From NCBI GenBank assembly GCA_963728475.1, contig CAVSKL010000001.1, positions 310,001 to 374,000 of the forward strand: 64,000 nucleotides of DNA, read 5' to 3'. Origin of the DNA: CAVSKL01 sp963728475 [NCBI: Candidatus Eiseniibacteriota bacterium]. GTDB taxonomy: Bacteria > Eisenbacteria > RBG-16-71-46 > JABDJR01. A program made the translations under genes and the position numbers. Positions 1 to 64,000 of the stretch are shown here, one piece after another. Each line of letters opens with the position of its first letter. Within the stretch, counting starts at the first letter, position 1. Under the pieces are notes generated by a model. That model did no database searches, was not told where the DNA came from, and saw only the letters and a list, made by a program, of their open reading frames with translations.

Positions 1-60
1 ATGATCGGGGCGGAGGGGCCGAGGCGCAACCGGAAAACCGGTTCCGGGGGGGCCGGCGCG

Positions 61-278
61 GCAACCCGGCGCTATCGGGCGGTGGGGTCCGGCCCCACCC
101 GAAAAGCTACCCGGCGCCATCGGGCAGTGGGGTCCGGCCCCCCCCGAAAAGCTACCCGGCGCTACCGGGCGGCGGGGTCCGGCGCCACCCGAAAAGCTAC
201 CCGGCGCTATCGGGCGGCGGGGTCCGGCGCCACCCGAAAAGCTACCCGGCGCTATCGGGCGGCGGGGTCCGGCGCCAT
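61..278. repeat. 45-bp tandem array over the 3' end of the VOC gene
   Basis: Five head-to-tail units start at 61, 106, 151, 196 and 241; the last is cut short at 278. Units 3-5 are nearly identical and units 1-2 carry a few substitutions. The last unit contains the stop codon and final eight codons of the minus-strand VOC gene, so the array is the gene's own tail plus 19 bp of downstream DNA copied outward. Every copy read on the minus strand repeats that tail. Confidence 0.95.
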
Positions 279-620
279 GACCCCGAACAGGTTGCCCTCG
301 GTGTCGGCGCAGCGGGCGACCCATCCCACGCCGGGGATGGCCCTTTTCGGGACCACCACCCGCCCCCCCTCCCGCAGCACGTGCGCGACGGTGTCGTCCA
401 CCGAGTCCACCCGGATGGTATTGGTCGCGCTTTCGTCCGGGCCGCGGCGGCGGATGAGGCCGCCGTCGATACCCGGCTCCTCCGCGGAACCGGTCCGGAG
501 GAGGTAATACTCCTCGGGCCCATCCCACTTCTGCGCTTCCCAGCCGAAGATCCGGCTGTAGAAGTGGATGGCCCGCTTGGGGTCCTCGGCCTGGATCTCG
601 AAGTGAACGACGCGGGGCAT
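252..620 (-). CDS. VOC (glyoxalase/bleomycin-resistance fold) family protein
   Basis: A 122-residue single-domain VOC protein, probably cytoplasmic. The N-terminal beta strand with VVHFEIQAED, the FYSRIFGW segment and the C-terminal DTEGNLFGVMAPD strand are the usual markers of a small lyase/dioxygenase-fold protein. The His in VHFEI and the Glu in EGNLF match common metal-ligand positions. The substrate cannot be told from sequence. The ATG is preceded by AGGAGG about 8 bases upstream, which fixes the start. The last codons and stop lie inside a 45-bp tandem array. It could be a stress or antibiotic-resistance-type VOC protein, but nothing nearby supports a specific role. Confidence 0.85.
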   Translation of the reverse strand: MPRVVHFEIQAEDPKRAIHFYSRIFGWEAQKWDGPEEYYLLRTGSAEEPGIDGGLIRRRGPDESATNTIRVDSVDDTVAHVLREGGRVVVPKRAIPGVGWVARCADTEGNLFGVMAPDPAAR

Positions 621-687
621 GGCGGGTCCTCCTGCCTGGGAAGACGGTTCCGACCGAAAGGTGACGTCATTCTAGTAAATTAAAATC

Positions 688-879
688 TCACTCGCCAGAT
701 CCGGATTTGAACCCCTCACAGCGCACAACGGGAAGGCGGGGGTAGCGGGGAAAGCGGGGATCCACCGCCGAGAGGCCGCAAAGCACGAACCGGGAACCCT
801 TTGCGGAGATCACCGACCGGGCGTGCCGGCAGCGGGCACAAAGGCCCGGGTCGGGCGGAGGGGTCGAACCCGAGGTCAC
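688..879 (-). CDS. Small zinc-ribbon-like protein, conserved hypothetical
   Basis: A 63-residue protein with four cysteines: CARC near residues 14-17, one at 34 in FVLCGLS, and one at 54 in VVRCEGF. This looks like a small zinc-binding domain. The block DPRFPRYPRLPV resembles short uncharacterised bacterial proteins carrying a CxxC...C...C pattern; that is recalled, not searched. The GTG start overlaps the TGA of the upstream glycosyltransferase gene (GTGA), so translation is probably coupled. The coding frame is open far upstream, but only this segment looks like protein. Its function is unknown. Confidence 0.7.
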   Translation of the reverse strand: MTSGSTPPPDPGLCARCRHARSVISAKGSRFVLCGLSAVDPRFPRYPRLPVVRCEGFKSGSGE

Positions 880-2969
880 CGCGACCCCGGCGCGGCGGAC
901 GAGTCCCCGCCGGCGTGGGACCGGAGCCAGTCGCGGAGCCGCCCCGCGTCCGGGTCCCGGGGGGCCAGGCGCAGGGCGGCCGCCGTCTCCGCCCGGGCCC
1001 GGTCGAACTGCCGCTCCCGCACGTAGACCAGGGCGAGCTGGTAGTGGAGATCGAACGAGCCGGGAACGTGGGCGGCGCCCTCGGTCAGGGCCCGCGCCGC
1101 CCCCTCCAGGTCCCCCGCGCCCCCGCGAAGGCCGGCCAGGCGCAGATAGCCCAGCGCCTCGCCCGGGGCCAGCGCGATCCCCTTCGTGTAGGCCTGGGCG
1201 GCGGCGGCGAACCGGTCGAGGTTCTCGTAGGCCACCCCCAGGTTGACCCACGCCGCGGCGTCGCCGGGGCGGAGCCGGGTCGCCACCTCCAGCTCGTGGG
1301 AGGCGTCGTCGTAGCGCTCGAGCCGGAGGAACGCCACCCCCAGGTTGAATCGCACGTCGGGGTCGTCGGGGCGGGCCGCCTCCACCTCGGCGTAAAGCCG
1401 CGCCGCGTCCCCGGTCCGTCCCGCCCGGTCGTAGGCCTCGGCGAGGAGATAGGTGGTGGTGACCGACCGAGGGTCGCGCCGGCGCGCCTCCTCCAGGGTC
1501 CGGACCGCCTCCGCCGGGTTCCCGCTCCGGGCCTGGATCTCCCCGATTCGCGCCAGCTCCTGAGCCGGGTTCTCCACCCGCGCGCCGGCGAGCCCGCTGT
1601 TGGCCGCGATCAGGGCCGCCGCCCCCGCCGCCAGCGGCCACCCGCGTAGCGCCGAGCGCCACCGCGCCGCCGCGATGCCGGCCAGGATGAAGAGCGGAAG
1701 AAGGAGCGGCAACCGGTAGCGCGCGGTGATGAAGAAGGGAAGGAGGGTGAGGGCGTACAGCGCCCACCACGAGCCCAGCAGCCAAGCGGCGGCCCGGAGC
1801 CTCCGGTCGGCCAGCGCCAGCGCGAAGCCCGCCACCGCCAGCGGCAAGAGGAGCCCCCACGGAAAGTCGAAGACCGGGGTAGTCCATAGGAGCGCCTTCA
1901 ACAACCCCGGCCGCCGGAAATACAGATCTCGATTGTTTGGGATCTCGAACCCGTTGACCAGGTAGTAGAGCTTCCGGGCGTAAAGCGCCGCCGCCCGTCC
2001 GGGGTGCCCGGCCAACCAGGCCAACCCGCGCCGGGTCCACCACGCCGAGACCTCGGACGAGTCGAGAGGTCGCCCTACCGCCTTCTCCGCGATCGCCTCC
2101 TCCCGCGACACGAACTCCCGCCAGCTCACCAGGTCCCGGAGTTCGGGCACCGAGACGCTCCGCCCGTCCGCGGCGGGGTTGTTGCCGCCGTAGAAGTTCA
2201 CCCCGCCCTGGCTCGACACGAAGACGAAGGTCCCCTCCGAGGCGGCGTTCATCCCGGTGAGGATCGCGGCGGGGAGCACGCCCAGCGCCAGCACTGCGGC
2301 GGCCGGCCGCCATCCGAGGCCCCGGCTCCCCACCCGGCCCCGCCACCCCGCCCACGCCGCCGCCGCCGGGAGGAGAACGATCGCGTTGGGCCGGGCGGCC
2401 GCGGCCAGCCCGAGGAGCGCGCCCGCCCCCAGCCACGCCTCCCACCGCGGGCGCGCGAGGAGCAGGAAGAGCGCCCAGGCCAGGAGCGACAGCAAGAGAT
2501 TGGGGATGAGCAGCTCGGCGTCGAAGAAGATGAGCGGGCCGTAGAGCGCGGCGAACACTCCCGCAACCAGCCCTGCGGTCCGGCCAGCCAGGCGGTGCGC
2601 GCAGCCGGCCAGCGCCGCCGCGGTTCCCGCGCCCAGGACGGCCTGCACCGCCCGCACCGCGCCCGGGTCGTGGCCGAACCCGCGATAGAGGAGCGAGAGC
2701 CAGAAGGGATAGAGCGGCGCGCGGAAGAAGGCGTGGCCGTCCATGGACCACGCACCCCGCGCCAGCGCCCAGGCCCACTCGTCGTGCCACTGCCCGTCCA
2801 CGATGAGGTGGCCGAAGAAGGGGGAGGAGCGGAAGGCGGCGAGATAGGCCAGCCGCACCGCGAGGGCCAGCGCGAACACCGCGGCCATCCAGGGCCAGGG
2901 CGAACCGGCGCGCAGATCGCGCGCCCGGGGGGAAGGAGCCTTTCCGGCCGGGGTCCGTTTCCCTTTCAT
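876..2969 (-). CDS. Polytopic membrane glycosyltransferase (GT39/ArnT-like) with C-terminal TPR domain
   Basis: About 697 residues. The first 450 residues form about ten hydrophobic segments. The first periplasmic loop contains the acidic stretch WHDEWAWALARG and then FRAPLYPFW, an arrangement typical of polyprenyl-phosphate-sugar-dependent GT-C enzymes (PMT/ArnT/GT39). From about residue 480 there are five or more TPR-like repeats (for example NLGVAFLRLERYDDA and NLGVAYENLDRFAAA). It probably transfers a sugar at the membrane, with the TPRs outside or inside as a docking module; donor and acceptor are unknown. ATG at 2969 is chosen; an in-frame GTG lies at 2990. It is translationally coupled to the small zinc-ribbon gene. 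Confidence 0.8.
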   Translation of the reverse strand: MKGKRTPAGKAPSPRARDLRAGSPWPWMAAVFALALAVRLAYLAAFRSSPFFGHLIVDGQWHDEWAWALARGAWSMDGHAFFRAPLYPFWLSLLYRGFGHDPGAVRAVQAVLGAGTAAALAGCAHRLAGRTAGLVAGVFAALYGPLIFFDAELLIPNLLLSLLAWALFLLLARPRWEAWLGAGALLGLAAAARPNAIVLLPAAAAWAGWRGRVGSRGLGWRPAAAVLALGVLPAAILTGMNAASEGTFVFVSSQGGVNFYGGNNPAADGRSVSVPELRDLVSWREFVSREEAIAEKAVGRPLDSSEVSAWWTRRGLAWLAGHPGRAAALYARKLYYLVNGFEIPNNRDLYFRRPGLLKALLWTTPVFDFPWGLLLPLAVAGFALALADRRLRAAAWLLGSWWALYALTLLPFFITARYRLPLLLPLFILAGIAAARWRSALRGWPLAAGAAALIAANSGLAGARVENPAQELARIGEIQARSGNPAEAVRTLEEARRRDPRSVTTTYLLAEAYDRAGRTGDAARLYAEVEAARPDDPDVRFNLGVAFLRLERYDDASHELEVATRLRPGDAAAWVNLGVAYENLDRFAAAAQAYTKGIALAPGEALGYLRLAGLRGGAGDLEGAARALTEGAAHVPGSFDLHYQLALVYVRERQFDRARAETAAALRLAPRDPDAGRLRDWLRSHAGGDSSAAPGSR

Positions 2970-3102
2970 GGGCCTCGCTCGGGGGGGCACGGCGACGCCC
3001 CGGCCCGGGGCGGGGGCTTCGTCCGCTATCGAATCCGCGGGGAGTCTAGCAGCCGCCCCTCGCCGGCGCTTCCCCCGCGGACGGCCAACCCCCGAGCGCT
3101 CC

Positions 3103-3930
3103 CTACCGGGGGCGGCCTCCCCCCGGCGGCGGCGCCGCCGGGGGGCACGCCACGTCGTTCAGCCCGGAGTCCCAGCAGGCCCGTTCCCCACCGTTGTAGT
3201 CCGGCACCATCAGGCTCCCGGAGTGGTCGGCGGCGTTCCAGGTCACGTCCCAGTCGGTCTCGGTGGAGGCGTCGTAGCCCAGGACGGAGCGGGCGTCGCC
3301 GGCCTTCACGGAGGTCAGGGTGTCCCGGTAGTTGTCGAAGGTCGGGTCCACCACTTCGAACGAGAGGGTGGCCTGGGTGTCCGAGGTCACCGCCCAGTCG
3401 AGCTGGATCACCTCCGGGGACCCGGCCCGGGTGAAGTCGTGGAAGAGCCAGACCCCGTCCTGGTTTCCCGGGCTCACCCGGCCGGTCAACCACAGGGCGG
3501 GCGCCTGGTCCGGAAGCACCGCGTTCATGGTCCAATCCACCGCGTCCCCGTCCCACTTGCCGTTCAGACGAATCTGGTAGTCCTGGTCGCCGTGCCGGAA
3601 GGTGTAGATCCAGGTGTAGGAGCCGTCGCTCTCCCGGCTCGGAGTCTGGTCGTGCGCCACGATGAACGCGAGCGCAGGCGGGGTGAGGTAGAAGGTGACC
3701 ACGGTGTTGATCGCCGCCACCCGCGCCGCCGCCTGGACGAAGTTGGCGCCGGTCGCGAGACCGGGCGCCGGGAGGTGGGGCGAGAACAGGTCGAGGTCCA
3801 TCTGCATGGAACTCTGGGGCGGGAGGGGCGGCGCATCCCGCCGGGGAGAATCGGAGTTGCAGCTCCATCCCGCCGCGGCCAGGCCCGCCAGGACCAGCCC
3901 GGCGACGGACAGCTTGAAAATCCGGTTCAT
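3103..3930 (-). CDS. Exported protein of unknown function
   Basis: 275 residues. A basic start (MNRIFK) is followed by a hydrophobic stretch of about 16 residues and a Cys at about residue 24 (GWSC), so it is a signal-peptide protein and perhaps a lipoprotein, although W before S-C is a poor lipobox. The mature part is beta-rich with many Trp and Asp (YTWIYTFRHGDQDYQIRLNG, WTMNAVLP, WAVTSDTQATLSFEV) and resembles periplasmic lipid- or sugar-binding sandwiches, but no family is recognised. AAGGAGG five bases before the ATG fixes the start. The C-terminus is Pro/Gly-rich. Confidence 0.75.
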   Translation of the reverse strand: MNRIFKLSVAGLVLAGLAAAGWSCNSDSPRRDAPPLPPQSSMQMDLDLFSPHLPAPGLATGANFVQAAARVAAINTVVTFYLTPPALAFIVAHDQTPSRESDGSYTWIYTFRHGDQDYQIRLNGKWDGDAVDWTMNAVLPDQAPALWLTGRVSPGNQDGVWLFHDFTRAGSPEVIQLDWAVTSDTQATLSFEVVDPTFDNYRDTLTSVKAGDARSVLGYDASTETDWDVTWNAADHSGSLMVPDYNGGERACWDSGLNDVACPPAAPPPGGGRPR

Positions 3931-3976
3931 GGGAACCTCCTTGGACTCCTGGTCGGGACCGGGGCGGCGGGCCGCT

Positions 3977-4004
3977 CGCCGGTCAGTGCCTCTCGATTCG
4001 CCGG

Positions 4005-4020
<16 letters not shown>
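3977..4020. repeat. 22-bp direct repeat over the 3' end of the sigma-54 regulator gene
   Basis: Two adjacent 22-bp copies (3977-3998 and 3999-4020) differ only at the last base. The right copy contains the stop codon and last codons (IERH-stop) of the minus-strand regulator; the left copy repeats them just downstream of the gene. Confidence 0.9.
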
Positions 4021-5027
<1,007 letters not shown>

Positions 5028-5189
5028 GTCGGCGGTTCCGGTCGTCACGGGTTGAAGGCGCCCCCCCACGGGGTGCCCTCGACCACTCTACCCGCTTCCG
5101 TCGGGAGCCGGATAGAGCGATCGGACCGGATAAGGCAAAGGCCGGGAACCTCTTGGGCTCCCGGCCGATTCCGGCCCGGCGGCGGGGCT

Positions 5190-5424
5190 CAGTAGCCGGC
5201 GCGCACCCGGGGCTGTTGCCCCACCCGGCGGGGGCCCGGTAGCCGGCGCGCACCCGAGCCCGTTGCCCCACCCGGCGGAGGCCCGGTAGCCGGCGCGCAC
5301 CCGGGCCCGTTGCCCCACCCGGCGGGGGCCCGGTAGCCGGCGCGCACCCGGGCCCGTTGCCCCACCCGGCGGGGCTCAGTAGCCGGCGCGCACCCGGGGC
5401 TGTTGCCCCACCCGGCGGGGCTCC
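5190..5424. repeat. 47-bp tandem array over the 3' end of a single-TM protein gene
   Basis: Five units start at 5190, 5237, 5284, 5331 and 5377. The gene-proximal unit contains the stop codon and last 15 or so codons (PRRVGQQPRVRAGY) of the minus-strand gene at 5376-5756; the others lie downstream. In the three inner units the stop codon (tca on the plus strand) is changed to a sense codon, while the outermost unit keeps it. Together with 5028-5189, where no gene is seen, this fills the space after the sigma-54 regulator's start. Confidence 0.95.
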
Positions 5425-5756
5425 AGGCGGGCGGACGCTTCCGAGGCCGGGTAGAACTCGTAGTGGCGATCGTAGAACCAGAACCTGGCATCCACGGTGT
5501 AGTGGCCGGCGATGCTGGCGGTCCCGTCGTCGGCGACGGTCACCACCAGCTGGTCCTCGTCGAGCGGGATGTTCTTCTCGTGGGCGAAGTTCATGGTGTC
5601 GCGGCGAAGCTCGACCTCCCCCTTGAGCCCCCTCTCGGTGGCCAGGTCGTGCATCTTCCCCTCCAGCATGGTGTTCTTGACCATGGGCGAACAGAAGATG
5701 TACGCGACGTTCACGGCAAGCAGCAGGATGATCAGTACCAGCAGTCCCTTGATCAT
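5376..5756 (-). CDS. Single-TM membrane-anchored protein, DUF4845-like
   Basis: 126 residues: one N-terminal TM helix (GLLVLIILLLAVNVAYIF), then a helical segment (MKHD-type MHDLATERGL) and a small alpha/beta domain (IPLDEDQLVVTVADDG, SIAGHYTVDARFW). The layout of TM helix, short helix and beta hairpin ending in a Tyr-rich strand is that of the small DUF4845-like membrane proteins, whose role is unknown. GAGGA eight bases upstream supports the ATG. The last 15 codons belong to a 47-bp tandem array, so the native C-terminus may have been altered by the repeat. Confidence 0.7.
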   Translation of the reverse strand: MIKGLLVLIILLLAVNVAYIFCSPMVKNTMLEGKMHDLATERGLKGEVELRRDTMNFAHEKNIPLDEDQLVVTVADDGTASIAGHYTVDARFWFYDRHYEFYPASEASARLEPRRVGQQPRVRAGY

Positions 5757-5819
5757 GGGGTACGTCCTCGCAGGCTGGCCCGGGGGAACCGGGCACGGAT
5801 CGGCAACCTCTCGGCCGGG

Positions 5820-7250
5820 TTATCGGCCGCCTTCGCCGGGGATTGAGGGGAGCCCCGCCGCGGCCCTTTCCGAGGCCGCGGAATCGCCCCCGGGCCGGAG
5901 ATCGCGGGCCACCCGGGTCCACCAGAACCGGCTGAGAAGGCCTCGGATGGCGGCAGTGCCGCTGATCGTCCACCAGATCCCCGACGGCCCCATGCCCAGG
6001 GGCCCGGAGAGGAGCCACGCCGCCGGAACCCGCACCAGGGAGATGGGAACCGAGATCAGCATGGGGGGAAGCGTGTGGCCCGAGCCCGCGAATCCCCCCT
6101 CCAGCACCAGCTCCCATGCCTGGAACACCTGGCACAGGGCCACGATCCGCAGGAACTCCACCCCCTCCCGCACCGCTTCCGGGTCCCGGGTGAAGAGGCG
6201 CACCAGCGGGCGCGGGACGAGGAGATAGACCGCCAGGAAGACGAACCCCGCCGCGGTGCCCAGATGGGCCGCCCGACGGGCCAGGCGCTCCACCCGGTCC
6301 ACCCGGCCCGCGCCCAGGTTCTGTCCCACCAGGGTCGCGGTGGCCACCCCCATGCCGTGGGTGGTGAGGTAGGAGATCGACTCGATCCGGTTCACGATGC
6401 CCAGCGCGGCCAGGGTCGAGGTACCGAAGACGGCGGCGGTCCGGCCCAGGAAGAGGTACACCGCCGAGAACACGATCCCGATGAAGGTCAGGGGAAAGCC
6501 GATGCCCACCAGGCGGCGCGCGGCGGTGAACCTCGGGCGGAATCCCCGGCGCCCGGGGCCGAGCGGAATGGGCCGCTCCCCCCCGCGCGCGATCCACAGG
6601 TACAACGAGAGCCCCACCACGTGGGCGACAAGGCTGGCCAGGGCGGCGCCGGCCACGCCGAGCCGCGGCGCGGGGCCGGGGCCGAAGATGAGCACCGGGT
6701 CCAGCAGGGCGTTCAGGACAAGGGCGACGGTGAGGACGCGGAACGGGGTACGGGTGTCGCCGGAGCCCCGGAAGAGATCCTGGAGGATGAGTTCCAGGAA
6801 GAGGACCGGCGCGCCGGCGAAGAGGATCGCCAGGTAGGCCGCGCCTTGCCGCCGCACCTCCGGGTCCTCGGAGACGGCGCGGAAGAGCGGCCCCGCCCCC
6901 ACCACGCCCGCGACCAGGAGCGCCACCGCCAGCACCGCCCCCCAGAAGAGCCCCTGCCACGCGATCTCCGACGCTTCGCGGCGGCGGCCGGCGCCCAGGT
7001 GGCGCGCGGAGAGCGAGAGCACCCCCACCGAGATCATCTCCCCCAGCGAGAGGAGCGCCCACGACACGAAGACCGAGGTGCTCACCGCGGCCACCGCGCT
7101 CGCGCCCAGCCGTCCCACCCAGAAGAGGTCGGTGAGCACGAAGAGGCTCTGGAGCCCCATGCCGGCGATCACCGGCCAGGCCAGCCGAAGCACCAGCGCG
7201 GTGAGGCGCGGGTCCTCGACCAGCGCATTCGGCTCGGAGGGGCGGTTCAC
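5820..7250 (-). CDS. MATE family efflux transporter
   Basis: 476 residues and about twelve TM helices in two related halves, the length usual for MATE antiporters. Family features include the N-terminal LRLAWPVIAGMGLQSLF helix, TDLFWVGRLGASAVAAVS and, in the second half, GMGVATATLVGQNLGAGR, which corresponds to the conserved VGQNLGA element. It probably exports cationic drugs or metabolites using Na+ or H+; the substrate is unknown. The start is GTG, 25 bases after the prmA stop, with GGGAG upstream, so it is probably co-transcribed with prmA. Confidence 0.92.
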   Translation of the reverse strand: MNRPSEPNALVEDPRLTALVLRLAWPVIAGMGLQSLFVLTDLFWVGRLGASAVAAVSTSVFVSWALLSLGEMISVGVLSLSARHLGAGRRREASEIAWQGLFWGAVLAVALLVAGVVGAGPLFRAVSEDPEVRRQGAAYLAILFAGAPVLFLELILQDLFRGSGDTRTPFRVLTVALVLNALLDPVLIFGPGPAPRLGVAGAALASLVAHVVGLSLYLWIARGGERPIPLGPGRRGFRPRFTAARRLVGIGFPLTFIGIVFSAVYLFLGRTAAVFGTSTLAALGIVNRIESISYLTTHGMGVATATLVGQNLGAGRVDRVERLARRAAHLGTAAGFVFLAVYLLVPRPLVRLFTRDPEAVREGVEFLRIVALCQVFQAWELVLEGGFAGSGHTLPPMLISVPISLVRVPAAWLLSGPLGMGPSGIWWTISGTAAIRGLLSRFWWTRVARDLRPGGDSAASERAAAGLPSIPGEGGR

Positions 7251-7275
7251 GGCGGCGGGATCTCCCGGGCGCGGT

Positions 7276-8169
7276 TCAGCGCGCCCGCGCGGGGAGGGGC
7301 CGCCGCCAGGCGAGCGCGGTCCACCCCCCTCGGGAGAGCCGGGGGCCGCCGTCCAGCCCCGCCTCGCGCCACCGCGCCCGCGCCGATTCCACCTGCTCGT
7401 CGCGAAGCCCGGAGAGGATGATCGTCCCTCCCGGCGCCACCGCGTTCCGGAGCGCGACCTCCACCCCCCGGTGCTCGCGCTCGGTGAGGTTTACCACCGC
7501 GGCGTCGAACGCGCCGGGCGCGAACGGCAATCCGCCGGTCCGGACCGCGGCCACCCGCTCGCCGGCCCGGTTCCGCTCCAGGTTCTCGCGGAGGGCGGGA
7601 AGGGCGCCGGGATCGGCCTCGGTCCCCACCGCGTGGAGCGAGGGGGCAAGCGCGGCCGCGCCCACCGACAGGATCCCGCTCCCGGTCCCGAGGTCCAGGA
7701 GCCGCCGGGGCGGCGACTCCAGGACGAGCCCCTCCAGGATCTCCCAGGCCAGGGCGGTGGACAGATGCGTGCCGGTGCCGAACGCCCGCCCGGGCTCGAT
7801 CCACACCGGGACTCGCCCGGCGGGGAGTTCCCCGTCCCACCACGCCGGCGCCACCACCAATCGCTCGCCGAGCGGCGTGGGCCGCCAGTCGCGCTTCCAG
7901 GCCCGGAGCCAGTCCTCCTCATCCACGGTGAACGCGCGCACCGAGAGGGTGAAGGCGCGCGCCCCCATCACCCGGCGAACCCACCCGAACGCCTCTTCCC
8001 GGGCGCGGTCGGGATCGAACGGCTCGGCGCTGAACGCGATGAGGCGCCCGGGATCCTCGGGATCCTCTTCGACGCCGGTCAGGGGGTAATCCCAGAGCCA
8101 GGCCGCGATCACCTCCGAGGCCTCGGCGGGGACGGTGAGTTCCAGGGCGTACCACCGCGCGGGCGTCAC
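7276..8169 (-). CDS. prmA: Ribosomal protein L11 methyltransferase, divergent
   Basis: 297 residues, close to the usual 290-300. The N-terminal substrate-binding domain (ALELTVPAEASEVIAAWLW) and DWRPTPLGERLVVAPAWW precede the class I SAM domain: IEPGRAFGTGTHLSTAL and the SAM motif LLDLGTGSGILSVGAAAL are strong PrmA signatures. It should trimethylate L11 in the cytoplasm. The segment that normally reads like ANI after the acidic strand is NLTEREH here, so the catalytic loop is atypical. The GTG start overlaps the upstream TGA (GTGA), indicating coupling to the membrane gene before it. Confidence 0.9.
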   Translation of the reverse strand: MTPARWYALELTVPAEASEVIAAWLWDYPLTGVEEDPEDPGRLIAFSAEPFDPDRAREEAFGWVRRVMGARAFTLSVRAFTVDEEDWLRAWKRDWRPTPLGERLVVAPAWWDGELPAGRVPVWIEPGRAFGTGTHLSTALAWEILEGLVLESPPRRLLDLGTGSGILSVGAAALAPSLHAVGTEADPGALPALRENLERNRAGERVAAVRTGGLPFAPGAFDAAVVNLTEREHRGVEVALRNAVAPGGTIILSGLRDEQVESARARWREAGLDGGPRLSRGGWTALAWRRPLPARAR

Positions 8170-10199
8170 CGCTCCCCTTCCCGCCCGGCCTCGCCCCCCA
8201 GCCACCGGTAGACCACGTAGGAGGGGTTCCGGAAGGCCTCCTCGGAGTCCGGGGGAGGCGGCCGGCGCGCGGCTTCCGGGAGCCGGCAGACCACGTAGAC
8301 CGGCGCGCGGAGGGCGGCGAGCGAGCGCTCCTCTTCCGGGAGCAGCGGCTGCCCCTGGAGCAGTCCGAGAAAGGTGAGCCGGCGGACGTCCATCTCGTGC
8401 CCAGCGTAGCCCAGGCGGCGCAGGTGGGCGCTTCCCGGAAAGTAGAGGACCCGGCCCGAGGCCAGGGCGAGCTGCGCGCTCCCGTCCACCAGCACCGCGT
8501 CCGGGGGGGTCCGGTCGCGGAGCCAGCTCTCGACCTCGACGGTCTCGGGGCGGAGGTCGCGGGGATCGTCGGCGTGGAGATAGGCCGCGATCCCGAGCCA
8601 GGTCCGCGGAACGAGGATGAGAAAGAGCAGCAGGGCGAGGAGGACCTTTCCGGCCGTCCCCCGGCGCTGCCAGAGGGTCGGCACCGAGGCCCCGGCGGTC
8701 ATGGCCAGGGGGACGTGGGCGAGGAGGATCGGCCCCATGGCGGGGTGCTCGCCGGGAAAGCCCGCCACCAGCGCCACCGCCAGGAGCACGATCGTCCACA
8801 CCGTCCAGGCTTGGCGGCGCACCTCCGGCGCGTCCAGGAACCGGACGAGGACCGCCGCGCCCAGGGCCAGGTCCGGCAGGAGCGCCGCCCCCATCACCGC
8901 GGTCCTGGAGAGGCTCAGGTCCAGGTAACGGCCGGGATCGAAGGGGCCGGCGCGGAGCACGTAGGCCAGGTAGGGCGCGGTGACCAGGGCCGCCAGCGCC
9001 GAGGGGACCAGGACCCCGCTCAGCTCGGCTCCGGCGCCGCGGAACGGGTTCAGCCGGGCGGTGAGCCACACCACCGGGATCGAGATCAGGGTCACCGCCA
9101 GCGCCACCACCCCCACCCCGCCGTGGAAGAGGAGCATTCCCATGGCGGCCAGGAACGCGAGCAGGTTCCAGCGCATGCGGTTCTCGCCCAGGGTGGCGAC
9201 GGTGGAGGTGACGAAAAGCAGCATGTAGACCAGGGCCATCACGAACGGGCCGGCGATGAAGAAGCGCTCCAGGAAGAAGGTGGAGAGCGGAGGAAATCCC
9301 GCCCCGGGATCGGTCAGGGAGAGCCGCCGGCCGAGGGCGGCCCCGAAGGGGAGCGCCCCGTGGCCGGTCGCGGCCATCGCCGGCAGCACGATCCAGAACG
9401 CGCCCCCCAGGGAGAAGAAGAGGAACACCGCCCCCCAGATGGCGCGGGCGTGGGAGAGGCCGAGCAGGGTCAGGAGCCGGTAGGCGGTGAAGACGAGCAC
9501 GAAGGCGGCGATGAGGCTCCCTCCCACCATCAGCAGCTCCGCGCTCAGGCGGGTGGCCCCCTGGAGCACGGCCAGATACACCGGGAACGCCCAGAACGCG
9601 CGGAGGGGCATTCCGGCCAGGAACGGGTCCTGGGGAGGGAGGCCTCGGAAGAGGACGTTGCGGGTGGAGGCGAGCTGAAGCGCGGCGTCGCCGGTGGTCC
9701 GGATCCAGTCGCGGGTGAGCAGGGGCGCCGCCAGCAGAACCAGCACCACCGCGGCCAGGAACAGCACCTGCTGGCGGTCGGAGCGCCGGCGGAGGAACCC
9801 CGGCATCTCCAGGCTCACCGTCCAGTCCTCGATCTCGCGCTTGGGCTGGGGGGCGGCGGCCACCGCCAGCACCGCCAGGAACACGATCCAGGGCGAGGTC
9901 GCATCGATGGGCACCCCGCTCAGCCCCAGGAGGAGCGCCGCCCCCACCGCCAGCACCGGGGAAAGGATGAGAGGGAGGATCCACGACGACCAGAGGCCGA
10001 ACCGGTTCTCCACCCAGAGCGCGGCGGCCAACCCCGGGAGATAAGCTACCCCGATCAGGCCGAAGACGGCGGTGAAAAAGGGGGGAGAGCCGGGGGCGCG
10101 GCTCACCGCGAACAGCATGCCCAGGGTGAGGGCGAGACCGGGGAGGAACGCCCGCCCGAACGGCGAGGAGGGAGGAAGCGTCATGGGGGTCGAGGTCAC
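8166..10199 (-). CDS. Large polytopic membrane protein, glycosyltransferase-like
   Basis: 677 residues with about fourteen TM helices and a soluble C-terminal part of roughly 130 residues. The loop after the first periplasmic helices (LLTRDWIRTTGDAALQLAST) with an acidic residue, followed by PPQDPFLAG, is GT-C-like, and the C-terminus (ESWLRDRTPPDAVLVDG) resembles the soluble domain of O-antigen or PMT-type proteins. No catalytic motif is certain. The start may be GTG at 10199 or ATG at 10184. It is divergent from a gene of the same general kind at 10302 and coupled to prmA downstream. Confidence 0.6.
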   Translation of the reverse strand: MTSTPMTLPPSSPFGRAFLPGLALTLGMLFAVSRAPGSPPFFTAVFGLIGVAYLPGLAAALWVENRFGLWSSWILPLILSPVLAVGAALLLGLSGVPIDATSPWIVFLAVLAVAAAPQPKREIEDWTVSLEMPGFLRRRSDRQQVLFLAAVVLVLLAAPLLTRDWIRTTGDAALQLASTRNVLFRGLPPQDPFLAGMPLRAFWAFPVYLAVLQGATRLSAELLMVGGSLIAAFVLVFTAYRLLTLLGLSHARAIWGAVFLFFSLGGAFWIVLPAMAATGHGALPFGAALGRRLSLTDPGAGFPPLSTFFLERFFIAGPFVMALVYMLLFVTSTVATLGENRMRWNLLAFLAAMGMLLFHGGVGVVALAVTLISIPVVWLTARLNPFRGAGAELSGVLVPSALAALVTAPYLAYVLRAGPFDPGRYLDLSLSRTAVMGAALLPDLALGAAVLVRFLDAPEVRRQAWTVWTIVLLAVALVAGFPGEHPAMGPILLAHVPLAMTAGASVPTLWQRRGTAGKVLLALLLFLILVPRTWLGIAAYLHADDPRDLRPETVEVESWLRDRTPPDAVLVDGSAQLALASGRVLYFPGSAHLRRLGYAGHEMDVRRLTFLGLLQGQPLLPEEERSLAALRAPVYVVCRLPEAARRPPPPDSEEAFRNPSYVVYRWLGGEAGREGER

Positions 10200-10208
10200 G
10201 CTCGCACC

Positions 10209-10238
10209 CTGACCGACAACCCCCGCTCCTGGTACGAT
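10209..10238 (+). promoter_or_regulatory. Candidate sigma-70 promoter for the 10302 gene
   Basis: CTGACC at 10209-10214 and TACGAT at 10233-10238 are separated by 18 bases; each matches the consensus at four or more of six positions. It lies in the 102-bp divergent gap, about 65 bases before the GTG start. Confidence 0.35.
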
Positions 10239-10301
10239 GCCGCGGGCGGCCGGGGGGGCGCCGTCCGCTTCGCATCATCCGGGAGAAGGTGGATCGCCGG
10301 C

Positions 10302-12911
10302 GTGAATTCACAACGCATCACCTGGTTCTGGCCCCTCTCCTTCCTGGCCGCCCTCGGCCAGCTCCTGCTGCTCCTCACCCACAACCAGGGCGGCCCCGCG
10401 GTGGGACGCTTCCTGCTCGCGATGTGGACGTTGTGGCTCCCCGGGGTGTGGCTCGGCAATCTTCTCACAAAGCCGCATACCGGTCTCCCCGCTCGGCTTC
10501 CGCTCCAGGCGACGGGCGCGGTGGCGCTGGCCTACCTGATGCTCATGGCCCGCGCGGCGGGGCTGGTGCCGATGCGATTCCTGCCGCCCGCCTTCACCGG
10601 CGCCGCGGTGCTGATCGGGCTGGTGTTCCTGCTGGTGCCCGGGAACCGCGGGGGCCTCCGCCGCGCCCCCCGCTGGGAAACGCGCGAGGTGCGCCGGGCC
10701 GACCCCCAGCTCATGGTGTTGTTCGCGGCGGTGCTGGTCGCGGTGGCGCTGCTCTCGCTCTGGGCGGGCTCGCCCCTCTCCCTGCGTCCCGACGGCGCGG
10801 ACCACGTGGCCGCCGCGCGCGGGGCCGGCACCACCCTGCCGGGATTCGCGGCCGGCCCCTACCGCGAGGCGGCGGGGACGGCGCTGGTGGATCCCGCGCG
10901 CAGCCTCTTCCATCCGCTGGTGGACCTCATCGCCCGGCTCTCCAACCTCCCGCCGGCCCGGGTGTGGAACTTCCTTCCCGCCGCGGCGGCGCCCCTCCTC
11001 CTACTGGCGGTGTACGCGGCGGGACGCGCTCTCTTCCGGGACGAGAACCTGGGGGTGGCCTCGTCGGTGGCGTTTCTGGTTCTGGCCACGGCCGGCCTCG
11101 GGAACGATGCGTTGCGGCTCATGAGCTATCCCGACCGCTTCGCCCAGATCCCCTTCTGGATGGGGATCGCGCTCTTCGTGGAGGGGCTCGACCGCCCCCA
11201 TGCGCCGGGGGGGATCGCGCTGGGCCTGGTCGCGCTGGCCGCGCTCGGCACCCACCTGGGGTTCGGCCTACTCCTGGCGGCGTCCATGTTCGCCATCGGC
11301 ACCTGGACCTGGCTCTCGGTGGACCGCTTCCTGGAGGGGGTGCCGCTGTTGCTCGTACTGTGGGTGCCGGCGGCCGTCCTCGGCGGCCTCTACCTGGCCC
11401 TCCGGTGGCGGCTTCTGGGAAGCGTCGATCCGTTCGCGACCCCGGGCCAGGGTTTCCTGGTGCTCGCTCCCGGCCGGTGGATCCTGGACCCCGCCCCGTT
11501 CGCGTTCGGGGTGAAGGTGGCGGCGGCGGCGGCGGCGGTGATCTGGTTCACGCTTCTGCGCCGCGCGGTGGAACAGGTCACGGTGTACGCGCTGGTGGTG
11601 CCGGTGCCGCTGGTCGCGCTCCTCGCCTTCACCCCCTGGCTCACCCCGCACCTCACCCGCTCCCTGGGCTTCACCCTCCACCTCGTCCCGCTGGTGCTGC
11701 CGTTGCCGTTCCTGCTGGTGGCGGGGGGCGACTGGGCCGCCCGTGGGCTCGCGCGCTCCGCCGGGCTCACCTGGCTCCGGTTCGCGGTCCTGGGGGGGTC
11801 GGCCCTGGCGGTGCTGGCGCTGGCCTGGAACGGGGCCCGCCACTTCGCCTACCGGCCGGGAACGGTAGCCGCGGAGCGGGAGGCGCCCCCCGGAAGCTCG
11901 CGCCCCCTGGCCGAGGCCCTGTCCGCGGTGCTGCCGCCGGGCGCCCCGGTGCTCGCCGATCCGGCGACCGCGGCGGCGCTGGCCGCCTACACTCCGGTCC
12001 GGTCGGCGTATGCCCCCTCCGGGACCTCGGGAATGAACCGCGAGGCGCTGGTGCGGCTCCTGGCCGCGCGCCAAGCGCTCATGGTGCGCGCCCCCGAGAC
12101 CGGAACCGGGGAGAGCCCCCCCGACTCGATCCTGACCGGCCCCGCCGCACCCGCCGGCCACGGCCACCGCGACGCGCTCCTCCGGTTCCTGCGCGCGTTC
12201 CCGGTGCGGGCGGTGGTGGTGAACCACCTGCCGGCCCGCCGGAGTTTCGACGACCTCTGGCGGACGGCCCCCGGCGACAACGTGCTTCTCGAGGGCTGGC
12301 TCCACGCCGACTCCACCCGATTCCACCCGGCGCCGCTCGACCCGTGGGGCACCGCGTTCATGGTGGCCGCCCCTCCGCCCGGCCCCGGGCCCGAGGCCTG
12401 GCTCGCCGCCCCTCCCGGCCCACCGCTTCCCCCGGCCAACCTCCGGGGACCGGCGCCGGCCCTGGATTCGGTGCTGGTGGACACGACCGCGGTGGCCTCG
12501 GGCGAGACCCTCGCCGTGACCGCCCGGTGGGCGCGGCCCGCCGCCGGCATCGACTACGACCCGCGCGGATACCGGTACCGGATGGAGCTTCACCCGGTCC
12601 CGGTGGGGCCGCCCTCGGTGCGCTCGTGGCTCCGGCTCCGGTGGCGAAGCGTGGCCGATCTCCTCTCGGGGCGCCGGCACGGCTGGGGAGGGGAATGGCC
12701 CCTGGCCGGCGGCGATCCGCCGGCATGGTGGGACGGCCCGGTCACGGCCCGGTCCGAGATCCGGATCCCCTCGTGGCTGGCGCCGGGAACCTACGAGGTG
12801 CGCGCTCGGGCGCTCCCCGGCCCCCACCCCTTCGACCGGGTGCGCCGGGGGCTGACCTACCTCCCCCCCCTTCCCCGGCCGGTGCTGGTGCGGGTGACGG
12901 CGGGGCGCTGA
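10302..12911 (+). CDS. Large polytopic membrane protein with C-terminal soluble domain
   Basis: 869 residues; the first 490 contain about twelve to fourteen TM helices and the last 350 are soluble. The first large loop has LRPDGADHVAAARGAG with acidic residues, as in membrane glycosyltransferases. The soluble part begins around VLADPATAAALAAYTP and ends in a beta-rich stretch (DTTAVASGETLAVTARW, GTYEVRARALPG). The assignment as a GT-like envelope protein is inferred. GTG at 10302 is chosen because AAGGTGG precedes it at good spacing; the frame is open much further upstream only as a GC artefact. Confidence 0.6.
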   Translation: MNSQRITWFWPLSFLAALGQLLLLLTHNQGGPAVGRFLLAMWTLWLPGVWLGNLLTKPHTGLPARLPLQATGAVALAYLMLMARAAGLVPMRFLPPAFTGAAVLIGLVFLLVPGNRGGLRRAPRWETREVRRADPQLMVLFAAVLVAVALLSLWAGSPLSLRPDGADHVAAARGAGTTLPGFAAGPYREAAGTALVDPARSLFHPLVDLIARLSNLPPARVWNFLPAAAAPLLLLAVYAAGRALFRDENLGVASSVAFLVLATAGLGNDALRLMSYPDRFAQIPFWMGIALFVEGLDRPHAPGGIALGLVALAALGTHLGFGLLLAASMFAIGTWTWLSVDRFLEGVPLLLVLWVPAAVLGGLYLALRWRLLGSVDPFATPGQGFLVLAPGRWILDPAPFAFGVKVAAAAAAVIWFTLLRRAVEQVTVYALVVPVPLVALLAFTPWLTPHLTRSLGFTLHLVPLVLPLPFLLVAGGDWAARGLARSAGLTWLRFAVLGGSALAVLALAWNGARHFAYRPGTVAAEREAPPGSSRPLAEALSAVLPPGAPVLADPATAAALAAYTPVRSAYAPSGTSGMNREALVRLLAARQALMVRAPETGTGESPPDSILTGPAAPAGHGHRDALLRFLRAFPVRAVVVNHLPARRSFDDLWRTAPGDNVLLEGWLHADSTRFHPAPLDPWGTAFMVAAPPPGPGPEAWLAAPPGPPLPPANLRGPAPALDSVLVDTTAVASGETLAVTARWARPAAGIDYDPRGYRYRMELHPVPVGPPSVRSWLRLRWRSVADLLSGRRHGWGGEWPLAGGDPPAWWDGPVTARSEIRIPSWLAPGTYEVRARALPGPHPFDRVRRGLTYLPPLPRPVLVRVTAGR

Positions 12912-12914
12912 CCG

Positions 12915-12950
12915 CGCGCGAGTCCGGGGGCACGCGCGAGTCCGGGGGCA
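12915..12950. repeat. 18-bp direct repeat
   Basis: Two exact adjacent 18-bp units (12915-12932, 12933-12950) start four bases after the stop codon of the preceding gene. The rest of the gap to 13095 contains TATACT at 13011-13016 as a possible -10 box without a good -35. Confidence 0.9.
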
Positions 12951-13095
12951 CGCGACGCTTCCCGCCGGCGCGGAGCCGGTCCGCGCGCGGGATCCGGCGA
13001 TTCCGCGTGATATACTCGATGTTCGTGCTCGCTCCGCCGGCGCGTTTCCCCCACGGCAGCCCGGCATCAGGTCCCGCATCATCGGATTGGAAGCC

Positions 13096-14553
13096 GTGAC
13101 CCTTACCCGTCCCCACGCGGCCCCCGGCCGCGCCGTCATCCTCCTCCTCGGGCTCCTGGCCGTCTCCGCGTCGATCGCGACCGCCCAGAACCTGAGCCTC
13201 CCCTACGGGTACTTCGACCGGCGGTTCGCGGTGACCGGCGCCCCGCCCACCGCGCTCACCTTCGGGGGGGACGGCTGGCTCTACGTCGCCGAGATCTCGG
13301 GAGACGTGCTGGCCTTCCGGGACACCGACCAGGACGGATTCGCCGACACCTCCAGCGTGTTCGCCACCGGGATCGAGGGGCCGCTGGGGATCGCCGGCCG
13401 CGCCGGCCGGATCTACGTCTCGTGCCGGGGCCGGGTGGTGCGCTACACCGACCTGGACGGCGACCACGTGGCCGACACCGCCGACACCCTGGTCACCAGC
13501 CTACCCACCGGCCGCCACCAGAACAGCGGGATCGCCTTCGGACCCGACGGCGACCTGTACGTGACCCTGGGCACCATCACCAGCCTGGGGGTCCAGAGCG
13601 ATTCCCTGTCCGGCACCATTCTCCGCTACACCTCCGAGGGCGCCTTCGTGGAGATCTTCGCCCACGGTTTCCGCAATCCGTACGACCTGGCCTTCAACGG
13701 CGACGGCGAACTCTTCGCCACCGATAACTCCCCGAGCGCCGACAGCACCTTCGGGTGCGAGGAAGCCCCGGACGAGCTCAACTGGATCCGCCGCGGGCGC
13801 AACTACGGATTCCCCTACTGTTTCGGGACCGGCGACTGCTACGACGTGAGCGCGTACTGCGATCCTCCCCCCTGCGGCGCCGGGGCCTGCCAGTGGGGCA
13901 CCGGGTGCAGCCCCAGCATGACCTCGCCGATCTGGCTGCTGGAGCCGCACTGCTCCTCGGACGGCCTCGTCTTCGGCACCGGCTTCGCCGGCTACGGCCC
14001 CGACGACCTCTTCATCGCCGAGTTCGGCCAGGAGGACCCCACCCCGGACTGTCCCTGGAGCGCCACCGGCCACAAGGTGGTCCACGTCCGGCTCGCCCGC
14101 CGCGGCCACTCCTGGTCGGCGGTGAGCGAGGAAGACTTCGCCACCGGGTTCTTCACCCCGCTCGATCTCGCGGTGGGGCCGGACAGCGCGCTCTACGTGT
14201 GCGACTACCTCGGCCAGCGCATCAACCGGATCGCGCGGGCGGTGGCGGGCGCGGTTCCCGAAGGGCGGCCCGGATCTCCCCTCCGCTTCAGCCTGAGCCC
14301 CAACCCCGCCCGCGGCCCGGTCGCCCTGCGGTGGGAAGCCATCCCTCCCGAGGGGGAGATCCGGGTGGACGTGCTGGACGTGGCCGGACGGCAGGTGGCG
14401 TCGCTGGGATCCTTCCGGCGGCCCGAGGCCTTCGCCACCGTCCGCTGGGGCCTGGCCGACGACGCCGGCCGCCGCGTGCCCGCCGGGCTCTACCTGGTGC
14501 GGGCGCGGACCGGGAGCGTCTCCGCGGTGCAAAAGCTGCTCGTCGTGAACTGA
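13096..14553 (+). CDS. Secreted beta-propeller (glucose/sorbosone dehydrogenase-like) protein with FlgD/T9SS-like C-terminal domain
   Basis: About 485 residues. A signal peptide (VILLLGLLAVSASIATAQ) is followed by a six-bladed propeller of the GSDH/NHL type: FGGDGWLYVAEISGDV, FGPDGDLYVTLG and the calcium-site-like HGFRNPYDLAFNGDG and YGFPYCFG. A Cys-rich insertion lies around residues 245-290. The last 85 residues (SLSPNPARGPVALRW, VLDVAGRQVASL, DDAGRRVPAGLYLVRA) form the Ig-like FlgD/T9SS type A sorting-like domain characteristic of FCB-group secreted proteins. It probably acts on a sugar or alcohol outside the cell. GTG at 13096 is chosen; TTG at 13087 is an alternative. An IS element begins two bases after its stop. 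Confidence 0.85.
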   Translation: MTLTRPHAAPGRAVILLLGLLAVSASIATAQNLSLPYGYFDRRFAVTGAPPTALTFGGDGWLYVAEISGDVLAFRDTDQDGFADTSSVFATGIEGPLGIAGRAGRIYVSCRGRVVRYTDLDGDHVADTADTLVTSLPTGRHQNSGIAFGPDGDLYVTLGTITSLGVQSDSLSGTILRYTSEGAFVEIFAHGFRNPYDLAFNGDGELFATDNSPSADSTFGCEEAPDELNWIRRGRNYGFPYCFGTGDCYDVSAYCDPPPCGAGACQWGTGCSPSMTSPIWLLEPHCSSDGLVFGTGFAGYGPDDLFIAEFGQEDPTPDCPWSATGHKVVHVRLARRGHSWSAVSEEDFATGFFTPLDLAVGPDSALYVCDYLGQRINRIARAVAGAVPEGRPGSPLRFSLSPNPARGPVALRWEAIPPEGEIRVDVLDVAGRQVASLGSFRRPEAFATVRWGLADDAGRRVPAGLYLVRARTGSVSAVQKLLVVN

Positions 14554-14570
14554 TATGGAACGACCCTGTC

Positions 14571-14608
14571 AAGGGGGCAACTATCCTGTTTGGGGTGGTT
14601 GCCCCCTT
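14571..14608 (+). terminator. Stem-loop at the end of the IS element
   Basis: AAGGGGGCAAC and its perfect complement (11 bp) are separated by 16 bases and followed on the plus strand by a pyrimidine-rich TTCCCTTTTC run. It could terminate transcription leaving the beta-propeller gene, or be part of the IS-encoded guide RNA or its recombination end. Confidence 0.55.
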
Positions 14609-14860
14609 TCCCTTTTCGTCGGGAACAAGGGCGACGGAGAAGGTCGGGCGCTTCGACGACGAGTCACGCTGATATTCGCGGGTTGAACCGGCGTCCCGGC
14701 CAGAGCCGCATGACTGTGATCCGTCGGGAGAGTGAGCTGTCTGAGAACGCGGGTTGGGGAGGCGGTGACTCCATACCGCACAGTGCAGTCGCGCTTTCTC
14801 CGGATCGTGCCGACCTTCATCCGTCGCCTCAATGTTCGTTTCGTCGGTGGTTCCTATCCA
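14609..14860 (-). ncRNA. Candidate bridge/seekRNA region of the IS element
   Basis: This is the non-coding stretch downstream of the transposase and inside the inverted repeats. IS1111-group elements are known to encode their target-choosing RNA at this position. No ORF with protein character was found here. The RNA boundaries and guide loops cannot be fixed from one copy, so the call rests on position and family knowledge. Confidence 0.45.
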
Positions 14861-15976
14861 TCACGCCTCCGTGAGGTGGGCGTCGGGGTGCAGCGCCGCC
14901 CACAGGTATCCGACAAGTTCCCGGGCCATGGCCACGACGGTCTTGTTGTGAAGTTTGCCTCGGGCGGACATGCGGAGGTAGCGTCGGTAGAGGCGCTCCT
15001 GGCCGCGATCGGCCAAGGCCAGGATCCGCGCGGGCTGTCCCTCGCGTCGTTTGGCGAGGGGGCCGGTGATCCGGGGCTTATAACGATGGTGCCAGGCCGC
15101 CTCGACCAGGAGTCGACGGACATGGCGGTTGCCGGTCTTGGTGATGGAACCGCGGCGTTCCGAGTCGCCGCTGGAGTGCTCCGAGGGCACCAGCCCAACG
15201 TAGGCGGCCAGTTGCCGTGGTGACCGGAACCGGCGGAAGTCGTGAAGTTCGGCCACCAGCCCCACCGCGGTCACGGTGTCGATGCCGCGGAAGCAGCGGA
15301 GCCAGGCCACGGGTTCCCGATAGGGTTGTTCCTGGGCGGCGGTGGCCAGCTCGAGATCGAGCTGGTGGAGCCGCTCGGTGAGCTGGTCCACGGTGAACAG
15401 ATAGCTCTCGAAGACGGCCTGGCTGGGCCGGTCCTCGAACTTGAGGGCTCGCAGCCACGCCATGTGCCGGGTTCCCCAGTGGTGCTTGGTCTGGCGGTAG
15501 ATGCAGTGGCGTCGGAGCAGGAACTTGCCCATCCGGTGCCGGGCCCGGGTCAGGTCCTGGCGCACGTCCTCCCGACACCGGAACAAGTCCCGCAACGCTT
15601 CATCGGACTCGCTGGGGGGATGGACCTCAGTGAGCAGCCGCGCCCGGAACAACTCGGCCAGCTTGCGGGCATCCCGCCGATCCGTCTTGATCCGGGTGCC
15701 GGGTCGGATCGGGGTCAGAGACGGAGCGATGACCGTGCAGCCCACCCCCAACTCCCGCAGCCGACGCTGGAGGACATAGCCGGTGGGACCGGCTTCGTAG
15801 CAGCACTCCACCGGCCCCGGGGCCTCTCGGCCCAACTTGCGGGCCAGCCGGCGAATGGCCTCCACCGTATGGGCTTCGCTCCACTCAATCGGCTCCTGCT
15901 GATCGGGGAGCAGCAGGGCCGCGTGGATCGAGTTCTTGTGGACGTCCAATCCCACGAAACTGGTATTCTCGTTCAC
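14861..15976 (-). CDS. IS110-family transposase
   Basis: 371 residues and apparently intact. The RuvC-like DEDD residues are visible: Asp in GLDVHK, Glu in CCYEAGPTGY, and two Asp in KTDRRDARKLAELF. The C-terminal transposase IS116/IS110/IS902 domain has FRGIDTVTAVGLVAEL, the serine region VGLVPSEHSSG and GSITKTGNRHVRRLLVEAAW. It would excise and integrate the element, using the structured RNA from the non-coding end. The GTG start has AAGGAG six bases upstream. Nothing suggests inactivation. Confidence 0.95.
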   Translation of the reverse strand: MNENTSFVGLDVHKNSIHAALLLPDQQEPIEWSEAHTVEAIRRLARKLGREAPGPVECCYEAGPTGYVLQRRLRELGVGCTVIAPSLTPIRPGTRIKTDRRDARKLAELFRARLLTEVHPPSESDEALRDLFRCREDVRQDLTRARHRMGKFLLRRHCIYRQTKHHWGTRHMAWLRALKFEDRPSQAVFESYLFTVDQLTERLHQLDLELATAAQEQPYREPVAWLRCFRGIDTVTAVGLVAELHDFRRFRSPRQLAAYVGLVPSEHSSGDSERRGSITKTGNRHVRRLLVEAAWHHRYKPRITGPLAKRREGQPARILALADRGQERLYRRYLRMSARGKLHNKTVVAMARELVGYLWAALHPDAHLTEA

Positions 15977-16246
15977 GACCGGCTCCTTTCGTATGCGGCT
16001 CTGACGCCGCTGGCGCTAACCCGCGATCGTACGTGGTTCTAGCAACCACCTTGTCGGCGTCTCCTTGGAGACTGCACGACCTTACGATAGCGAGCCGGTC
16101 GTTCCATCTTGTCTGACCGGGGCCGCCGGCCCTCCGGGTGTGGGGACCGGAGCCGCCCCGCCGCCGCTCGTGGTGAACCGGCCGGGGCCGGGCCGTATAC
16201 TGCCGGGGTCTCGGATCTCGCGCACCCCCTTCCCGAGGATGACGCC

Positions 16247-17722
16247 GTGCCTCACCCCCTTGGCTCCGTGAACGCCTTCGACCGCATCACCCCCGCGATC
16301 GCCCGGGATCTCGCCGGCCGGCTGGACGCGGCCGGCTTCGACGATGCGCTCCTCGGGCGCGCCGAGTCGGTGGCGCCGGGCGCGTTCGACGTCCTCCGCC
16401 TCCCCCTGGTGCTGGAAGCGCTCGAGCACGAGGCCACCGCCGCCGCCGACCTGGGGCGCCTGCTCCTCTACGGCGACGCGGTGCCCGCCGGCCGGATCCG
16501 GGCGGCGCTGGGGGAGCATCTCGTCGCCGCCCTCGCCGCGGCGGGAATCCTGACCGAGGCCCCCGCGGGCGCGCTCGCTTCCCCCTTCCGCCTCACCCCG
16601 TTCCAGGGGCTCCGCATCCTCGCCGACCCCCTCCGCGACGCCCCCCGGAGCGTGATGGGGGCGGGGATGGGCACCCAGGAGCTGGCCGCGCTCATCGCCC
16701 CCGGCCCGGGCTCACTCCTCGACGTGGGGGGCGGCGCCGGGGCCCTGGCCCTGGTGGGGGCGGCGCGCGGGGCGCGGTCGGCCACCACCGATCTCAACCC
16801 CCGGGCCGAGGCTTTCGCCCGGCTCAACGCGCGGCTGAACGGCCTTGAGCTGGAAGTGCTCACCGGGGACCTGTTCGAGCCGGCGGCGGGGCGGACGTTC
16901 GACGCGGTGGTGTCGCAACCTCCGTTCGTCTTCCAGCCGCCCGAGGCCCCCGCGGTCGCCTATCTTCACGGCGGCCCCACCGGAGACGCGGTGGTCCGGC
17001 GCCTGGTGGAAGGCCTCCCCGCGGTGCTGGCTCCCGGGGGGCGCGCCCTGGTGCTCTTCGACGCCCTCCTCGACGGCTCCGGGCAGGTGCACGAGCGGGT
17101 GGGGTCGTGGCTGGGGGACGCGCGGGTGGACATGGTGATCCTGGCGGCCAAGTCGCTCGGCCCGGATCTCCAGTCGATGGGCTATGCCGCGCTCCAGAGC
17201 CCGGAACTGGGCCCGGACTACGCCGCCGCCGCCCGGCGCTACCGCGCCCATCTCCGGACCCTGGGCGCGGTCGAGTTCGTCCGGGTGCTCCTGGTGCTCC
17301 GGGCGGGAACGGGCCGGTTCCGGGTGCAGATCCCGGTCCCCACCCATCGCGGGCGGACCGCGGCCGATCTGGACCGGCTTCTGGCCGCGCTGGACCTGGC
17401 CACCGGCCCCGCTCCGGCGTTCCTGGCCGCGTGCGTCCGCCCCAATCCGCGCGCTCGCTGGTCCCGGGAGTGGACGTCGTTCGCGCCCGAGGCGGAACCC
17501 GGCTATGCGGTGCGCTTCGACCGCGAGAGCCTGGCCTCCGGTGGCGCCCTCAACGCGGGGTCCATGGAGCTGATCGAGATCCTGGCCGGAGCCGCCTCGG
17601 TGGAGGAGGCGGTGCGGCTCCAGGCCGGGCGCGCGGGAGCCGGCCCCGCTCCGACCCGCGACGCGGTGCTCGGGTTCGTGCGCGACGCGCTGGCCCGGGG
17701 ACTCCTGGTGCCGGGACACTAG
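16247..17722 (+). CDS. Class I SAM-dependent methyltransferase with SQPPF motif
   Basis: 491 residues: an N-terminal helical domain of about 150 residues, a central methyltransferase fold, and a C-terminal domain of about 200. SAM motif I is SLLDVGGGAGALALVGAARG; motif IV reads VVSQPPFVF, matching the (N/D/S)PP(Y/F) signature of enzymes that methylate nucleobase or glutamine nitrogens (RsmC, PrmC, TrmN6 types). The substrate is unknown. GTG at 16247 is chosen because GAGGA lies seven bases upstream. A TATACT box at 16196-16201 could be a -10 element. It follows the IS element directly. Confidence 0.75.
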   Translation: MPHPLGSVNAFDRITPAIARDLAGRLDAAGFDDALLGRAESVAPGAFDVLRLPLVLEALEHEATAAADLGRLLLYGDAVPAGRIRAALGEHLVAALAAAGILTEAPAGALASPFRLTPFQGLRILADPLRDAPRSVMGAGMGTQELAALIAPGPGSLLDVGGGAGALALVGAARGARSATTDLNPRAEAFARLNARLNGLELEVLTGDLFEPAAGRTFDAVVSQPPFVFQPPEAPAVAYLHGGPTGDAVVRRLVEGLPAVLAPGGRALVLFDALLDGSGQVHERVGSWLGDARVDMVILAAKSLGPDLQSMGYAALQSPELGPDYAAAARRYRAHLRTLGAVEFVRVLLVLRAGTGRFRVQIPVPTHRGRTAADLDRLLAALDLATGPAPAFLAACVRPNPRARWSREWTSFAPEAEPGYAVRFDRESLASGGALNAGSMELIEILAGAASVEEAVRLQAGRAGAGPAPTRDAVLGFVRDALARGLLVPGH

Positions 17723-17911
17723 CGGCCCGTCCGAGCCGGGGTCGAGCAAGCTCCCGGCCGCGCGCGGAGAGAGCGGGCCCGGCCGGATCCGGGTGGGGCC
17801 TCGGGCGGCCGCGAATGGCCCCCCAGGGCCGTCGCGGACGTGCTAGCCTCTTTCGCGACCGTCACCGGGCGCCGTCGCGCGCCCCCCGGCCTCCGACCAC
17901 TTCCAAACGGC

Positions 17912-19924
17912 ATGGATTCCAAGACCCTCTCCGTACGGCTCGCCGGCGCGGCCCTGCTCCTCCTCGTGGTCGCCGCCACCGCGTTCACCGCGCTCACCCC
18001 CCAGTCCTCCACCGACACCCTGATCGGGCTGGCGGCCGGACGCCAGATGGCCGCCCTCGGCCACGTCCCCCACGGCGACACCTTCAGCTTCACCTTCGCC
18101 GGGAAGACCTGGCTCAACCAGAACTGGCTCACCCACCGGCTCCAGTGGTGGGTGTACTCGCACGTCTCCCCGAACGCGGTGGTGTACGCGGCCTGGCTCC
18201 TGATCGCCGGCTCCCTCCTCTTGGTGGTGCTGGCCACCCGCTGGCGCGCCGGCACCTGGTTGGGGGGGCTGGCCGCGGCGGCGCTGGTGGCGTTCGGCTC
18301 GTGGCAGTACCTCCCGCCGCGCCCCGCCACCACCGGGTTCTTCTGCCTGGCCGCCCTGTGGGCGCTCCTCTGCGCGATCGAGGGCCAGGGGGCGCGCCGC
18401 CGGTGGTGGCCGGTGGCGCTGGTGCTCCCGCTTCTCTGGTTCTGGGGAAACGCGCACGGGAGCTTCGTGTTCGGCTTCGCCATGATCGCGGCCTACGGGG
18501 GACAGTGGGCGCTGCTGCGGCTGGCGCGGCCGGGGAGGCTCCGGGTGAGCGCGGCCCAGATCGCGGGAATCGCCGCGGGCGCGGCCGCGGCCCTGGCCCT
18601 GGTGATCTTCCTGGGGCCCTTCGGCCTCCACAACCTCACCCACGGCGAGAAGATCACCGGGAGCCAGTTCCGGCTGATCACCGAATGGCGGCCGCCGTGG
18701 GACCGGGCCTCGTTCCCGCCGGTGTGGCAGTTCTGGCTCATCCTGGGATCGGGGCTGGCGGCGCTGGCGGGAGCATGGTGGCTCCGCCGCCGCGCGGCGC
18801 GGCCGGGCAAGGCCCGCGCCCGTGCCTACGCCACCTCTTCCGAGGCCTCGGAGGAGGCGCGCCGAATCCACACCACCCCCTTCGACACGGTTCTCGTCCT
18901 GGGCACGCTGGCCATGACCCTCTGGGCCCGGCGGTTCCTCCCGGTCTTCCTCCTCTTCGCCATGCCGATGCTGGTGACGTGGCTCCGGAAGCTGACCCTC
19001 GGCGCGCCGGCGTTCTTCCACCGGCAGGTGCGCCTCTTCACCGCGGTGGTGGCCGCGTTCGGGGCGCTGGCCCTGGCCGGCGCCACCTGGCTCCGGGTGC
19101 ACGACACCTTCGCCGGGCGGGGCGAGCGGTTCGCGGGGCTGGATTTCCTGGAGCGGTTCATCGGCTACAACAACGCCCCCCGGGACGCGGTGGAGTTCCT
19201 GGCCCGGAACTCGCTCCACGTGAACCTGCTCACCGAGTACGCCCAGGGGGGGGCGATCATGTTCAACGCCCCCCAGACCAAGCTCTACCTGGACGGCCGC
19301 GCCCAGCAGCTCTACGGCGACAAGATCTTCGCGAACTACCGGGGGCTCTTTCTCCAGGAGGACGCCCCCGACCGGGCGGTGGCCGCGATCCTCGACGGGT
19401 TCAACTACGACGGCACCCGGACGGTGGAAGGGCGCGTCGACGGGGTGCTGCTCCGGCGCACCGACCGCCTCCTGCACCTCTGGCGGAGCCTCTCCCGGCT
19501 TCCTGACTGGGAACTGGTGCTGCTGTCGTTCGACTCGGCGCTCTATCTCCGCAAGGACTCGCTCCCCCTGCGCGAGCTGACGGAGCGGGCGCGGGCGGGA
19601 AGAGCCTGGTGGCCCGGCACCCCCATCGCCGAGGCCTCCCGCGGAAACGTGCTGGCGGCGCTGAGCCCGCCCGACTCCACCGGGGCGCTGGCCGCCTACC
19701 GCGAGGCGGTGGCCCGGGACCCCTCCATGGGGCTTCTTTGCGACCGGAGCATCGTGATGTTGCTCCGGCACGAGGGGCGGGCCGCCGAGGCCGACGCATT
19801 CATCGATTCGGAGCTCCGGCGCCTGGCCCGGCCCACCGAGGGCCTGACCGAGGAACAGCGGCAGGCCACCCTGACGCTTCTCCGGTCCCTGGGGAGCGCG
19901 GGAGCCCCCGCCGGAGGCCGCTGA
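17912..19924 (+). CDS. Polytopic membrane protein, glycosyltransferase-like, with TPR-like C-terminus
   Basis: 670 residues. About eleven TM helices follow a first loop (DTLIGLAAGRQMAALG, HGDTFSFTFAGKTWLNQNW) of the type found in PMT-like and O-antigen-type membrane proteins. Charged loops contain YATSSEASEEARR at about residue 307, encoded over a 12-bp palindrome. The C-terminal 250 residues are soluble: a domain with VEFLARNS and TEYAQGGAIMFN, then helices that look like degenerate TPRs (NVLAALSPPDSTGALAAYREAV). The role is probably in envelope glycan assembly, but this is inferred. The ATG is the only well-placed start; no strong ribosome site is seen. Confidence 0.6.
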   Translation: MDSKTLSVRLAGAALLLLVVAATAFTALTPQSSTDTLIGLAAGRQMAALGHVPHGDTFSFTFAGKTWLNQNWLTHRLQWWVYSHVSPNAVVYAAWLLIAGSLLLVVLATRWRAGTWLGGLAAAALVAFGSWQYLPPRPATTGFFCLAALWALLCAIEGQGARRRWWPVALVLPLLWFWGNAHGSFVFGFAMIAAYGGQWALLRLARPGRLRVSAAQIAGIAAGAAAALALVIFLGPFGLHNLTHGEKITGSQFRLITEWRPPWDRASFPPVWQFWLILGSGLAALAGAWWLRRRAARPGKARARAYATSSEASEEARRIHTTPFDTVLVLGTLAMTLWARRFLPVFLLFAMPMLVTWLRKLTLGAPAFFHRQVRLFTAVVAAFGALALAGATWLRVHDTFAGRGERFAGLDFLERFIGYNNAPRDAVEFLARNSLHVNLLTEYAQGGAIMFNAPQTKLYLDGRAQQLYGDKIFANYRGLFLQEDAPDRAVAAILDGFNYDGTRTVEGRVDGVLLRRTDRLLHLWRSLSRLPDWELVLLSFDSALYLRKDSLPLRELTERARAGRAWWPGTPIAEASRGNVLAALSPPDSTGALAAYREAVARDPSMGLLCDRSIVMLLRHEGRAAEADAFIDSELRRLARPTEGLTEEQRQATLTLLRSLGSAGAPAGGR

Positions 19925-20053
19925 GGGGCCTCGGACCCCAAGCCGGGCCGCTAAGAGCTTGCAACGGGGCCCCGAAGCCCCGAGAATCTGGCCCGGCGGC
20001 GCGCCCACGCCGCCTTCTCATTACCCGGTGCCCCCATGCAGGAGCCGAGGAAC

Positions 20054-22012
20054 ATGGCCAATACCGTAACCGCCCCGCCGGTCAAGCCCGGCAAGCACGC
20101 CCCCCCCGGAGACGAAGAGACCTACGAACTTCCGATCGAGGGATTCAAGGGGACCCCGGAAGAGATCGAACGCCAGTGGTACAACCAGTGCTACGTCGGC
20201 CGGGGCGACACCATGAAGCAGCTGACCACCCGGGCCGTCGTGATGGGGTCGGTGCTCGGGGGGGTTCTTTCCCTCACCAACCTCTACATCGGGCTCAAGG
20301 CGGGCTGGGCGTTCGGGGTGGCCATCACCGCATGCATCCTCTCGTACGCGATCTGGACCACCATGCACAAGCTCCACCTCGTCGGGACCAAGATGACGGT
20401 CCTCGAGAACAACTGCATGCAGTCCACCGCCAGCTCCGCCGGCTACTCCACCGGCGGGACCCTGGTCTCGGCCTTCGCCGCCTACATCCTGATCAACCAC
20501 CAGACGGTGCCCATCGGCATCCTGTTCGGGTGGGTGTTCTTCGTGGCGGTGCTGGGGGTGACCATGGCGGTGCCGATGAAGCGGCAGATGATCAACGTGG
20601 AGCAGCTCCGGTTCCCGTCGGGGATCGCCGCCGCCGAGACCCTGCGCGCCCTCCACGCCACCGGCGAGAAGGGGCTCCGGGCGGCCAAGGCGTTGGGCTG
20701 GGCCGCGCTGTTCGCGGTGGTGAACCAGTTCTGGATGGACGGGCTGAAGCTCCTGCCCAAGATCGGCGCCAAGCTCGAACCGTTCCAGGCGTCGAGCCTG
20801 GTGGCCAAGTTCGACAGCGCGGTGCTCGGCGACAAGTGGATCGGCCGCACGGTGATGTTCTCCTGGGATCCCATCTTCATCGCCGCCGGCTCCATCGTGG
20901 GGTTGCGGGTGAGCCTCAGCATCATGCTGGGGGCGGTCACCTGCTGGATGATCTTCATCCCGCTCGCCCAGAGCCACGTGGCCGCAATGGCGGGGATGAA
21001 CGGCTATCGCGACCTGGTTCAGTGGTCGCTGTGGGGCGGGACCGCCTGCATGGTGACCTCGGGGCTCCTGGCCGTGGGCCTCCAGTGGCGGAGCGCCTTG
21101 AGCGCCTTCCGCAGCCTGGGCGAGATGTTCGGGAACAAGAAGAGCGGGAAGCGGGACGAGATGGACGCCATCGAGACCCCCGGCTCCTGGTTCGTGATCG
21201 GCCAGGTGGTGTCGCTGATCGCGCTGGCGTGGCTGGCGCAGCGGACCTTCGGGATGGCCTACTGGGAGAGCGCCCTGGCCGTGCTCCTCACCTTCGCCCT
21301 GGCCTTGGTGGCCTGCCGGGTGACCGGCGAGACCGACACCACCCCGGTGGGAGCCATGGGCAAGATCATGCAGCTCACCTTCGGATCGGTGTCCCCGGGC
21401 AACATGAACATCAACCTCATGGCCGCCGGCATCACCGCGGGAGCGGCCGGGTCCTCGGCCGACCTGTTGACCGACCTCAAGAGCGGCTACCTCCTGGGCG
21501 CCCATCCCCGGAAGCAGTTCCTGGCCCAGTTCGCGGGGATCTTCATCGGGACCGTGGTCACCGTGCTCGCCTTCAACGTGCTGGTGCCGAACGCCCAGGC
21601 CCTGGGATCGGACCAGTTCCCGGCGCCCGCCGCCCAGACCTGGCGGGGGGTGGCCGAGGCCATGAACCACGGGCTGTCCACCATGCACCCGCTCAAGGTG
21701 TGGTCGATCGCGGTCGGCGGGCTGGTCGGGATCATCCTGCCGCTCCTTTCGATCGCCTTCCCCAAGAAGCAGAACTACATTCCTTCGGCGGCGGGTATCG
21801 GGCTGGCCTGGACCTTCCACTTCTTCTACAGCCTGCTCTTCACGATCGGCGCGGTCCTGGGCTGGGCCTGGCACAAGCGGAACAAGGAACAGTCCGAGGA
21901 GTTCCTGTTCCCGGTCGCATCCGGGATCATCGCCGGCGGCGCGCTCATGGGAGTGGTGCTGATCTTCTGGGAGAACGGGCCGGACATGCTCCGGCAGCTG
22001 CTGGCGCACTGA
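20054..22012 (+). CDS. OPT family oligopeptide transporter
   Basis: About 652 residues with fifteen or so TM helices, the size of bacterial OPT carriers. Family features include GVLSLTNLYIGLKAGWAFGV near residue 70, ENNCMQSTASSAGYSTGG, MAVPMKRQMI with EQLRFPSGIAAAETL, and in the second half SADLLTDLKSGYLLGAHPRKQF. It imports peptides or metal chelates across the inner membrane with protons. ATG at 20054 has GAGG upstream; another ATG 18 bases earlier is possible. It is a single gene, with a rho-independent-type terminator about 230 bases downstream. Confidence 0.93.
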   Translation: MANTVTAPPVKPGKHAPPGDEETYELPIEGFKGTPEEIERQWYNQCYVGRGDTMKQLTTRAVVMGSVLGGVLSLTNLYIGLKAGWAFGVAITACILSYAIWTTMHKLHLVGTKMTVLENNCMQSTASSAGYSTGGTLVSAFAAYILINHQTVPIGILFGWVFFVAVLGVTMAVPMKRQMINVEQLRFPSGIAAAETLRALHATGEKGLRAAKALGWAALFAVVNQFWMDGLKLLPKIGAKLEPFQASSLVAKFDSAVLGDKWIGRTVMFSWDPIFIAAGSIVGLRVSLSIMLGAVTCWMIFIPLAQSHVAAMAGMNGYRDLVQWSLWGGTACMVTSGLLAVGLQWRSALSAFRSLGEMFGNKKSGKRDEMDAIETPGSWFVIGQVVSLIALAWLAQRTFGMAYWESALAVLLTFALALVACRVTGETDTTPVGAMGKIMQLTFGSVSPGNMNINLMAAGITAGAAGSSADLLTDLKSGYLLGAHPRKQFLAQFAGIFIGTVVTVLAFNVLVPNAQALGSDQFPAPAAQTWRGVAEAMNHGLSTMHPLKVWSIAVGGLVGIILPLLSIAFPKKQNYIPSAAGIGLAWTFHFFYSLLFTIGAVLGWAWHKRNKEQSEEFLFPVASGIIAGGALMGVVLIFWENGPDMLRQLLAH

Positions 22013-22106
22013 TCTGGTGGGCCGGGCCGGGGGATGGGTGGACGGGTGGGTCGGTGGGTCGGTCGGCTGGTGGGTTGGCGGACGGGTGGACGGGTGGGCT
22101 CTTGAT
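22013..22106. other. G-rich tract with quadruplex potential behind the OPT gene
   Basis: Irregular repeats of GGGTGGACGGGTGGGT and GGGTCGGT type lie directly after the OPT stop codon. Several windows satisfy four runs of at least three G separated by 1-7 bases, on the coding strand. There is no ORF with protein character. Confidence 0.7.
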
Positions 22107-22117
22107 CTCCTGATCGG

Positions 22118-22223
22118 GTGTCGCCCACCCGGCGCGGAAGTTCCATCGGCCGCGCTGTCTCCTGATCGCCGCCGCAAACGCGTGTTGCCCACCCGGCGCG
22201 GAAGGTCCATCGGCCGCGCTGTC
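22118..22223. repeat. 42-bp repeat, two copies 64 bp apart
   Basis: Copies at 22118-22159 and 22182-22223 differ at two or three positions; each includes CCCACCCGGCGCGGAAG and ATCGGCCGCGCTGTC. This belongs to the 897-bp gene-less stretch 22013-22909. Confidence 0.85.
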
Positions 22224-22244
22224 CGGTCCGCTGCGGATTTCGAG

Positions 22245-22278
22245 CCGGGGCCCTACCAAGGGACCCCGGTTTTCTTTT
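22245..22278 (+). terminator. Rho-independent terminator
   Basis: CCGGGGCCCT pairs with AGGGACCCCGG (one bulged A) over a 4-base loop and is followed by TTTTCTTTT. It is the only clear terminator for the OPT transcript. Confidence 0.8.
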
Positions 22279-22370
22279 GCAATGGAGCAGGCGTGGGGGG
22301 GGGCGCGAGAAGGGATGCGGGGGGGAGGAACACCTTTGCCGTCCAGGAGCCCGAGTTCGCGCCGGCGCTC

Positions 22371-22482
22371 CGGGAGCGGGGCCCAGGTCTCCACCCGCAC
22401 CCGCCGGCTTCGGGGAGCGGGACCCGGGTCTAGACCCGCACTCGCCGGCTTCGCGGACCGGGACCCGGGTCTGCGTCACGGT
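22371..22482. repeat. Degenerate 44-46-bp repeat, about 2.5 copies
   Basis: Three related units carry GAGCGGG(A/G)CCC, GGTCT and ACCCGCA(C)..CGCCGGCTTCG in the same order. It lies in the gene-less region; no protein-like ORF covers it. Confidence 0.7.
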
Positions 22483-22677
22483 GCGTGCCCGGGTGCGCTT
22501 CCCCCGACCGCCCCCGAAAGCCCGCACAGGTTGGGGCGACTCTCCGCCGAACCCACATGGGAACCCCCGCCGTCCGAAGTCGGGATGTGTGTCGGGACGT
22601 TCCGCCGAACCCGGGTGGCCGCCGGCCGCGGGGCGCCGCGGCGACGAGGCGCACAACCAAAATCGGTTGTATTTCGC

Positions 22678-22711
22678 GAACCCGGGTATCGTATTGTGGC
22701 CCAATAAATTA
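22678..22711 (-). repeat. Degenerate copy of the ACCCGGGTAT palindromic element
   Basis: Reads GAACCCGGGTAT then TATTGTGGCCCAATAAA on the plus strand. It aligns with the type A elements at 32.3 and 32.6 kb over about 31 bases, but the right CCCGGG arm is missing. Its middle contains TATTG/CAATA as a small inverted repeat. Confidence 0.5.
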
Positions 22712-22827
22712 GATCAAAGAACCGGACTATGCCCCGCCACTCTTGGCCCGCGAACCCGACTTCGCGTATCGGCTCGGCCGTCATTGGGGCGCCCCCGAGC
22801 GGACCTCCCCGTGCGTACGGAACAGAT

Positions 22828-22856
22828 TTTTCAGTGCGGTCGAAACATGATAAAAT
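22828..22856 (+). promoter_or_regulatory. Sigma-70 promoter for the 22910 gene
   Basis: TTTTCA at 22828-22833 and TAAAAT at 22851-22856 have a 17-base spacer in an AT-rich island rare in this genome. A start near 22863 would give a leader of about 47 bases. Confidence 0.65.
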
Positions 22857-22909
22857 TAATAGCCTCAGGCTCACTCTCCCCTGTCCTCAGCACCCCAAAG
22901 GAGCCCCCC

Positions 22910-23566
22910 ATGAGCCGTCTCCGGGTCCTCGCGTTCTGCGCCGTCGCCCTGTTCGTGACCGCGCTCCCCGCCGCCGCCGCCCCCTTCACCTTCGTCCACC
23001 CCTCCGGAGGTGAACTCATGGAAGGCGGTTGCCCCTACTACATCGAGTGGAACGGCGGACCGGCCGGCAACGTGAACCTGGCCCTGATCGACCTCAACAC
23101 CTTCACCGTGGCCGCCACCCTCAACAACACCCCCAACGACGGGCTCGAACTCTGGACGCTCCCCGACTACCTGCCGACCGGGCCTTACGAGATCTACATC
23201 GAGGACACCGGCGTGACCACCTGGACCTACGGTCCCAACGTCACCTACGAGGCGCCCCCCGCCTGCGGCCCCGGCTGCATGCGGCTCTCCGCCCGCGGCA
23301 CGACCAACTTCACCTGCTACGCGGACTCCGCCGTCGCCGACTCGGTGGCCACCGTGGACGCGGTGAACCAGCTCGTCGCCCAGTGCCCGCAGGGCTACCA
23401 GGTGGACTTCGGCACCCTCAGGGTGGACTACCGCCACTGGGATCCGGTCTTCGCCTGCCCTTACCCCGAACATCTCACCGACTGTCCAGCCACCATCTGC
23501 TGCTGCCCGACCGTCGTGCCCGCGCGACCCACGACCTGGGGAACGCTCAAAACCCGTTACAAGTAG
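22910..23566 (+). CDS. Secreted protein with Ser-Thr-rich GPI-anchor-type (Kre9/KNH-like) domain
   Basis: 218 residues. A signal peptide (LAFCAVALFVTALPAAAA) is followed by a beta-sandwich domain beginning FTFVHPSGGELMEGG and containing YYIEWNGG and GPYEIYIEDTG, the pattern of the Ser-Thr-rich/KNH-like family seen in bacterial extracellular proteins. The C-terminal 90 residues are Cys-rich (about nine Cys, including ICCCP) and probably form disulfides outside the cytoplasm. AAGGAG seven bases before the ATG and a good promoter support a single-gene unit. The function is unknown. Confidence 0.8.
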   Translation: MSRLRVLAFCAVALFVTALPAAAAPFTFVHPSGGELMEGGCPYYIEWNGGPAGNVNLALIDLNTFTVAATLNNTPNDGLELWTLPDYLPTGPYEIYIEDTGVTTWTYGPNVTYEAPPACGPGCMRLSARGTTNFTCYADSAVADSVATVDAVNQLVAQCPQGYQVDFGTLRVDYRHWDPVFACPYPEHLTDCPATICCCPTVVPARPTTWGTLKTRYK

Positions 23567-23602
23567 TCGCCCGGCGGCATAATCCAACCGGAATCGAATC
23601 AC

Positions 23603-23627
23603 GGGCGGTCCCCGGGGGGGCCGCCCG
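23603..23627 (+). terminator. GC-rich hairpin after the secreted protein gene
   Basis: GGGCGG pairs with CCGCCC around a C/G-rich loop, followed by CTCTGTGT. There is no real U tract, so termination would be weak. Confidence 0.45.
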
Positions 23628-23789
23628 CTCTGTGTCCAGGGGCCTCGGCGGCGGCGCCGGCGTGTATTTCCCCGCCGGCGCTCTCCGTCCCCTTTCCATT
23701 GGATGCGCCGCCTTCGACCGGGCGGCCGCTCGCGCTTCGCCCGGACCGGGCGCCCGCCGGTCCGGACCCATCGGAAAGGGAGTCCGGAC

Positions 23790-24656
23790 ATGACCCTTCG
23801 CCCGTTCGCCCCCGTCATCCTCGCGCTGGCCCTGATCGCGACCACCGGATGCAACGACAAGAAGACCACCCGGCCCGGAAGCACCGCGGACAGCACCTAC
23901 GTCGCGGTGCTGAACGCGGCCCAGGAGTCTCCGTCCCCGAGCGCGGACACGGGGTCGGGGACCGGCGTCTTCACCCTGAGCGCGGACCGGTCGCAGCTCG
24001 CTTTCCGCGTGACCTTCGGCGGGCTCTCCGGGCCCGCCGCCGCCGCCCACATCCATATGGGGGCGCCGGGGGTTCCGGGCGGAGTCGTGCGCGCATTCTC
24101 GGTCGCGGAGATCCAGGGGAATACGATCTCGGGCACCTGGACCGCTTCCGATTCCCAGCCGCTCACCGCGGACATGGTGGACTCGTTCCGGGCCGGAAAC
24201 CTTTACGTGAACGTGCACACGCAGGACAATCCGGCCGGCGAGATCCGCGGGCAGATCGTCCCTCCCGGCGGCGGCGATCTCTTCGTGGCCAAGCTCGACG
24301 CCGGGCAGGAGACGTCCTCGCCCACCGTCGACACCGGCTCCGGCACCGCGTTCTTCACCTTCGACCAGGCCGGGAACGCGCTCCACTTCCAGGTCTCCTT
24401 CGGTGGTCTCTCCGGCCCCGCCGCCGCCGCTCACATCCACATGGGGGACGAGGGGGTGGCCGGTGGCGTGGTGCGGGCGTTCTCGGTCGCGGAGTTCCAC
24501 GGGAATTCCATCACCGGGACCTGGTCCGGCGACGACGCCCAGCCGCTCACCGCGGATCTGGTCACCGCGCTCCGGGCCGGCAAGCTCTACGCGAACGTGC
24601 ACACTCAGGACAACGCGGGGGGCGAGATCCGCGGGCAGATCCTGCCGGTGAACTGA
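23790..24656 (+). CDS. Lipoprotein with two CHRD domains
   Basis: 288 residues. The lipobox is ATTGC after a hydrophobic leader, followed by a polar linker. Two CHRD domains of about 115 residues are nearly repeats of each other: each has a Gly/Ser start (DTGSGTG), the core GLSGPAAAAHIHMG, VVRAFSVAE, SGTW or TGTW, and ends in LYVNVHTQDNPAGEIRGQI or a close copy. CHRD proteins are extracytoplasmic and bind metals or act in adhesion and redox; no specific role can be given. GGGAG about eight bases before the ATG supports the start. Confidence 0.9.
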   Translation: MTLRPFAPVILALALIATTGCNDKKTTRPGSTADSTYVAVLNAAQESPSPSADTGSGTGVFTLSADRSQLAFRVTFGGLSGPAAAAHIHMGAPGVPGGVVRAFSVAEIQGNTISGTWTASDSQPLTADMVDSFRAGNLYVNVHTQDNPAGEIRGQIVPPGGGDLFVAKLDAGQETSSPTVDTGSGTAFFTFDQAGNALHFQVSFGGLSGPAAAAHIHMGDEGVAGGVVRAFSVAEFHGNSITGTWSGDDAQPLTADLVTALRAGKLYANVHTQDNAGGEIRGQILPVN

Positions 24657-24669
24657 CCGGGAGTCGGGC

Positions 24670-24715
24670 GGACCGCTCGCCCGCGACAGACCCGCAGTGG
24701 ACCGCTCGCCCGCGA
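24670..24715. repeat. 17-bp direct repeat, 29-bp spacing
   Basis: GGACCGCTCGCCCGCGA occurs at 24670-24686 and 24699-24715, between the convergent CHRD and ICMT-like genes. Confidence 0.85.
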
Positions 24716-24741
24716 GGCCCACGCTCCGCCTCCTCGGTACA

Positions 24742-25374
24742 TCAACCGCCCGTACCGCCCTTGAGCCGCTTGCGGAGCCACTTCATCGGAACGAACATCG
24801 ACACTTCCCGGCGATAGGCACGGTAGTCGTCCCCGAACTCGCCGATGAGCCGGCGCTCCTCCAGGAAGGCGCCCGCCATCAGGTACCCCCCCAGGATCAG
24901 CGCGGCCGTCGCCGAGGCCCCGGTCTTGGATCCCGCGGCCAGGAAGAGGATCCCCGCGGAGTACCAGGGGTGCCGGATGAACCCCAGGGCGCCGGCGCGG
25001 GACAACCGGCCGGACGCGGTGAGCCCGGTGCGGCGGCCACCCTCGCGCAGCTGGCGCAGACCGACGAAGGTGCGGAGGTCGTAGGAGCCGGCGCCGTACC
25101 AGAAGAGCGCGCCCGACGCGGCCAGCAAGACCAGTGAGACCGGGACCCACGCGCCCCACCAGTCGAACACCGTGGGTCCGCCCAGGGCACGGGTCCAGAG
25201 GAGCAGCGGCGCAAGGGTGAGCGCGGAGAGCAGGTTATACGCCAACCGGTAGGCGCGGTCGGCCCGGCCCAGCACGCGGCGGGCGGCGTGGCGCACCCCG
25301 GGAGCGATGAGCGCGCTGTGGAGGGCGCACCACGCAATCCAGGCCGCCGCGAGACCGACCAAGGGCGAGGTCAT
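24742..25374 (-). CDS. ICMT/PEMT-like integral membrane methyltransferase
   Basis: 210 residues and about five TM helices. The C-terminal half carries the family's SAM-binding elements: GFIRHPWYSAGILF, then the LEERRLIGEFGDDYRAYRREV segment, as in isoprenylcysteine carboxyl methyltransferase-like and NnrU-like proteins. It likely methylates a small or lipid-attached substrate at the inner membrane. The ATG has no strong ribosome site. It is convergent with the CHRD gene, and the fadJ gene on the same strand lies 49 bases upstream. Confidence 0.8.
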   Translation of the reverse strand: MTSPLVGLAAAWIAWCALHSALIAPGVRHAARRVLGRADRAYRLAYNLLSALTLAPLLLWTRALGGPTVFDWWGAWVPVSLVLLAASGALFWYGAGSYDLRTFVGLRQLREGGRRTGLTASGRLSRAGALGFIRHPWYSAGILFLAAGSKTGASATAALILGGYLMAGAFLEERRLIGEFGDDYRAYRREVSMFVPMKWLRKRLKGGTGG

Positions 25375-25423
25375 CGGCGCGGGGGGCCGGATCCCCCGCG
25401 CCCGACGGCGGTCGCGCCCCGGA

Positions 25424-27833
25424 TCACCCGGAGTAGAAGCCTCCGGAACGGTTCCGGAGGGCCTCGGAGGGGGCGAACCGCGCGTCCACGGAACCGGCGA
25501 GCGCCTCCAGCCGTTCCACGACGTCGGCCACCCCGCGAGCGTCGGCGTAGCGGAGGAGCCCGCCCCGGAACGGCGGAAAGCCGGTCCCCATCACCATCCC
25601 CAGGTCCACGTCGAGCGGGCGGGAGACGATCCCCTCCTCCAGGCAACGAGCGGCCTCGTTCACCATGGGGAGCACCAGGCGGTCGAGCACGCGGTCGGGC
25701 TCGAACTCGCGGACGGGCGGGTTGCCGGCGGCGGCCGGCGCCTCCGGGGCCGGCCCCTGCGGTTTCCCCGCGGTGTAGATGTAGAACCCGCGGCCGGTCT
25801 TGCGGCCGAGGTGCCGGTCCTGCGCGAGCCGCGACAGGGTGGCGCTTGGGGGAAGCCGGTCACCGAAGGGCGCTTCCATGACGTGGGTGACCTTGTCCGC
25901 CACGTCGATCCCGATCCGGTCGAGGAGCGCGTACGGCCCCATGGGCATGCCGAAGTCGGTGAGGATCCGGTCCACGGTGCGGAGATCGGCGCCGGACTCG
26001 AGGCAGAGCCAGCGCTTCACCCAGATAGAAGGCCAGGAGCCGGTTCACCAGGAACCCCGGCCCGTCCCGTACCAGGATCGGGGTCTTGCCCAGGTCCAGG
26101 GCCAGCCGGTAGGCGGTGGCGACCGATTCGGGATCGCTCCCGGGCCCCGCCACCACCTCCACCAGCGGCATCCGGTCCACCGGGTTGAAGAAGTGAAGCC
26201 CCACCACCCGCTCGGGGCGGCGGGCGCCCTCGGCGATGTCGGCCACCCGGAGCGACGAGGTGTTGGTGGCGATCACGGTATGGTCGGGGACGGCCGCCTC
26301 GATCTCGGAGACCACCGCGCGTTTCACTCCGAGGTTTTCGACCACCGCCTCCACCACCAGATCGACCAGCCGGAAGCCGGTGTAGTCGAGGGTGAAGCTC
26401 AGCGCCTCCACCCGGCGCGTTCGCTCGGCCGGGGTGATCCGGCGGCGGCGGACGCTCCCGGCCCAGACGTCGCCCGCGGTCTTGAGCGCGCCGGCGAGCG
26501 GCCCGGGGGCGATGTCCTTGACCCGGATCGGGATGCCGTTCTCGCCGGCCAGCCAGGCGATCCCGCCCCCCATCACTCCGGCTCCGGCCACCGCCAGCCG
26601 CTTCACGGGGCGGGCGCGGCCGAGGTCGAGCCCCTCGGGCTCCTTGGCCCGGCCCGAGACCTGGAAGAGCCAGGTCAGGTTCTTGCTCGTCTCGGTGACG
26701 ATCGCCTCGCCCAAGAGCTTCGACTCGGTGCCGTAGGCCGCAACCTCGCCCCGCGAGAACCCGGCCATCACCGCGTCCAGGGCCATGAAGGGCGCGGGAT
26801 AGTGCGCGCGGCGGACGTTCTTGGCCAGGGCGCCGCGGGCCTTGCCGGCCACGAAGTTCCGGAGCGGCGGGAAGCCTCCGATCACGCGGTCGGTGCGGTC
26901 GGGCCGGTGAGGCTCCAGCCGGCGCTCGCCGGTCAGGATCTCCGCCGCGATCTTGCGCCCGCGGCCGGGGGGCACCAGCGCGTCCACCATCCCTCGCCGG
27001 AATGCGGGCTTGGCGGGAAGGGTCTTCCCGGCCAGGATGACGTCCAGAGCGGCGCGGAGACCCACCCGGCGTGGAAGGCGCTGGGTGCCGCCGAATCCGG
27101 GGAGGATCCCGAGGCGCACCTCGGGAAGACCGATCCGGACCGCGCCGGTGTCCTCGGCCACCCGCCAGGTGCAGGCCAGGGCCAGCTCGAACCCGCCCCC
27201 CAGACACGGCCCGGTGATCACCGCGGCGGTGGGCTTGGGGAAGCGGGCGATGGCCTCGAACACCGCTTGCCCGTAGGCGGACTTCTCCCGGCCGATCCGA
27301 GGATCAGTGACCCCGGCGATCTCCTCCACCGCGGCGCCGGCCACGAACATGTCCGGCTTGTCGCTGGCGAAGGCGAGGGCGTTCACCTTCTTCCGCGCCG
27401 CCTCGTCCAGCAGGTCTCGCAGACGCTCCATGACCGGCGTGGAGAGCTTGTTGACCTTCTCGCCGGGAAGATCGAAGACAATCCAGCCGATTCCCGCCGC
27501 GTCCACCTCCAGGCGCACGCCGGGCGAGTCGGCGGCGCCCTCCGCCGGCTTCGCCGGCGCGTTGAAGTCCAGGCTGGTCTGGGTCCGGCCGGGCTCGCCG
27601 GCCGTGGGTTCTCGCTCCACCGGTTGCGGGTTCTCCTTGCGCGCGTCGCGCGGGCCCAGCCGGTCGCGTGGGTCGCTGGGGTTCAGCGCATCGCGGGGGT
27701 TCAGCGGGTCGCGTGGATTCAGCGCATCGCGCGGGTCCAGCGCATCGCGGGGCTCCAGCGGGTCGCGCGGATTCAGCGCATCGCGGGGGTTCAGCGCATC
27801 GCGGGGCTCCAGCGGGTCGCGCGGGTCGCTCAT
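25424..27833 (-). pseudogene. fadJ: 3-hydroxyacyl-CoA dehydrogenase/enoyl-CoA hydratase (FadJ-like), frameshifted
   Basis: The gene encodes a hydratase domain (PCLGGGFELALACTW, LPEVRLGILPGFGGTQRLPRR), a linker, the NAD domain (AVAGAGVMGGGIAWLAG) and HFFNPVDRMPLVEVV up to FLVNRLLAFYLGEALAL, but then leaves frame. The rest (LESGADLRTVDRILTDFGMPMGP to the C-terminus at 25424) is in another frame. Removing one C of the CC pair at 26002-26003 restores a full protein of about 800 residues. The N-terminus has an unusual 6-residue repeat extension. ATG overlaps the fadI stop (ATGA). FadIJ would carry out the last steps of beta-oxidation. Either a real lesion or a sequencing error is possible. Confidence 0.85.
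27678..27821 (-). repeat. 18-bp coding repeat giving RD(A/P)L(E/N/D)P hexapeptides
   Basis: Eight in-frame 18-bp units encode residues 5-52 of the FadJ-like protein, each R-D-A/P-L-E/N/D-P, then two decayed units. This lies ahead of the hydratase domain, where FadJ proteins normally begin. Confidence 0.9.
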
Positions 27834-29122
27834 GCCCGCTCCAGGACCAGGGCCGCGCCCTGGCCTCCCCCGATGCAGAGCGTCACCAGTCCCAGCTCCA
27901 CGTCCCGCCGCCGCATTTCCAGGAGCAGGGTCAGCACCAGCCGCGCCCCGGTGGCACCCACCGGGTGGCCGAGGGCGATGGCGCCGCCGTTCACGTTGAG
28001 CTTCCCGCGGTCGATGGCGCCGATCGCGCGCGGGCGGGCGAGTTCCTCCCGCGCGAACCGGTCCGAGGCGAAGGCGATCTCGTTGGCGATCACCTGGGCG
28101 GCGAAAGCCTCGTTCATCTCGATCAGCCCGATGTCCCGCAGGACGACTCCCGCCCGGTCCAGGGCCGGCGGGGTGGCGTGCGCCGGCCCCAGCCCCATGC
28201 GGGCGGGCGAGAGCGCGGCGAACTCCGCCGAGCGCACCCAGCCCAGGACCGGGAGCCCGCGCTCGGCCACCGCCCGTTCGGAGGCCAGGATGAGCGCCCC
28301 CGCCCCGTCGGTGATCTGGCTCGAGTTCCCGGCGGTGACGGTGCCGTAGCGCCGGTCGAAGACCGGCTTCAGCTTGGCCAGCGCCTCGGGACTCTGTTCG
28401 TGGCGAATCCCCACGTCCTCCACCGCGAACCGATCGTACCTGGGAGGAAGCGGGGTGGGGGTGATCTCCTCGGCCAGCCGGCCGGCCTTCTGCGCCGCCG
28501 ACGCCCGCCGGTGGCTCATGAGCGCGAACGCGTCCTGGGCCTCGCGGGTGATTCCGAACTCCCGGGCCAGGACCTCGGCGGTCTCACCCATGTTGAGCCC
28601 GCAGTAGTTGTCGGTGAGCCCGATCGCCAGCCCGAGCACCGGTTTGAAGTCGGCGGGACGGAACGACGCGAACGCCCCCAGCCGCGCGCCCGGGGTGCGC
28701 GCCCGCATGAGCGCTTCGAACTTGGCCCGGGCCCGGTCGGAGTAGAGGAGCGGAATCCGCGACATGGATTCGGTTCCCCCCGCCGCCACCAGGTTCGCGG
28801 CGCCGGCGCGGATCCGGAGCACGGCGTCGGCCACCGCCTGGAGCGCCGAGCCGCAGTTGCGGTTGACGGTGTAGGCGGAGGTCCCCAGCGGGCAGCCGGC
28901 GTGGAGCGCGACAACCCGGGCGACGTTGGTGGCCTCGGCGGGCTGGGCGATGTTGCCGAAGATGACCTCGTCCAGGTCCTCGGGAGGGATTCCGGCGCGC
29001 TCGTAGGCCTCGCGGAGCGCGACCCGCCCCAGCTCGTGGGCAGGCACGTCCTTCTGGTCGCTTCCCGCCTTGGTGAACGGGGTCCGCACCCCCGCGACGA
29101 CGGCTACCCGTGGACTGGCCAT
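27830..29122 (-). CDS. fadI: Acetyl-CoA acyltransferase (thiolase)
   Basis: 430 residues, the longer thiolase type typical of FadI. The nucleophilic Cys90 sits in VNRNCGSALQ, the His in NGGAIALGHPVGATGARL and the second Cys in TLCIGGGQG; NEAFAAQ is also present. It cleaves 3-ketoacyl-CoA in the cytoplasm as partner of the FadJ-like protein encoded immediately downstream (ATGA overlap). An ambiguous promoter region of 136 bp separates it from the divergent phosphatase gene. The chain-length preference is not visible. Confidence 0.92.
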   Translation of the reverse strand: MASPRVAVVAGVRTPFTKAGSDQKDVPAHELGRVALREAYERAGIPPEDLDEVIFGNIAQPAEATNVARVVALHAGCPLGTSAYTVNRNCGSALQAVADAVLRIRAGAANLVAAGGTESMSRIPLLYSDRARAKFEALMRARTPGARLGAFASFRPADFKPVLGLAIGLTDNYCGLNMGETAEVLAREFGITREAQDAFALMSHRRASAAQKAGRLAEEITPTPLPPRYDRFAVEDVGIRHEQSPEALAKLKPVFDRRYGTVTAGNSSQITDGAGALILASERAVAERGLPVLGWVRSAEFAALSPARMGLGPAHATPPALDRAGVVLRDIGLIEMNEAFAAQVIANEIAFASDRFAREELARPRAIGAIDRGKLNVNGGAIALGHPVGATGARLVLTLLLEMRRRDVELGLVTLCIGGGQGAALVLERA

Positions 29123-29172
29123 GATGGGAGCGATTGTGCCGCCTCCCGGACGATTCCGCCAGGGGAGGGGGG

Positions 29173-29189
29173 CGGGTTAAGATCACCCG
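29173..29189. promoter_or_regulatory. Palindrome in the fadI/phosphatase divergent gap
   Basis: CGGGT-TAAGATC-ACCCG is an inverted repeat in the centre of the intergenic region, with TAAGAT resembling a -10 box. It may be an operator, for example for a fatty-acid-responsive repressor; this is inferred from position only. Confidence 0.3.
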
Positions 29190-29258
29190 GTTCGCGGCGG
29201 CGCGCGCCGCGAGCGAAGCGGAAGGCCGCCTCTTTCCACCGATGGCGAACCTGTCTCC

Positions 29259-31877
29259 ATGCTGATCGTGAACGTGCTCGAATGGGCGCTCCTGGCGGGG
29301 ACGGCGGCCCTGGTCCTCCGGGCCGCCCGGCGGCCGGCGTGGCCCCTGGGCCGGGGCCTGGCCGTGGTGGGCGCGGCGCTGGCGGTGGAGGCGGCCCTGG
29401 TGGGGGGGCTATACCTCATCCTGCAGTGGGGCGCCGGCGCCTATCCCCAACGTCTCACCACCCTCGCCGGCCTCGTGCTCGCGATCCAGGCCGGGCGGGC
29501 CCTGGTTCTCGCCGCCGCCCTGGGAGGATGGCTCCGCATCGCCCGCCTCGACCTGGACCGGCGCTGGAAGTGGATCCTCCTGGCCGGCGGGCTCGCCTTC
29601 CTCCTCCTCCGCGGTTTCGCCTTCCCCGGGGTGGTCGCCCTGGTCGTGCTGTTCGCCAAGATGGACTGGCCCCGCCGGCTCCACGGCTGGCGCCGGTTCG
29701 CCGCGCTGGCCGGCACCGGCGTCCTCCTCGTCGCGGTCTCCGCCGCCGTCTCCGGCGCCGCCGGCGGGGACCGGCTGGAACTCACGCTCTACGCGCTCAG
29801 CGCCGGAGGGACCCTCCCCCCGCTGGGAGGCCAGCTTCCCGCCGGCGCCTCGAGCTGGGTCGCCCTGTCCCGGCCCTGGACGGCGGCCGCCGGCGTCCTG
29901 CTCGACTTCTTCCGCCTCCAGCTCCTGGTGGTCTTCGTCCGGTTGCTGGTACTGCCCATCCATCTTCGGAGCCTGAGCCTCAAGCGCCGCTTCGGCCTCA
30001 CCCTCGCCCTCTACCGCGTCATCCCCGGCGTGATCGCCGTCATCACCGCCCTCTGCGGGATCTATTACGGGGTGGGGATCCACAAGACGAGCCTGGTGCG
30101 GGCCCACTTCGACGACATCCTTTCCCGCCAGGTCACCGCGGCGGCGCGGCTCCTGGACCGGGCGGCCGGCGCCCCCCTCACCCCCACCGACTTCCGCGAG
30201 GTACGGCCCTGGCTGGGGCCGGAGGGCGCCGACGCCATCCTCGCGGTCCGCCGCATGACCGCCGAGGCCTCGGCGGATACCGCGAAGACCTCCCGGATCA
30301 CGACCGCAACGCTCACCGCCGATCCCGCGCTTCCCCCGGAGCTGGCCGTGGCGCCCCCCTTCCGGCTGGGAGCGGTGGACACGGTGGCCGGGCTCCTCGC
30401 CGCCGGCAACCGGTTCTTCCTGGCCGCCGGGTGCGCGCGCCCCTCCGGGGGCGGCGCGCTCGTGGCCGAGGTCTACGTGCCCCTGGACTCGCTCCGGCTG
30501 GCAGGAATCGCCCGCTCCGTGGGCGCGGGCATGACCCTGACCGTCTCTCCCGGATTTCACATCACCCCCTCCACCGTGCGCCTGGGTACCGGGGCCGTCT
30601 CCGCCGATTCGACCCGGAAACCGGGCAGATTCCGGGTGGAGGCGGCCGCGCCGGACAGCGCCGGGGCCGGCCTCTGGGACGGGCCCCACCGCATCGCCCA
30701 GCAGGCGATCGTGGCCGACGACTGGCGCCACCCACGCTACGACGTCCCCGCCCTGGCCGCGATCCTCACCCTGCGCGCCTCCCCGCGGAGCCTGGTCGCC
30801 GCCACCGTCCGCTCCCCCTACTTCCTGGCCTCGAACTTCTTCGCGCTGGCCGCCCTCTTCGGGATCGCCCTGCTCTCGTCGCTGGTGGAGTACTCGGCGG
30901 TGCGCACCGGGCGGAGCATCCTCAACGGCGTCCTGGACGACGTGGGCCGGCTCACCGAATCCGCGCGGCGGCTCGGCCGGGGCGACCTCGACCACCGGGT
31001 GGAAGTGGAGGGCCGGGACGAACTGAGCACCCTGGCCGCCACCTTCAACTCCATGGCCGAGAACCTCCAGGCGCACCAGGCCGAGCTCCTGGAGAAGGAA
31101 CGCCTGGAGGCGGACCTGGACCTGGCCCGCCAGATCCAGGAGCGGCTCCTACCCCAGGCCCCTCCGCGGGTGCCGGGTCTCGACGTGGCCGGGGTCTCGG
31201 TCCCCAGCCGCGAGGTGGGGGGCGATCTCTTCTACTTCCTGCCCCTGGACGGAGGCCGCCTGGGGCTGGCCATCGGCGACGTGTCGGGCAAGAGCGTCTC
31301 CGCCGCGCTCCTCATGTCCAACACCCTGGCCGCGCTCAAGGCGGAGGCGCGGATCGCGGCCGGCCCCGACCGCATGCTCGCCGACATGAACGCGCTCCTC
31401 GCGGAGCAGGTGGAGCCGGGGCGGTTCGTGACTTTCTTCTACGGCGAGGTGGATCCGGCCGCCGGCCGCATCCGCTACGCCTGCGCCGGGCACAACCCGC
31501 CGCTGGTGATCCACCGCGACGGCAAGGCCTCGTGGCTCCAGGAATCGGGGCTGGCGCTGGGTATCCTTCCCGACTCCACCTACACCCTCTGCGAGGCCCC
31601 CCTGGCGGAGGGCGACGTGCTGGTCCTCTACTCCGACGGGATCACCGAGGCCCACCGGCCCGCCCACGTGCCGGGGCCCACCCCCGGCGACGACCTGGAG
31701 TTCTTCAACGAGGACCGGCTGGAGGAGACGGTGCGCGCCCATCGCTCCGAGCGCGCGGCCGAGGTGCTGAAGGCGGTGGTGGAGTCGGTCCGCGAGTTCG
31801 CCGGAGACGCCCCCCAATCCGACGACCTCACCCTGGTGGTGGCCCGGATCCAACCCCCCGTCCCGCGCCTGAGGTAG
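29259..31877 (+). CDS. Membrane-bound RsbU/SpoIIE-type PP2C phosphatase with HAMP domain
   Basis: 872 residues. About eight TM helices fill the first 260 residues, then an extracytoplasmic sensing part (about 270-510), another TM (FFALAALFGIALLSSLV), a HAMP domain (about 550-605, RRLGRGDLDHRVEVEGRDELSTLA in outline) and a linker helix DLARQIQERLLPQ. The PP2C domain (about 645-868) has VGGDLFYFLPLDGG, AIGDVSGKSVSAALLM, CAGHNPPLV, YSDGITEA and SDDLTLVV, all metal-binding Asp present. It would dephosphorylate a STAS anti-anti-sigma factor in response to an envelope signal. Candidate partners lie at 39.0-39.9 kb. No strong ribosome site is seen. Confidence 0.9.
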   Translation: MLIVNVLEWALLAGTAALVLRAARRPAWPLGRGLAVVGAALAVEAALVGGLYLILQWGAGAYPQRLTTLAGLVLAIQAGRALVLAAALGGWLRIARLDLDRRWKWILLAGGLAFLLLRGFAFPGVVALVVLFAKMDWPRRLHGWRRFAALAGTGVLLVAVSAAVSGAAGGDRLELTLYALSAGGTLPPLGGQLPAGASSWVALSRPWTAAAGVLLDFFRLQLLVVFVRLLVLPIHLRSLSLKRRFGLTLALYRVIPGVIAVITALCGIYYGVGIHKTSLVRAHFDDILSRQVTAAARLLDRAAGAPLTPTDFREVRPWLGPEGADAILAVRRMTAEASADTAKTSRITTATLTADPALPPELAVAPPFRLGAVDTVAGLLAAGNRFFLAAGCARPSGGGALVAEVYVPLDSLRLAGIARSVGAGMTLTVSPGFHITPSTVRLGTGAVSADSTRKPGRFRVEAAAPDSAGAGLWDGPHRIAQQAIVADDWRHPRYDVPALAAILTLRASPRSLVAATVRSPYFLASNFFALAALFGIALLSSLVEYSAVRTGRSILNGVLDDVGRLTESARRLGRGDLDHRVEVEGRDELSTLAATFNSMAENLQAHQAELLEKERLEADLDLARQIQERLLPQAPPRVPGLDVAGVSVPSREVGGDLFYFLPLDGGRLGLAIGDVSGKSVSAALLMSNTLAALKAEARIAAGPDRMLADMNALLAEQVEPGRFVTFFYGEVDPAAGRIRYACAGHNPPLVIHRDGKASWLQESGLALGILPDSTYTLCEAPLAEGDVLVLYSDGITEAHRPAHVPGPTPGDDLEFFNEDRLEETVRAHRSERAAEVLKAVVESVREFAGDAPQSDDLTLVVARIQPPVPRLR

Positions 31878-31890
31878 ATCCCAGCGGTGG

Positions 31891-32099
31891 GACGGGCGCC
31901 TCCCCGCTCGTGGCTTGGGCGTGTCGGACCCCGCGCGAAGCGTGCCCGGTCCGGACGGGCGCCTCGCCGCTCCTGGCTTGGGCGTGTCGGACCCCGCGCG
32001 AAGCGTGCCCGGTCCGGACGGGCGCCTCGCCGCTCCTGGCTTGGGCGTGTCGGACCCCGCGCGAAGCGTGCCCGGTCCGGACGGGCGCCTCGCCGCTCC
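31891..32099. repeat. 63-bp tandem array
   Basis: Three full units start at 31891, 31954 and 32017, with a 20-bp partial at 32080. Units 2 and 3 are identical; unit 1 has two or three changes. The array starts 13 bases after the phosphatase stop. No unit contains a plausible gene. Confidence 0.95.
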
Positions 32100-32260
32100 G
32101 CGGTCGCTCGGACCGACCCCCGGACGGTCCATCGCTCCCTCTTCCGGAACGGGGGGCTCCGCTCGTGCATCAGGGCCCGCTCGTCCACGCGAGTCCCGCG
32201 CCCGACGTCCCGTCAGAGTCGCCGTCCGGCTCCCGGACGCGCCGCCCCGCGACGCCCGGC

Positions 32261-33043
32261 GACGAACCCGGGTATTACATTGCGGCACTTAAAGATACCC
32301 GGGTATTCTTGGGCCGCCCCCACGGTCCCGGCCGGACCGCTCTGCGCGGGCCGCACCGCCAACCGGGCACCACGAATCCGCGCTAGGGCCCCGCTTCCAC
32401 GGCGTCTTCAGCGGCGCGTGGCGTGCGCGCGGCGATCCGGCGAAGACCGGAACATGGCCGAGACCGGAACGCGCCCCGGCCTCGTGCGGCGAGGCCGTCG
32501 AGTCGCCGTCCGGCTCCCGGACGCCGTCCCACGACGACCGGCGGCGAACCCGGGTAATTCGTTGCGAAACTTACAGATACCCGGGTATTCCCCGGGCCGC
32601 TCCCGGCCGCCGCCCCCGGCGACGAACCCGGGTATTACATTGCGGCACTTAAAGATACCCGGGTATTCTTGGGCCGCCCCCACGGTCCCGGCCGGCCCGC
32701 TCGGCGCGGGCCGCACCGCCAACCGGCACCACGAATCCGCGCTAGGGCCCCGCTTCCACGGCGTCTTCAGCGGCGCGTGGCGTGCGCGCGGCGATCCGGC
32801 GAAGACCGGAACATGGCCGAGACCGGAACGCGCCCCGGCCTCGTGCGGCGAGGCCGTCGAGTCGCCGGCCGGCTCCCGGACGCCGTCCCACGACGACCGG
32901 CGGCGAACCCGGGTAATTCGTTGCGGAACTTACAGATACCCGGGTATTCTCCGGGCCGCTCCCGGCCGCGCCGTCCCACGACGACCGGCGGCGAACCCGG
33001 GTAATTCGTTGCGAAACTTACAGATACCCGGGTATTCCCCGGG
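32261..33043. repeat. 360-bp tandem duplication with five palindromic elements
   Basis: Unit 1 is 32261-32620, unit 2 is 32621-32979 (one base shorter, a handful of substitutions), and a third partial copy of the last 71 bp follows to 33043. Each unit carries one type A element (start 32266, 32626) and one type B element (start 32548, 32908), with another B at about 32994. In every element ACCCGGGTA recurs exactly 31 bp further on, with a variable middle. The zone 31878-33093 has no convincing gene and lies between convergent genes. Confidence 0.9.
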
Positions 33044-33093
33044 CCAGACTCCCGGCAATGCCACACTCCACGACGGCCGGCGGCCGGGCCCGG

Positions 33094-34071
33094 TCAGCGG
33101 CCCCGGGATTGCAGCCGGTTTAGCAACGACCGGACCTCGGCCGCCCCCGGCTGGTCCGGCCGGAGTTCCAGCGATCGCCGCAGCAGCCTTACCGCCTCGA
33201 CGTCGTCCCGCGGGCCGTCGTCGAGAAGCAGGAGCCGCGCCAGCCGGTTGAGCGCGTCCACCGACCGGGGCTCGAGCCGCAGGCTCTCGCGATAGGCCAC
33301 CGCGGCGGAGTCTGCCGAGCCCAGCGCCTCCAGCTCGATTCCCAGGCGGTACCAGAGCGAGGGGTCCGGCGGGCCGAACCGGGAGGCGCGCAGGTAGAAC
33401 CCGACCGAGCGGCGGTGGCGCCCCGCGCGCGCCTCGGCGGCGGCGGCGTTCCGGACCATGCGGTAGTTCGTGGAGTCGGCCTCGGCCGCCCGGACGTACC
33501 AGTCCGCGGCCTCGGGAAATCGGCCGGTGTCCCGGAGGTAACCGGCCAGCGTCTCCGCCGCCATCCCCCGCGTCCGCCCGGTCCATTCCGGCGCCTGCGA
33601 GAGCGCCGCGAATCGCTCGATCGCGGTGCCCGGACGCGCGTTCACCACCACGAACGACGCGGTTCCGAACACGCCGAGGGCGATCGCCGCCGCCAGCGCG
33701 CCGCGGACCGCCCGCGACCGCGCCGCCGGCCCCGACCAGAGGAGCCCGGCCAGGGCGAGGAGCGGCATTGCCGCCACCGCCACGTTGTCCCAGTCGAGCG
33801 ACGCCCCCCGCGCCCGGCCGGTGTCGAGCACCAGCGCCGGCGCCATGAGCCCGGCCGCGGCCAGGCCCAGAGCCCAGGCCTTGGTCGCGAACGCCGACAA
33901 GCCGGCGAACCCGGCGGGAGGGGCCTCGGACGACGATGCCGGACCCAGGGACCCGGCCTCGCCCGGCCGCCGTCCCTCCGGCCCCGTCCCCCACCCGCGC
34001 GCGAACCGGAGCCCCAGACCACCCGCCACCAGCCACACTCCCGCCGGCGCGGCCAGGCTCCAGCGGTTCAC
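33094..34071 (-). CDS. TPR-containing C-terminal part of a membrane glycosyltransferase-like protein
   Basis: 325 residues from a GTG that overlaps the upstream TGA. Three or four TM helices in the first 150 residues (WSLAAPAGVWLVAGGLGL, LALAGLLWSG) are followed by TPR-like repeats (ADWYVRAAEADSTNYRMVRNAA, VGFYLRASRFGPPDPSLWYRLGI). Upstream of the GTG the frame remains sensible ([13 protein letters not shown]), and the previous gene ends without a natural C-terminus. Adding one G to the seven-C/G run at 34096-34102 joins both into one protein of about 639 residues, the same plan as the glycosyltransferase-TPR gene at 876-2969. It is likely one gene broken by a homopolymer error or a phase-variable tract. 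Confidence 0.7.
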   Translation of the reverse strand: MNRWSLAAPAGVWLVAGGLGLRFARGWGTGPEGRRPGEAGSLGPASSSEAPPAGFAGLSAFATKAWALGLAAAGLMAPALVLDTGRARGASLDWDNVAVAAMPLLALAGLLWSGPAARSRAVRGALAAAIALGVFGTASFVVVNARPGTAIERFAALSQAPEWTGRTRGMAAETLAGYLRDTGRFPEAADWYVRAAEADSTNYRMVRNAAAAEARAGRHRRSVGFYLRASRFGPPDPSLWYRLGIELEALGSADSAAVAYRESLRLEPRSVDALNRLARLLLLDDGPRDDVEAVRLLRRSLELRPDQPGAAEVRSLLNRLQSRGR

Positions 34072-35012
34072 CTGGTCCAGGAGCCACGCTCCGGGCCCCC
34101 CCGGGGAGGTGCCACCTCACCCAGGATCATCCCCACCCCCCGGGTGGCGGTTTCCACTCCGGCCGCGCCCCCGGATGCTTGCGGCATGAAGCGGGGGAGG
34201 ACCAGGTAGGCGAAGAGAAGCGGCACCGCCGCGGCCAGGATCGCCGTCCCCGTCGCCAGCCACAACGGCCGGCGGGCCGCGAACACCGCGGCCAGGACCG
34301 GGAACAACAGGAGCCCCATTCCGTGCACCCCCGCGGCCAGACCGAACAGGAACGCGGGCACCACCACGCTCACCGCGCCCTCGGACGCGCCCAGCGCCGC
34401 CACCAGGAACCCGAGCACCGCGAGCCATTCCCACGGATACGACTCCACGTAGCCGAACCCGAACTGGAGGCAGCCCGACGACGCCAGCAGCCCGAACGCG
34501 ACCCAGCGACCGCGCGCCCCTGCCGCGACCCGCGCCGCCAGCGCGAACAGCAGCACCAGCGCCGCCCCCCCCGCCAGCACGCTCAGAATCTCGGCCCGGA
34601 AGGCCACCGCCTGGGCGGAGGCGCGCGCCAGATCGGCGGTGAAGAGCGACGTCCCCAGAAAAGCCAGGGGCTCGTGGGCATGGTAGGCGCGGGTCTCGTG
34701 AAGCACCGAGAGCCAGAGCCGCCCGTCGCCCAGGAGATGGGCCCGGTCCCGGAGGAGATAGAAGACGGGAAGCGCGAGGAGCGCGAAGGCGGCCCGCGAG
34801 CGGAAGCGGTCCGGGAAGGGGGGCGCCGCGTAGACCACCCCGGCCGCGGCCAAGGCGCCCGCCGCCGCCCCCAGCACCCCGCCCGGTCCCAGAAACGTCC
34901 AGGCGTTCAGGCCCCAGAGCGCGTTCCGCCATCCGGGAACCGCGGCGAAGGCCAGGAGCGCCGCCGGCAGCGCGGCCGCCGCCGCCGCGACCGGGCCGGG
35001 GCGCGGTCTCAT
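34068..35012 (-). CDS. N-terminal part of a polytopic membrane glycosyltransferase-like protein
   Basis: 314 residues and about eight TM helices. The loop [19 protein letters not shown] and the later [16 protein letters not shown] and [15 protein letters not shown] pattern resemble uncharacterised PMT-like proteins with C-terminal TPRs. It ends abruptly in [17 protein letters not shown], beyond a seven-G tract. The ATG overlaps the ispG stop by ATGA, so it is in one operon with ispG. See the neighbouring TPR gene for the proposed frameshift. Confidence 0.7.
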
Positions 35013-36235
35013 GAACGGAAGGCGCCGTACCTCGCGGCCACGTATTCGTCCAGGATGCCGAGAAACTCGCCCACCAGCTCCGAGCCGCGGAGCGTGGTCA
35101 GGAGCCGCCCGTCCACGAACACCGGCGCTTTGGGATCCTCGCCGGTGCCGGGGAGAGAGATTCCGATGTCCGCGTGCTTGGATTCCCCGGGGCCGTTCAC
35201 CACGCATCCCATCACCGCCACCTTGAGCTCGGCCACTCCCGGATAGACCGCGCGCCAGGTGGCCATGCGTGCGCGGAGGTGCCCCTGGATCTCCTCGGCC
35301 AGCTCCTGGAAGAAGGTGCTGGTGGTGCGGCCGCAGCCGGGGCACGCGCTCACCTGCGGGTTGAAGTGGCGGAGACCCAGGGACTGGAGGATCTGCTGGG
35401 CGATCAGCACCTCTTCGGTGCGGTCGCCGCCGGGGCGGGGGGTGAGGCTCACCCGGATGGTGTCGCCGATCCCCTCCTGGAGCAGCACCGCCAACCCCGC
35501 GGTCGAGGCCACCGTCCCCTTCATCCCCATCCCCGCCTCGGTCAGGCCGAGATGGAGCGGGTAATCCCCGCGCCGGGCCAGCTCCCGGTAGACGTCGATC
35601 AGATCCTGGACGTTGCTCACCTTGGCCGAGAGGATGATGCGGTCGTGGCCCAGGCCGTATTCCTCGGCCAGGGACGCCGATACCAGAGCGCTCTGCACCA
35701 TGGCCTCGATCATGACCGCGCGCGCGTCCAGAGGTTTCGCCGAGGCCGCGTTCTCGTCCATCAGCCGGGTCAACAGCGCCTGGTCCAGCGACCCCCAGTT
35801 GACGCCGATCCGCACCGGCTTGCCGTTGGCGACCGCGATCTCGATGATGCGGCGGAAGTTGGCGTCGTGGTGGCGGCCCGCGCCGACGTTTCCGGGGTTG
35901 ATGCGGTACTTGTCGAGGGCCCGCGCGCACGCGGGGAATTCGTCGAGGAGAAGGTGGCCGTTGTAGTGGAAGTCCCCGATCAGGGGGACGTCGAAGCCGG
36001 CCTCGGCAACGCGGCGGCGGATCTCGGGCACCGCCTCGGCGGCGCGCCGCGTGTTCACGGTGATCCGCACCAGCTCGCTCCCGGCCCGGGCGAGCTGCAC
36101 CACCTGTTCGGCGGTGGAGTCGGGATCCCCGGTGTCGGTATTGGTCATGGACTGGACCACCACCGGGTGGTCGGAGCCCACGGGCACGTCCCCCACCAGG
36201 CACGTAGGGGTTCGTCGCCGGAGGATGTCAGCCAT
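35009..36235 (-). CDS. ispG: 4-hydroxy-3-methylbut-2-en-1-yl diphosphate synthase
   Basis: 408 residues, the compact bacterial form. The TIM-barrel part begins [20 protein letters not shown], followed by [16 protein letters not shown] and GVNWGSLD. The C-terminal iron-sulfur part has SACPGCGR and [13 protein letters not shown], giving the three Cys ligands of the [4Fe-4S] cluster. It reduces MEcPP to HMBPP in the MEP pathway of isoprenoid synthesis, in the cytoplasm, using flavodoxin or ferredoxin. The start is not supported by a strong ribosome site. It heads the unit that includes the polyprenol-sugar-type membrane proteins at 33-35 kb. Confidence 0.97.
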
Positions 36236-36259
36236 ACACGCTCGACTCGAGGAATGAGG

Positions 36260-36292
36260 AGGAGGCCGGCCGCCCCCGCGGGCGGCCGCCTC
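36260..36292 (-). terminator. GC-rich stem-loop after glutamate dehydrogenase
   Basis: GGAGG-CCGGCCGCCC and GGGCGGCCG-CCTCC form a long stem around a short loop (one bulged C), between gdhA and ispG. There is no clear U tract on the minus strand. Confidence 0.5.
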
Positions 36293-36307
36293 CGGAGAAT
36301 CGTCGAT

Positions 36308-37723
36308 CTACGGGAAAACGCCCAGCTCCAGGTAGGCCCGCGCCACCTTCTCGATGGCGATGCAGTAGGCCGCGGTCCGGAGCAGGTTGATGCGATCGTC
36401 GGAGATCATCCGCTGGGAGATCTCCTCGAACGCGGTCACCATGGTGTCCTCGAGGCCGGAGTAAACGATGTCCTCCTCGCTCGCCCCGTGAATGATCTTG
36501 GATCGCGCCGCCGCCGGGAGCCCCTTCCCGGTGAGCCCCTCGAGAGCGTCCACCATGTGGGTGTGGGAGGCTTCCTGGAAGCGCCGGTCCATGCGACCGA
36601 AGCGCACGTGGGACAGGTTCTTGAGCCACTCGAAGTACGACACCGTGACCCCGCCCGCATTGAGATACAGATCCGGGATCACCAGCTTCCCACGTTCCAG
36701 CAGGATATCGGCGGCGTTGAAGGTCACCGGTCCGTTGGCCGCCTCCGCCACCACCTTGGCCTGGACTCTCTCGGCGTTGGCGGAACGGATCTGCCGCTCC
36801 AGCGCCGACGGCACCAGGATGTCGCACTCCTGCTCGAGCACCGCCGAGGGATCCTCGAAGGACTTGGCCCCGGGGAACTTGAGGATGGAACCGGTTTCCT
36901 TCCAGTGAGCCATGACGTCGGCCAGGTTGAGCCCGTCGGGGTTCGCGATGGTGCCGTCCCGCTCGGAGACCGAGACCAGCTTGCAGCCCGCCTCGGTTAG
37001 GAACTTGGCCGCGTAGTAGCCCACGTTGCCCAGCCCCTGGACCGCGGTGCTCTTGCCCTCGAGGCCGACCGGGAGCCCCACGCGTTCCATGAGCCCCTTG
37101 TGGTTCAAGCACTCGCGGATGCCGTAGAAGACGCCCAGGCCGGTGGCCTCGCGCCGCCCCCGGATGCCGCCCTGGGTGACCGGCTTCCCGGTCACGCAGG
37201 CGTCGGCATCGATGTCGCCGGGATGGAAGGTGGAGTAGGTGTCCACCATCCAGGCCATCTCGCGCTCGCCGGTCCCGTAGTCGGGGGCGGGCACGTCGAT
37301 GCCGGGTCCGATGAAGTTCTTCTTGCAGAGCTCGGCGGTATACCGGCGGGTGATGTTCTCGAGTTGCTCCACGGAGTACTTGGGAACGCTGATCTTGATC
37401 CCGCCCTTGGCTCCTCCGAACGGAGCATCCACGATGGCGCACTTGTAGGTCATGAGCGCAGCCAAGGCCATGACCTCGTCCTGGTCCACGGCCTGGCTGT
37501 AGCGGATGCCCCCCTTGGTGGGCAGCCGGTGCTGACTGTGTTCGACCCGCCAGGCGGAGATGACCTCATAGCCCCCGCCGGGCTTCTTGATCGGGAACTG
37601 CATGAAGTACACGCTATTGCAGTGCCGGATCTGATCGAGAAGGCCCTTCGGATAGTTCAGAAGAGCCGCCGCGCGGTCGAAGTTACGGTTGACGTCGCCG
37701 AAGAAACTTGTCTTGCCGGACAC
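36308..37723 (-). CDS. gdhA: Glu/Leu/Phe/Val-type glutamate dehydrogenase
   Basis: 471 residues. The catalytic domain has GGIRYSQAVDQDEVMALAALM, the Lys in FGGAKGGIK, and the Asp-bearing PAPDYGTGEREMAW. The Rossmann domain has VQGLGNVGYYAAKFL, and the C-terminus NAGGVTVSYFEWLKN. It interconverts glutamate with 2-oxoglutarate plus ammonia. The cofactor cannot be told. The GTG start has GGGGAGG at good spacing. It is transcribed before ispG but is separated from it by a stem-loop, so it is probably its own unit. Confidence 0.95.
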   Translation of the reverse strand: MSGKTSFFGDVNRNFDRAAALLNYPKGLLDQIRHCNSVYFMQFPIKKPGGGYEVISAWRVEHSQHRLPTKGGIRYSQAVDQDEVMALAALMTYKCAIVDAPFGGAKGGIKISVPKYSVEQLENITRRYTAELCKKNFIGPGIDVPAPDYGTGEREMAWMVDTYSTFHPGDIDADACVTGKPVTQGGIRGRREATGLGVFYGIRECLNHKGLMERVGLPVGLEGKSTAVQGLGNVGYYAAKFLTEAGCKLVSVSERDGTIANPDGLNLADVMAHWKETGSILKFPGAKSFEDPSAVLEQECDILVPSALERQIRSANAERVQAKVVAEAANGPVTFNAADILLERGKLVIPDLYLNAGGVTVSYFEWLKNLSHVRFGRMDRRFQEASHTHMVDALEGLTGKGLPAAARSKIIHGASEEDIVYSGLEDTMVTAFEEISQRMISDDRINLLRTAAYCIAIEKVARAYLELGVFP

Positions 37724-37848
37724 GCCAAAACCTCCCCTTGTCCTAGCCCCAATTCCGGCCGGATCGCCTTCTGCAGGTTCCCGTTACCCTGGCCCGGGGG
37801 CGGTCGGGCCGGGCGCCGTTTTCGAACCGCTCCAGCCTATCACGGCCG

Positions 37849-38598
37849 CTATAGCCCATCCCTCTCCACAAAAAACGAAATCTGGTTTTGCAGCTGGTCC
37901 ACGCAATCGCTGGTCACCTGCACGATTTCCGCCTTGTAGACATGGGCGGTCCACCCCCCGATCGCCCCCTGGTCTCCCTGCCAGAGCTTGGCGCGGGTGG
38001 AAGCCCCCAGGAGGAATTCCAGGCGGTAGTTTCGGATCTCATTGAAGCACTTGGTGTTCTCGACCCGGGCGCTGCACCCGGCGCTTCCGAAGAAGACCTG
38101 GAGCGTGCCCGCGGAGCCGCCGGCCGCCAGGTCCCCGTACCCGCCGGTAAAGACGCTGTAGTTGGGCTTCCAGTCGCTGACCCCCAGGAACCGCACCCCC
38201 TGGGAGTCCGAGACCTTGATGGCGCTGGTCGGGGGCACCCCGCCGATCATCTCCAGCTGAAAGTCGTAGGCGGAACCCGTCGCGACCGGGAGCGGATGCC
38301 CCAGGTCCTGGATGAGGAGCGTGATGACCTGGTTGTCGGAGTGCCGCTGGATCTTGTACTCCGAGCTGGGGGGCACCGAGGCGAAGGACCGGGCGGAGAC
38401 CACGGTGGCGGTGAAGCTGAGGACCGAGCCGAATACCGGGGGATCCATCTGCTGGATCAGGTACTCCCCCTCGGCGCCCCGGGTGCACTCCTTGGGTTCG
38501 TTGTTGCACCCGGAAACCGCCGCCGAGAACGCGAGCCCGACCGCCACCGCCAGGGACGGGGCCCACCACGCCGCCGCAAGCCGGAACCGATTCCCCAT
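37849..38598 (-). CDS. Lipoprotein of unknown function
   Basis: 249 residues. A hydrophobic leader is followed by SGC at a lipobox (VSGC), then NNEPKECTRG. The mature chain is beta-rich with four more Cys (CTRG, GCSARVENTKC, DCVD), suggesting two disulfides in the periplasm. Segments such as SARSFASVPPSSEYKIQRH and FQLEMIGGVPPTSAIKV do not match a family I recognise. GGAGG eight bases upstream of the ATG supports the start; the open frame extends further but is not needed. Confidence 0.75.
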   Translation of the reverse strand: MGNRFRLAAAWWAPSLAVAVGLAFSAAVSGCNNEPKECTRGAEGEYLIQQMDPPVFGSVLSFTATVVSARSFASVPPSSEYKIQRHSDNQVITLLIQDLGHPLPVATGSAYDFQLEMIGGVPPTSAIKVSDSQGVRFLGVSDWKPNYSVFTGGYGDLAAGGSAGTLQVFFGSAGCSARVENTKCFNEIRNYRLEFLLGASTRAKLWQGDQGAIGGWTAHVYKAEIVQVTSDCVDQLQNQISFFVERDGL

Positions 38599-38739
38599 GG
38601 GGTCTACCTCCAAGCCCTCGCGCGCCGATCCCGGCGCCCGGCCGCAGGCGGGCGGCCCGGCCCGCGAACCCATCCAAAAGGGGACCCGGGAGATCGGCTA
38701 ACCGAGGATAGCACAGGAGGAAGGGGGAACGGCCGGCGG

Positions 38740-38768
38740 TTCCCCGGCCCTCGCGGAAGGTGTAGAAT
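38740..38768 (+). promoter_or_regulatory. Candidate promoter of the 38.8-39.0 kb RNA
   Basis: TAGAAT at 38763-38768 (five of six consensus) has TTCCCC 17 bases upstream as a weak -35. A start near 38775 is implied. Confidence 0.4.
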
Positions 38769-38774
38769 AGGGCG

Positions 38775-39002
38775 CTCGCCGGGGACCCCGCCGGGCGATC
38801 GACCCCGGGGCCGACGTCTCGGGAATCCCCGGCCCCCGGCTTCGGTATCAAACTGCGGTTGGACCGCACTACTGAACGGAAGGCGGCTTCGGCCGCCCCC
38901 GCGACAAGGTTGGCCGGCGGAGACCCCGATTTGCATCTGGCCGAGCTCCCCAGCGTCACACTCTGGCCGTCTGCAAACGCTCTCCGCCGGCCTTCTTTTT
39001 TT
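38775..39002 (+). ncRNA. Candidate structured RNA of about 230 nt
   Basis: Nothing protein-like occupies 38599-39048. The plus strand folds as small hairpins TGCGGT-TGG-ACCGCA (38854-38868) and GGCGGC-TTCG-GCCGCC (38882-38897), then a long rod: GGCCGGCGGAGA at 38912-38923 with 38981-38992 (12 perfect pairs), TTTGCA at 38930-38935 with 38972-38977, and GGCC at 38939-38942 with 38965-38968. A TTCTTTTTTT run ends it. It could be an independent small RNA or a leader/attenuator of the kinase gene at 39049. I do not recognise it as a known RNA family. Confidence 0.55.
38912..39002 (+). terminator. Terminator hairpin with U tract
   Basis: A perfect 12-bp outer stem (38912-38923 with 38981-38992) is followed by TTCTTTTTTT at 38993-39002, the longest T run in the window, 46 bases before the anti-sigma kinase start. 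Confidence 0.75.
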
Positions 39003-39048
39003 CCCTCCCCGTCCTCATCCCCTTCCCCGGAACGCCGATAACCGGGTC

Positions 39049-39528
39049 GTGAGCCAATCCAACCCTTTGAATTCCAGGCAGTTGCAGGTCCGAACCGGCC
39101 CCGGGGCGCTCCAGCGTCTGCGCCGGGGACTCCGGCGGTTCCTCGTGGTCGAGGTGCGCCGGCCCGAGGCCCGCGCCCTGGCCCTCCTGGCCGTGGACGA
39201 GATCGCCGCCAACGTGGTCGAGCACGGCTACCGGGGCGAGGCCGGCCGCCCCCTCGGAGTCACCTTCCGGCCCCTGGACGGGGAGCGGTTCGAGATCACC
39301 GTTCGCGACCGCGCGCCGGTGATCGACGTGACCGCCCGCCCGGTGGTGAGCCTCCGGACCCTGGCCCGGAAGCGCGCTCCCCGGGGGCGGGGCCTGGCCA
39401 TGGTGCGCCGGCTCGCCGAATCCCTCCGCCACCGGTCGCGCCCGGGGGGCGGAAACGAACTCACCCTGATCTTCGACGCGGTCGCGCTCTCGCGGCTGGG
39501 CGAAGAGCCGTTCCGTGATGCGGCCTGA
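39049..39528 (+). CDS. Anti-sigma factor-type serine kinase (RsbW/SpoIIAB-like ATPase)
   Basis: 159 residues with a GHKL ATPase fold. The N box is DEIAANVVEHGYRGEA, the G1-type region VRDRAPVIDVT, and the G2-type GRGLAMVRRLAESL, with the last strand GGNELTLIF. In the partner-switching system such a kinase phosphorylates a STAS anti-anti-sigma protein and binds a sigma factor. The STAS gene follows 36 bases downstream. GTG at 39049 is used; the true start might be TTG a few codons in. A terminator-like hairpin lies directly upstream. Confidence 0.85.
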   Translation: MSQSNPLNSRQLQVRTGPGALQRLRRGLRRFLVVEVRRPEARALALLAVDEIAANVVEHGYRGEAGRPLGVTFRPLDGERFEITVRDRAPVIDVTARPVVSLRTLARKRAPRGRGLAMVRRLAESLRHRSRPGGGNELTLIFDAVALSRLGEEPFRDAA

Positions 39529-39564
39529 CCCCGGCCGGCCGCGTTCCGGCGCCCGGGAGGATTC

Positions 39565-39948
39565 ATGAAGCCGCGGGACGTGGACGCGCACCTCATTTCC
39601 ATCTCCCGGCTGCGCGTCGTGGGCGCCACCGAGGTCTCGGTGCAACGGTTCCGGGGCGCGGTGCGCCCGGCCACCCTCGACGACTTCCGCAAGCGGCTCG
39701 CCGAGAGCGGCGCGCGCTCACCCTACCTGGTAGTGGACCTCTCCGAGCTGGGCAGCATCGATTCGGCGGGCCTGGAGTGCCTCATGAACCAGGCCGCGAT
39801 CCAGGAACGCGGGGGGGGCTGGCTCCGGCTTGCCTCGCCGTCGCCGGCGGTGGCCGTGATCCTGGGTCTGAGCGGGGTGAACGAGACCCTGATCCCCTGG
39901 ACCGACGAATCCGAGGCGGTCCGGGACCTGGCGCCCAAGGCGGCCTGA
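39565..39948 (+). CDS. STAS-domain anti-anti-sigma factor (RsbV/SpoIIAA-like)
   Basis: 127 residues of a single STAS domain. Markers are VSVQRFRGAVRPAT-type N-terminal strand, LVVDLSELGSIDSAGLECLMN with the phosphorylatable Ser in SIDSAGL, and GLSGVNETLIPW. GGAGG lies five bases before the ATG. It should sequester the upstream kinase when dephosphorylated, possibly by the PP2C phosphatase at 29.3-31.9 kb. No sigma factor is in the window. Confidence 0.88.
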   Translation: MKPRDVDAHLISISRLRVVGATEVSVQRFRGAVRPATLDDFRKRLAESGARSPYLVVDLSELGSIDSAGLECLMNQAAIQERGGGWLRLASPSPAVAVILGLSGVNETLIPWTDESEAVRDLAPKAA

Positions 39949-40024
39949 ACCCGTTCCCGCCACGCCCGGCCGCCGGTGGAGAGACCCGGTTTCCCCACAC
40001 CGGGAACCGTTTCTCGACGGGCTC

Positions 40025-40990
40025 CTACCGGTTCTTGAGCCGGGGGTCGAGCGCGTCGCGGAGCCCGTCCCCCAGGAAGTTCAACGAGAAGAGGGTGGTC
40101 CCCAGGGCCAGGCCGGGGAAGAGAATCAGCCACCACGCGGTGTGGATCGCGGTGATGGCGCTCGCCCCCTCCGCGGCCAGGAGCCCCCACGAGGAGTTGG
40201 GCGGTTGCACCCCCAGCCCCAGGAACGAGAGGAACGCCTCCTCCAGCATGACCGCGGGGACGGTGAGGGTGGCGTAGACGATGATGGGGCCGAGCAGGTT
40301 CGGGATGAGGTGGCGGAAGATGATGCGGCGGTGGCTCCCCCCCAGCGCGACCACCGCGTGGACGAACTCCTGGCTCCGGAGCTGGATCATCTGGCCGCGG
40401 ACGATCCGGCTCATGGTGAGCCATTGCACCGCCCCCAGGGCCAGGAAGAGCAGGACCAGGTGCCTTCCGAAGTAGGCCACCAGCAGGATCACGAAGAACA
40501 TGAAGGGCAGGCTGTAGAGCATGTCCACGAAACGCATCATCACGTTGTCGGTGGCGCCCCCCTTGTACCCGGCCACCGCGCCCCAGGTGACCCCGATCAT
40601 GAGGCTCACCACTGTGGCCACCAGCCCCACCGCTAGCGAGAGCCGCCCGCCGTAGAGCACGCGCGTCAGCACGTCGCGTCCGGCGAGGTCGGTGCCGAAG
40701 AGATGATGGAGGTTCGGCGACTGGAGCTGGTTCGCCAGGTCCTGTTGCTCGAAGCGGTAGGGGGTGAGGACCGGCGCGGCCAGGGTGGCGGCCACGATGA
40801 TCACCAGCAGCACCCCCCCGGTCACCGCCATGCGGCTCTTGAGGAGCCTCCGGAAGGCGTCGCGCCAGAAGCCCACCCCCGACACCGGCTCCACCGCATG
40901 CAGTCCCGGCTCCAGAACCAGCTCGCGGTCCACGGCCGGGGACGCGGCCTCGGCCGGCGAACGGACGAGCACGGGGCGGTCTTCGGTCAT
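40025..40990 (-). CDS. Peptide ABC transporter permease, DppC/OppC type
   Basis: 321 residues. The N-terminal region precedes GFWRDAFRRLLKSRMAV (the OppC N-domain), then six TM helices with the EAA-like cytoplasmic loop VVALGGSHRRIIFRHLIPN. FGTDLAGRDVLTRVLYGGR is typical of the family. It pairs with the upstream DppB in the inner membrane to import oligopeptides. ATG overlaps the dppB stop (ATGA). It is the last gene of the operon; no ATPase genes follow. Confidence 0.93.
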   Translation of the reverse strand: MTEDRPVLVRSPAEAASPAVDRELVLEPGLHAVEPVSGVGFWRDAFRRLLKSRMAVTGGVLLVIIVAATLAAPVLTPYRFEQQDLANQLQSPNLHHLFGTDLAGRDVLTRVLYGGRLSLAVGLVATVVSLMIGVTWGAVAGYKGGATDNVMMRFVDMLYSLPFMFFVILLVAYFGRHLVLLFLALGAVQWLTMSRIVRGQMIQLRSQEFVHAVVALGGSHRRIIFRHLIPNLLGPIIVYATLTVPAVMLEEAFLSFLGLGVQPPNSSWGLLAAEGASAITAIHTAWWLILFPGLALGTTLFSLNFLGDGLRDALDPRLKNR

Positions 40991-41904
40991 CGGAGCTCCA
41001 CCCGGGGATCGATCACCGCGTACAGCACGTCCACGAGGAGGTTGAGCGCGATCAGCAGCCCGCTATAGAGGAGCACCGTCCCCATGGCCACGGTGTAGTC
41101 GCGGTTGAGCGCCGAGTTCACGAAGAAGCTCCCCAGGCCCGGGATGTCGAAGATACGCTCCACCACCACCGAGCCCACCAGGATGCTGGCGGCGGCCGGC
41201 CCCAGGTAGCTCAGCACCGGGAGGATGGCCACCCGGAGGGCATGCTTCCCCACCACCACCCGCTCACGAAGCCCCTTGGCGCGGGCGGTGCGGATGAAAT
41301 CGTGTCCGATCACGTCGAGCATGCCCGCCCGCGAGAGCCGGGCCACGTAGGCGGCCCGGATCGCCCCCAGGGTGATGGCGGGAAGGATGAGCTGCTCCAC
41401 CGATCCCCACCCCCCGGCGGGAAGCCACCCCAGGCCGAAACAGAACAGGATGATCAGGAGCGGTCCCAGGACGAAGTTGGGGATGCAGATCCCCAGGAGG
41501 CTCAGGCTCATGAGGGCGTAGTCGCGCGACTGGTTGTGGAAGAGCGCGCCCAGGATCCCCGCCGGGATCCCCAGCGCCATGGCCATGACCAGCGCGATCG
41601 CCCCCAGGGTGAGGCTCACCGGAAGCGCCTGGCCGATGATCTCGTTCACGCTTCGCGCCTGGTACTTGAAGGACGGCCCCAGGTCCCCGTGGGCGAGCCC
41701 GCCCAGGTAGCGCAGGAACTGGCGGGGCACCGACTCGTCCATGTGGTACTTGGCCCGCAGGTTCTGTTCGATCTGGGGCGGGAGGGAGCGCTCGGCGTCG
41801 AAGGGGCCGCCCGGCGCCGACCGCATGAAGGCGAAGCTGAAGAAGAGGATGACGAAGAGGAGCGGCACCGTGGAGAGCAGCCGGCGGAGGACGTAGGTGA
41901 TCAT
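40987..41904 (-). CDS. Peptide ABC transporter permease, DppB/OppB type
   Basis: 305 residues, six TM helices. MITYVLRRLLSTVPLLFVI is the standard DppB start; the EAA loop reads IRTARAKGLRERVVVGKHALR, and the C-terminus VAMGTVLLYSGLLIALNLLVDVLYAVIDPR is typical. It forms the channel with the DppC-type protein. ATG overlaps the substrate-binding-protein stop. Confidence 0.94.
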   Translation of the reverse strand: MITYVLRRLLSTVPLLFVILFFSFAFMRSAPGGPFDAERSLPPQIEQNLRAKYHMDESVPRQFLRYLGGLAHGDLGPSFKYQARSVNEIIGQALPVSLTLGAIALVMAMALGIPAGILGALFHNQSRDYALMSLSLLGICIPNFVLGPLLIILFCFGLGWLPAGGWGSVEQLILPAITLGAIRAAYVARLSRAGMLDVIGHDFIRTARAKGLRERVVVGKHALRVAILPVLSYLGPAAASILVGSVVVERIFDIPGLGSFFVNSALNRDYTVAMGTVLLYSGLLIALNLLVDVLYAVIDPRVELR

Positions 41905-43580
41905 CGGGTACCGGCGGCGCCTCCGGCCGCCGCCGAGGCCACCGGGGCCTCGGACCCGGCCGGATGGGGGTCACGGGGCCGGCCGCGGTGCCCGCGAAGC
42001 GGAACCACCTCCCGAAGATTCAGGAGGTTCAGGAGGTTCGGCTTGAGCCCGGTGAAGTCCCGGTCGTCGTAGAGGTTCTGCACCACGTAGTAGTAGACGG
42101 GAAGGACGATCATCTCCCGGTTGGTCACCCACTCCTCGGCCTGGTGGAGGAGATCCATCCGCTTCTCATTGTCCAGGGTGCGCGAGGCGCGATCGATCAG
42201 CGCGTCGTAGTCGGGGTTCTCGAACCCGGTGCGGTTGTTGCCGTTGTCGGAGAGCCAGAGGTCCAGGAAGGTGTTCGGATCCAGGTAGTCGCCGATCCAG
42301 CTCCCCCGCGAGATCCAGTAGTCCTCGGCGTTCTGGGTGGCCAGGAACACCTTCCACTCCTGGTTGACCAGGCTCACGTTCACCCCCAGCGCCTCTTTCC
42401 ATTGCTGCTGGAGAACCTCGGCGATCTGCTTGTGCGACTCGGAGGTATTGAAGAGCACCTCCACGTGGGGGAAGCCCTTGCCGCCGGGATAGCCGGCCTC
42501 GGCCAGGAGCTTGCGGGCCTCGGCCACGTTCCGGTCCGGCAGGTGGACCTCATGGTAGCCCGGCACCCCCGGCGGGACCAGGCTGTGCGCGGGCACCTGC
42601 CCCGCCCGCAGCACGTAGTCGGTGATCGCCTTCCGGTCGGTGGCCAGGAAGAAGGCCTTGCGCACCCGCACGTCGTCGAAAGGCTTGCGCTTGATGTTGA
42701 AGCGGTAGAAGTACGAGCAGTAGTAGGGCGCCACGTGGAAATCGGAGCGCCTCTTGAGCTCGGGGATCACGAAAAGCGGGGTGGCGCCGGAGTCGGTCCA
42801 GTCCAGCACCCCGCTCATGTAGAGGTTGAAGCAGGCGTTGATGTTGTCCGAGGTGAGGCCGTCGGTCACCTGGAGCGCGATGTGGCCGGCGTTCCAGTAG
42901 GCGGGGTTCTTCTCGAGCCGTACCCGGCGGTCCAGGATCCACTGGGTGAGGAAAAAGGGTCCGTTGGTGACGATGTGCTCCGGCTTGATCCACTGGTCGC
43001 CGTACTTCTCGATCACCCACCGCGGCTCCGGCAGGTAGGTGTAGAAGGCGCAGAGGCCCAGGAAGTAGGCGCAGGGGGAATGGAGTTGCACCACCAGGGT
43101 GGAGTCGTCGGCCGCGTGCACCCCCACCGAGCCGGGGTCGGTGATCTTTCCCTCGTTGAAGGCCTGCGCGTTCAGGACCGGGTAGAGGATGTTGGCGTAG
43201 CGCGAGGCGGTGGCCGGTTCCAGGGTGCGGACCCACGAGTAGACGAAGTCGCCGGCGGTGACGGGCCGGCCGTCGCTCCACTTCGCGTCGCGGAGGTGGA
43301 AGGTATAGCTGCAGCCGTCGGCGCTCACGTCCCAGGAACGGGCCATGCCGGGGAGTGCCCGGAGGTCGTTGTCCTGGTAGGTGAGCCCCTCGAAGATGTT
43401 GCGTGCCACCCGCCCGCCCGGTTGGCCCGAGAGCAGGCTGGGATCGAGCGTCTCCGGTTCCGCGCCCAGCAGCCACACGAAGTCGACCTGCTCGTCGGCC
43501 ACGCGGCAGCCGGCCAGGGATACGAGAAGCACGAGGGCGGCGGTCGCGGCGGCCCGCCCCCGGAAATTCCTGGGATGCAT
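41901..43580 (-). CDS. Oligopeptide-binding lipoprotein, OppA/DppA type
   Basis: 559 residues, a solute-binding protein family 5 member. The leader ends in a lipobox (SLAGC). Then come LLGAEPETLDPSLLSGQPGG, ARNIFEGLTYQ, RDAKWSDGRPVTAGDFVYSW in the usual order and RVRKAFFLATDRKAITDYVL near residue 305. It captures peptides in the periplasm for the permeases encoded downstream. The last 35 residues are Pro/Arg-rich and look extended by the high GC content. It is the first gene of an operon; divergent from the lipoprotein at 43771. Confidence 0.93.
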   Translation of the reverse strand: MHPRNFRGRAAATAALVLLVSLAGCRVADEQVDFVWLLGAEPETLDPSLLSGQPGGRVARNIFEGLTYQDNDLRALPGMARSWDVSADGCSYTFHLRDAKWSDGRPVTAGDFVYSWVRTLEPATASRYANILYPVLNAQAFNEGKITDPGSVGVHAADDSTLVVQLHSPCAYFLGLCAFYTYLPEPRWVIEKYGDQWIKPEHIVTNGPFFLTQWILDRRVRLEKNPAYWNAGHIALQVTDGLTSDNINACFNLYMSGVLDWTDSGATPLFVIPELKRRSDFHVAPYYCSYFYRFNIKRKPFDDVRVRKAFFLATDRKAITDYVLRAGQVPAHSLVPPGVPGYHEVHLPDRNVAEARKLLAEAGYPGGKGFPHVEVLFNTSESHKQIAEVLQQQWKEALGVNVSLVNQEWKVFLATQNAEDYWISRGSWIGDYLDPNTFLDLWLSDNGNNRTGFENPDYDALIDRASRTLDNEKRMDLLHQAEEWVTNREMIVLPVYYYVVQNLYDDRDFTGLKPNLLNLLNLREVVPLRGHRGRPRDPHPAGSEAPVASAAAGGAAGTR

Positions 43581-43770
43581 CGGCCAAGCCTAGCACAGGG
43601 CCTCGGGCGGGAAGCGCCGCCGCCGGAGCCGGCGGCGGAAGGCCCCCCCCTTTCGTCCAAGGCGCATCTTGCCCCCCGGGACCGCGGGGGTGTATCAAGG
43701 GTCCGCACGTTTCGCCCGAGCGCCCCCGGACCGTATCCTGGCCGCGGCCCCGCCCGGCGGGAGGTTTTCC

Positions 43771-44679
43771 ATGCGCCGTCTTTTCCTGATCGTGTCGCTG
43801 GCCGCTCTCGCGGCCCTGGCCGGCTGCATCAACTACAGCGAGGACCTGAAGCTCAACCCGGACGGCTCCGGAACCGTGGCCATGCGCTTCGCCCTGAACC
43901 GGGCGTTCATGGACCAGATGGGGCAGATGGCGGCCGGCTCCGGCGACTCCGCCTCGGACCCGGTGGCCCGGATGCGGAGCAGCTTCGACCGCGGCCGGAT
44001 CGAGAAGCAGCTCGACGCCGCCGGCGCCGGGGTGAAGCTCCTGGATTACGAGGAGGCGGTCTCCGACTCCGAGTACGCCTGGAACATGACCTTCTCGTTC
44101 GCGCACTACGGGGATCTCGAGCGCATGAACACGCTGTTCAACCTGGACGAGGACGCCGGGGACGAGGCGGCCCCGGCCGCGGGCGGCGACGACGACGCGC
44201 AGGCCGCGACCGGCGGCGAGGAGAGCCCCTCCCCCGAGCTGACTTACGAGAAGCAGGCCGACGGCACCTGGCTCTTCCGCCGGAGCCTGGAAGATGCGGG
44301 AGCGGACGAGGGCATGGGGGACGACGTGGGCGCGGCCGGGGAGGACTCCGAGGCCTGGTCCGAGGACGAGGAAGACGGCGAGGAAGGCGTCTCCGGCTCC
44401 GATTCCCCGCTCGAGGAAAGCGCCGGGGACACCGCCGCCGCGGACAGCGGGAGCGTGGAGGACATGCAGGACCTGGACACGGCCATGGAGGACGCCATGC
44501 AGCAGATGGCGTCGATGTGGAAGGACGCCGGCGCCACCTTCACCGTCCATTTCCCGGGAACGATCGTGGAGTCCAACGCCACCCGCACCGAGGGCAACAC
44601 CGCGGTCTGGAGCTTTACCCTCCGGGACATGGCGCCCGGGGCCTCGATGAAGGCCATGACCGCCCGGGTCCGCCCATGA
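43771..44679 (+). CDS. Lipoprotein with a long acidic insertion
   Basis: 302 residues. The leader has a lipobox (ALAGC) then INYSEDLKLNPDGSGTVAMRF, a pattern seen in lipoproteins with a LppM-like beta/alpha core (LKLNPDGSG). Residues around 130-230 are dominated by Asp/Glu/Ser/Gly (EDSEAWSEDEEDGEEGV). The C-terminal strand FTVHFPGTIVESNA and AVWSFTLRDMAP complete the core. GGGAGG six bases upstream marks the start; TTGCCC and TATCAA at 43670-43698 could be a weak promoter. It overlaps the next gene (ATGA). Confidence 0.75.
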   Translation: MRRLFLIVSLAALAALAGCINYSEDLKLNPDGSGTVAMRFALNRAFMDQMGQMAAGSGDSASDPVARMRSSFDRGRIEKQLDAAGAGVKLLDYEEAVSDSEYAWNMTFSFAHYGDLERMNTLFNLDEDAGDEAAPAAGGDDDAQAATGGEESPSPELTYEKQADGTWLFRRSLEDAGADEGMGDDVGAAGEDSEAWSEDEEDGEEGVSGSDSPLEESAGDTAAADSGSVEDMQDLDTAMEDAMQQMASMWKDAGATFTVHFPGTIVESNATRTEGNTAVWSFTLRDMAPGASMKAMTARVRP

Positions 44680-45359
44680 CCGCCCCCGGCCCGAGATTCG
44701 TCCCGCTCCAGTTCGAGCGGCTCGCCCCGGAGGAGCAGGAGGCGAGGCTGGCCGAGCTGGCCGAGCGGCTGGCCCGCCGCCGCTCGGTCCGGGCGTTCTC
44801 TCCGGACCCGGTGCCGCGGCGCCTGGTGGAGGAGGCGGTCCGGGTGGCGGGGCGCGCGCCTTCGGGAGCGAACCTGCAACCCTGGCACTTCGTGCTGGTC
44901 GGCGACCCCGAGGTGAAGCGGCGCATTCGCGAAGCCGCCGAGGCCGAGGAGCGAGAGAACTACGTCCGCCGGTTTCCGCCGGAATGGCTGGAGCGGCTGG
45001 CGCCGCTCGGCACCGACCAGGACAAGCCTTATCTCGAGATCGCGCCGTGGCTGATCGTGGTGTTCAGGATCGACTACGGGATCGAGACCGGGCCCGGCGG
45101 GGTCGAGCGCAAGGTCAAGCACTACTACGTGAACGAATCGGTGGGGCTGGCTTCGGGGTTCCTGCTGGCGGCCCTGGCGGTCGCGGGGCTGGCCACTCTC
45201 ACCCATACCCCGAGCCCCATGGGGTTTCTTTCCCGGATCCTGGACGCTCCCGCCAACCACCGGCCCCACCTCCTCGTCCCGGTCGGCTATCCCGCCGCGG
45301 GAGCGCGGGTTCCGGACATCGGAAAGAAACCTCTCGGCGAAATCCTCACCGTGCGTTGA
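44676..45359 (+). CDS. Nitroreductase family flavoprotein, iodotyrosine deiodinase-like
   Basis: 227 residues. RRRSVRAFSPDPVPRRLVEE, AGRAPSGANLQPWHFVLV and REAAEAEERENYVRRFP with LGTDQDKPYLEIAPWL resemble bacterial iodotyrosine deiodinase homologues more than classical NfsB. YYVNESVGLASGFLLAAL, TLTHTPSPMGFLSRIL and VGYPAAGARVPDI-like segments fit. FMN-dependent reductive dehalogenation or nitroreduction in the cytoplasm is expected; the substrate is unknown. ATG overlaps the lipoprotein stop, so the two are expressed together. Confidence 0.88.
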   Translation: MTAPGPRFVPLQFERLAPEEQEARLAELAERLARRRSVRAFSPDPVPRRLVEEAVRVAGRAPSGANLQPWHFVLVGDPEVKRRIREAAEAEERENYVRRFPPEWLERLAPLGTDQDKPYLEIAPWLIVVFRIDYGIETGPGGVERKVKHYYVNESVGLASGFLLAALAVAGLATLTHTPSPMGFLSRILDAPANHRPHLLVPVGYPAAGARVPDIGKKPLGEILTVR

Positions 45360-45389
45360 GGCGGGCCGCCGGTTCCAGCTTCCGGGGAT

Positions 45390-45419
45390 TTGACGCGCGC
45401 CCCGGGAAGGGTGGATAGT
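45390..45419 (+). promoter_or_regulatory. Sigma-70-type promoter for the PEBP lipoprotein
   Basis: TTGACG at 45390-45395 and GATAGT at 45414-45419 with an 18-base spacer; the implied start is about 25 bases before the ATG. Confidence 0.6.
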
Positions 45420-45450
45420 GGAGGAGGTCCGTGCGCTCTGGAGGACCATC

Positions 45451-46065
45451 ATGCCGGATTTCAAAGCCATTGTCCCTCGTCGTCCCGCGCCTGCTCTTCT
45501 CGTCCTGCTCGCCGGCGCCATCGCCCTCGCTTCGACCCCCGGCTGTTCCGCCGGGAAGGACGACGGGGCGGCGACCCGGAAGGAGAAGACCATGACCGAT
45601 ACGCTGACCGTCGCCGCCGAAGCCTTCGATCCCGGAACCGCGATCCCCACCGAGTACACCTGCGAGGGGGAGAACGTGTCGCCGGCGATCCACTGGGAAG
45701 CGGGGCCGGGGAACGTCGAGACCTGGGCGCTGATCGTGGACGACCCCGACGCGCCGGGGAAGACCTGGGTGCACTGGGTGGTCTACAACCTTCCGGCCGG
45801 CACCCACGATCTGGCCCGGGCCGTCGCCCCCGATTCGACGCTCCCGGGGGACGGGGCCCAGGGCACTTCCGATTTCGGCAAGATCGGCTACGGCGGACCG
45901 TGCCCCCCCCCCGGGCACGGCCCGCATCACTATCACTTCAAGCTCTACGCCCTCGACACCAGGCTGGACCTGGAGCCGGGGGCCACCAAGGGCGAGCTCC
46001 TCAACGCCATGAAGGGGCACGTGCTCGCGCAGAGCGAGACGGTGGGGATCTACGAGCGAAAGTAG
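45451..46065 (+). CDS. YbhB/YbcL (PEBP, Raf-kinase-inhibitor-like) lipoprotein
   Basis: 204 residues. A leader ends near STPGC, a plausible lipobox, then a polar linker and the PEBP fold: IPTEYTCEGENVSPAIHWE, LIVDDPDAPGKTWVHWVVYN, GYGGPCPPPGHGPHHYHFKL, and the C-terminal LAQSETVGIYERK. This matches the bacterial PEBP family, whose ligand-binding pocket His and Asp are present. The biological role is not known. GGAGG seven bases before the ATG is used rather than the GTG at 45418. Confidence 0.9.
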   Translation: MPDFKAIVPRRPAPALLVLLAGAIALASTPGCSAGKDDGAATRKEKTMTDTLTVAAEAFDPGTAIPTEYTCEGENVSPAIHWEAGPGNVETWALIVDDPDAPGKTWVHWVVYNLPAGTHDLARAVAPDSTLPGDGAQGTSDFGKIGYGGPCPPPGHGPHHYHFKLYALDTRLDLEPGATKGELLNAMKGHVLAQSETVGIYERK

Positions 46066-46222
46066 AGGTCCGTTCGCGGGACGGGAACCGGCGTTCCCCC
46101 CCGCGGGAAATCGATCGTGCTTGCAGGGGGCCGGCCTTCGCGGAGCCGCCGTATCACCGGCTCCCGGGGTCGTCGTCATGGAACTCAATTCTCGTCGCGC
46201 ATCCTCGGAAGGAGGCATCGTC

Positions 46223-46852
46223 ATGCAATCGTATCTCCGGTATCGCAACCAATCGATCAGGCTCGCCGCCGCGTTCGCGGCCCCGCTCCTCGCCGTCGCC
46301 CTGTTCGCCCCCGCCGCCCGGGCCGAGGGCGGCAACATCGGATTCCAGGCGGGCTGGGCCAAGGCGTCCGACGCCGACAAGGGGAACGGCCTGGTGGGAG
46401 GGCACCTCGAGATCATGGCCCTCCCCATCCTGGGCATCCAGGGGCAGGTGGACTACCGGCTGGTCAACACCTACGCGATCGACACTCCCGCCGGCAGCGG
46501 CGACCTCAAGATCCGGAGCGTTCCCGTCACCGTGAGCGCCCGCATCTACCTTCCCCCGATGGGGAGCATGAACCTGTTCGGCGTGGCCGGCGGGGGCTGG
46601 TATTACCTGATCTACGACTATTCGGAATCCCTGCACGAGGTGGGGCTCAAGGACAGCCACGAGACCACCTTCGGGTGGCACGTGGGGGCCGGGCTCGACA
46701 TCGCGGTGGCGCCGAAGGTCTCGATCTACGGGGAGGGGCGGGCGGTCTTCGTCTCCCCCGACAAGGCCCTCAACCAGCAGATCCGGGACGAGATCAAGGA
46801 CTTCAACTACGACTCGACCTATCTGGCCGGCGGCATCAGCTTCCACTTCTGA
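46223..46852 (+). CDS. Outer-membrane beta-barrel protein
   Basis: 209 residues: signal peptide (AAFAAPLLAVALFAPAARA), then alternating strands such as NIGFQAGWAKA, LGIQGQVDYRLVNTYA, VPVTVSARIYLPP, TFGWHVGAGLDIAVAPKVSIYGEGRA shortened here, ending in TYLAGGISFHF with a C-terminal Phe. This is typical of an OmpW/OprF-like eight-stranded barrel. AAGGAGG fixes the start at 46223. Its function is not known. Confidence 0.8.
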   Translation: MQSYLRYRNQSIRLAAAFAAPLLAVALFAPAARAEGGNIGFQAGWAKASDADKGNGLVGGHLEIMALPILGIQGQVDYRLVNTYAIDTPAGSGDLKIRSVPVTVSARIYLPPMGSMNLFGVAGGGWYYLIYDYSESLHEVGLKDSHETTFGWHVGAGLDIAVAPKVSIYGEGRAVFVSPDKALNQQIRDEIKDFNYDSTYLAGGISFHF

Positions 46853-46988
46853 GCCCGACCGGGGTCCGGCCCCCACCTTGCCCCTCCCGGGATCACCCCC
46901 TAGGATCAGGGGCCCGGTGGGGAGCCGGACCGACCGGAACCCCGGCATCCGATAGGAGTCCGGACTCCGGAGAAGGGCGTGGCGGGAA

Positions 46989-48140
46989 GTGAATCGTTGG
47001 ACCAAGCGGGTCATCTGGCTGGGGGTGGTGGCGGGGGGGGTGGTGGGGCTCCGATTCACCGTGTTCCGGTCGAAGCCGGTCCCGGTGACGGTCTATCAGG
47101 TCGCCAAGGGCCGGGTCGAGGACACCGTGGTCAATTCCCGGGCGGGGACGGTGGACTCGCGGCGCCGGGCGCAGATGAGCCCCGGGATCTCGGGGCTGGT
47201 CGCGTCCATCCCGGCCAAGAAGGGCGAAACCGTCACCAAGGGCCAGGTGCTGCTCCGCCTGGACGATTCCGAGTACCGGGCGCAGGTTACCCTGGCCTCG
47301 CGGTCCCGCGACGCCGCCCAGGCCGCCGCCGACCAGGCGTGCCTGGCCGCCGACCAGGCCGGCCGCGACTACCAGCGCGCCCGGAAGCTGGCCGACCGGA
47401 AGCTCATCTCCGACCAGGAGCTGGAGACCGCCCAGACCAAGAGCGCGTCCTCGGCCGCCGCCTGCAAGGCCGCCCAGGAGCAGGTGAAGCAGGCGCGGGC
47501 CCAGCTCGAGGTCGCCCAGGCCACCCTGGCCAAGACGGTGATGACCGCCCCCTTCGACGGCGTGGTGCTCGACGTCACCACCGAGGTCGGGGAGTGGATC
47601 AGCCCGTCACCCCCCGGCGTGCCCATCCCCCCGGTGATCGACGTCATCGATCCCGATTCGCTCTACGTGAGCGCGCCCCTGGACGAGGCCGACGTGGCCC
47701 GGGTCCGGATCGGGCTCCCGGTGCGGATCACCATGGACGCGTTCCGCGGCCGCTCCTTTCCCGGCACCCTGACCTACGTCTCGTCCTACGTGGAGACCAA
47801 GCAGGAGCAGAACCGCACCCTCAACGTGGAGGCGACCTTCACCGGCGGGGACCTTCCCGTCAACGTGCTCCCCGGCCTCTCCGCCGACATCGAGGTCATT
47901 CTCGACGCCCGCGACGAAGTGCTCCGCGTCCCCACCTACGCGCTTCTCGAGGGGAACCGGGTGCTGGTGGTGAAGGGAAACCAGCTCCGGAGCGTGGAGG
48001 TCGACACCGGCCTCCACAACTGGGAGTTCACCGAGGTGACTTCGGGGCTCGCGGCCGGCGATCTGGTGGTGGTTTCGCTCGACCGGCCCGAGGTCAAGGC
48101 GGGGGCCCACGTCAAGGTCACCGGCGAGAGCGGGAAGTGA
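46989..48140 (+). CDS. HlyD/MacA-like periplasmic adaptor (membrane fusion protein)
   Basis: 383 residues. One N-terminal TM helix is followed by a barrel-sandwich/lipoyl domain (SPGISGLVASIPAKKGETVTK in outline, VLLRLDDSEYRAQV), a long coiled-coil hairpin (about 85-180), the second lipoyl half (VMTAPFDGVVLDVTTEVGEW), a beta-barrel and the membrane-proximal domain. It links an inner-membrane transporter to an outer-membrane factor. GTG at 46989. It overlaps the ATPase gene (GTGA), forming an operon of four genes. Confidence 0.92.
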   Translation: MNRWTKRVIWLGVVAGGVVGLRFTVFRSKPVPVTVYQVAKGRVEDTVVNSRAGTVDSRRRAQMSPGISGLVASIPAKKGETVTKGQVLLRLDDSEYRAQVTLASRSRDAAQAAADQACLAADQAGRDYQRARKLADRKLISDQELETAQTKSASSAAACKAAQEQVKQARAQLEVAQATLAKTVMTAPFDGVVLDVTTEVGEWISPSPPGVPIPPVIDVIDPDSLYVSAPLDEADVARVRIGLPVRITMDAFRGRSFPGTLTYVSSYVETKQEQNRTLNVEATFTGGDLPVNVLPGLSADIEVILDARDEVLRVPTYALLEGNRVLVVKGNQLRSVEVDTGLHNWEFTEVTSGLAAGDLVVVSLDRPEVKAGAHVKVTGESGK

Positions 48141-48829
48141 TCGCGCTCGAGGCGATCACCCGCACCTACGAGGTGGGCGGCCGCCCGGTGCGGGCGCTCA
48201 AGGGAATCGACCTCCAAGTGGACGCGGGCGAGTACGTGTCGATCATGGGGCCTTCCGGTTCCGGGAAATCCACCCTCCTCAACATTCTCGGGTGCCTGGA
48301 CCGGCCCACCTCGGGAAGCTACCGGCTGGACGGCGAGGAGACCGCGCGGCTCTCCGAGACCGCACTCTCCCGCATCCGCCGCCACAAGATCGGTTTCGTG
48401 TTCCAGTTCTTCCACCTGGTCCCCCGGCTGACCGCGGCCGGTAACGTGGAGCTTCCCATGATCTTCGCCGGGATCGACCCCGGCGACCGGAAGGCGCGGA
48501 TCCGGCGGGCGCTGGAATCGGTGGGGCTGGCCGAGCGGATGGACCACCGCCCCGACCAGCTCTCGGGAGGCGAGCGGCAGCGGGTGGCCATCGCGCGGGC
48601 GGTGGTCCTCGAGCCCTCCATCCTTCTCGCCGACGAGCCCACCGGGAACCTGGACAGCAAGTCGGGATCGGAGATCGTGGGGCTGATCGAGAAGATGAAC
48701 GCGGGGGGGCTGACCCTGGTGGTGGTGACCCACGATCCGGCCATCGGCGGGCGGGCGCGGCGGCGGGTCCGGCTCGCCGACGGCGACCTGGTGGCCGACG
48801 AAAGAGAGGGAGGCCGTGCGGGGGATTGA
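48137..48829 (+). CDS. ABC transporter ATPase, LolD/MacB type
   Basis: 230 residues: Walker A GPSGSGKST, Q-loop FVFQFFHLVP, signature LSGGERQRVAIARA, Walker B ILLADEPTGNLDS and the H-loop VVTHDP. The FQFFHLVPRLTAAGNVELPM stretch is characteristic of the MacB/LolD subfamily. It powers the two FtsX-like permeases encoded next. GTG at 48137 overlaps the adaptor stop. Confidence 0.95.
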   Translation: MIALEAITRTYEVGGRPVRALKGIDLQVDAGEYVSIMGPSGSGKSTLLNILGCLDRPTSGSYRLDGEETARLSETALSRIRRHKIGFVFQFFHLVPRLTAAGNVELPMIFAGIDPGDRKARIRRALESVGLAERMDHRPDQLSGGERQRVAIARAVVLEPSILLADEPTGNLDSKSGSEIVGLIEKMNAGGLTLVVVTHDPAIGGRARRRVRLADGDLVADEREGGRAGD

Positions 48830-50021
48830 CCTCCTCCGGTTCTCGGCGGGCGCGCTCCGCGGGCACCGGCTCCGGACGGGGCTCTCGCTCCTGGGCGTGG
48901 CCATCGGAGTAGCCTCGGTCATCATGCTCACCAGCCTGGGGGAGGGCGCGCGCCTCTACGTGACCGGCGAATTCTCGTCGCTGGGCTCCAACCTCCTCAT
49001 CGTCCTTCCCGGCAAGACCGAGACCCAGGGCGCCACCCCCTTCGTGACCAACGCCCCCCACGACCTCACCGTGGACGACGCGGAGGCGATGGGCCGCCAG
49101 ATCCCGGAGATCCGCCGGGTCGCTCCGATCGCTCTCGGCACCGCGCCGGCGTCGTTCGGCGACCGGAGCCGGGACGTGACCGTGGTCGGGACCACCTACG
49201 AGGTGCTGGAGATCCGGAAGCTGGCGATGGGGGCGGGTCGATTTCTTCCCGAGAACACCCTCGACGCGCCGGTGTGCGTGCTCGGGGCCAAGGTGCAGCG
49301 CGAACTCTTCCCGGACCGGAATCCGCTGGGGGAACTCCTGCGCCTGGGCCCGTACCGCTTGAGGATCATCGGGGTGATCGCGCCGCGGGGCACCTCGATC
49401 GGCATGAACCTGGACGAGGTGGTGGAGCTTCCCGCCGAGACCGCGCTCCGGATGTTCAACCGGTCGAGCCTCTTCCGCATCATGGCCGAGGTGCGGAACC
49501 ACGACGAGATCGAGACCGCCAAGACCAAGGCGGTGAAGCTCCTCAAGGAACGTCACGACGGGCAGGAGGACGTGACCGTTCTCACCCAGGACGCGGTGCT
49601 GGCCACCTTCAACCAGATTCTCAGGATCCTCACCGCGGCCCTGGCGGGGATCGCCGCGATCTCGCTGGGGGTGGCGGGGATCGGCATCATGAACGTGATG
49701 CTGGTCTCGGTGTCGGAGCGGACCCGCGAGATCGGGCTCCTCAAGGCGATCGGGGCCACCCGCGCCCAGATCGTGAACGCGTTCCTGCTGGAGGCGGCGC
49801 TGGTCTCGACCTCGGGAGGGCTCCTGGGGCTCGCGGTGGGGATCGGGGCGGGCCGGCTCCTCCAGCACCTCTACCCCGAGTTCCCGGTGCAGCCGCCGGG
49901 GTGGGCGGTGGCGGCGGCGCTGGTGGTCTCGATCTCGGTGGGGCTGGGGTTCGGAAGCCTTCCCGCCCGGCGGGCGGCCGGCCTGGACCCGGTGGAAGCG
50001 CTCATGCGGAGGCGGGGATGA
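48816..50021 (+). CDS. FtsX/MacB-type ABC permease
   Basis: 401 residues: one N-terminal TM (RTGLSLLGVAIGVASVIMLTS in outline), a periplasmic MacB-PCD domain of about 230 residues, then three TM helices with the IGIMNVMLVSVSERTREIGL loop and LLEAALVSTSGGLLGLAVG. Non-fused ATPase and permease indicate a LolCDE-like or YknYZ-like arrangement. GGAGG precedes the GTG; it overlaps the ATPase gene by 14 bases. Confidence 0.94.
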   Translation: MRGIDLLRFSAGALRGHRLRTGLSLLGVAIGVASVIMLTSLGEGARLYVTGEFSSLGSNLLIVLPGKTETQGATPFVTNAPHDLTVDDAEAMGRQIPEIRRVAPIALGTAPASFGDRSRDVTVVGTTYEVLEIRKLAMGAGRFLPENTLDAPVCVLGAKVQRELFPDRNPLGELLRLGPYRLRIIGVIAPRGTSIGMNLDEVVELPAETALRMFNRSSLFRIMAEVRNHDEIETAKTKAVKLLKERHDGQEDVTVLTQDAVLATFNQILRILTAALAGIAAISLGVAGIGIMNVMLVSVSERTREIGLLKAIGATRAQIVNAFLLEAALVSTSGGLLGLAVGIGAGRLLQHLYPEFPVQPPGWAVAAALVVSISVGLGFGSLPARRAAGLDPVEALMRRRG

Positions 50022-50073
50022 GGGGGGCGCGCGGGCCCGCGGCGGGGCCTCGGACGGGGACGGAGGGGCGCGG

Positions 50074-51276
50074 ATGACCCTCGAGGACGTGCTCCACCAG
50101 TCGAGCCGCGCCATCCTCGGCCACCGCCAGCGATCGGCGCTCACCATGCTCGGGATCCTGATCGGGATCGCGTCGGTGATCCTGCTGACCTCGATCGGCG
50201 AGGGAACGCGGCTCTACATCCTCCAGCAGTTCACCCAGTTCGGAACCAACCTGGTGGCGGTGAATCCCGGCCGGACCGAGACCACCGGGGTGCCGGGGGC
50301 TCTGGGGGGGACCATCCATCCCCTCACCCTGGGCGACGCCCAGGCGCTGGACCGGGTGCGGGGGGTGACCGACGCGGTGCCGGTGACCATGGGCTCGGCG
50401 CCGGTGGAGCGCGAGGGGAAGAGCCGGAGCGTGTTCGTGTACGGGGTGACCTCGGCGGTCCCCGGCGTGTGGAGGATGGGGGTGCGGGTCGGGCGCTTCC
50501 TCCCCGAGGGGGACATGCGGTACGGGTCGCCGCTGGCGGTGCTGGGGCCCAAGCTCAAGCGGGAGCTGTTCGGGGACGCCAACGCCCTGGGCGAGCACGT
50601 GCGGATCGGAGGGGAACGGTTCCTGGTGATCGGGGTCATGGAGTCCAAGGGCCAGTTCCTGGGGTTCGACCTCGACGACGCCGCCTACGTCCCGGTGGCC
50701 CAGGCCATGCCGCTCTTCAACCTGGACGGGCTCCAGGAGATCGACGCCCTGGTCGCCAACGCCACCGTGGTGGACTCGGTGGTGACGCGGATGGAGGCGA
50801 TGCTGAAGGCGCGCCACGGCGGGGAGCTGGACTTCACCATCACCACCCAGACCGGGATGCTCGACACCCTGGACCGGATCATCTCCATCATCAGCCTGGC
50901 GGTGGGCGGGATCGGGGGGATCTCGCTCCTGGTCGGCGCGATCGGGATCCTCACCATGATGTGGATCTCGGTGAACGAGCGGACCGCCGAGATCGGACTG
51001 GCCAAGGCGGTGGGCGCCACCCCGCGCCAGATCCTCTGGCTCTACCTGAGCGAGGCGGCGATGCTCTCCACCGTGGGCGGGCTGGCCGGGCTCTTCGTGG
51101 GCTTCGGCCTGGCCCAGCTCATCCACGCGTTCGTCCCCGCCTTGCCCGTCCACACTCCCATGCTGTTCGTGATGCTGGCGGTGGCGGTGAGCCTGGCGGT
51201 GGGGCTCCTGAGCGGGATCCTCCCCGCGCGCCGGGCGGCGCGCCTGGATCCGGTGGAGGCGCTGGCGGCGGAGTAG
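50074..51276 (+). CDS. FtsX/MacB-type ABC permease, second copy
   Basis: 400 residues with the same plan as the upstream permease: TM (SALTMLGILIGIASVILLTS in outline), periplasmic domain, then WISVNERTAEIGLAKAVGATPRQILW and the last TMs ending in AVGLLSGILPARRAARLDPVEAL. Two different permeases with one ATPase suggest a heterodimer as in LolCDE. GGAGG and the usual spacing support the ATG. It is the last gene of the operon; convergent with the lipoprotein at 51287. Confidence 0.94.
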   Translation: MTLEDVLHQSSRAILGHRQRSALTMLGILIGIASVILLTSIGEGTRLYILQQFTQFGTNLVAVNPGRTETTGVPGALGGTIHPLTLGDAQALDRVRGVTDAVPVTMGSAPVEREGKSRSVFVYGVTSAVPGVWRMGVRVGRFLPEGDMRYGSPLAVLGPKLKRELFGDANALGEHVRIGGERFLVIGVMESKGQFLGFDLDDAAYVPVAQAMPLFNLDGLQEIDALVANATVVDSVVTRMEAMLKARHGGELDFTITTQTGMLDTLDRIISIISLAVGGIGGISLLVGAIGILTMMWISVNERTAEIGLAKAVGATPRQILWLYLSEAAMLSTVGGLAGLFVGFGLAQLIHAFVPALPVHTPMLFVMLAVAVSLAVGLLSGILPARRAARLDPVEALAAE

Positions 51277-51286
51277 GCGCGGGGGG

Positions 51287-51709
51287 TCAGCGGATCCCGG
51301 TGTCGTAGGAGAGGTCCGCCCGGACCCAGAGGCCGGGGGGAACGGTCACGGTGACCGGCGCCGGGGGCCGCGGGAAGAGCGCCCCCGCCTTCCCGGGCAC
51401 CACGCGGTAGACGCCGGGGTCGACCGGGAGCCGGTAGATACCGTCGGATCCTGACCGGACCTCCTTCACCAACCGGCCGTTCACGTCCTGGATGTCGATG
51501 GTGGCGGAAATGGGCCGGTCGGGGCAGGAGCCGTCGGCGGGCTCGACCGGGCACATGGGCCCCTCGGTCACCAGCCCCGCGATCCCGGTCCCGACGTTCA
51601 CGCCGGTGGGGACGACGGGCTCGGTCACGGCCGGAGTTCCCCGGCTGCAGCCGGCCAGCGCCAGCGCGGCGGCGGCGGCGAGAGCGACCCCCAGCAGATG
51701 CGGCTTCAT
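51287..51709 (-). CDS. Lipoprotein with transthyretin-like/carboxypeptidase-regulatory-type domain
   Basis: 140 residues: leader MKPHLLGVALAAAAALALAGC gives a clear lipobox (shown here only as one run of 21 shortened: ALALAGC). The mature part has GTGIAGLVTEGPMCP, ATIDIQDVNGRLVKEVRSG, GIYRLPVDPGVYRVVPG, as in CarboxypepD_reg/transthyretin-like folds. It is at the membrane and its role is unknown. The start GGGGGA-ATACGCC lies inside a 56-bp duplication, so two more in-frame-like start modules lie upstream (see the leader ORFs). Confidence 0.8.
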   Translation of the reverse strand: MKPHLLGVALAAAAALALAGCSRGTPAVTEPVVPTGVNVGTGIAGLVTEGPMCPVEPADGSCPDRPISATIDIQDVNGRLVKEVRSGSDGIYRLPVDPGVYRVVPGKAGALFPRPPAPVTVTVPPGLWVRADLSYDTGIR

Positions 51710-51800
51710 GGCGTATCCCCCGGGGACCCGGCGGCGAGAGCGACCCCCAGCAGATGCGGCTTCATGGCGTATCCCCCGGGGACCCGGCGGCGAGAGCGAG
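51675..51800. repeat. 56-bp tandem duplication over a gene start
   Basis: Two full copies and a short third carry the ribosome site, ATG and first codons of the lipoprotein gene; equivalent ATGs are at 51709, 51765 and 51821, each 56 bases apart. Confidence 0.92.
51706..51765 (-). CDS. Leader ORF, 19 codons, overlapping the lipoprotein start
   Basis: Reads MKPHLLGVALAAGSPGDTP, then TGA that overlaps the real ATG at 51709 as ATGA. It begins with the same residues as the lipoprotein signal peptide and has the same GGGGGA ribosome site. It exists because of the 56-bp duplication. Translation is possible, but a functional role is inferred only. Confidence 0.45.
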   Translation of the reverse strand: MKPHLLGVALAAGSPGDTP

Positions 51801-51821
51801 CGGCGGGATGCCGAGTTTCAT
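51762..51821 (-). CDS. Upstream leader ORF, 19 codons
   Basis: Reads MKLGIPPLALAAGSPGDTP, ends in TGA overlapping the next ATG at 51765 as ATGA. The ATG at 51821 has GGAGGA six bases upstream, the best ribosome site of the three, so ribosomes would enter here first. Confidence 0.45.
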   Translation of the reverse strand: MKLGIPPLALAAGSPGDTP

Positions 51822-51840
51822 GGAGTTCCTCCCAAGCGCG

Positions 51841-51892
51841 CCGGAACCGCGCCCCCGGAACCCGGGCCGGAACCGCGCCCCCGGAACCCAGT
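51841..51892. repeat. 26-bp direct repeat
   Basis: CCGGAACCGCGCCCCCGGAA plus six bases, twice (51841, 51867), between the lipoprotein's leader ORFs and the ankyrin gene stop. Confidence 0.9.
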
Positions 51893-51924
51893 ATATACCC
51901 GGGTCCCTCATCGGAAAGCGCCCG

Positions 51925-52548
51925 CTACTCCTTCGCCCCCCGCGCCTGGAGGAGCTTGGCCGCCGCCTCGCAGCCGGCCACGATCTCGCGCCGGCGCTGG
52001 GGAAGCGCGGTGGGGGTGCCGGCGCTCCCAGTGCGGGCCTGGGCCAGCGCGATCTCGAGCGCGGTCTGTCCCTGGGGATTCTTGAGGTCGGGGTTGGCCC
52101 CCTTGTCCAGCAGCATCTCCACCACGGCGGCGTGCCCCCACAGCGAGGCCAGGTGGATGGGGGTCCCGAAACCAGTGGAGGTATTGATGAGCGAGCCGTC
52201 GTCGCGGAGCATCTGCTTCACCCGGTCGGCCAGCCCCAGGGCCGAGGCCAGGTGCAGGTTCAGCTTCGCCCCCGCGGCGTCCAGGTAGCGCACCATGCCC
52301 GCGTGGCCCTTCTCGTTGGCCCAGGCGATGGGCGCCATGTGATACACGTCGTCGAGCGCGTCCAGATCGGCGCCGTTGGCGATCAGGAGATCGACCATGG
52401 CCTCGTGATTGTTGAGCGCGGCGTAGTGGAGCGGCGTGGCCCCCTCCTCCTTCGCCTTCACCAGGCTCGGGTCCTCGGCCAGCAGGTCCCGGGCCCGTCC
52501 CAGGTCGCCGATCCGAACCGTATTGAAAAACTCATGGGCGTCGCTCAT
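51925..52548 (-). CDS. Ankyrin-repeat protein
   Basis: 207 residues, about five ankyrin repeats: GATPLHYAALNNHEAMVDLL, DVYHMAPIAWANEKGHAGMV, and GTPIHLASLWGHAAVVEMLL among them, preceded by a short N-terminal helical part (MSDAHEFFNTVRIGDLGRA). Its C-terminus is a helix of about 40 residues. It is probably a cytoplasmic protein-binding module. ATG overlaps the HisN-like stop (ATGA), so the two are co-expressed. Confidence 0.9.
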   Translation of the reverse strand: MSDAHEFFNTVRIGDLGRARDLLAEDPSLVKAKEEGATPLHYAALNNHEAMVDLLIANGADLDALDDVYHMAPIAWANEKGHAGMVRYLDAAGAKLNLHLASALGLADRVKQMLRDDGSLINTSTGFGTPIHLASLWGHAAVVEMLLDKGANPDLKNPQGQTALEIALAQARTGSAGTPTALPQRRREIVAGCEAAAKLLQARGAKE

Positions 52549-53339
52549 GCAGATCTCCCGCGGGTGACCGCCAGCACGTCTTCCGACAGCATGCCGTTGG
52601 TGGCGATCCCGTTCCCGCCATGAATGGTGGCGTTGCCGTTCCAGTCGGTAAAGGTTCCCCCCGCCTCCACCAGGACCGGCCGGAGCGCGGCCGCGTCCCA
52701 GACCTGGAGTCGGGGGTCGATCATGATCTCGGCCCGGCCGGTGGCGACCAGGGCGTAGCCGTAACAGTCTCCCCAGGTGCGGGTGAGGCGCGTCCGCGAC
52801 CGGAGTTCCTCGAAGACCTCCCGCGCCGGCCCCTCCCCCGGAATCGAGGTCGTGCAGAGAAGGGCGTCGGCCAGCGTCCCCCGGGCGGAGACGCGGGCCG
52901 GGAGGGGGTCGCCGGAGCCTCGGACCCACCACGCCCCCACCCCGAGGCCGGCGTAGACCGTCTCCCCCACCGCGGGAAGGTGGATCACCCCGATCACCGG
53001 TTCCCCGTCGCGCTCTATCCCGATCAGGGTGCCGTAGAGCGGCACCCCGCGGATGAAGGTCCTGGTGCCGTCGATGGGATCCAGGATCCAGCGCCAGGGT
53101 CCGGAACCGGGGGTCTCGCCGAACTCCTCGCCCAGGATGCCGTCGGCGGGGAAGGCGGCGCGGATGCGGCGGCAGAGCAGCTCCTCCGCCGCACGATCCA
53201 CCTCGGTGACCGGCGAGCGGTCCGCCTTGAATTCCACGTCCAGTCCGGGGCGGCCGAAATGCTCGAGGGTGAGCGCGCCTGCCTCGAAGGCGAACTCATA
53301 CGCGGACAGGAGCCGGTCCTTGACCTCGGATGTGCCCAT
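52545..53339 (-). CDS. Inositol-monophosphatase-family protein, histidinol-phosphatase (HisN)-like
   Basis: 264 residues. Metal-binding motifs are LGEEFGE, ILDPIDGTRTFIRG and the C-terminal VWDAAALRPVLVEAGG. The GTRTFIRG variant and WDAAAL fit HisN-type histidinol-phosphate phosphatases, though inositol-1-phosphate or other sugar phosphates are possible. GGAGGGAGGAG immediately upstream of the ATG supports the 53339 start. A TATTAT box lies in the upstream AT-rich stretch near 53390. Confidence 0.88.
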   Translation of the reverse strand: MGTSEVKDRLLSAYEFAFEAGALTLEHFGRPGLDVEFKADRSPVTEVDRAAEELLCRRIRAAFPADGILGEEFGETPGSGPWRWILDPIDGTRTFIRGVPLYGTLIGIERDGEPVIGVIHLPAVGETVYAGLGVGAWWVRGSGDPLPARVSARGTLADALLCTTSIPGEGPAREVFEELRSRTRLTRTWGDCYGYALVATGRAEIMIDPRLQVWDAAALRPVLVEAGGTFTDWNGNATIHGGNGIATNGMLSEDVLAVTRGRSA

Positions 53340-53447
53340 CTCCTCCCTCCGAAGGCCTCCGCCCGGTAAGGGTCGGAATCGCCGGAAAATAATAGCCGAA
53401 GTCGGGCCGGGGTTCGCCGGAAATCGTCGAAACCGCATGAAAAACCT

Positions 53448-54374
53448 TCAGATACGGCGGAGGAGAAAGACGGCCTTTTCCATGCGGGCCAGCAGTTTCT
53501 CCACCCGGCGGGCGTAGGCGCGGCTGTCGCTCCCGGGATGCCACCGCGAGGGCTTGGGAAGCCCGGCGGCCAGTTCCGCCGCCTGGCGGGCGGTGAGCGC
53601 GGAGGCGGACTCCCCGAAGTAGTGCTCCGCCCCCGCTTCCGCGCCGAACACCCCGGGTCCGAACTCCACCACGTTCAGGTAGAGCTCCAGGATCCGTCGC
53701 TTGCCCAGGTCGCGCTCGAGCTGGCGGGTGAGGATCGCCTCCTTGACCTTGCGGAACGGGTTCCGGGAGGGCGAGAGCCAGAGGTTCTTGGCGAGCTGCT
53801 GGGTCACCGTCGAGGCGCCGCGGGGAAACGACTTCTCGTCCCAGGCGTCGCGGAGAGCCACCCGGATCTGGTCGAGGTCGAACCCATCATGGGAGAAGAA
53901 GTCGATGTCCTCGCCGACCAGAACCGCCTGCTTGAGCTGGGGGGCGATGGCGCCGTACCCCACCCAGCGCCGCGAGACCGTCGACCCGGGATGGTCGCGC
54001 CGGAAGCGCTCGATGAACGCGGTGGTGGCCGGGTTCCGGGTCCGGAGCGCGGCCACGTCGGGCCAGGTCGCCGCCTCGTAGATGGTGAACGCGCCCGCCG
54101 TGACGGCCAGCGCGAGGAACGTCCACAGGCAACCCTTGCGCGAGGGGCGTAGGCGCCGCCTCCCGGGCGCGGCCGGGATTTCCTCCGAGGCCTCGGACGG
54201 GATTTCCTCCGAGGCCCCGGACGGGGTGACCGGTTCCGGCGAGGGCTCCGGGGGCGGCGGCTCCGTCAAGAACTCCGGCGCGCTCCCCCCTTCCGCGGCC
54301 GGCTCCGGGGCGGCGCCGGAAGCGGGATCCGGTCCGGAGGGCGCGGCCTTCTCCGGGCGGCCGGGATCGCTCAC
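53448..54374 (-). CDS. mtgA: Monofunctional peptidoglycan glycosyltransferase
   Basis: 308 residues. The N-terminus is an acidic, Pro/Glu-rich cytoplasmic tail of about 85 residues carrying two SEASEEIP repeats, then a TM (GCLWTFLALAVTAGAFTIYEA in outline) and the GT51 domain: AVLVGEDIDFFSHDGFD, RGASTVTQQLAKNLWLSPSR, KEAILTRQLERDLGKRRILELYLN shortened, GAEHYFG. The catalytic Glu in VGEDIDFF is present. It polymerises lipid II in the periplasm. The GTG start overlaps the upstream kinase stop. Confidence 0.94.
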   Translation of the reverse strand: MSDPGRPEKAAPSGPDPASGAAPEPAAEGGSAPEFLTEPPPPEPSPEPVTPSGASEEIPSEASEEIPAAPGRRRLRPSRKGCLWTFLALAVTAGAFTIYEAATWPDVAALRTRNPATTAFIERFRRDHPGSTVSRRWVGYGAIAPQLKQAVLVGEDIDFFSHDGFDLDQIRVALRDAWDEKSFPRGASTVTQQLAKNLWLSPSRNPFRKVKEAILTRQLERDLGKRRILELYLNVVEFGPGVFGAEAGAEHYFGESASALTARQAAELAAGLPKPSRWHPGSDSRAYARRVEKLLARMEKAVFLLRRI

Positions 54375-55750
54375 GTCCTGGGGAGGCGCACCTCGAACAC
54401 GGTGCGCCCCGGCCGCGACTCCACCCCGATCTCACCGCGGTGGCGGTCCACCACGATCCGCCGCACGATGTCGAGCCCGAGCCCGGTTCCCTTCCCCACC
54501 TCCTTGGTGGTGAAGAAGGGCGCCCAGATGCGGCTCAGAATCGCGTCGGGAATGCCGGGTCCGTCATCCTCGATCTGCACCACCACCCGGTCGCCGTCCT
54601 CGCGGGCACGGAGGGTGAGGATGCCGCCGGGGGGGAGGGCGTCCAGCGCGTTCACGATGAGGTTGGTCCAGACCTGATTGAGCTCGCCCGGATACGCGGA
54701 AACCGGAGGGAACCCGGCGGGAATCTCGCGCCGCACCTGCACCTTCCGGGTCCGGATCTCGTGGGCGAGCACGGTCAGGGTGGACTCGATGCCGGCGGTG
54801 AGGTCCAGGGGCTTTCGTTCGGGCGCCTCGTCCATGTGGGAGTAGCTCTTCACCGCTCCCACCAGGTCGGAGATCCGGATCGAGGCCTCTTCCACCTCGT
54901 CGAGGAGCGCCCGGGCGGCGAGGTCGGCAGCCAGCCAGCGCAACGCCACCGGCCGCGCCGCCGGTTCGATCCCCTCCACCCCCGCCGCCAGCGCGGCCGC
55001 GTCGAGCCCGGCGCCGGCGAACGCCTCCGCCGCCACCCACGGTTGCTCCACCCCTTCGCGCTCCAGCCAGACGCGGACCGCCTCCTCCCGATCGCTCCGG
55101 GCAAGAGGATCCTCCGCGCTCCGGGCGCGGACGCCCGGTTCGTCCCGGAGCCCGCCCAGCGCGCGAAGCCGGGCCGGCTCCAGCCCTTCCGAGGCGGCGG
55201 CGGCGGCCAGGGTCTCCGCCTCCGCCAGCCGCCCGCGGAGCGCCCCGGCCGAGTGGCGGAGGGCGGCAGCGGGGTTGTTGAGCTCGTGGGCGAGACCGGC
55301 GGAAAGCTTGCCCAGCGCCATGAGCTTCTCGCGCTGCTCGTGGTTCCGGGCGTCCTCGCGCACCCGGTCCGACATCTCCGCGGCCAGCCGCGCCCCCAGG
55401 CGGGGGACGGCGGTGAGCATCTCCGGGAAGAGCGAGGCGGAGAAACAGACGAGGCGGGCCGGTCCCACCACCCGGGCGGTCACCGGGAAATGGGTGAGGC
55501 GGGAGTGCGGGAGCATGCCCGTGATCTGTCCGGTCCGGCGCACGTAGAGCCGGCCGTCGGAGGGGCCGCGTTCGACCCGGCCGCGCATTTCCCCCTCCAG
55601 CACCGCAACCATGACGTCGGCGGGATCGCCCTCGTGGAAGATCGCCTCCCCCGGCTCCAGGGTGCGGTAGTCGCCGTGGGCGTCGAGCCAGGCCAGCTCG
55701 TCCTCGGCCAGATCGCGGAAGACGTCGATGCCGCGCAGATCCTCGATCAT
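54371..55750 (-). CDS. Histidine kinase with N-terminal cyclic-nucleotide-binding domain
   Basis: 459 residues, soluble. Residues 1-125 are a cNMP-binding-like domain (YRTLEPGEAIFHEGDPADVMVAVLEGEMR in outline) ending in a helix; His155 lies in the H box GLAHELNNPAAALRHS. A long helical insertion (165-290) precedes the ATPase domain: LNQVWTNLIVNALDAL, IEDDGPGIP, PFFTTKEVGKGTGLGL. The receiver-reductase gene lies one base upstream, so the pair is a two-component unit with an enzyme output. It overlaps mtgA. Confidence 0.93.
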   Translation of the reverse strand: MIEDLRGIDVFRDLAEDELAWLDAHGDYRTLEPGEAIFHEGDPADVMVAVLEGEMRGRVERGPSDGRLYVRRTGQITGMLPHSRLTHFPVTARVVGPARLVCFSASLFPEMLTAVPRLGARLAAEMSDRVREDARNHEQREKLMALGKLSAGLAHELNNPAAALRHSAGALRGRLAEAETLAAAAASEGLEPARLRALGGLRDEPGVRARSAEDPLARSDREEAVRVWLEREGVEQPWVAAEAFAGAGLDAAALAAGVEGIEPAARPVALRWLAADLAARALLDEVEEASIRISDLVGAVKSYSHMDEAPERKPLDLTAGIESTLTVLAHEIRTRKVQVRREIPAGFPPVSAYPGELNQVWTNLIVNALDALPPGGILTLRAREDGDRVVVQIEDDGPGIPDAILSRIWAPFFTTKEVGKGTGLGLDIVRRIVVDRHRGEIGVESRPGRTVFEVRLPRT

Positions 55751-55751
55751 T

Positions 55752-57413
55752 TCAGAGTTCCGCCAGGTAGCGGTGGACGAAGCTCACCACCGTGGATCCC
55801 TCGCCCACTCCCGCCGCCACCCGCTTCATGGACCCCAGCCGCACGTCGCCGGCGGCGAACACGCCGGGGACGTTGGTCTCCAGGAGGAACGGGTCGCGGT
55901 CCAGCGGCCACCCCCGGGGCCGGCCCCCTTCCGGGGAAAGGTCCGGACCGGTGAGGAGAAACCCCTGCGGATCCCGGGCGAAGTTGCTTTCAAGCCAGTC
56001 GGTGTTGGGCACGGCGCCGATGAACAGGAAGAGACCGCTGGCGGGCACGGTCTCGGTGCGGCCGTCCCCGAGACCCCGGAGGGTCACGCTCTTCAGGTAC
56101 TCGGTCCCCTCCGCGTCCACGATCTCGGTTCGCGTCCGCAGCTCAATGTTGGGCGCGGCCTCGATCCGGTCCACCAGGTACCGGGACATCTTGGCCCGGA
56201 GGTCGTCGCCGCGAACCAGCACCGTGACCTTGGAGGCGTAGCGGGAGAAGTGCATGGCGGCCTGGCCGGCGGAGTTTCCCCCTCCCACCACGAACACCTC
56301 CTGGTCGCGGTAGGCGGCGGCCTCGGTCATGGACGCGCCGTAGTACACCCCGGCGCCGGTGAGCCGCTCCATCCCGGGGCCGGGATGACGGCGATAGTCC
56401 ACCCCGGTGGCGATCAGAAGGGCGTGGCAGGAGACCTCGGACCCGTCCCCGAAGCGCAGCTTCCGGTAGGGGCCGTCGATCTCCATCTTCGCCACCTCCT
56501 GGGGGGCGAGGATCTCGGCCCCGAAGCGGCGGGCCTGGGCGGTGGCGCGGCGGGCCAGCTCCGCTCCGCTCAGCCCGGCGGGAAAGCCCAGGTAGTTCTC
56601 GATGCGGGAGCTCTGCCCGGCCTGGCCGCCGGGGGCCTCCTTCTCCACCATCATGGTGCGGAGCCCCTCGCAGGCCCCGTAGACCGCCGCCGCCAGACCC
56701 GCCGGCCCGCCGCCCACGATGATGAAATCGTAGAAGGGGCGCTCCGCCCGGGTGCGCAGGCCCACCCGCTCCGCGATCACGGGAATGGTGGCGCCGGAAA
56801 CCGGTTCACCGTCGGGGAAGAGGACCACGGGGAGGGTGGCCCCGGCGAGCCCGGTCTCCTCCAGGAGCCGGGCCGCCTTCGGCTGGCTCTCGAGATCGAA
56901 CCACTGATAGGGGACCAGGTTCCGGGCGAGGAAGTCCTTGAGACGATGGGTCTCCGGTGACCACCGGTGCCCCACGATGCGCATGCCGGCGAAGGGAGGG
57001 CGGTACCCGGCCTGCCATTCCTCGAGGAGATCGTCGAGGATGGGGTAGAGCTTCTCCTCGGGAGGGCTCCAGGGCTTGAGCAGGTAGAAGTCCACCTGGG
57101 CCCGGTTGATGGCGTCGATGGCGGCCTCGGTCTCGGCGTAGGCGGTCAACAGCACCCGCTTGGCGTCGGGAAAGAGGTCGCGCGCCTGCTGGAGGAACTC
57201 CACCCCGGACATCTCCGGCATGCGCTGGTCGACCAGGAACAGCGCCACCGGCTCGTCGCGGCGCTTGAGGGTCTGGAGCGCCTCCAGGCCCGAGGCCGCC
57301 GAGACCGACTCCACCACCCGGTAGCTTTCCCCGTATTGCACGCGGAGATCGCGTCCCACCGCCTTCAGCACTTCCGCATTGTCGTCGAGGGTGAAGAGCA
57401 CGGGACGGTTCAC
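55752..57413 (-). CDS. Fused response regulator/thioredoxin-reductase-like flavoprotein
   Basis: 553 residues. Residues 1-130 form a receiver domain (TLDDN, phospho-acceptor Asp62 in FLVDQRMPEMSGVEF, LLKPW Lys). Residues 145-230 look like a thioredoxin-like insertion (RIVGHRWSPETHRLKDFLARN in outline). From about 245 the FAD/NAD reductase part has FIIVGGGPAGLAAAVYG, ENYLGFPAGLSGAELARR, VFVVGGGNSAGQAAMHFSR and GVFAAGDVR. The CxxC of true thioredoxin reductases is absent (YYGASMTEA). GTG at 57413 has AAGGAGA upstream. It is paired with the kinase by a one-base gap. Confidence 0.93.
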   Translation of the reverse strand: MNRPVLFTLDDNAEVLKAVGRDLRVQYGESYRVVESVSAASGLEALQTLKRRDEPVALFLVDQRMPEMSGVEFLQQARDLFPDAKRVLLTAYAETEAAIDAINRAQVDFYLLKPWSPPEEKLYPILDDLLEEWQAGYRPPFAGMRIVGHRWSPETHRLKDFLARNLVPYQWFDLESQPKAARLLEETGLAGATLPVVLFPDGEPVSGATIPVIAERVGLRTRAERPFYDFIIVGGGPAGLAAAVYGACEGLRTMMVEKEAPGGQAGQSSRIENYLGFPAGLSGAELARRATAQARRFGAEILAPQEVAKMEIDGPYRKLRFGDGSEVSCHALLIATGVDYRRHPGPGMERLTGAGVYYGASMTEAAAYRDQEVFVVGGGNSAGQAAMHFSRYASKVTVLVRGDDLRAKMSRYLVDRIEAAPNIELRTRTEIVDAEGTEYLKSVTLRGLGDGRTETVPASGLFLFIGAVPNTDWLESNFARDPQGFLLTGPDLSPEGGRPRGWPLDRDPFLLETNVPGVFAAGDVRLGSMKRVAAGVGEGSTVVSFVHRYLAEL

Positions 57414-57489
57414 CTGGATCTCCTTTTCGAATCCGGAAGCCGGAGTATACCCCGCCCCCGCGGCCCCGGGCCGGCCGCCTCCCGCCGGG

Positions 57490-58758
57490 TCAGGCCTCGT
57501 CCCGCACCAGGGGATGGGTGAGGCAGTGCGGCCCTCCCCGCGCCCGGGACATCTCATGGCTGGGCAGGAGGATGCACACCCGCCTGCCCTCCTCCAGGTC
57601 GACCTCCTCGCGGCCGAGGAGCAGGTCCTCGGCGTCGATCACCGAGAACCCGCGCCGGGCCAGCTCCTCGGCGGTGGCGGTGTTCCGGTCGTAGAGGGTG
57701 ATGACCCCCGGCGCGAGCGCGAAGGCGTTGGCTCCGTCCGTCCACTGCTCGCGTTGCTGGCGAAGGGGGTCGCTTCCGCCGCAGGGGACGGGCTCGAGAA
57801 ACACCCGGTGGCTCTCCAGCGTGCTCATGAGGTCGCCCACCGCGACCGGCTGCGGATCCTCGGCGTGGAGGTCGATCTCGTGCACCTTCGCGCGCTCCCG
57901 CCCCTCCGCCAGGATCACCGGCGGGTAGACGAGGGCGGCGTCGCGGTCGATGGGAGTGATGAGGGTGTCGAGATGCATGTAGGCGCGCCGCCGGGGGACC
58001 TCCACCACCACCATCCAGCGCGGCCCGTCCTCCATCCGGGCCAGGCTGCGGGCCAGGGCCGAGACCGCGGTGGCGTTGGTCCGCTCGCTCTGCCCCACCA
58101 GCACCACCTGGGGAGAGACGGCGAGGAAGTCGCCCCCCTCCAGGCACGGCCGCTCCACCTCCAGGAAGAACGGATCCCGGGGATTGAACTCGAGCGGATC
58201 GTGGAGGACCGCCGCCGAGGCCAGCTCGGGGTGGAACCGGAACACCGCCCGGGCCAGAAGAGCCTCCCGGTGCCGGGCCGGGGCCGCCATCGCTCCGAAG
58301 ATCACCCCGTTCCCGAACACCACCTGGGGATCGCGCTGGAAGCACCAGTTGGGGATGGGAGGCACCACGAAGAGGTCGCTTACCTCCACCACCGCCTGCA
58401 CCGCGTCGCTGCGGACCCCGGCCACCAGCATCCCGGCCAGATCCGCGCTCGCCGCCACCTCCATCCGCCGCCGCACCGGCGGGGGGAGATCCTTGAGGAG
58501 CACCCGGAAGATCCACGCCCGCGCCACCGGGTCGTCCAGGATCTCGACCAGGACGTCCTGCGCGTCCACCGACTCGATTCCCAGGAGCTGCAGCACCCGG
58601 CGGAAGAGCGCGTGCTCCTCGCGGGCCCGCTCCCCGAACAGGACGTCGTCGAAGAGGAGCTCGTCCATCATCGCCGGAACCATGTTGTCCACTTCCGGCC
58701 CGGGCTCGTGCACGAGCACCCGCCTCAGCCGGCCCACTTCCGAGGTCACGTTCAGCAT
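57490..58758 (-). CDS. arcA: Arginine deiminase
   Basis: 422 residues. MLNVTSEVGRLRRVLVHEPG is the usual start; catalytic and binding motifs are NWCFQRDPQVVFGNG, CLEGGDFLAVS, YMHLDTLITPI and the nucleophile Cys412 in GGPHCLTHPL. It hydrolyses arginine to citrulline and ammonia in the cytoplasm. No ornithine carbamoyltransferase or carbamate kinase is in the window, so it may not be part of an ATP-yielding pathway here. The start 58758 is chosen over 58803 by alignment with family length. Confidence 0.93.
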   Translation of the reverse strand: MLNVTSEVGRLRRVLVHEPGPEVDNMVPAMMDELLFDDVLFGERAREEHALFRRVLQLLGIESVDAQDVLVEILDDPVARAWIFRVLLKDLPPPVRRRMEVAASADLAGMLVAGVRSDAVQAVVEVSDLFVVPPIPNWCFQRDPQVVFGNGVIFGAMAAPARHREALLARAVFRFHPELASAAVLHDPLEFNPRDPFFLEVERPCLEGGDFLAVSPQVVLVGQSERTNATAVSALARSLARMEDGPRWMVVVEVPRRRAYMHLDTLITPIDRDAALVYPPVILAEGRERAKVHEIDLHAEDPQPVAVGDLMSTLESHRVFLEPVPCGGSDPLRQQREQWTDGANAFALAPGVITLYDRNTATAEELARRGFSVIDAEDLLLGREEVDLEEGRRVCILLPSHEMSRARGGPHCLTHPLVRDEA

Positions 58759-59174
58759 GTACGGCGATTCCCGGGGCGGCGTGCCCCTCGGACGGGGTTC
58801 CATGGGGTTCGGGGTTCGGGGTCCGGCGCCGGCCGGCGCACGCGGAGCGCGTCCGGCCCGGGGGTCCGGCGCACCCCCCCCGAGGCCCCGGAGCGGACCA
58901 TCTTAGCAGGCCCGGCGCAAGGGGGCGGGGGCGCCGGCCGGGGGGGAGGGCGCCGGCTTGGATCCTCTCCCAGGGAGATTTGCCATGTTAACTTATTGTT
59001 GCAAAACAAATTACGGGTCAGGACACCCCCGCCTGCGCCCGGCGGTTCCGGTCCCGAGCCACGACCACGGGTGCCCGGTTCCCGCATCGAATTCGGGGCG
59101 AATCCTCTCGCATCTCGCGCGGACTCAAATCCTGCCGGAACCGGCCGATATTGCCCACGGGAGGACGGATCCCG
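58759..59174. other. Intergenic region with AT-rich island
   Basis: The 416-bp divergent gap between arcA and the GAF kinase has no gene. It is GC-rich except 58984-59016, with TTGTTGCAAAACAA as an imperfect inverted repeat and TTGCCA (five of six -35) 17 bases before AAAACA on the plus strand. Promoters in both directions are likely but not resolved. Confidence 0.5.
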
Positions 59175-60749
59175 GTGAATAGCTCGAAGAATCCCAGGAT
59201 AGCCTACGTGGACCGCAAGGGATGGTACCTGTGGCTGGCGGCGTTCTCGTTGATCATGGCCTTCGCGATCACCGTGCACGTGCTCCACATGCAGGTCCTC
59301 AACATCCTCATCGAGAACGGGGACGGGGACCTGTGGCTCCGGAACGGGTACTACACCGGGGTGGGCCTCTCCGGCCTGGTCATCGTCTTCATCCTCTATA
59401 CCGCCTTCAAGCAGGTCCAGCTCCACTCCCTCCGCAACAGCCTGGCCGACGAGGAGTCGGAGCTGGGAGACGTGCAGGCCCGGCTCTCCGAGCTCTCGGA
59501 CCTGTTTCAGCTGGCCACCAGCCTGAACCTGCAGATCTCCGTCGACACCATCATCGGGCTCATCGTCCGGCGGGTGGTGGCCACGCTCCGGGCCCAGCAG
59601 GCCTCGATCATGCTCTACAACCCCAAGACCGAACTCCTGGAGACCCGGGCCTATTACGGGGTGGAGGGCGAGTACGCCTCCGACGCGAAGATCCGGCTGG
59701 GCGAGGGAATCGCGGGCTGGGTGGCGGAACGGCTGCAGGGGGTGCTTCTGAACGACCGGCCCCCCCACCCGGAGATCAGCAAGTTCTACAAGCCGCACCG
59801 CCACATCACCTCCGCCCTCTCGGTGCCGCTCCGGGTCGAGGACAAGGTGGTGGGCGTCCTGAACGTCAACCGGATCAGCCACCCCGAGCCGTTCAGCGAA
59901 CGGCAGCGGGACATTCTCTGCATCTTCGCCGAGCACGTGGGCTCGGTGATCGAGCGGGCGGGCGAGCTGGAGCGGCTGAACTCGCGGAACCGCGAGCTGG
60001 AGACCGCCAACGCGCGCCTGGGCGAGGTCAACCGGCTCAAGGACGTGTTCCTCTCCACCGCCAGCCATGAACTCAAGACCCCCCTCACCTCGGTCATCGC
60101 CTATGCCGAGCTTCTGACCGACCACGAAGCCGCCCTCGCCCCCGACCAGCGCAAGGAGTTCCTGGGGCGGCTCCGGGACGAGGCGGAGCGCCTGCTGGGA
60201 TTGATCGAGGACATCCTCGACCTCACCCGGCTCGAGACCGGGAAGATCGAGCTCAAGCGGCGGCCGATGCTGCTCAGCCACCTGGTTCATTCGGCGGTGG
60301 AGACCGTGCGCCCGATGTCGGAGAAGTCGCGGATCGCTTTGGCCGAGGACTACGACGACGGCCAGGACATGGTGGAGGTGGACGAGGTCAAGCTCCGCCA
60401 GGCGGTGGTGAACCTGGTGGTGAACGCGGTCAAGTTCTCCCCCGAAGGCGGAAGCGTGCTGGTGCGCACGGTCCGGGACGAGGCCGGCCTCACCATCCAG
60501 GTCACCGACCAGGGACCCGGCGTGGCTCCCGAGGACCTCGCGCAGATCTTCACGCTGTTCGGCCAGGGCCTGCGCCGCGCCAGCCGAGGCACCGGAGGAC
60601 TGGGAATCGGGCTCCACCTGGTGAAGCGGGTGGTGGAGATGCACGGGGGGGAGGTCGGCGTGACCAGCCAGATCGGCGAGGGAAGCACGTTCTGGATCCG
60701 GCTCCCCTCCGACGCGACCGCGTCCGGGGAGGTTTCCCACGCGGCCTGA
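59175..60749 (+). CDS. Membrane histidine kinase with GAF domain
   Basis: 524 residues: two TM helices (WLAAFSLIMAFAITVHVL and GVGLSGLVIVFILYTAF), a helical linker, a GAF domain (about 110-265, with LGEGIAGWVAERL and LSVPLRVEDKVVGVLNV), a short coiled coil, the H box STASHELKTPLTSVIAYAELL shortened at about residue 298, and the ATPase domain (NLVVNAVKFSPEGGS, VTDQGPGVAPEDL, GTGGLGIGLHLVKRVVE). No regulator gene is adjacent, so it is an orphan kinase. GTG at 59175 has GGGAGGA upstream. Confidence 0.93.
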   Translation: MNSSKNPRIAYVDRKGWYLWLAAFSLIMAFAITVHVLHMQVLNILIENGDGDLWLRNGYYTGVGLSGLVIVFILYTAFKQVQLHSLRNSLADEESELGDVQARLSELSDLFQLATSLNLQISVDTIIGLIVRRVVATLRAQQASIMLYNPKTELLETRAYYGVEGEYASDAKIRLGEGIAGWVAERLQGVLLNDRPPHPEISKFYKPHRHITSALSVPLRVEDKVVGVLNVNRISHPEPFSERQRDILCIFAEHVGSVIERAGELERLNSRNRELETANARLGEVNRLKDVFLSTASHELKTPLTSVIAYAELLTDHEAALAPDQRKEFLGRLRDEAERLLGLIEDILDLTRLETGKIELKRRPMLLSHLVHSAVETVRPMSEKSRIALAEDYDDGQDMVEVDEVKLRQAVVNLVVNAVKFSPEGGSVLVRTVRDEAGLTIQVTDQGPGVAPEDLAQIFTLFGQGLRRASRGTGGLGIGLHLVKRVVEMHGGEVGVTSQIGEGSTFWIRLPSDATASGEVSHAA

Positions 60750-60807
60750 GCGCCGCGGCTCCCGGCGGAGCGCGCTCCCGGGGGCGGATCGCCCGCGACC
60801 GCGAATA

Positions 60808-60837
60808 TTGACAGCTTCCATCCCTTCTTGATATCTC
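60808..60837 (+). promoter_or_regulatory. Promoter for the 60975 gene
   Basis: A consensus TTGACA at 60808-60813 followed by a TATCTC/ATATCT box 17-18 bases downstream. It implies a leader of about 130 bases. Confidence 0.55.
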
Positions 60838-60974
60838 TTGAGCTTCAGCACGCTTGATCCCGGGCGGGCACGGTCGGTGCTTGCCCGTTGCTTTGCGATC
60901 CACCGCCACCACGGACCCATCCCGCGGCCTCGCGGTTCATCCTTCATCCTGCATCGAAGTACAAGGGGGACTTT

Positions 60975-61562
60975 GTGAAACACCTCGCCGCCCTGCTCGC
61001 GGTTTCCGGTTGCCTGCTCCTTGCCGTTTCCCCGGCCTCGGCCCAGTCCAAGTCGACCGCGCTCCGGAAGGGACTGATCGAGGTCTCTCCCAACATCGGG
61101 CTCAGCATTCCGTTCGGCGACTTCTCGAACGGAGCCAATCTGGGGTTCGCCTTCGGGGCGCAGGGGGCGTACTACCTGTCCCCCAAGGAGGCGATCGGGG
61201 CCAACCTCACCTACAACACCTTCGGCTCCGACGCGAGCGGGGTCTCTCCCAGCATCTGGGAGATCACCGCCATGGGGAAATACCTCTTCCCGGGAAGCGG
61301 ACGCACCATGACCCCCTACGTCAAGGCCGACCTGGGCTTCTATCACTCCAAGGTGAGCGTGGACACCGGATTCGGGACGTTTTCCGCCAGCAGCACCGAC
61401 CTGGGGTTCGCGGGCGGCGGCGGAGTCCAGGCCCCCCTGTCCAACAGCATGGGCTGGTTCGGCGAGGGGATGCTGGTGTTCGATCTCACCAGCGGCAGCA
61501 CCACCAATTACCTGGCGTTCCGGGGCGGGCTGAACTTCTACCTGGGCAGTAAGGGGGACTGA
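60975..61562 (+). CDS. Outer-membrane beta-barrel protein
   Basis: 195 residues. A signal peptide (LLAVSGCLLLAVSPASAQ) is followed by strands such as IEVSPNIGLSIPFGDFS, GFAFGAQGAYYLSPKEAIGAN in outline, TPYVKADLGFYHSKVSVDTG and a final FRGGLNFYLG. Porin-like or OmpA-like barrel; function unknown. The GTG has AAGGGGGA upstream and the TTGACA promoter further up; a strong hairpin terminator follows the gene. Confidence 0.8.
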   Translation: MKHLAALLAVSGCLLLAVSPASAQSKSTALRKGLIEVSPNIGLSIPFGDFSNGANLGFAFGAQGAYYLSPKEAIGANLTYNTFGSDASGVSPSIWEITAMGKYLFPGSGRTMTPYVKADLGFYHSKVSVDTGFGTFSASSTDLGFAGGGGVQAPLSNSMGWFGEGMLVFDLTSGSTTNYLAFRGGLNFYLGSKGD

Positions 61563-61630
61563 GCCGGGGGGGCTCCCGCCGGAGAGAGCGGTCCCGGTGA
61601 GCCGGCCGGCGCCGCCGGGACCGGAGCTTC

Positions 61631-61763
61631 GACGCGTCGCGGGCGTGGCGGGTTCCCGGCGAAGCGGGCCGGCGGCGTAGCGGGCCGGCCGCGTAGCGGG
61701 TCGCGGGCGTGGCGGGTTCCCGGCGAAGCGGGCCGGCCGCGGGCGCGGCGGGTTCCCGGCGAG
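61631..61763. repeat. 64-bp tandem repeat
   Basis: TCGCGGGCGTGGCGGGTTCC and its continuation recur at 61637, 61701 and (partly) 61738. It fills the 305-bp space 61563-61867 with the terminator; no gene is seen. Confidence 0.85.
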
Positions 61764-61780
61764 ACCACAGCGATCAAGAG

Positions 61781-61809
61781 AGGCCCGGCGGCTCACCACC
61801 GCCGGGCCT
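61781..61809 (+). terminator. Rho-independent terminator after the 60975 gene
   Basis: AGGCCCGGCGG and its perfect complement (11 pairs) around CTCACCA, followed by TCGTCTTT on the plus strand. Confidence 0.75.
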
Positions 61810-61867
61810 TCGTCTTTCCGAGGCGGCGAGGGGGGAAGTCCCCGCGCTTACCGTCAAATCTCGGGGA

Positions 61868-63355
61868 TCAGCCGCCCGCCCCCACCGCGGCGGCGTGCCC
61901 CACCGCCTGCATGGCCCCCTGGACGGCGGAGTGGGCCACGCCGAAGAGCGGGCCCGGATAGACCCCCAGGACCAGGACCCCCAGCACCGCCACCACCAGC
62001 GCCGCCGCCATCGCCGGGTTGGCCCGGATGAGCACCGGTTCCCCGGAGCCGGCCGGCCGCATGTACATGATCACCACCACCCGCAGGTAGTAGTACACGG
62101 ACACCAGGGATGCCATCACGCCGATCACCGCCAGCCAGACGTGCCCCTGCTGGATCGCGCCGGTGAAGATGTAGAACTTGCCCACGAAGCCGCCGGTGGG
62201 CGGGATCCCGGCCAGGGAGAACATGAACACCGCCATCGCCACCCCCAGCCAGGGCCGGGTGAAGCCGATGCCGGCGAAGTTGTCGATGGCGGTGCCGCCG
62301 TCGTCCTCGTTCTTCATGAGCGAGACCAATCCGAACGCGCCGAGGGTGGTGACCGCGTAGACCGCCAGATAGAACAGGAGTCCGGCGCTCCCCAGATCGG
62401 CCCCCGCCACCAGCGCCACCAGCACGTACCCGGCGTGGGCGATGGCGGAGTAGGCCAGGAGCCGCTTCATGTCCTTCTGCACCAGGGCCATGAGGTTCCC
62501 CACCACCATGGTGAGCACGGCCAGCCACCACACCAGCATCGTCCACTCGGGGCGGGCTCCATCGACGCCCATGCCCAGGATGCGAAGGAGCGCGGCGAAC
62601 ACCGCGACCTTGGGGCCGGCGGCCATGAAGCCGGTGACCACGGTGGGCGCCCCCTGGTAGACGTCCGGGGTCCACATGTGGAAGGGGACCGCCGAGACCT
62701 TGAACCCGAGCCCTACCACCATGAGCCCGATCCCGGCCAGCAGCAGCGGACTCCCGGTGAGCCCCCCCTCGGCAATCCGGGCCGAGATATCGGCCAGATG
62801 CACGCTTCCGGTGGCCCCGTAGGTGAGCGCGATCCCGTAGAGGAGGAACCCGCTGGCAAAGGCTCCCAGGAGCAGGTACTTCACGCTGGCCTCGTTGCTC
62901 CGCGCTTCGTGCCAGCGGAAGGAGGCCAGGATGTACTGGGAGATGGAGGCGACCTCCAGTCCGATGAAGATCGTGATGAGATCCAGCCCCGCCGCCATCG
63001 ACATCATCCCCGCGGTGGCGAAGAGGAGGAGCGCGAAGTACTCGCCGCTCTCCACTTCCCACCGGCCGGCGTAGCCGGCGGTGATGAGCAGCGTCATGAG
63101 CGCGCTGAAGGCGAGAATCACGTAGGCAATCCGGGTGATCCCGTCCACCGCCACCGAACCCGAGAACGCGGGGCTCCCGGTCTTCATGAACACCGCGGCG
63201 ACCAGCGCCGCCAGAGCCCCCAGGGCGCAGAAAGCGAGCGTGCCCCCCCCGGCCTTCCCCCGCCGCCCGGAGGCGACGAGGAGCGCCACGCTCCCCACCG
63301 CGGCCAGGATGACCTGGGGGAGAATCGCCATCCAGTTGACGGAAACGCCGGGCAT
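61868..63355 (-). CDS. nuoN: NADH-quinone oxidoreductase subunit N
   Basis: 495 residues, about fourteen TM helices. VSVNWMAILPQVILAAVGSV start, GLEVASISQYILASFRWHEA shortened, SVKYLLLGAFASGFLLYGIA in outline, PFHMWTPDVYQGAPTVVTGF in outline and the conserved Lys residues of the antiporter-like channel are present. It forms part of the proton-translocating membrane arm of complex I. The ATG overlaps the nuoM stop (TGATG). It appears to be the last gene of the nuo operon. Confidence 0.95.
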   Translation of the reverse strand: MPGVSVNWMAILPQVILAAVGSVALLVASGRRGKAGGGTLAFCALGALAALVAAVFMKTGSPAFSGSVAVDGITRIAYVILAFSALMTLLITAGYAGRWEVESGEYFALLLFATAGMMSMAAGLDLITIFIGLEVASISQYILASFRWHEARSNEASVKYLLLGAFASGFLLYGIALTYGATGSVHLADISARIAEGGLTGSPLLLAGIGLMVVGLGFKVSAVPFHMWTPDVYQGAPTVVTGFMAAGPKVAVFAALLRILGMGVDGARPEWTMLVWWLAVLTMVVGNLMALVQKDMKRLLAYSAIAHAGYVLVALVAGADLGSAGLLFYLAVYAVTTLGAFGLVSLMKNEDDGGTAIDNFAGIGFTRPWLGVAMAVFMFSLAGIPPTGGFVGKFYIFTGAIQQGHVWLAVIGVMASLVSVYYYLRVVVIMYMRPAGSGEPVLIRANPAMAAALVVAVLGVLVLGVYPGPLFGVAHSAVQGAMQAVGHAAAVGAGG

Positions 63356-64000
63356 CACTTCGTCCTCCCTGGGGCGGGCGCTCGCGCCCCCCGCTCGGCC
63401 GCCGCCGGCTCTCCCGCCGCCGCTCCCGCAGGCGCATCCGCCGCCGCGGGCACATCCTCCGCCGCGGGCGCATCCGCCGCCGCGGCAACCGTCCCGTTCG
63501 CACCGGTCACGCTGCCCCCGGAGGCCAGCAATATCTCCTCCGAGGCCTCGGAGCCGGCCGCGCGGTGATCCAGGGCGAGCCGGGCCAGCCCGATCGCCCC
63601 GCCGTCGCCGTCCCACCGCCCGGCGCGCTCCCCGCCCGGCTCCGCCGCCGGCGCCCCCGCCTGGTCCAGCACGTGCAGCACCGAGGCGTTCATGGTGTCG
63701 AGGAAGGGCTTGGGATAGATCCCGATCCAGAAGATGAGGATGATGAGCGGGATGAGGGTCGCGAACTCACGAACGTTCAGGTCCTTGAGCTTCTCGTTCT
63801 CGCCGTGGGTGATCTTGCCGAACATGACCCGCTGGAACATCCACAGCATGTAGACCGCGGCCAGGACCACTCCGCTGGCGGCCAGGATCCCGAAGACCCT
63901 GCTGTGGCCGAACGCCCCCAGCAGGATCAGGAACTCGCCCACGAACCCGTTGGTTCCGGGGAGCCCGACCGAGGCCAGGGTCACGATCATGAAGCAGGCG
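63355..64000 (-). CDS. nuoM: NADH-quinone oxidoreductase subunit M, partial (C-terminal part)
   Basis: The frame is open to the right edge, so the 5' end is missing; about 215 residues are seen. LASVGLPGTNGFVGEFLILL, AAVYMLWMFQRVMFG and IYPKPFLDTM identify NuoM, a proton-pumping membrane subunit of complex I. After the last TM an extra tail of about 90 residues rich in Ala, Pro, Gly and Glu, with the run SEASEEI, extends the C-terminus beyond what is usual. It is followed by nuoN in a one-base overlap. Confidence 0.94.
   Translation of the reverse strand, partial: ACFMIVTLASVGLPGTNGFVGEFLILLGAFGHSRVFGILAASGVVLAAVYMLWMFQRVMFGKITHGENEKLKDLNVREFATLIPLIILIFWIGIYPKPFLDTMNASVLHVLDQAGAPAAEPGGERAGRWDGDGGAIGLARLALDHRAAGSEASEEILLASGGSVTGANGTVAAAADAPAAEDVPAAADAPAGAAAGEPAAAERGARAPAPGRTK

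Follow-up and report, generated by a model that had tools for sequence, protein, structure and literature searches.

A perfect 56-bp tandem duplication at the start of a lipoprotein gene, and two short upstream ORFs that are probably translated, in a repeat-rich stretch of a bacterial genome

The minus strand of the window (the whole stretch of DNA analysed, 64,000 nucleotides) carries the complete feature described here: a tandem repeat, three ATGs, two leader ORFs and the lipoprotein gene that they precede. The gene is opened by the innermost ATG and encodes 140 aa, with a signal peptide ending in LALAGC, which we take to be the lipobox, and the C-terminus YDTGIR. A carboxypeptidase regulatory-like domain (PF13620) was matched weakly (E 0.00098; 19.9 bits against a cut-off of 32.3). 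The array lies between this gene and an ankyrin-repeat gene recognised by Ank family matches. Features are listed below in the direction of the minus strand.

51925-52548: ankyrin-repeat gene
51890-51895 (-): TATACT, possible -10 element
51840-51889 (-): 26-bp tandem duplication, also perfect, within the presumed 5' untranslated region
51822-51835 (-): outer ribosome site, TTGGGAGGAACTCC, before the ATG at 51821
51762-51821 (-): outer leader ORF, 19 codons, MKLGIPPLALAAGSPGDTP followed by a stop that overlaps the ATG at 51765
51673-51799 (-): 56-bp tandem repeat
51706-51765 (-): inner leader ORF, 19 codons, MKPHLLGVALAAGSPGDTP followed by a stop that overlaps the ATG at 51709
51287-51709 (-): lipoprotein gene, starting MKPHLLGVALAAAAALALAGC
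50074-51276 (+): second permease of a neighbouring operon

The repeat was delimited with TRF (period 56, about 2.3 (2.27) copies, 100% matches, score 254) and by self-comparison. At a lag of 56 a single perfect run of 71 bases was obtained (51799-51729 against 51743-51673), and at a lag of 112 a 15-base match, a third and partial copy of the unit, which is not a chance match. The array thus comprises two whole units plus 15 bp, well above chance expectation. Each whole unit contains the ribosome site GGGGGA, an ATG and 12 signal-peptide codons, and the duplication of these elements proposed in an earlier note on this DNA was borne out by both methods. The 26-bp duplication, found by TRF and as a lag-26 run, is separate from the 56-bp array and lies 40 bp upstream of it.

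The ATGs stand at 51821 (outer), 51765 (middle) and 51709 (inner). The earlier note had described three tandem start modules; the middle and inner modules are indeed copies of each other, but the outer one, 56 bp beyond the middle ATG, is not identical to them and has only 15 bp surely in common with the unit. When the outer module was aligned to the unit at the ATG, 23 of 52 positions outside the shared stretch were identical. Among 1024 other ATGs of the window (mean 17.8 matches, sd 3.1), 7% reached 23, so this comparison does not establish that the outer module is related to the unit, and the outer module was dropped as a proven copy.

Both leader ORFs stop on the following start codon as ATGA, at 51765 and 51709, exactly as had been claimed. 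The geometry follows from two properties of the sequence, namely a repeat period of 2 mod 3 and a start that reads ATGA: when such a start is shifted by 2 mod 3 bases, its ORF ends on the next start, provided that no stop is met before it. Duplications of 36-100 bp spanning the lipoprotein start were simulated on the one-unit form. An ATGA junction resulted in 32% of cases; 34% gave an extension in frame, 27% ran through in a different frame and 7.5% stopped earlier. The ATGA outcome was obtained in 15% of simulations over 21 predicted ATG genes and in 32% over the 10 that have an ATGA start. Given a duplication, the relay geometry is unsurprising.

Leaders ended by ATGA are less common without a duplication. 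Only 11 of the 274 ATGA words in the window, these modules included, end an ORF whose ATG lies 30-90 bases upstream; for predicted genes starting NTGA, 6 of 17 have such a leader no more than 90 bases away, in some cases lying in the gene before. Five gene pairs in the window overlap by four bases (28 adjacent same-strand pairs; 43 predicted genes), so the organism uses such junctions in any case. The second, inner leader is accounted for by the duplication, which leaves the outer leader as a modest coincidence or the product of an older event. This counts against the duplication as a full explanation: with one unit, the outer leader and its ATGA junction at 56-bp spacing are already present (deletion of one unit leaves this leader coupled to the lipoprotein), and a single duplication does not account for it. 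The outer ribosome site is also unusually good for a remnant.

An alternative history makes the outer ATG the original start of the gene (zero-unit form MKLGIPPLALAAAAALALAGC) and has the units arrive afterwards, possibly out of a different signal-peptide gene. When both units are deleted, the lipoprotein is read in frame from the outer ATG, the one whose ribosome site is best. The GCCGCC in the shared stretch is 12 codons away from the outer and from the inner ATG alike, an equal spacing which hints that the outer ATG is a former gene start or an older, diverged copy. Against this history, the window holds no further copy of the unit (other BLAST matches were of 15 bases or fewer), and no close relative showing the zero-unit form was found. 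We regard it as an appreciable but minor possibility; it is compatible with the explanation preferred here, a recent 56-bp duplication.

Ribosome-site strength was calculated as the free energy of the duplex with the anti-Shine-Dalgarno sequence. The outer ATG has GGAGG (within GGGAGG) five to six bases off, with a duplex of -10.2 kcal/mol, or -9.9 kcal/mol after a spacing penalty; this strength was equalled by 2.8% of 400 random ATGs and by 7% of 42 predicted genes. For the middle and inner ATGs the spacing-penalised value is -8.6 kcal/mol, and the median over the 42 predicted gene starts, some of which are uncertain, is -3.9 kcal/mol. Each leader therefore has a ribosome site of its own (-9.9 and -8.6 kcal/mol), and the placing of the strongest site on the outermost ATG in the earlier note agrees with the calculation. 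The predicted cost of opening the start in a 65-nt context is 8.4 kcal/mol for the outer site vs 14.5 kcal/mol for the inner sites. In a transcript beginning at 51889 the costs lie closer together (outer 8.4, middle 8.9, inner 11.1 kcal/mol), so masking of the inner site is not firm.

These calculations bear on another reading, in which the leaders are untranslated or inconsequential and only direct initiation at 51709 yields the lipoprotein. In its favour, the inner ribosome site is strong, being equalled by only 12% of the 42 predicted genes. Against it, the inner site is less open than most (82.5% of the 400 random ATGs are at least as open), and the outer site is both stronger and more open. 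Initiation at the inner ATG alone is held to be improbable.

Upstream of the three ATGs, TATACT is the sole TANNNT of its strand in 51701-52010, and its assignment as a -10 element is a weak inference from this motif search; a stricter sigma-70 promoter scan of 51200-52000 gave no match. No terminator-like site was found in 51200-52000, no Rfam match reached the gathering score across the window, and all of 200 shuffled sequences fold more stably than the 289-nt region itself (z +3.27). A leader-peptide attenuator or riboswitch was rejected on these three counts, each of which disfavours it.

The surroundings are rich in repeats. Arrays were counted at a period of at least 20, at least 90% matches and a score of at least 80, and by this filter nine near-perfect ones, with periods of 22-359, occur in the 64 kb of the window, the 26-bp duplication among them. 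One array was found in 67 control loci (1,277,122 bases), and none in the 12 control loci with G+C above 0.67 (215,065 bases); these controls are mostly assembled contigs (bins) around ispG from several phyla, many of them from other phyla, and could under-report repeats. Related or homologue-bearing genomes likewise gave one array in 23 loci (256,363 bases), with locus L097 belonging to both sets. The excess over the controls is large, and its ratio is rough because the controls are mainly ispG contigs from several phyla. Tandem duplication seems to be a mutational habit of the host genome.

Repeats were also observed at other positions. A 359-bp tandem duplication (32255-32969, 98%) and an 88-bp one (32881-33056, 95%) overlap each other where no genes are predicted. 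The N-terminus of the ORF at 25860-27833 (-) contains a series of NPRDAL-like hexapeptides, encoded by in-frame 18-bp repeats at 27673-27826. That ORF overlaps the gene upstream of it (27830-29122, presumably thiolase-like) by four bases, and it also overlaps the frame at 25424-26020 (-); the two frames match neighbouring stretches of locus L001 and are taken by us to be FadB/FadJ-like, perhaps one gene split by a frameshift. An ORF at 14861-15976 (-) resembles, in our judgement, IS110-type transposases.

An assembly artefact, in which the duplicate unit would be absent from the organism, might be suspected from the 100% identity of the unit copies. In other arrays of the window the copies have diverged (92-94% matches by TRF), which argues against this reading, and short-read assembly tends toward collapsing such repeats, not adding them. 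An artefact is considered very unlikely. The perfect identity of the two units suggests that the duplication is recent.

Homologues of the lipoprotein (E ≤ 0.001) were found in 4 of 61, 7 of 119, 1 of 117, 1 of 41 and 12 of 396 genomes, the last set overlapping the 7/119 and 1/41 sets and some of the matches being spurious; the best identity was 46%. Their occurrence is patchy. The C-terminal end D-T/S-G-I/L/M-R is common to 13 of the 17 loci examined; of the remaining loci, L104, L116 and L117 look spurious and the match at L114 was not recovered on re-examination. No tandem repeat of period 15 or more was found at the gene start in any of the 13 homologues with the conserved C-terminus. These homologues are too remote to tell the ancestral form of the start region.

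Searches for closer relatives were negative within their scope. A search of genome contigs with the lipoprotein gave 106 pattern matches, none of which was confirmed as a relative, and no match to it at E ≤ 1e-5 was found in the 80 loci listed for the ispG of the window (≤ 73% identity). In 14 stretches (5-20 kb) around the second permease in genomes of the first phylum there was none at E ≤ 1e-8; at E ≤ 1 these stretches yielded one 39-residue match (E 0.57).

The permease belongs to a MacA/MacB-like operon at 46989-51276 (+) with two successive permeases. At E ≤ 1e-75 the second permease was matched in 32 of 247 genomes of the first phylum (30 with two matches; best identity 64%) and in 1 of 346 genomes of the second phylum, for which 150 of 150 drawn genomes gave a match at E ≤ 0.001; none of 101 genomes of the third phylum, searched without a positive control, matched at E ≤ 1e-75. 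The permease pair was found in all 14 related stretches, with other DNA between the genes in L124 and L126 and several contigs ending mid-operon. A MacB-type permease search of viral contigs gave no match.

The same evidence was weighed for a selected translational relay, in which strong loading at the outer ATG would be followed by reinitiation through two leaders and the number of units would set lipoprotein output. Such a relay would be served by the outer site, which is the strongest and locally the easiest to open (8.4 vs 14.5 kcal/mol), by the position of the sole TANNNT of the scanned stretch upstream of all ATGs, and by the fact that in the zero-, one- and two-unit states alike the lipoprotein can be read in frame from an ATG that has a ribosome site before it. 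It is opposed by the failure to find a close relative of any copy number, by the 13 distant homologues with the conserved C-terminus, which have no tandem array at the start, by the commonness of the geometry under simulated duplication, and by the nearness of the longer-transcript opening costs to one another (8.4, 8.9 and 11.1 kcal/mol). A selected relay is judged distinctly improbable. Less credence still is given to a natural serial relay of two bicistronic-type leaders, created by a repeat prone to slippage, in which gain and loss of the 56-bp unit tunes the lipoprotein between sibling cells, its frame intact in every state. Because the homologues are distant and none has an array at its start, there is no sign of array conservation or of copy-number regulation; the adjustment of expression by copy number suggested in the earlier note has no support, a selected copy-number rheostat has no direct support, and we infer that copy number is not under selection. 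Frame-switching phase variation was also considered and is out, since zero, one and two units all retain an in-frame lipoprotein ATG.

Comparison was made with known systems. For overlapping gene pairs (ATGA/TGATG), strict translational coupling was reported in 13 of 14 tested pairs (PMC6728339). The present junctions resemble these pairs in the ATGA stop/start overlap and in a ribosome site within the upstream ORF; those pairs are annotated genes, whereas the upstream ORFs here have 19 codons and one of them is duplication-born. In E. coli, iraD has three translated short leader ORFs, of which the third overlaps the iraD start with its stop, is coupled to it and is repressed by CsrA, the other two being without effect (PMC5574718). 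That third leader is likewise a natural short ORF whose stop overlaps the start of a gene; unlike iraD, with its two ineffective leaders, its CsrA repression and no repeats mentioned in the abstract, the present locus has a repeat and no known regulator. The integron ORF-11/ORF-18 in attI1 has its own ribosome site and, through coupling, makes the following gene better translated (PMC8876359). It shares with the leaders here the arrangement of a short ORF with its own ribosome site ahead of a gene, and differs in that it is described mainly for cassettes without a ribosome site and owes its junction to the insertion of a cassette, where the present one comes from a duplicated start. In the bicistronic design (BCD; Mutalik et al., as cited in PMC5995908), a leader of fewer than 20 codons follows a first ribosome site, a second ribosome site is embedded in the end of the leader, and stop and start are frame-shifted by one base. 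The short leader, the ribosome site inside its end and the one-base shift are found here also, but the BCD is engineered with one leader, and the present case is natural with two leaders in series. By analogy the locus would work, if at all, as these systems do, its peculiarity being two serial leaders joined by a repeat. No duplicated-start relay was found among the matches listed in the open literature, which does not prove its absence from print.

The explanation preferred here, and held to be probably correct, is a recent 56-bp duplication, with leaders that are probably translated and supply the true start with ribosomes by ordinary termination-reinitiation. A tandem duplication would have copied the stretch with the ribosome site, ATG and first lipoprotein codons, and the displaced start would thereby have become a 19-codon ORF stopping on the next start (56 = 2 mod 3; start ATGA). 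Transcription would begin upstream of the leaders, the extra ORFs would probably be translated, and ribosomes ending at ATGA would probably reinitiate at the following ATG, so that synthesis of the lipoprotein would draw both on reinitiation coupling and on ribosomes that enter directly at the gene's own site. Given the calculated site strengths and opening costs and the TATACT upstream, leader translation followed by reinitiation at ATGA is physically reasonable. The passage of ribosomes through both leaders, as the earlier note had it, is plausible on account of the good sites, the ATGA overlaps, the less accessible inner site and published coupling; but such junctions commonly result when an ATGA start is duplicated (32% of simulated duplications), and the window has many tandem duplications.

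As far as the sequence allows a judgement, the array is probably a by-product of a repeat-prone genome with a plausible effect on translation. Duplication of an ATGA start region readily produces ATGA-coupled leaders when the duplicated length is 2 mod 3. Should the leaders be translated, the locus would be a clean case of one slippage event adding a coupled upstream ORF, and duplicated starts may then be a birth route for leader peptides.
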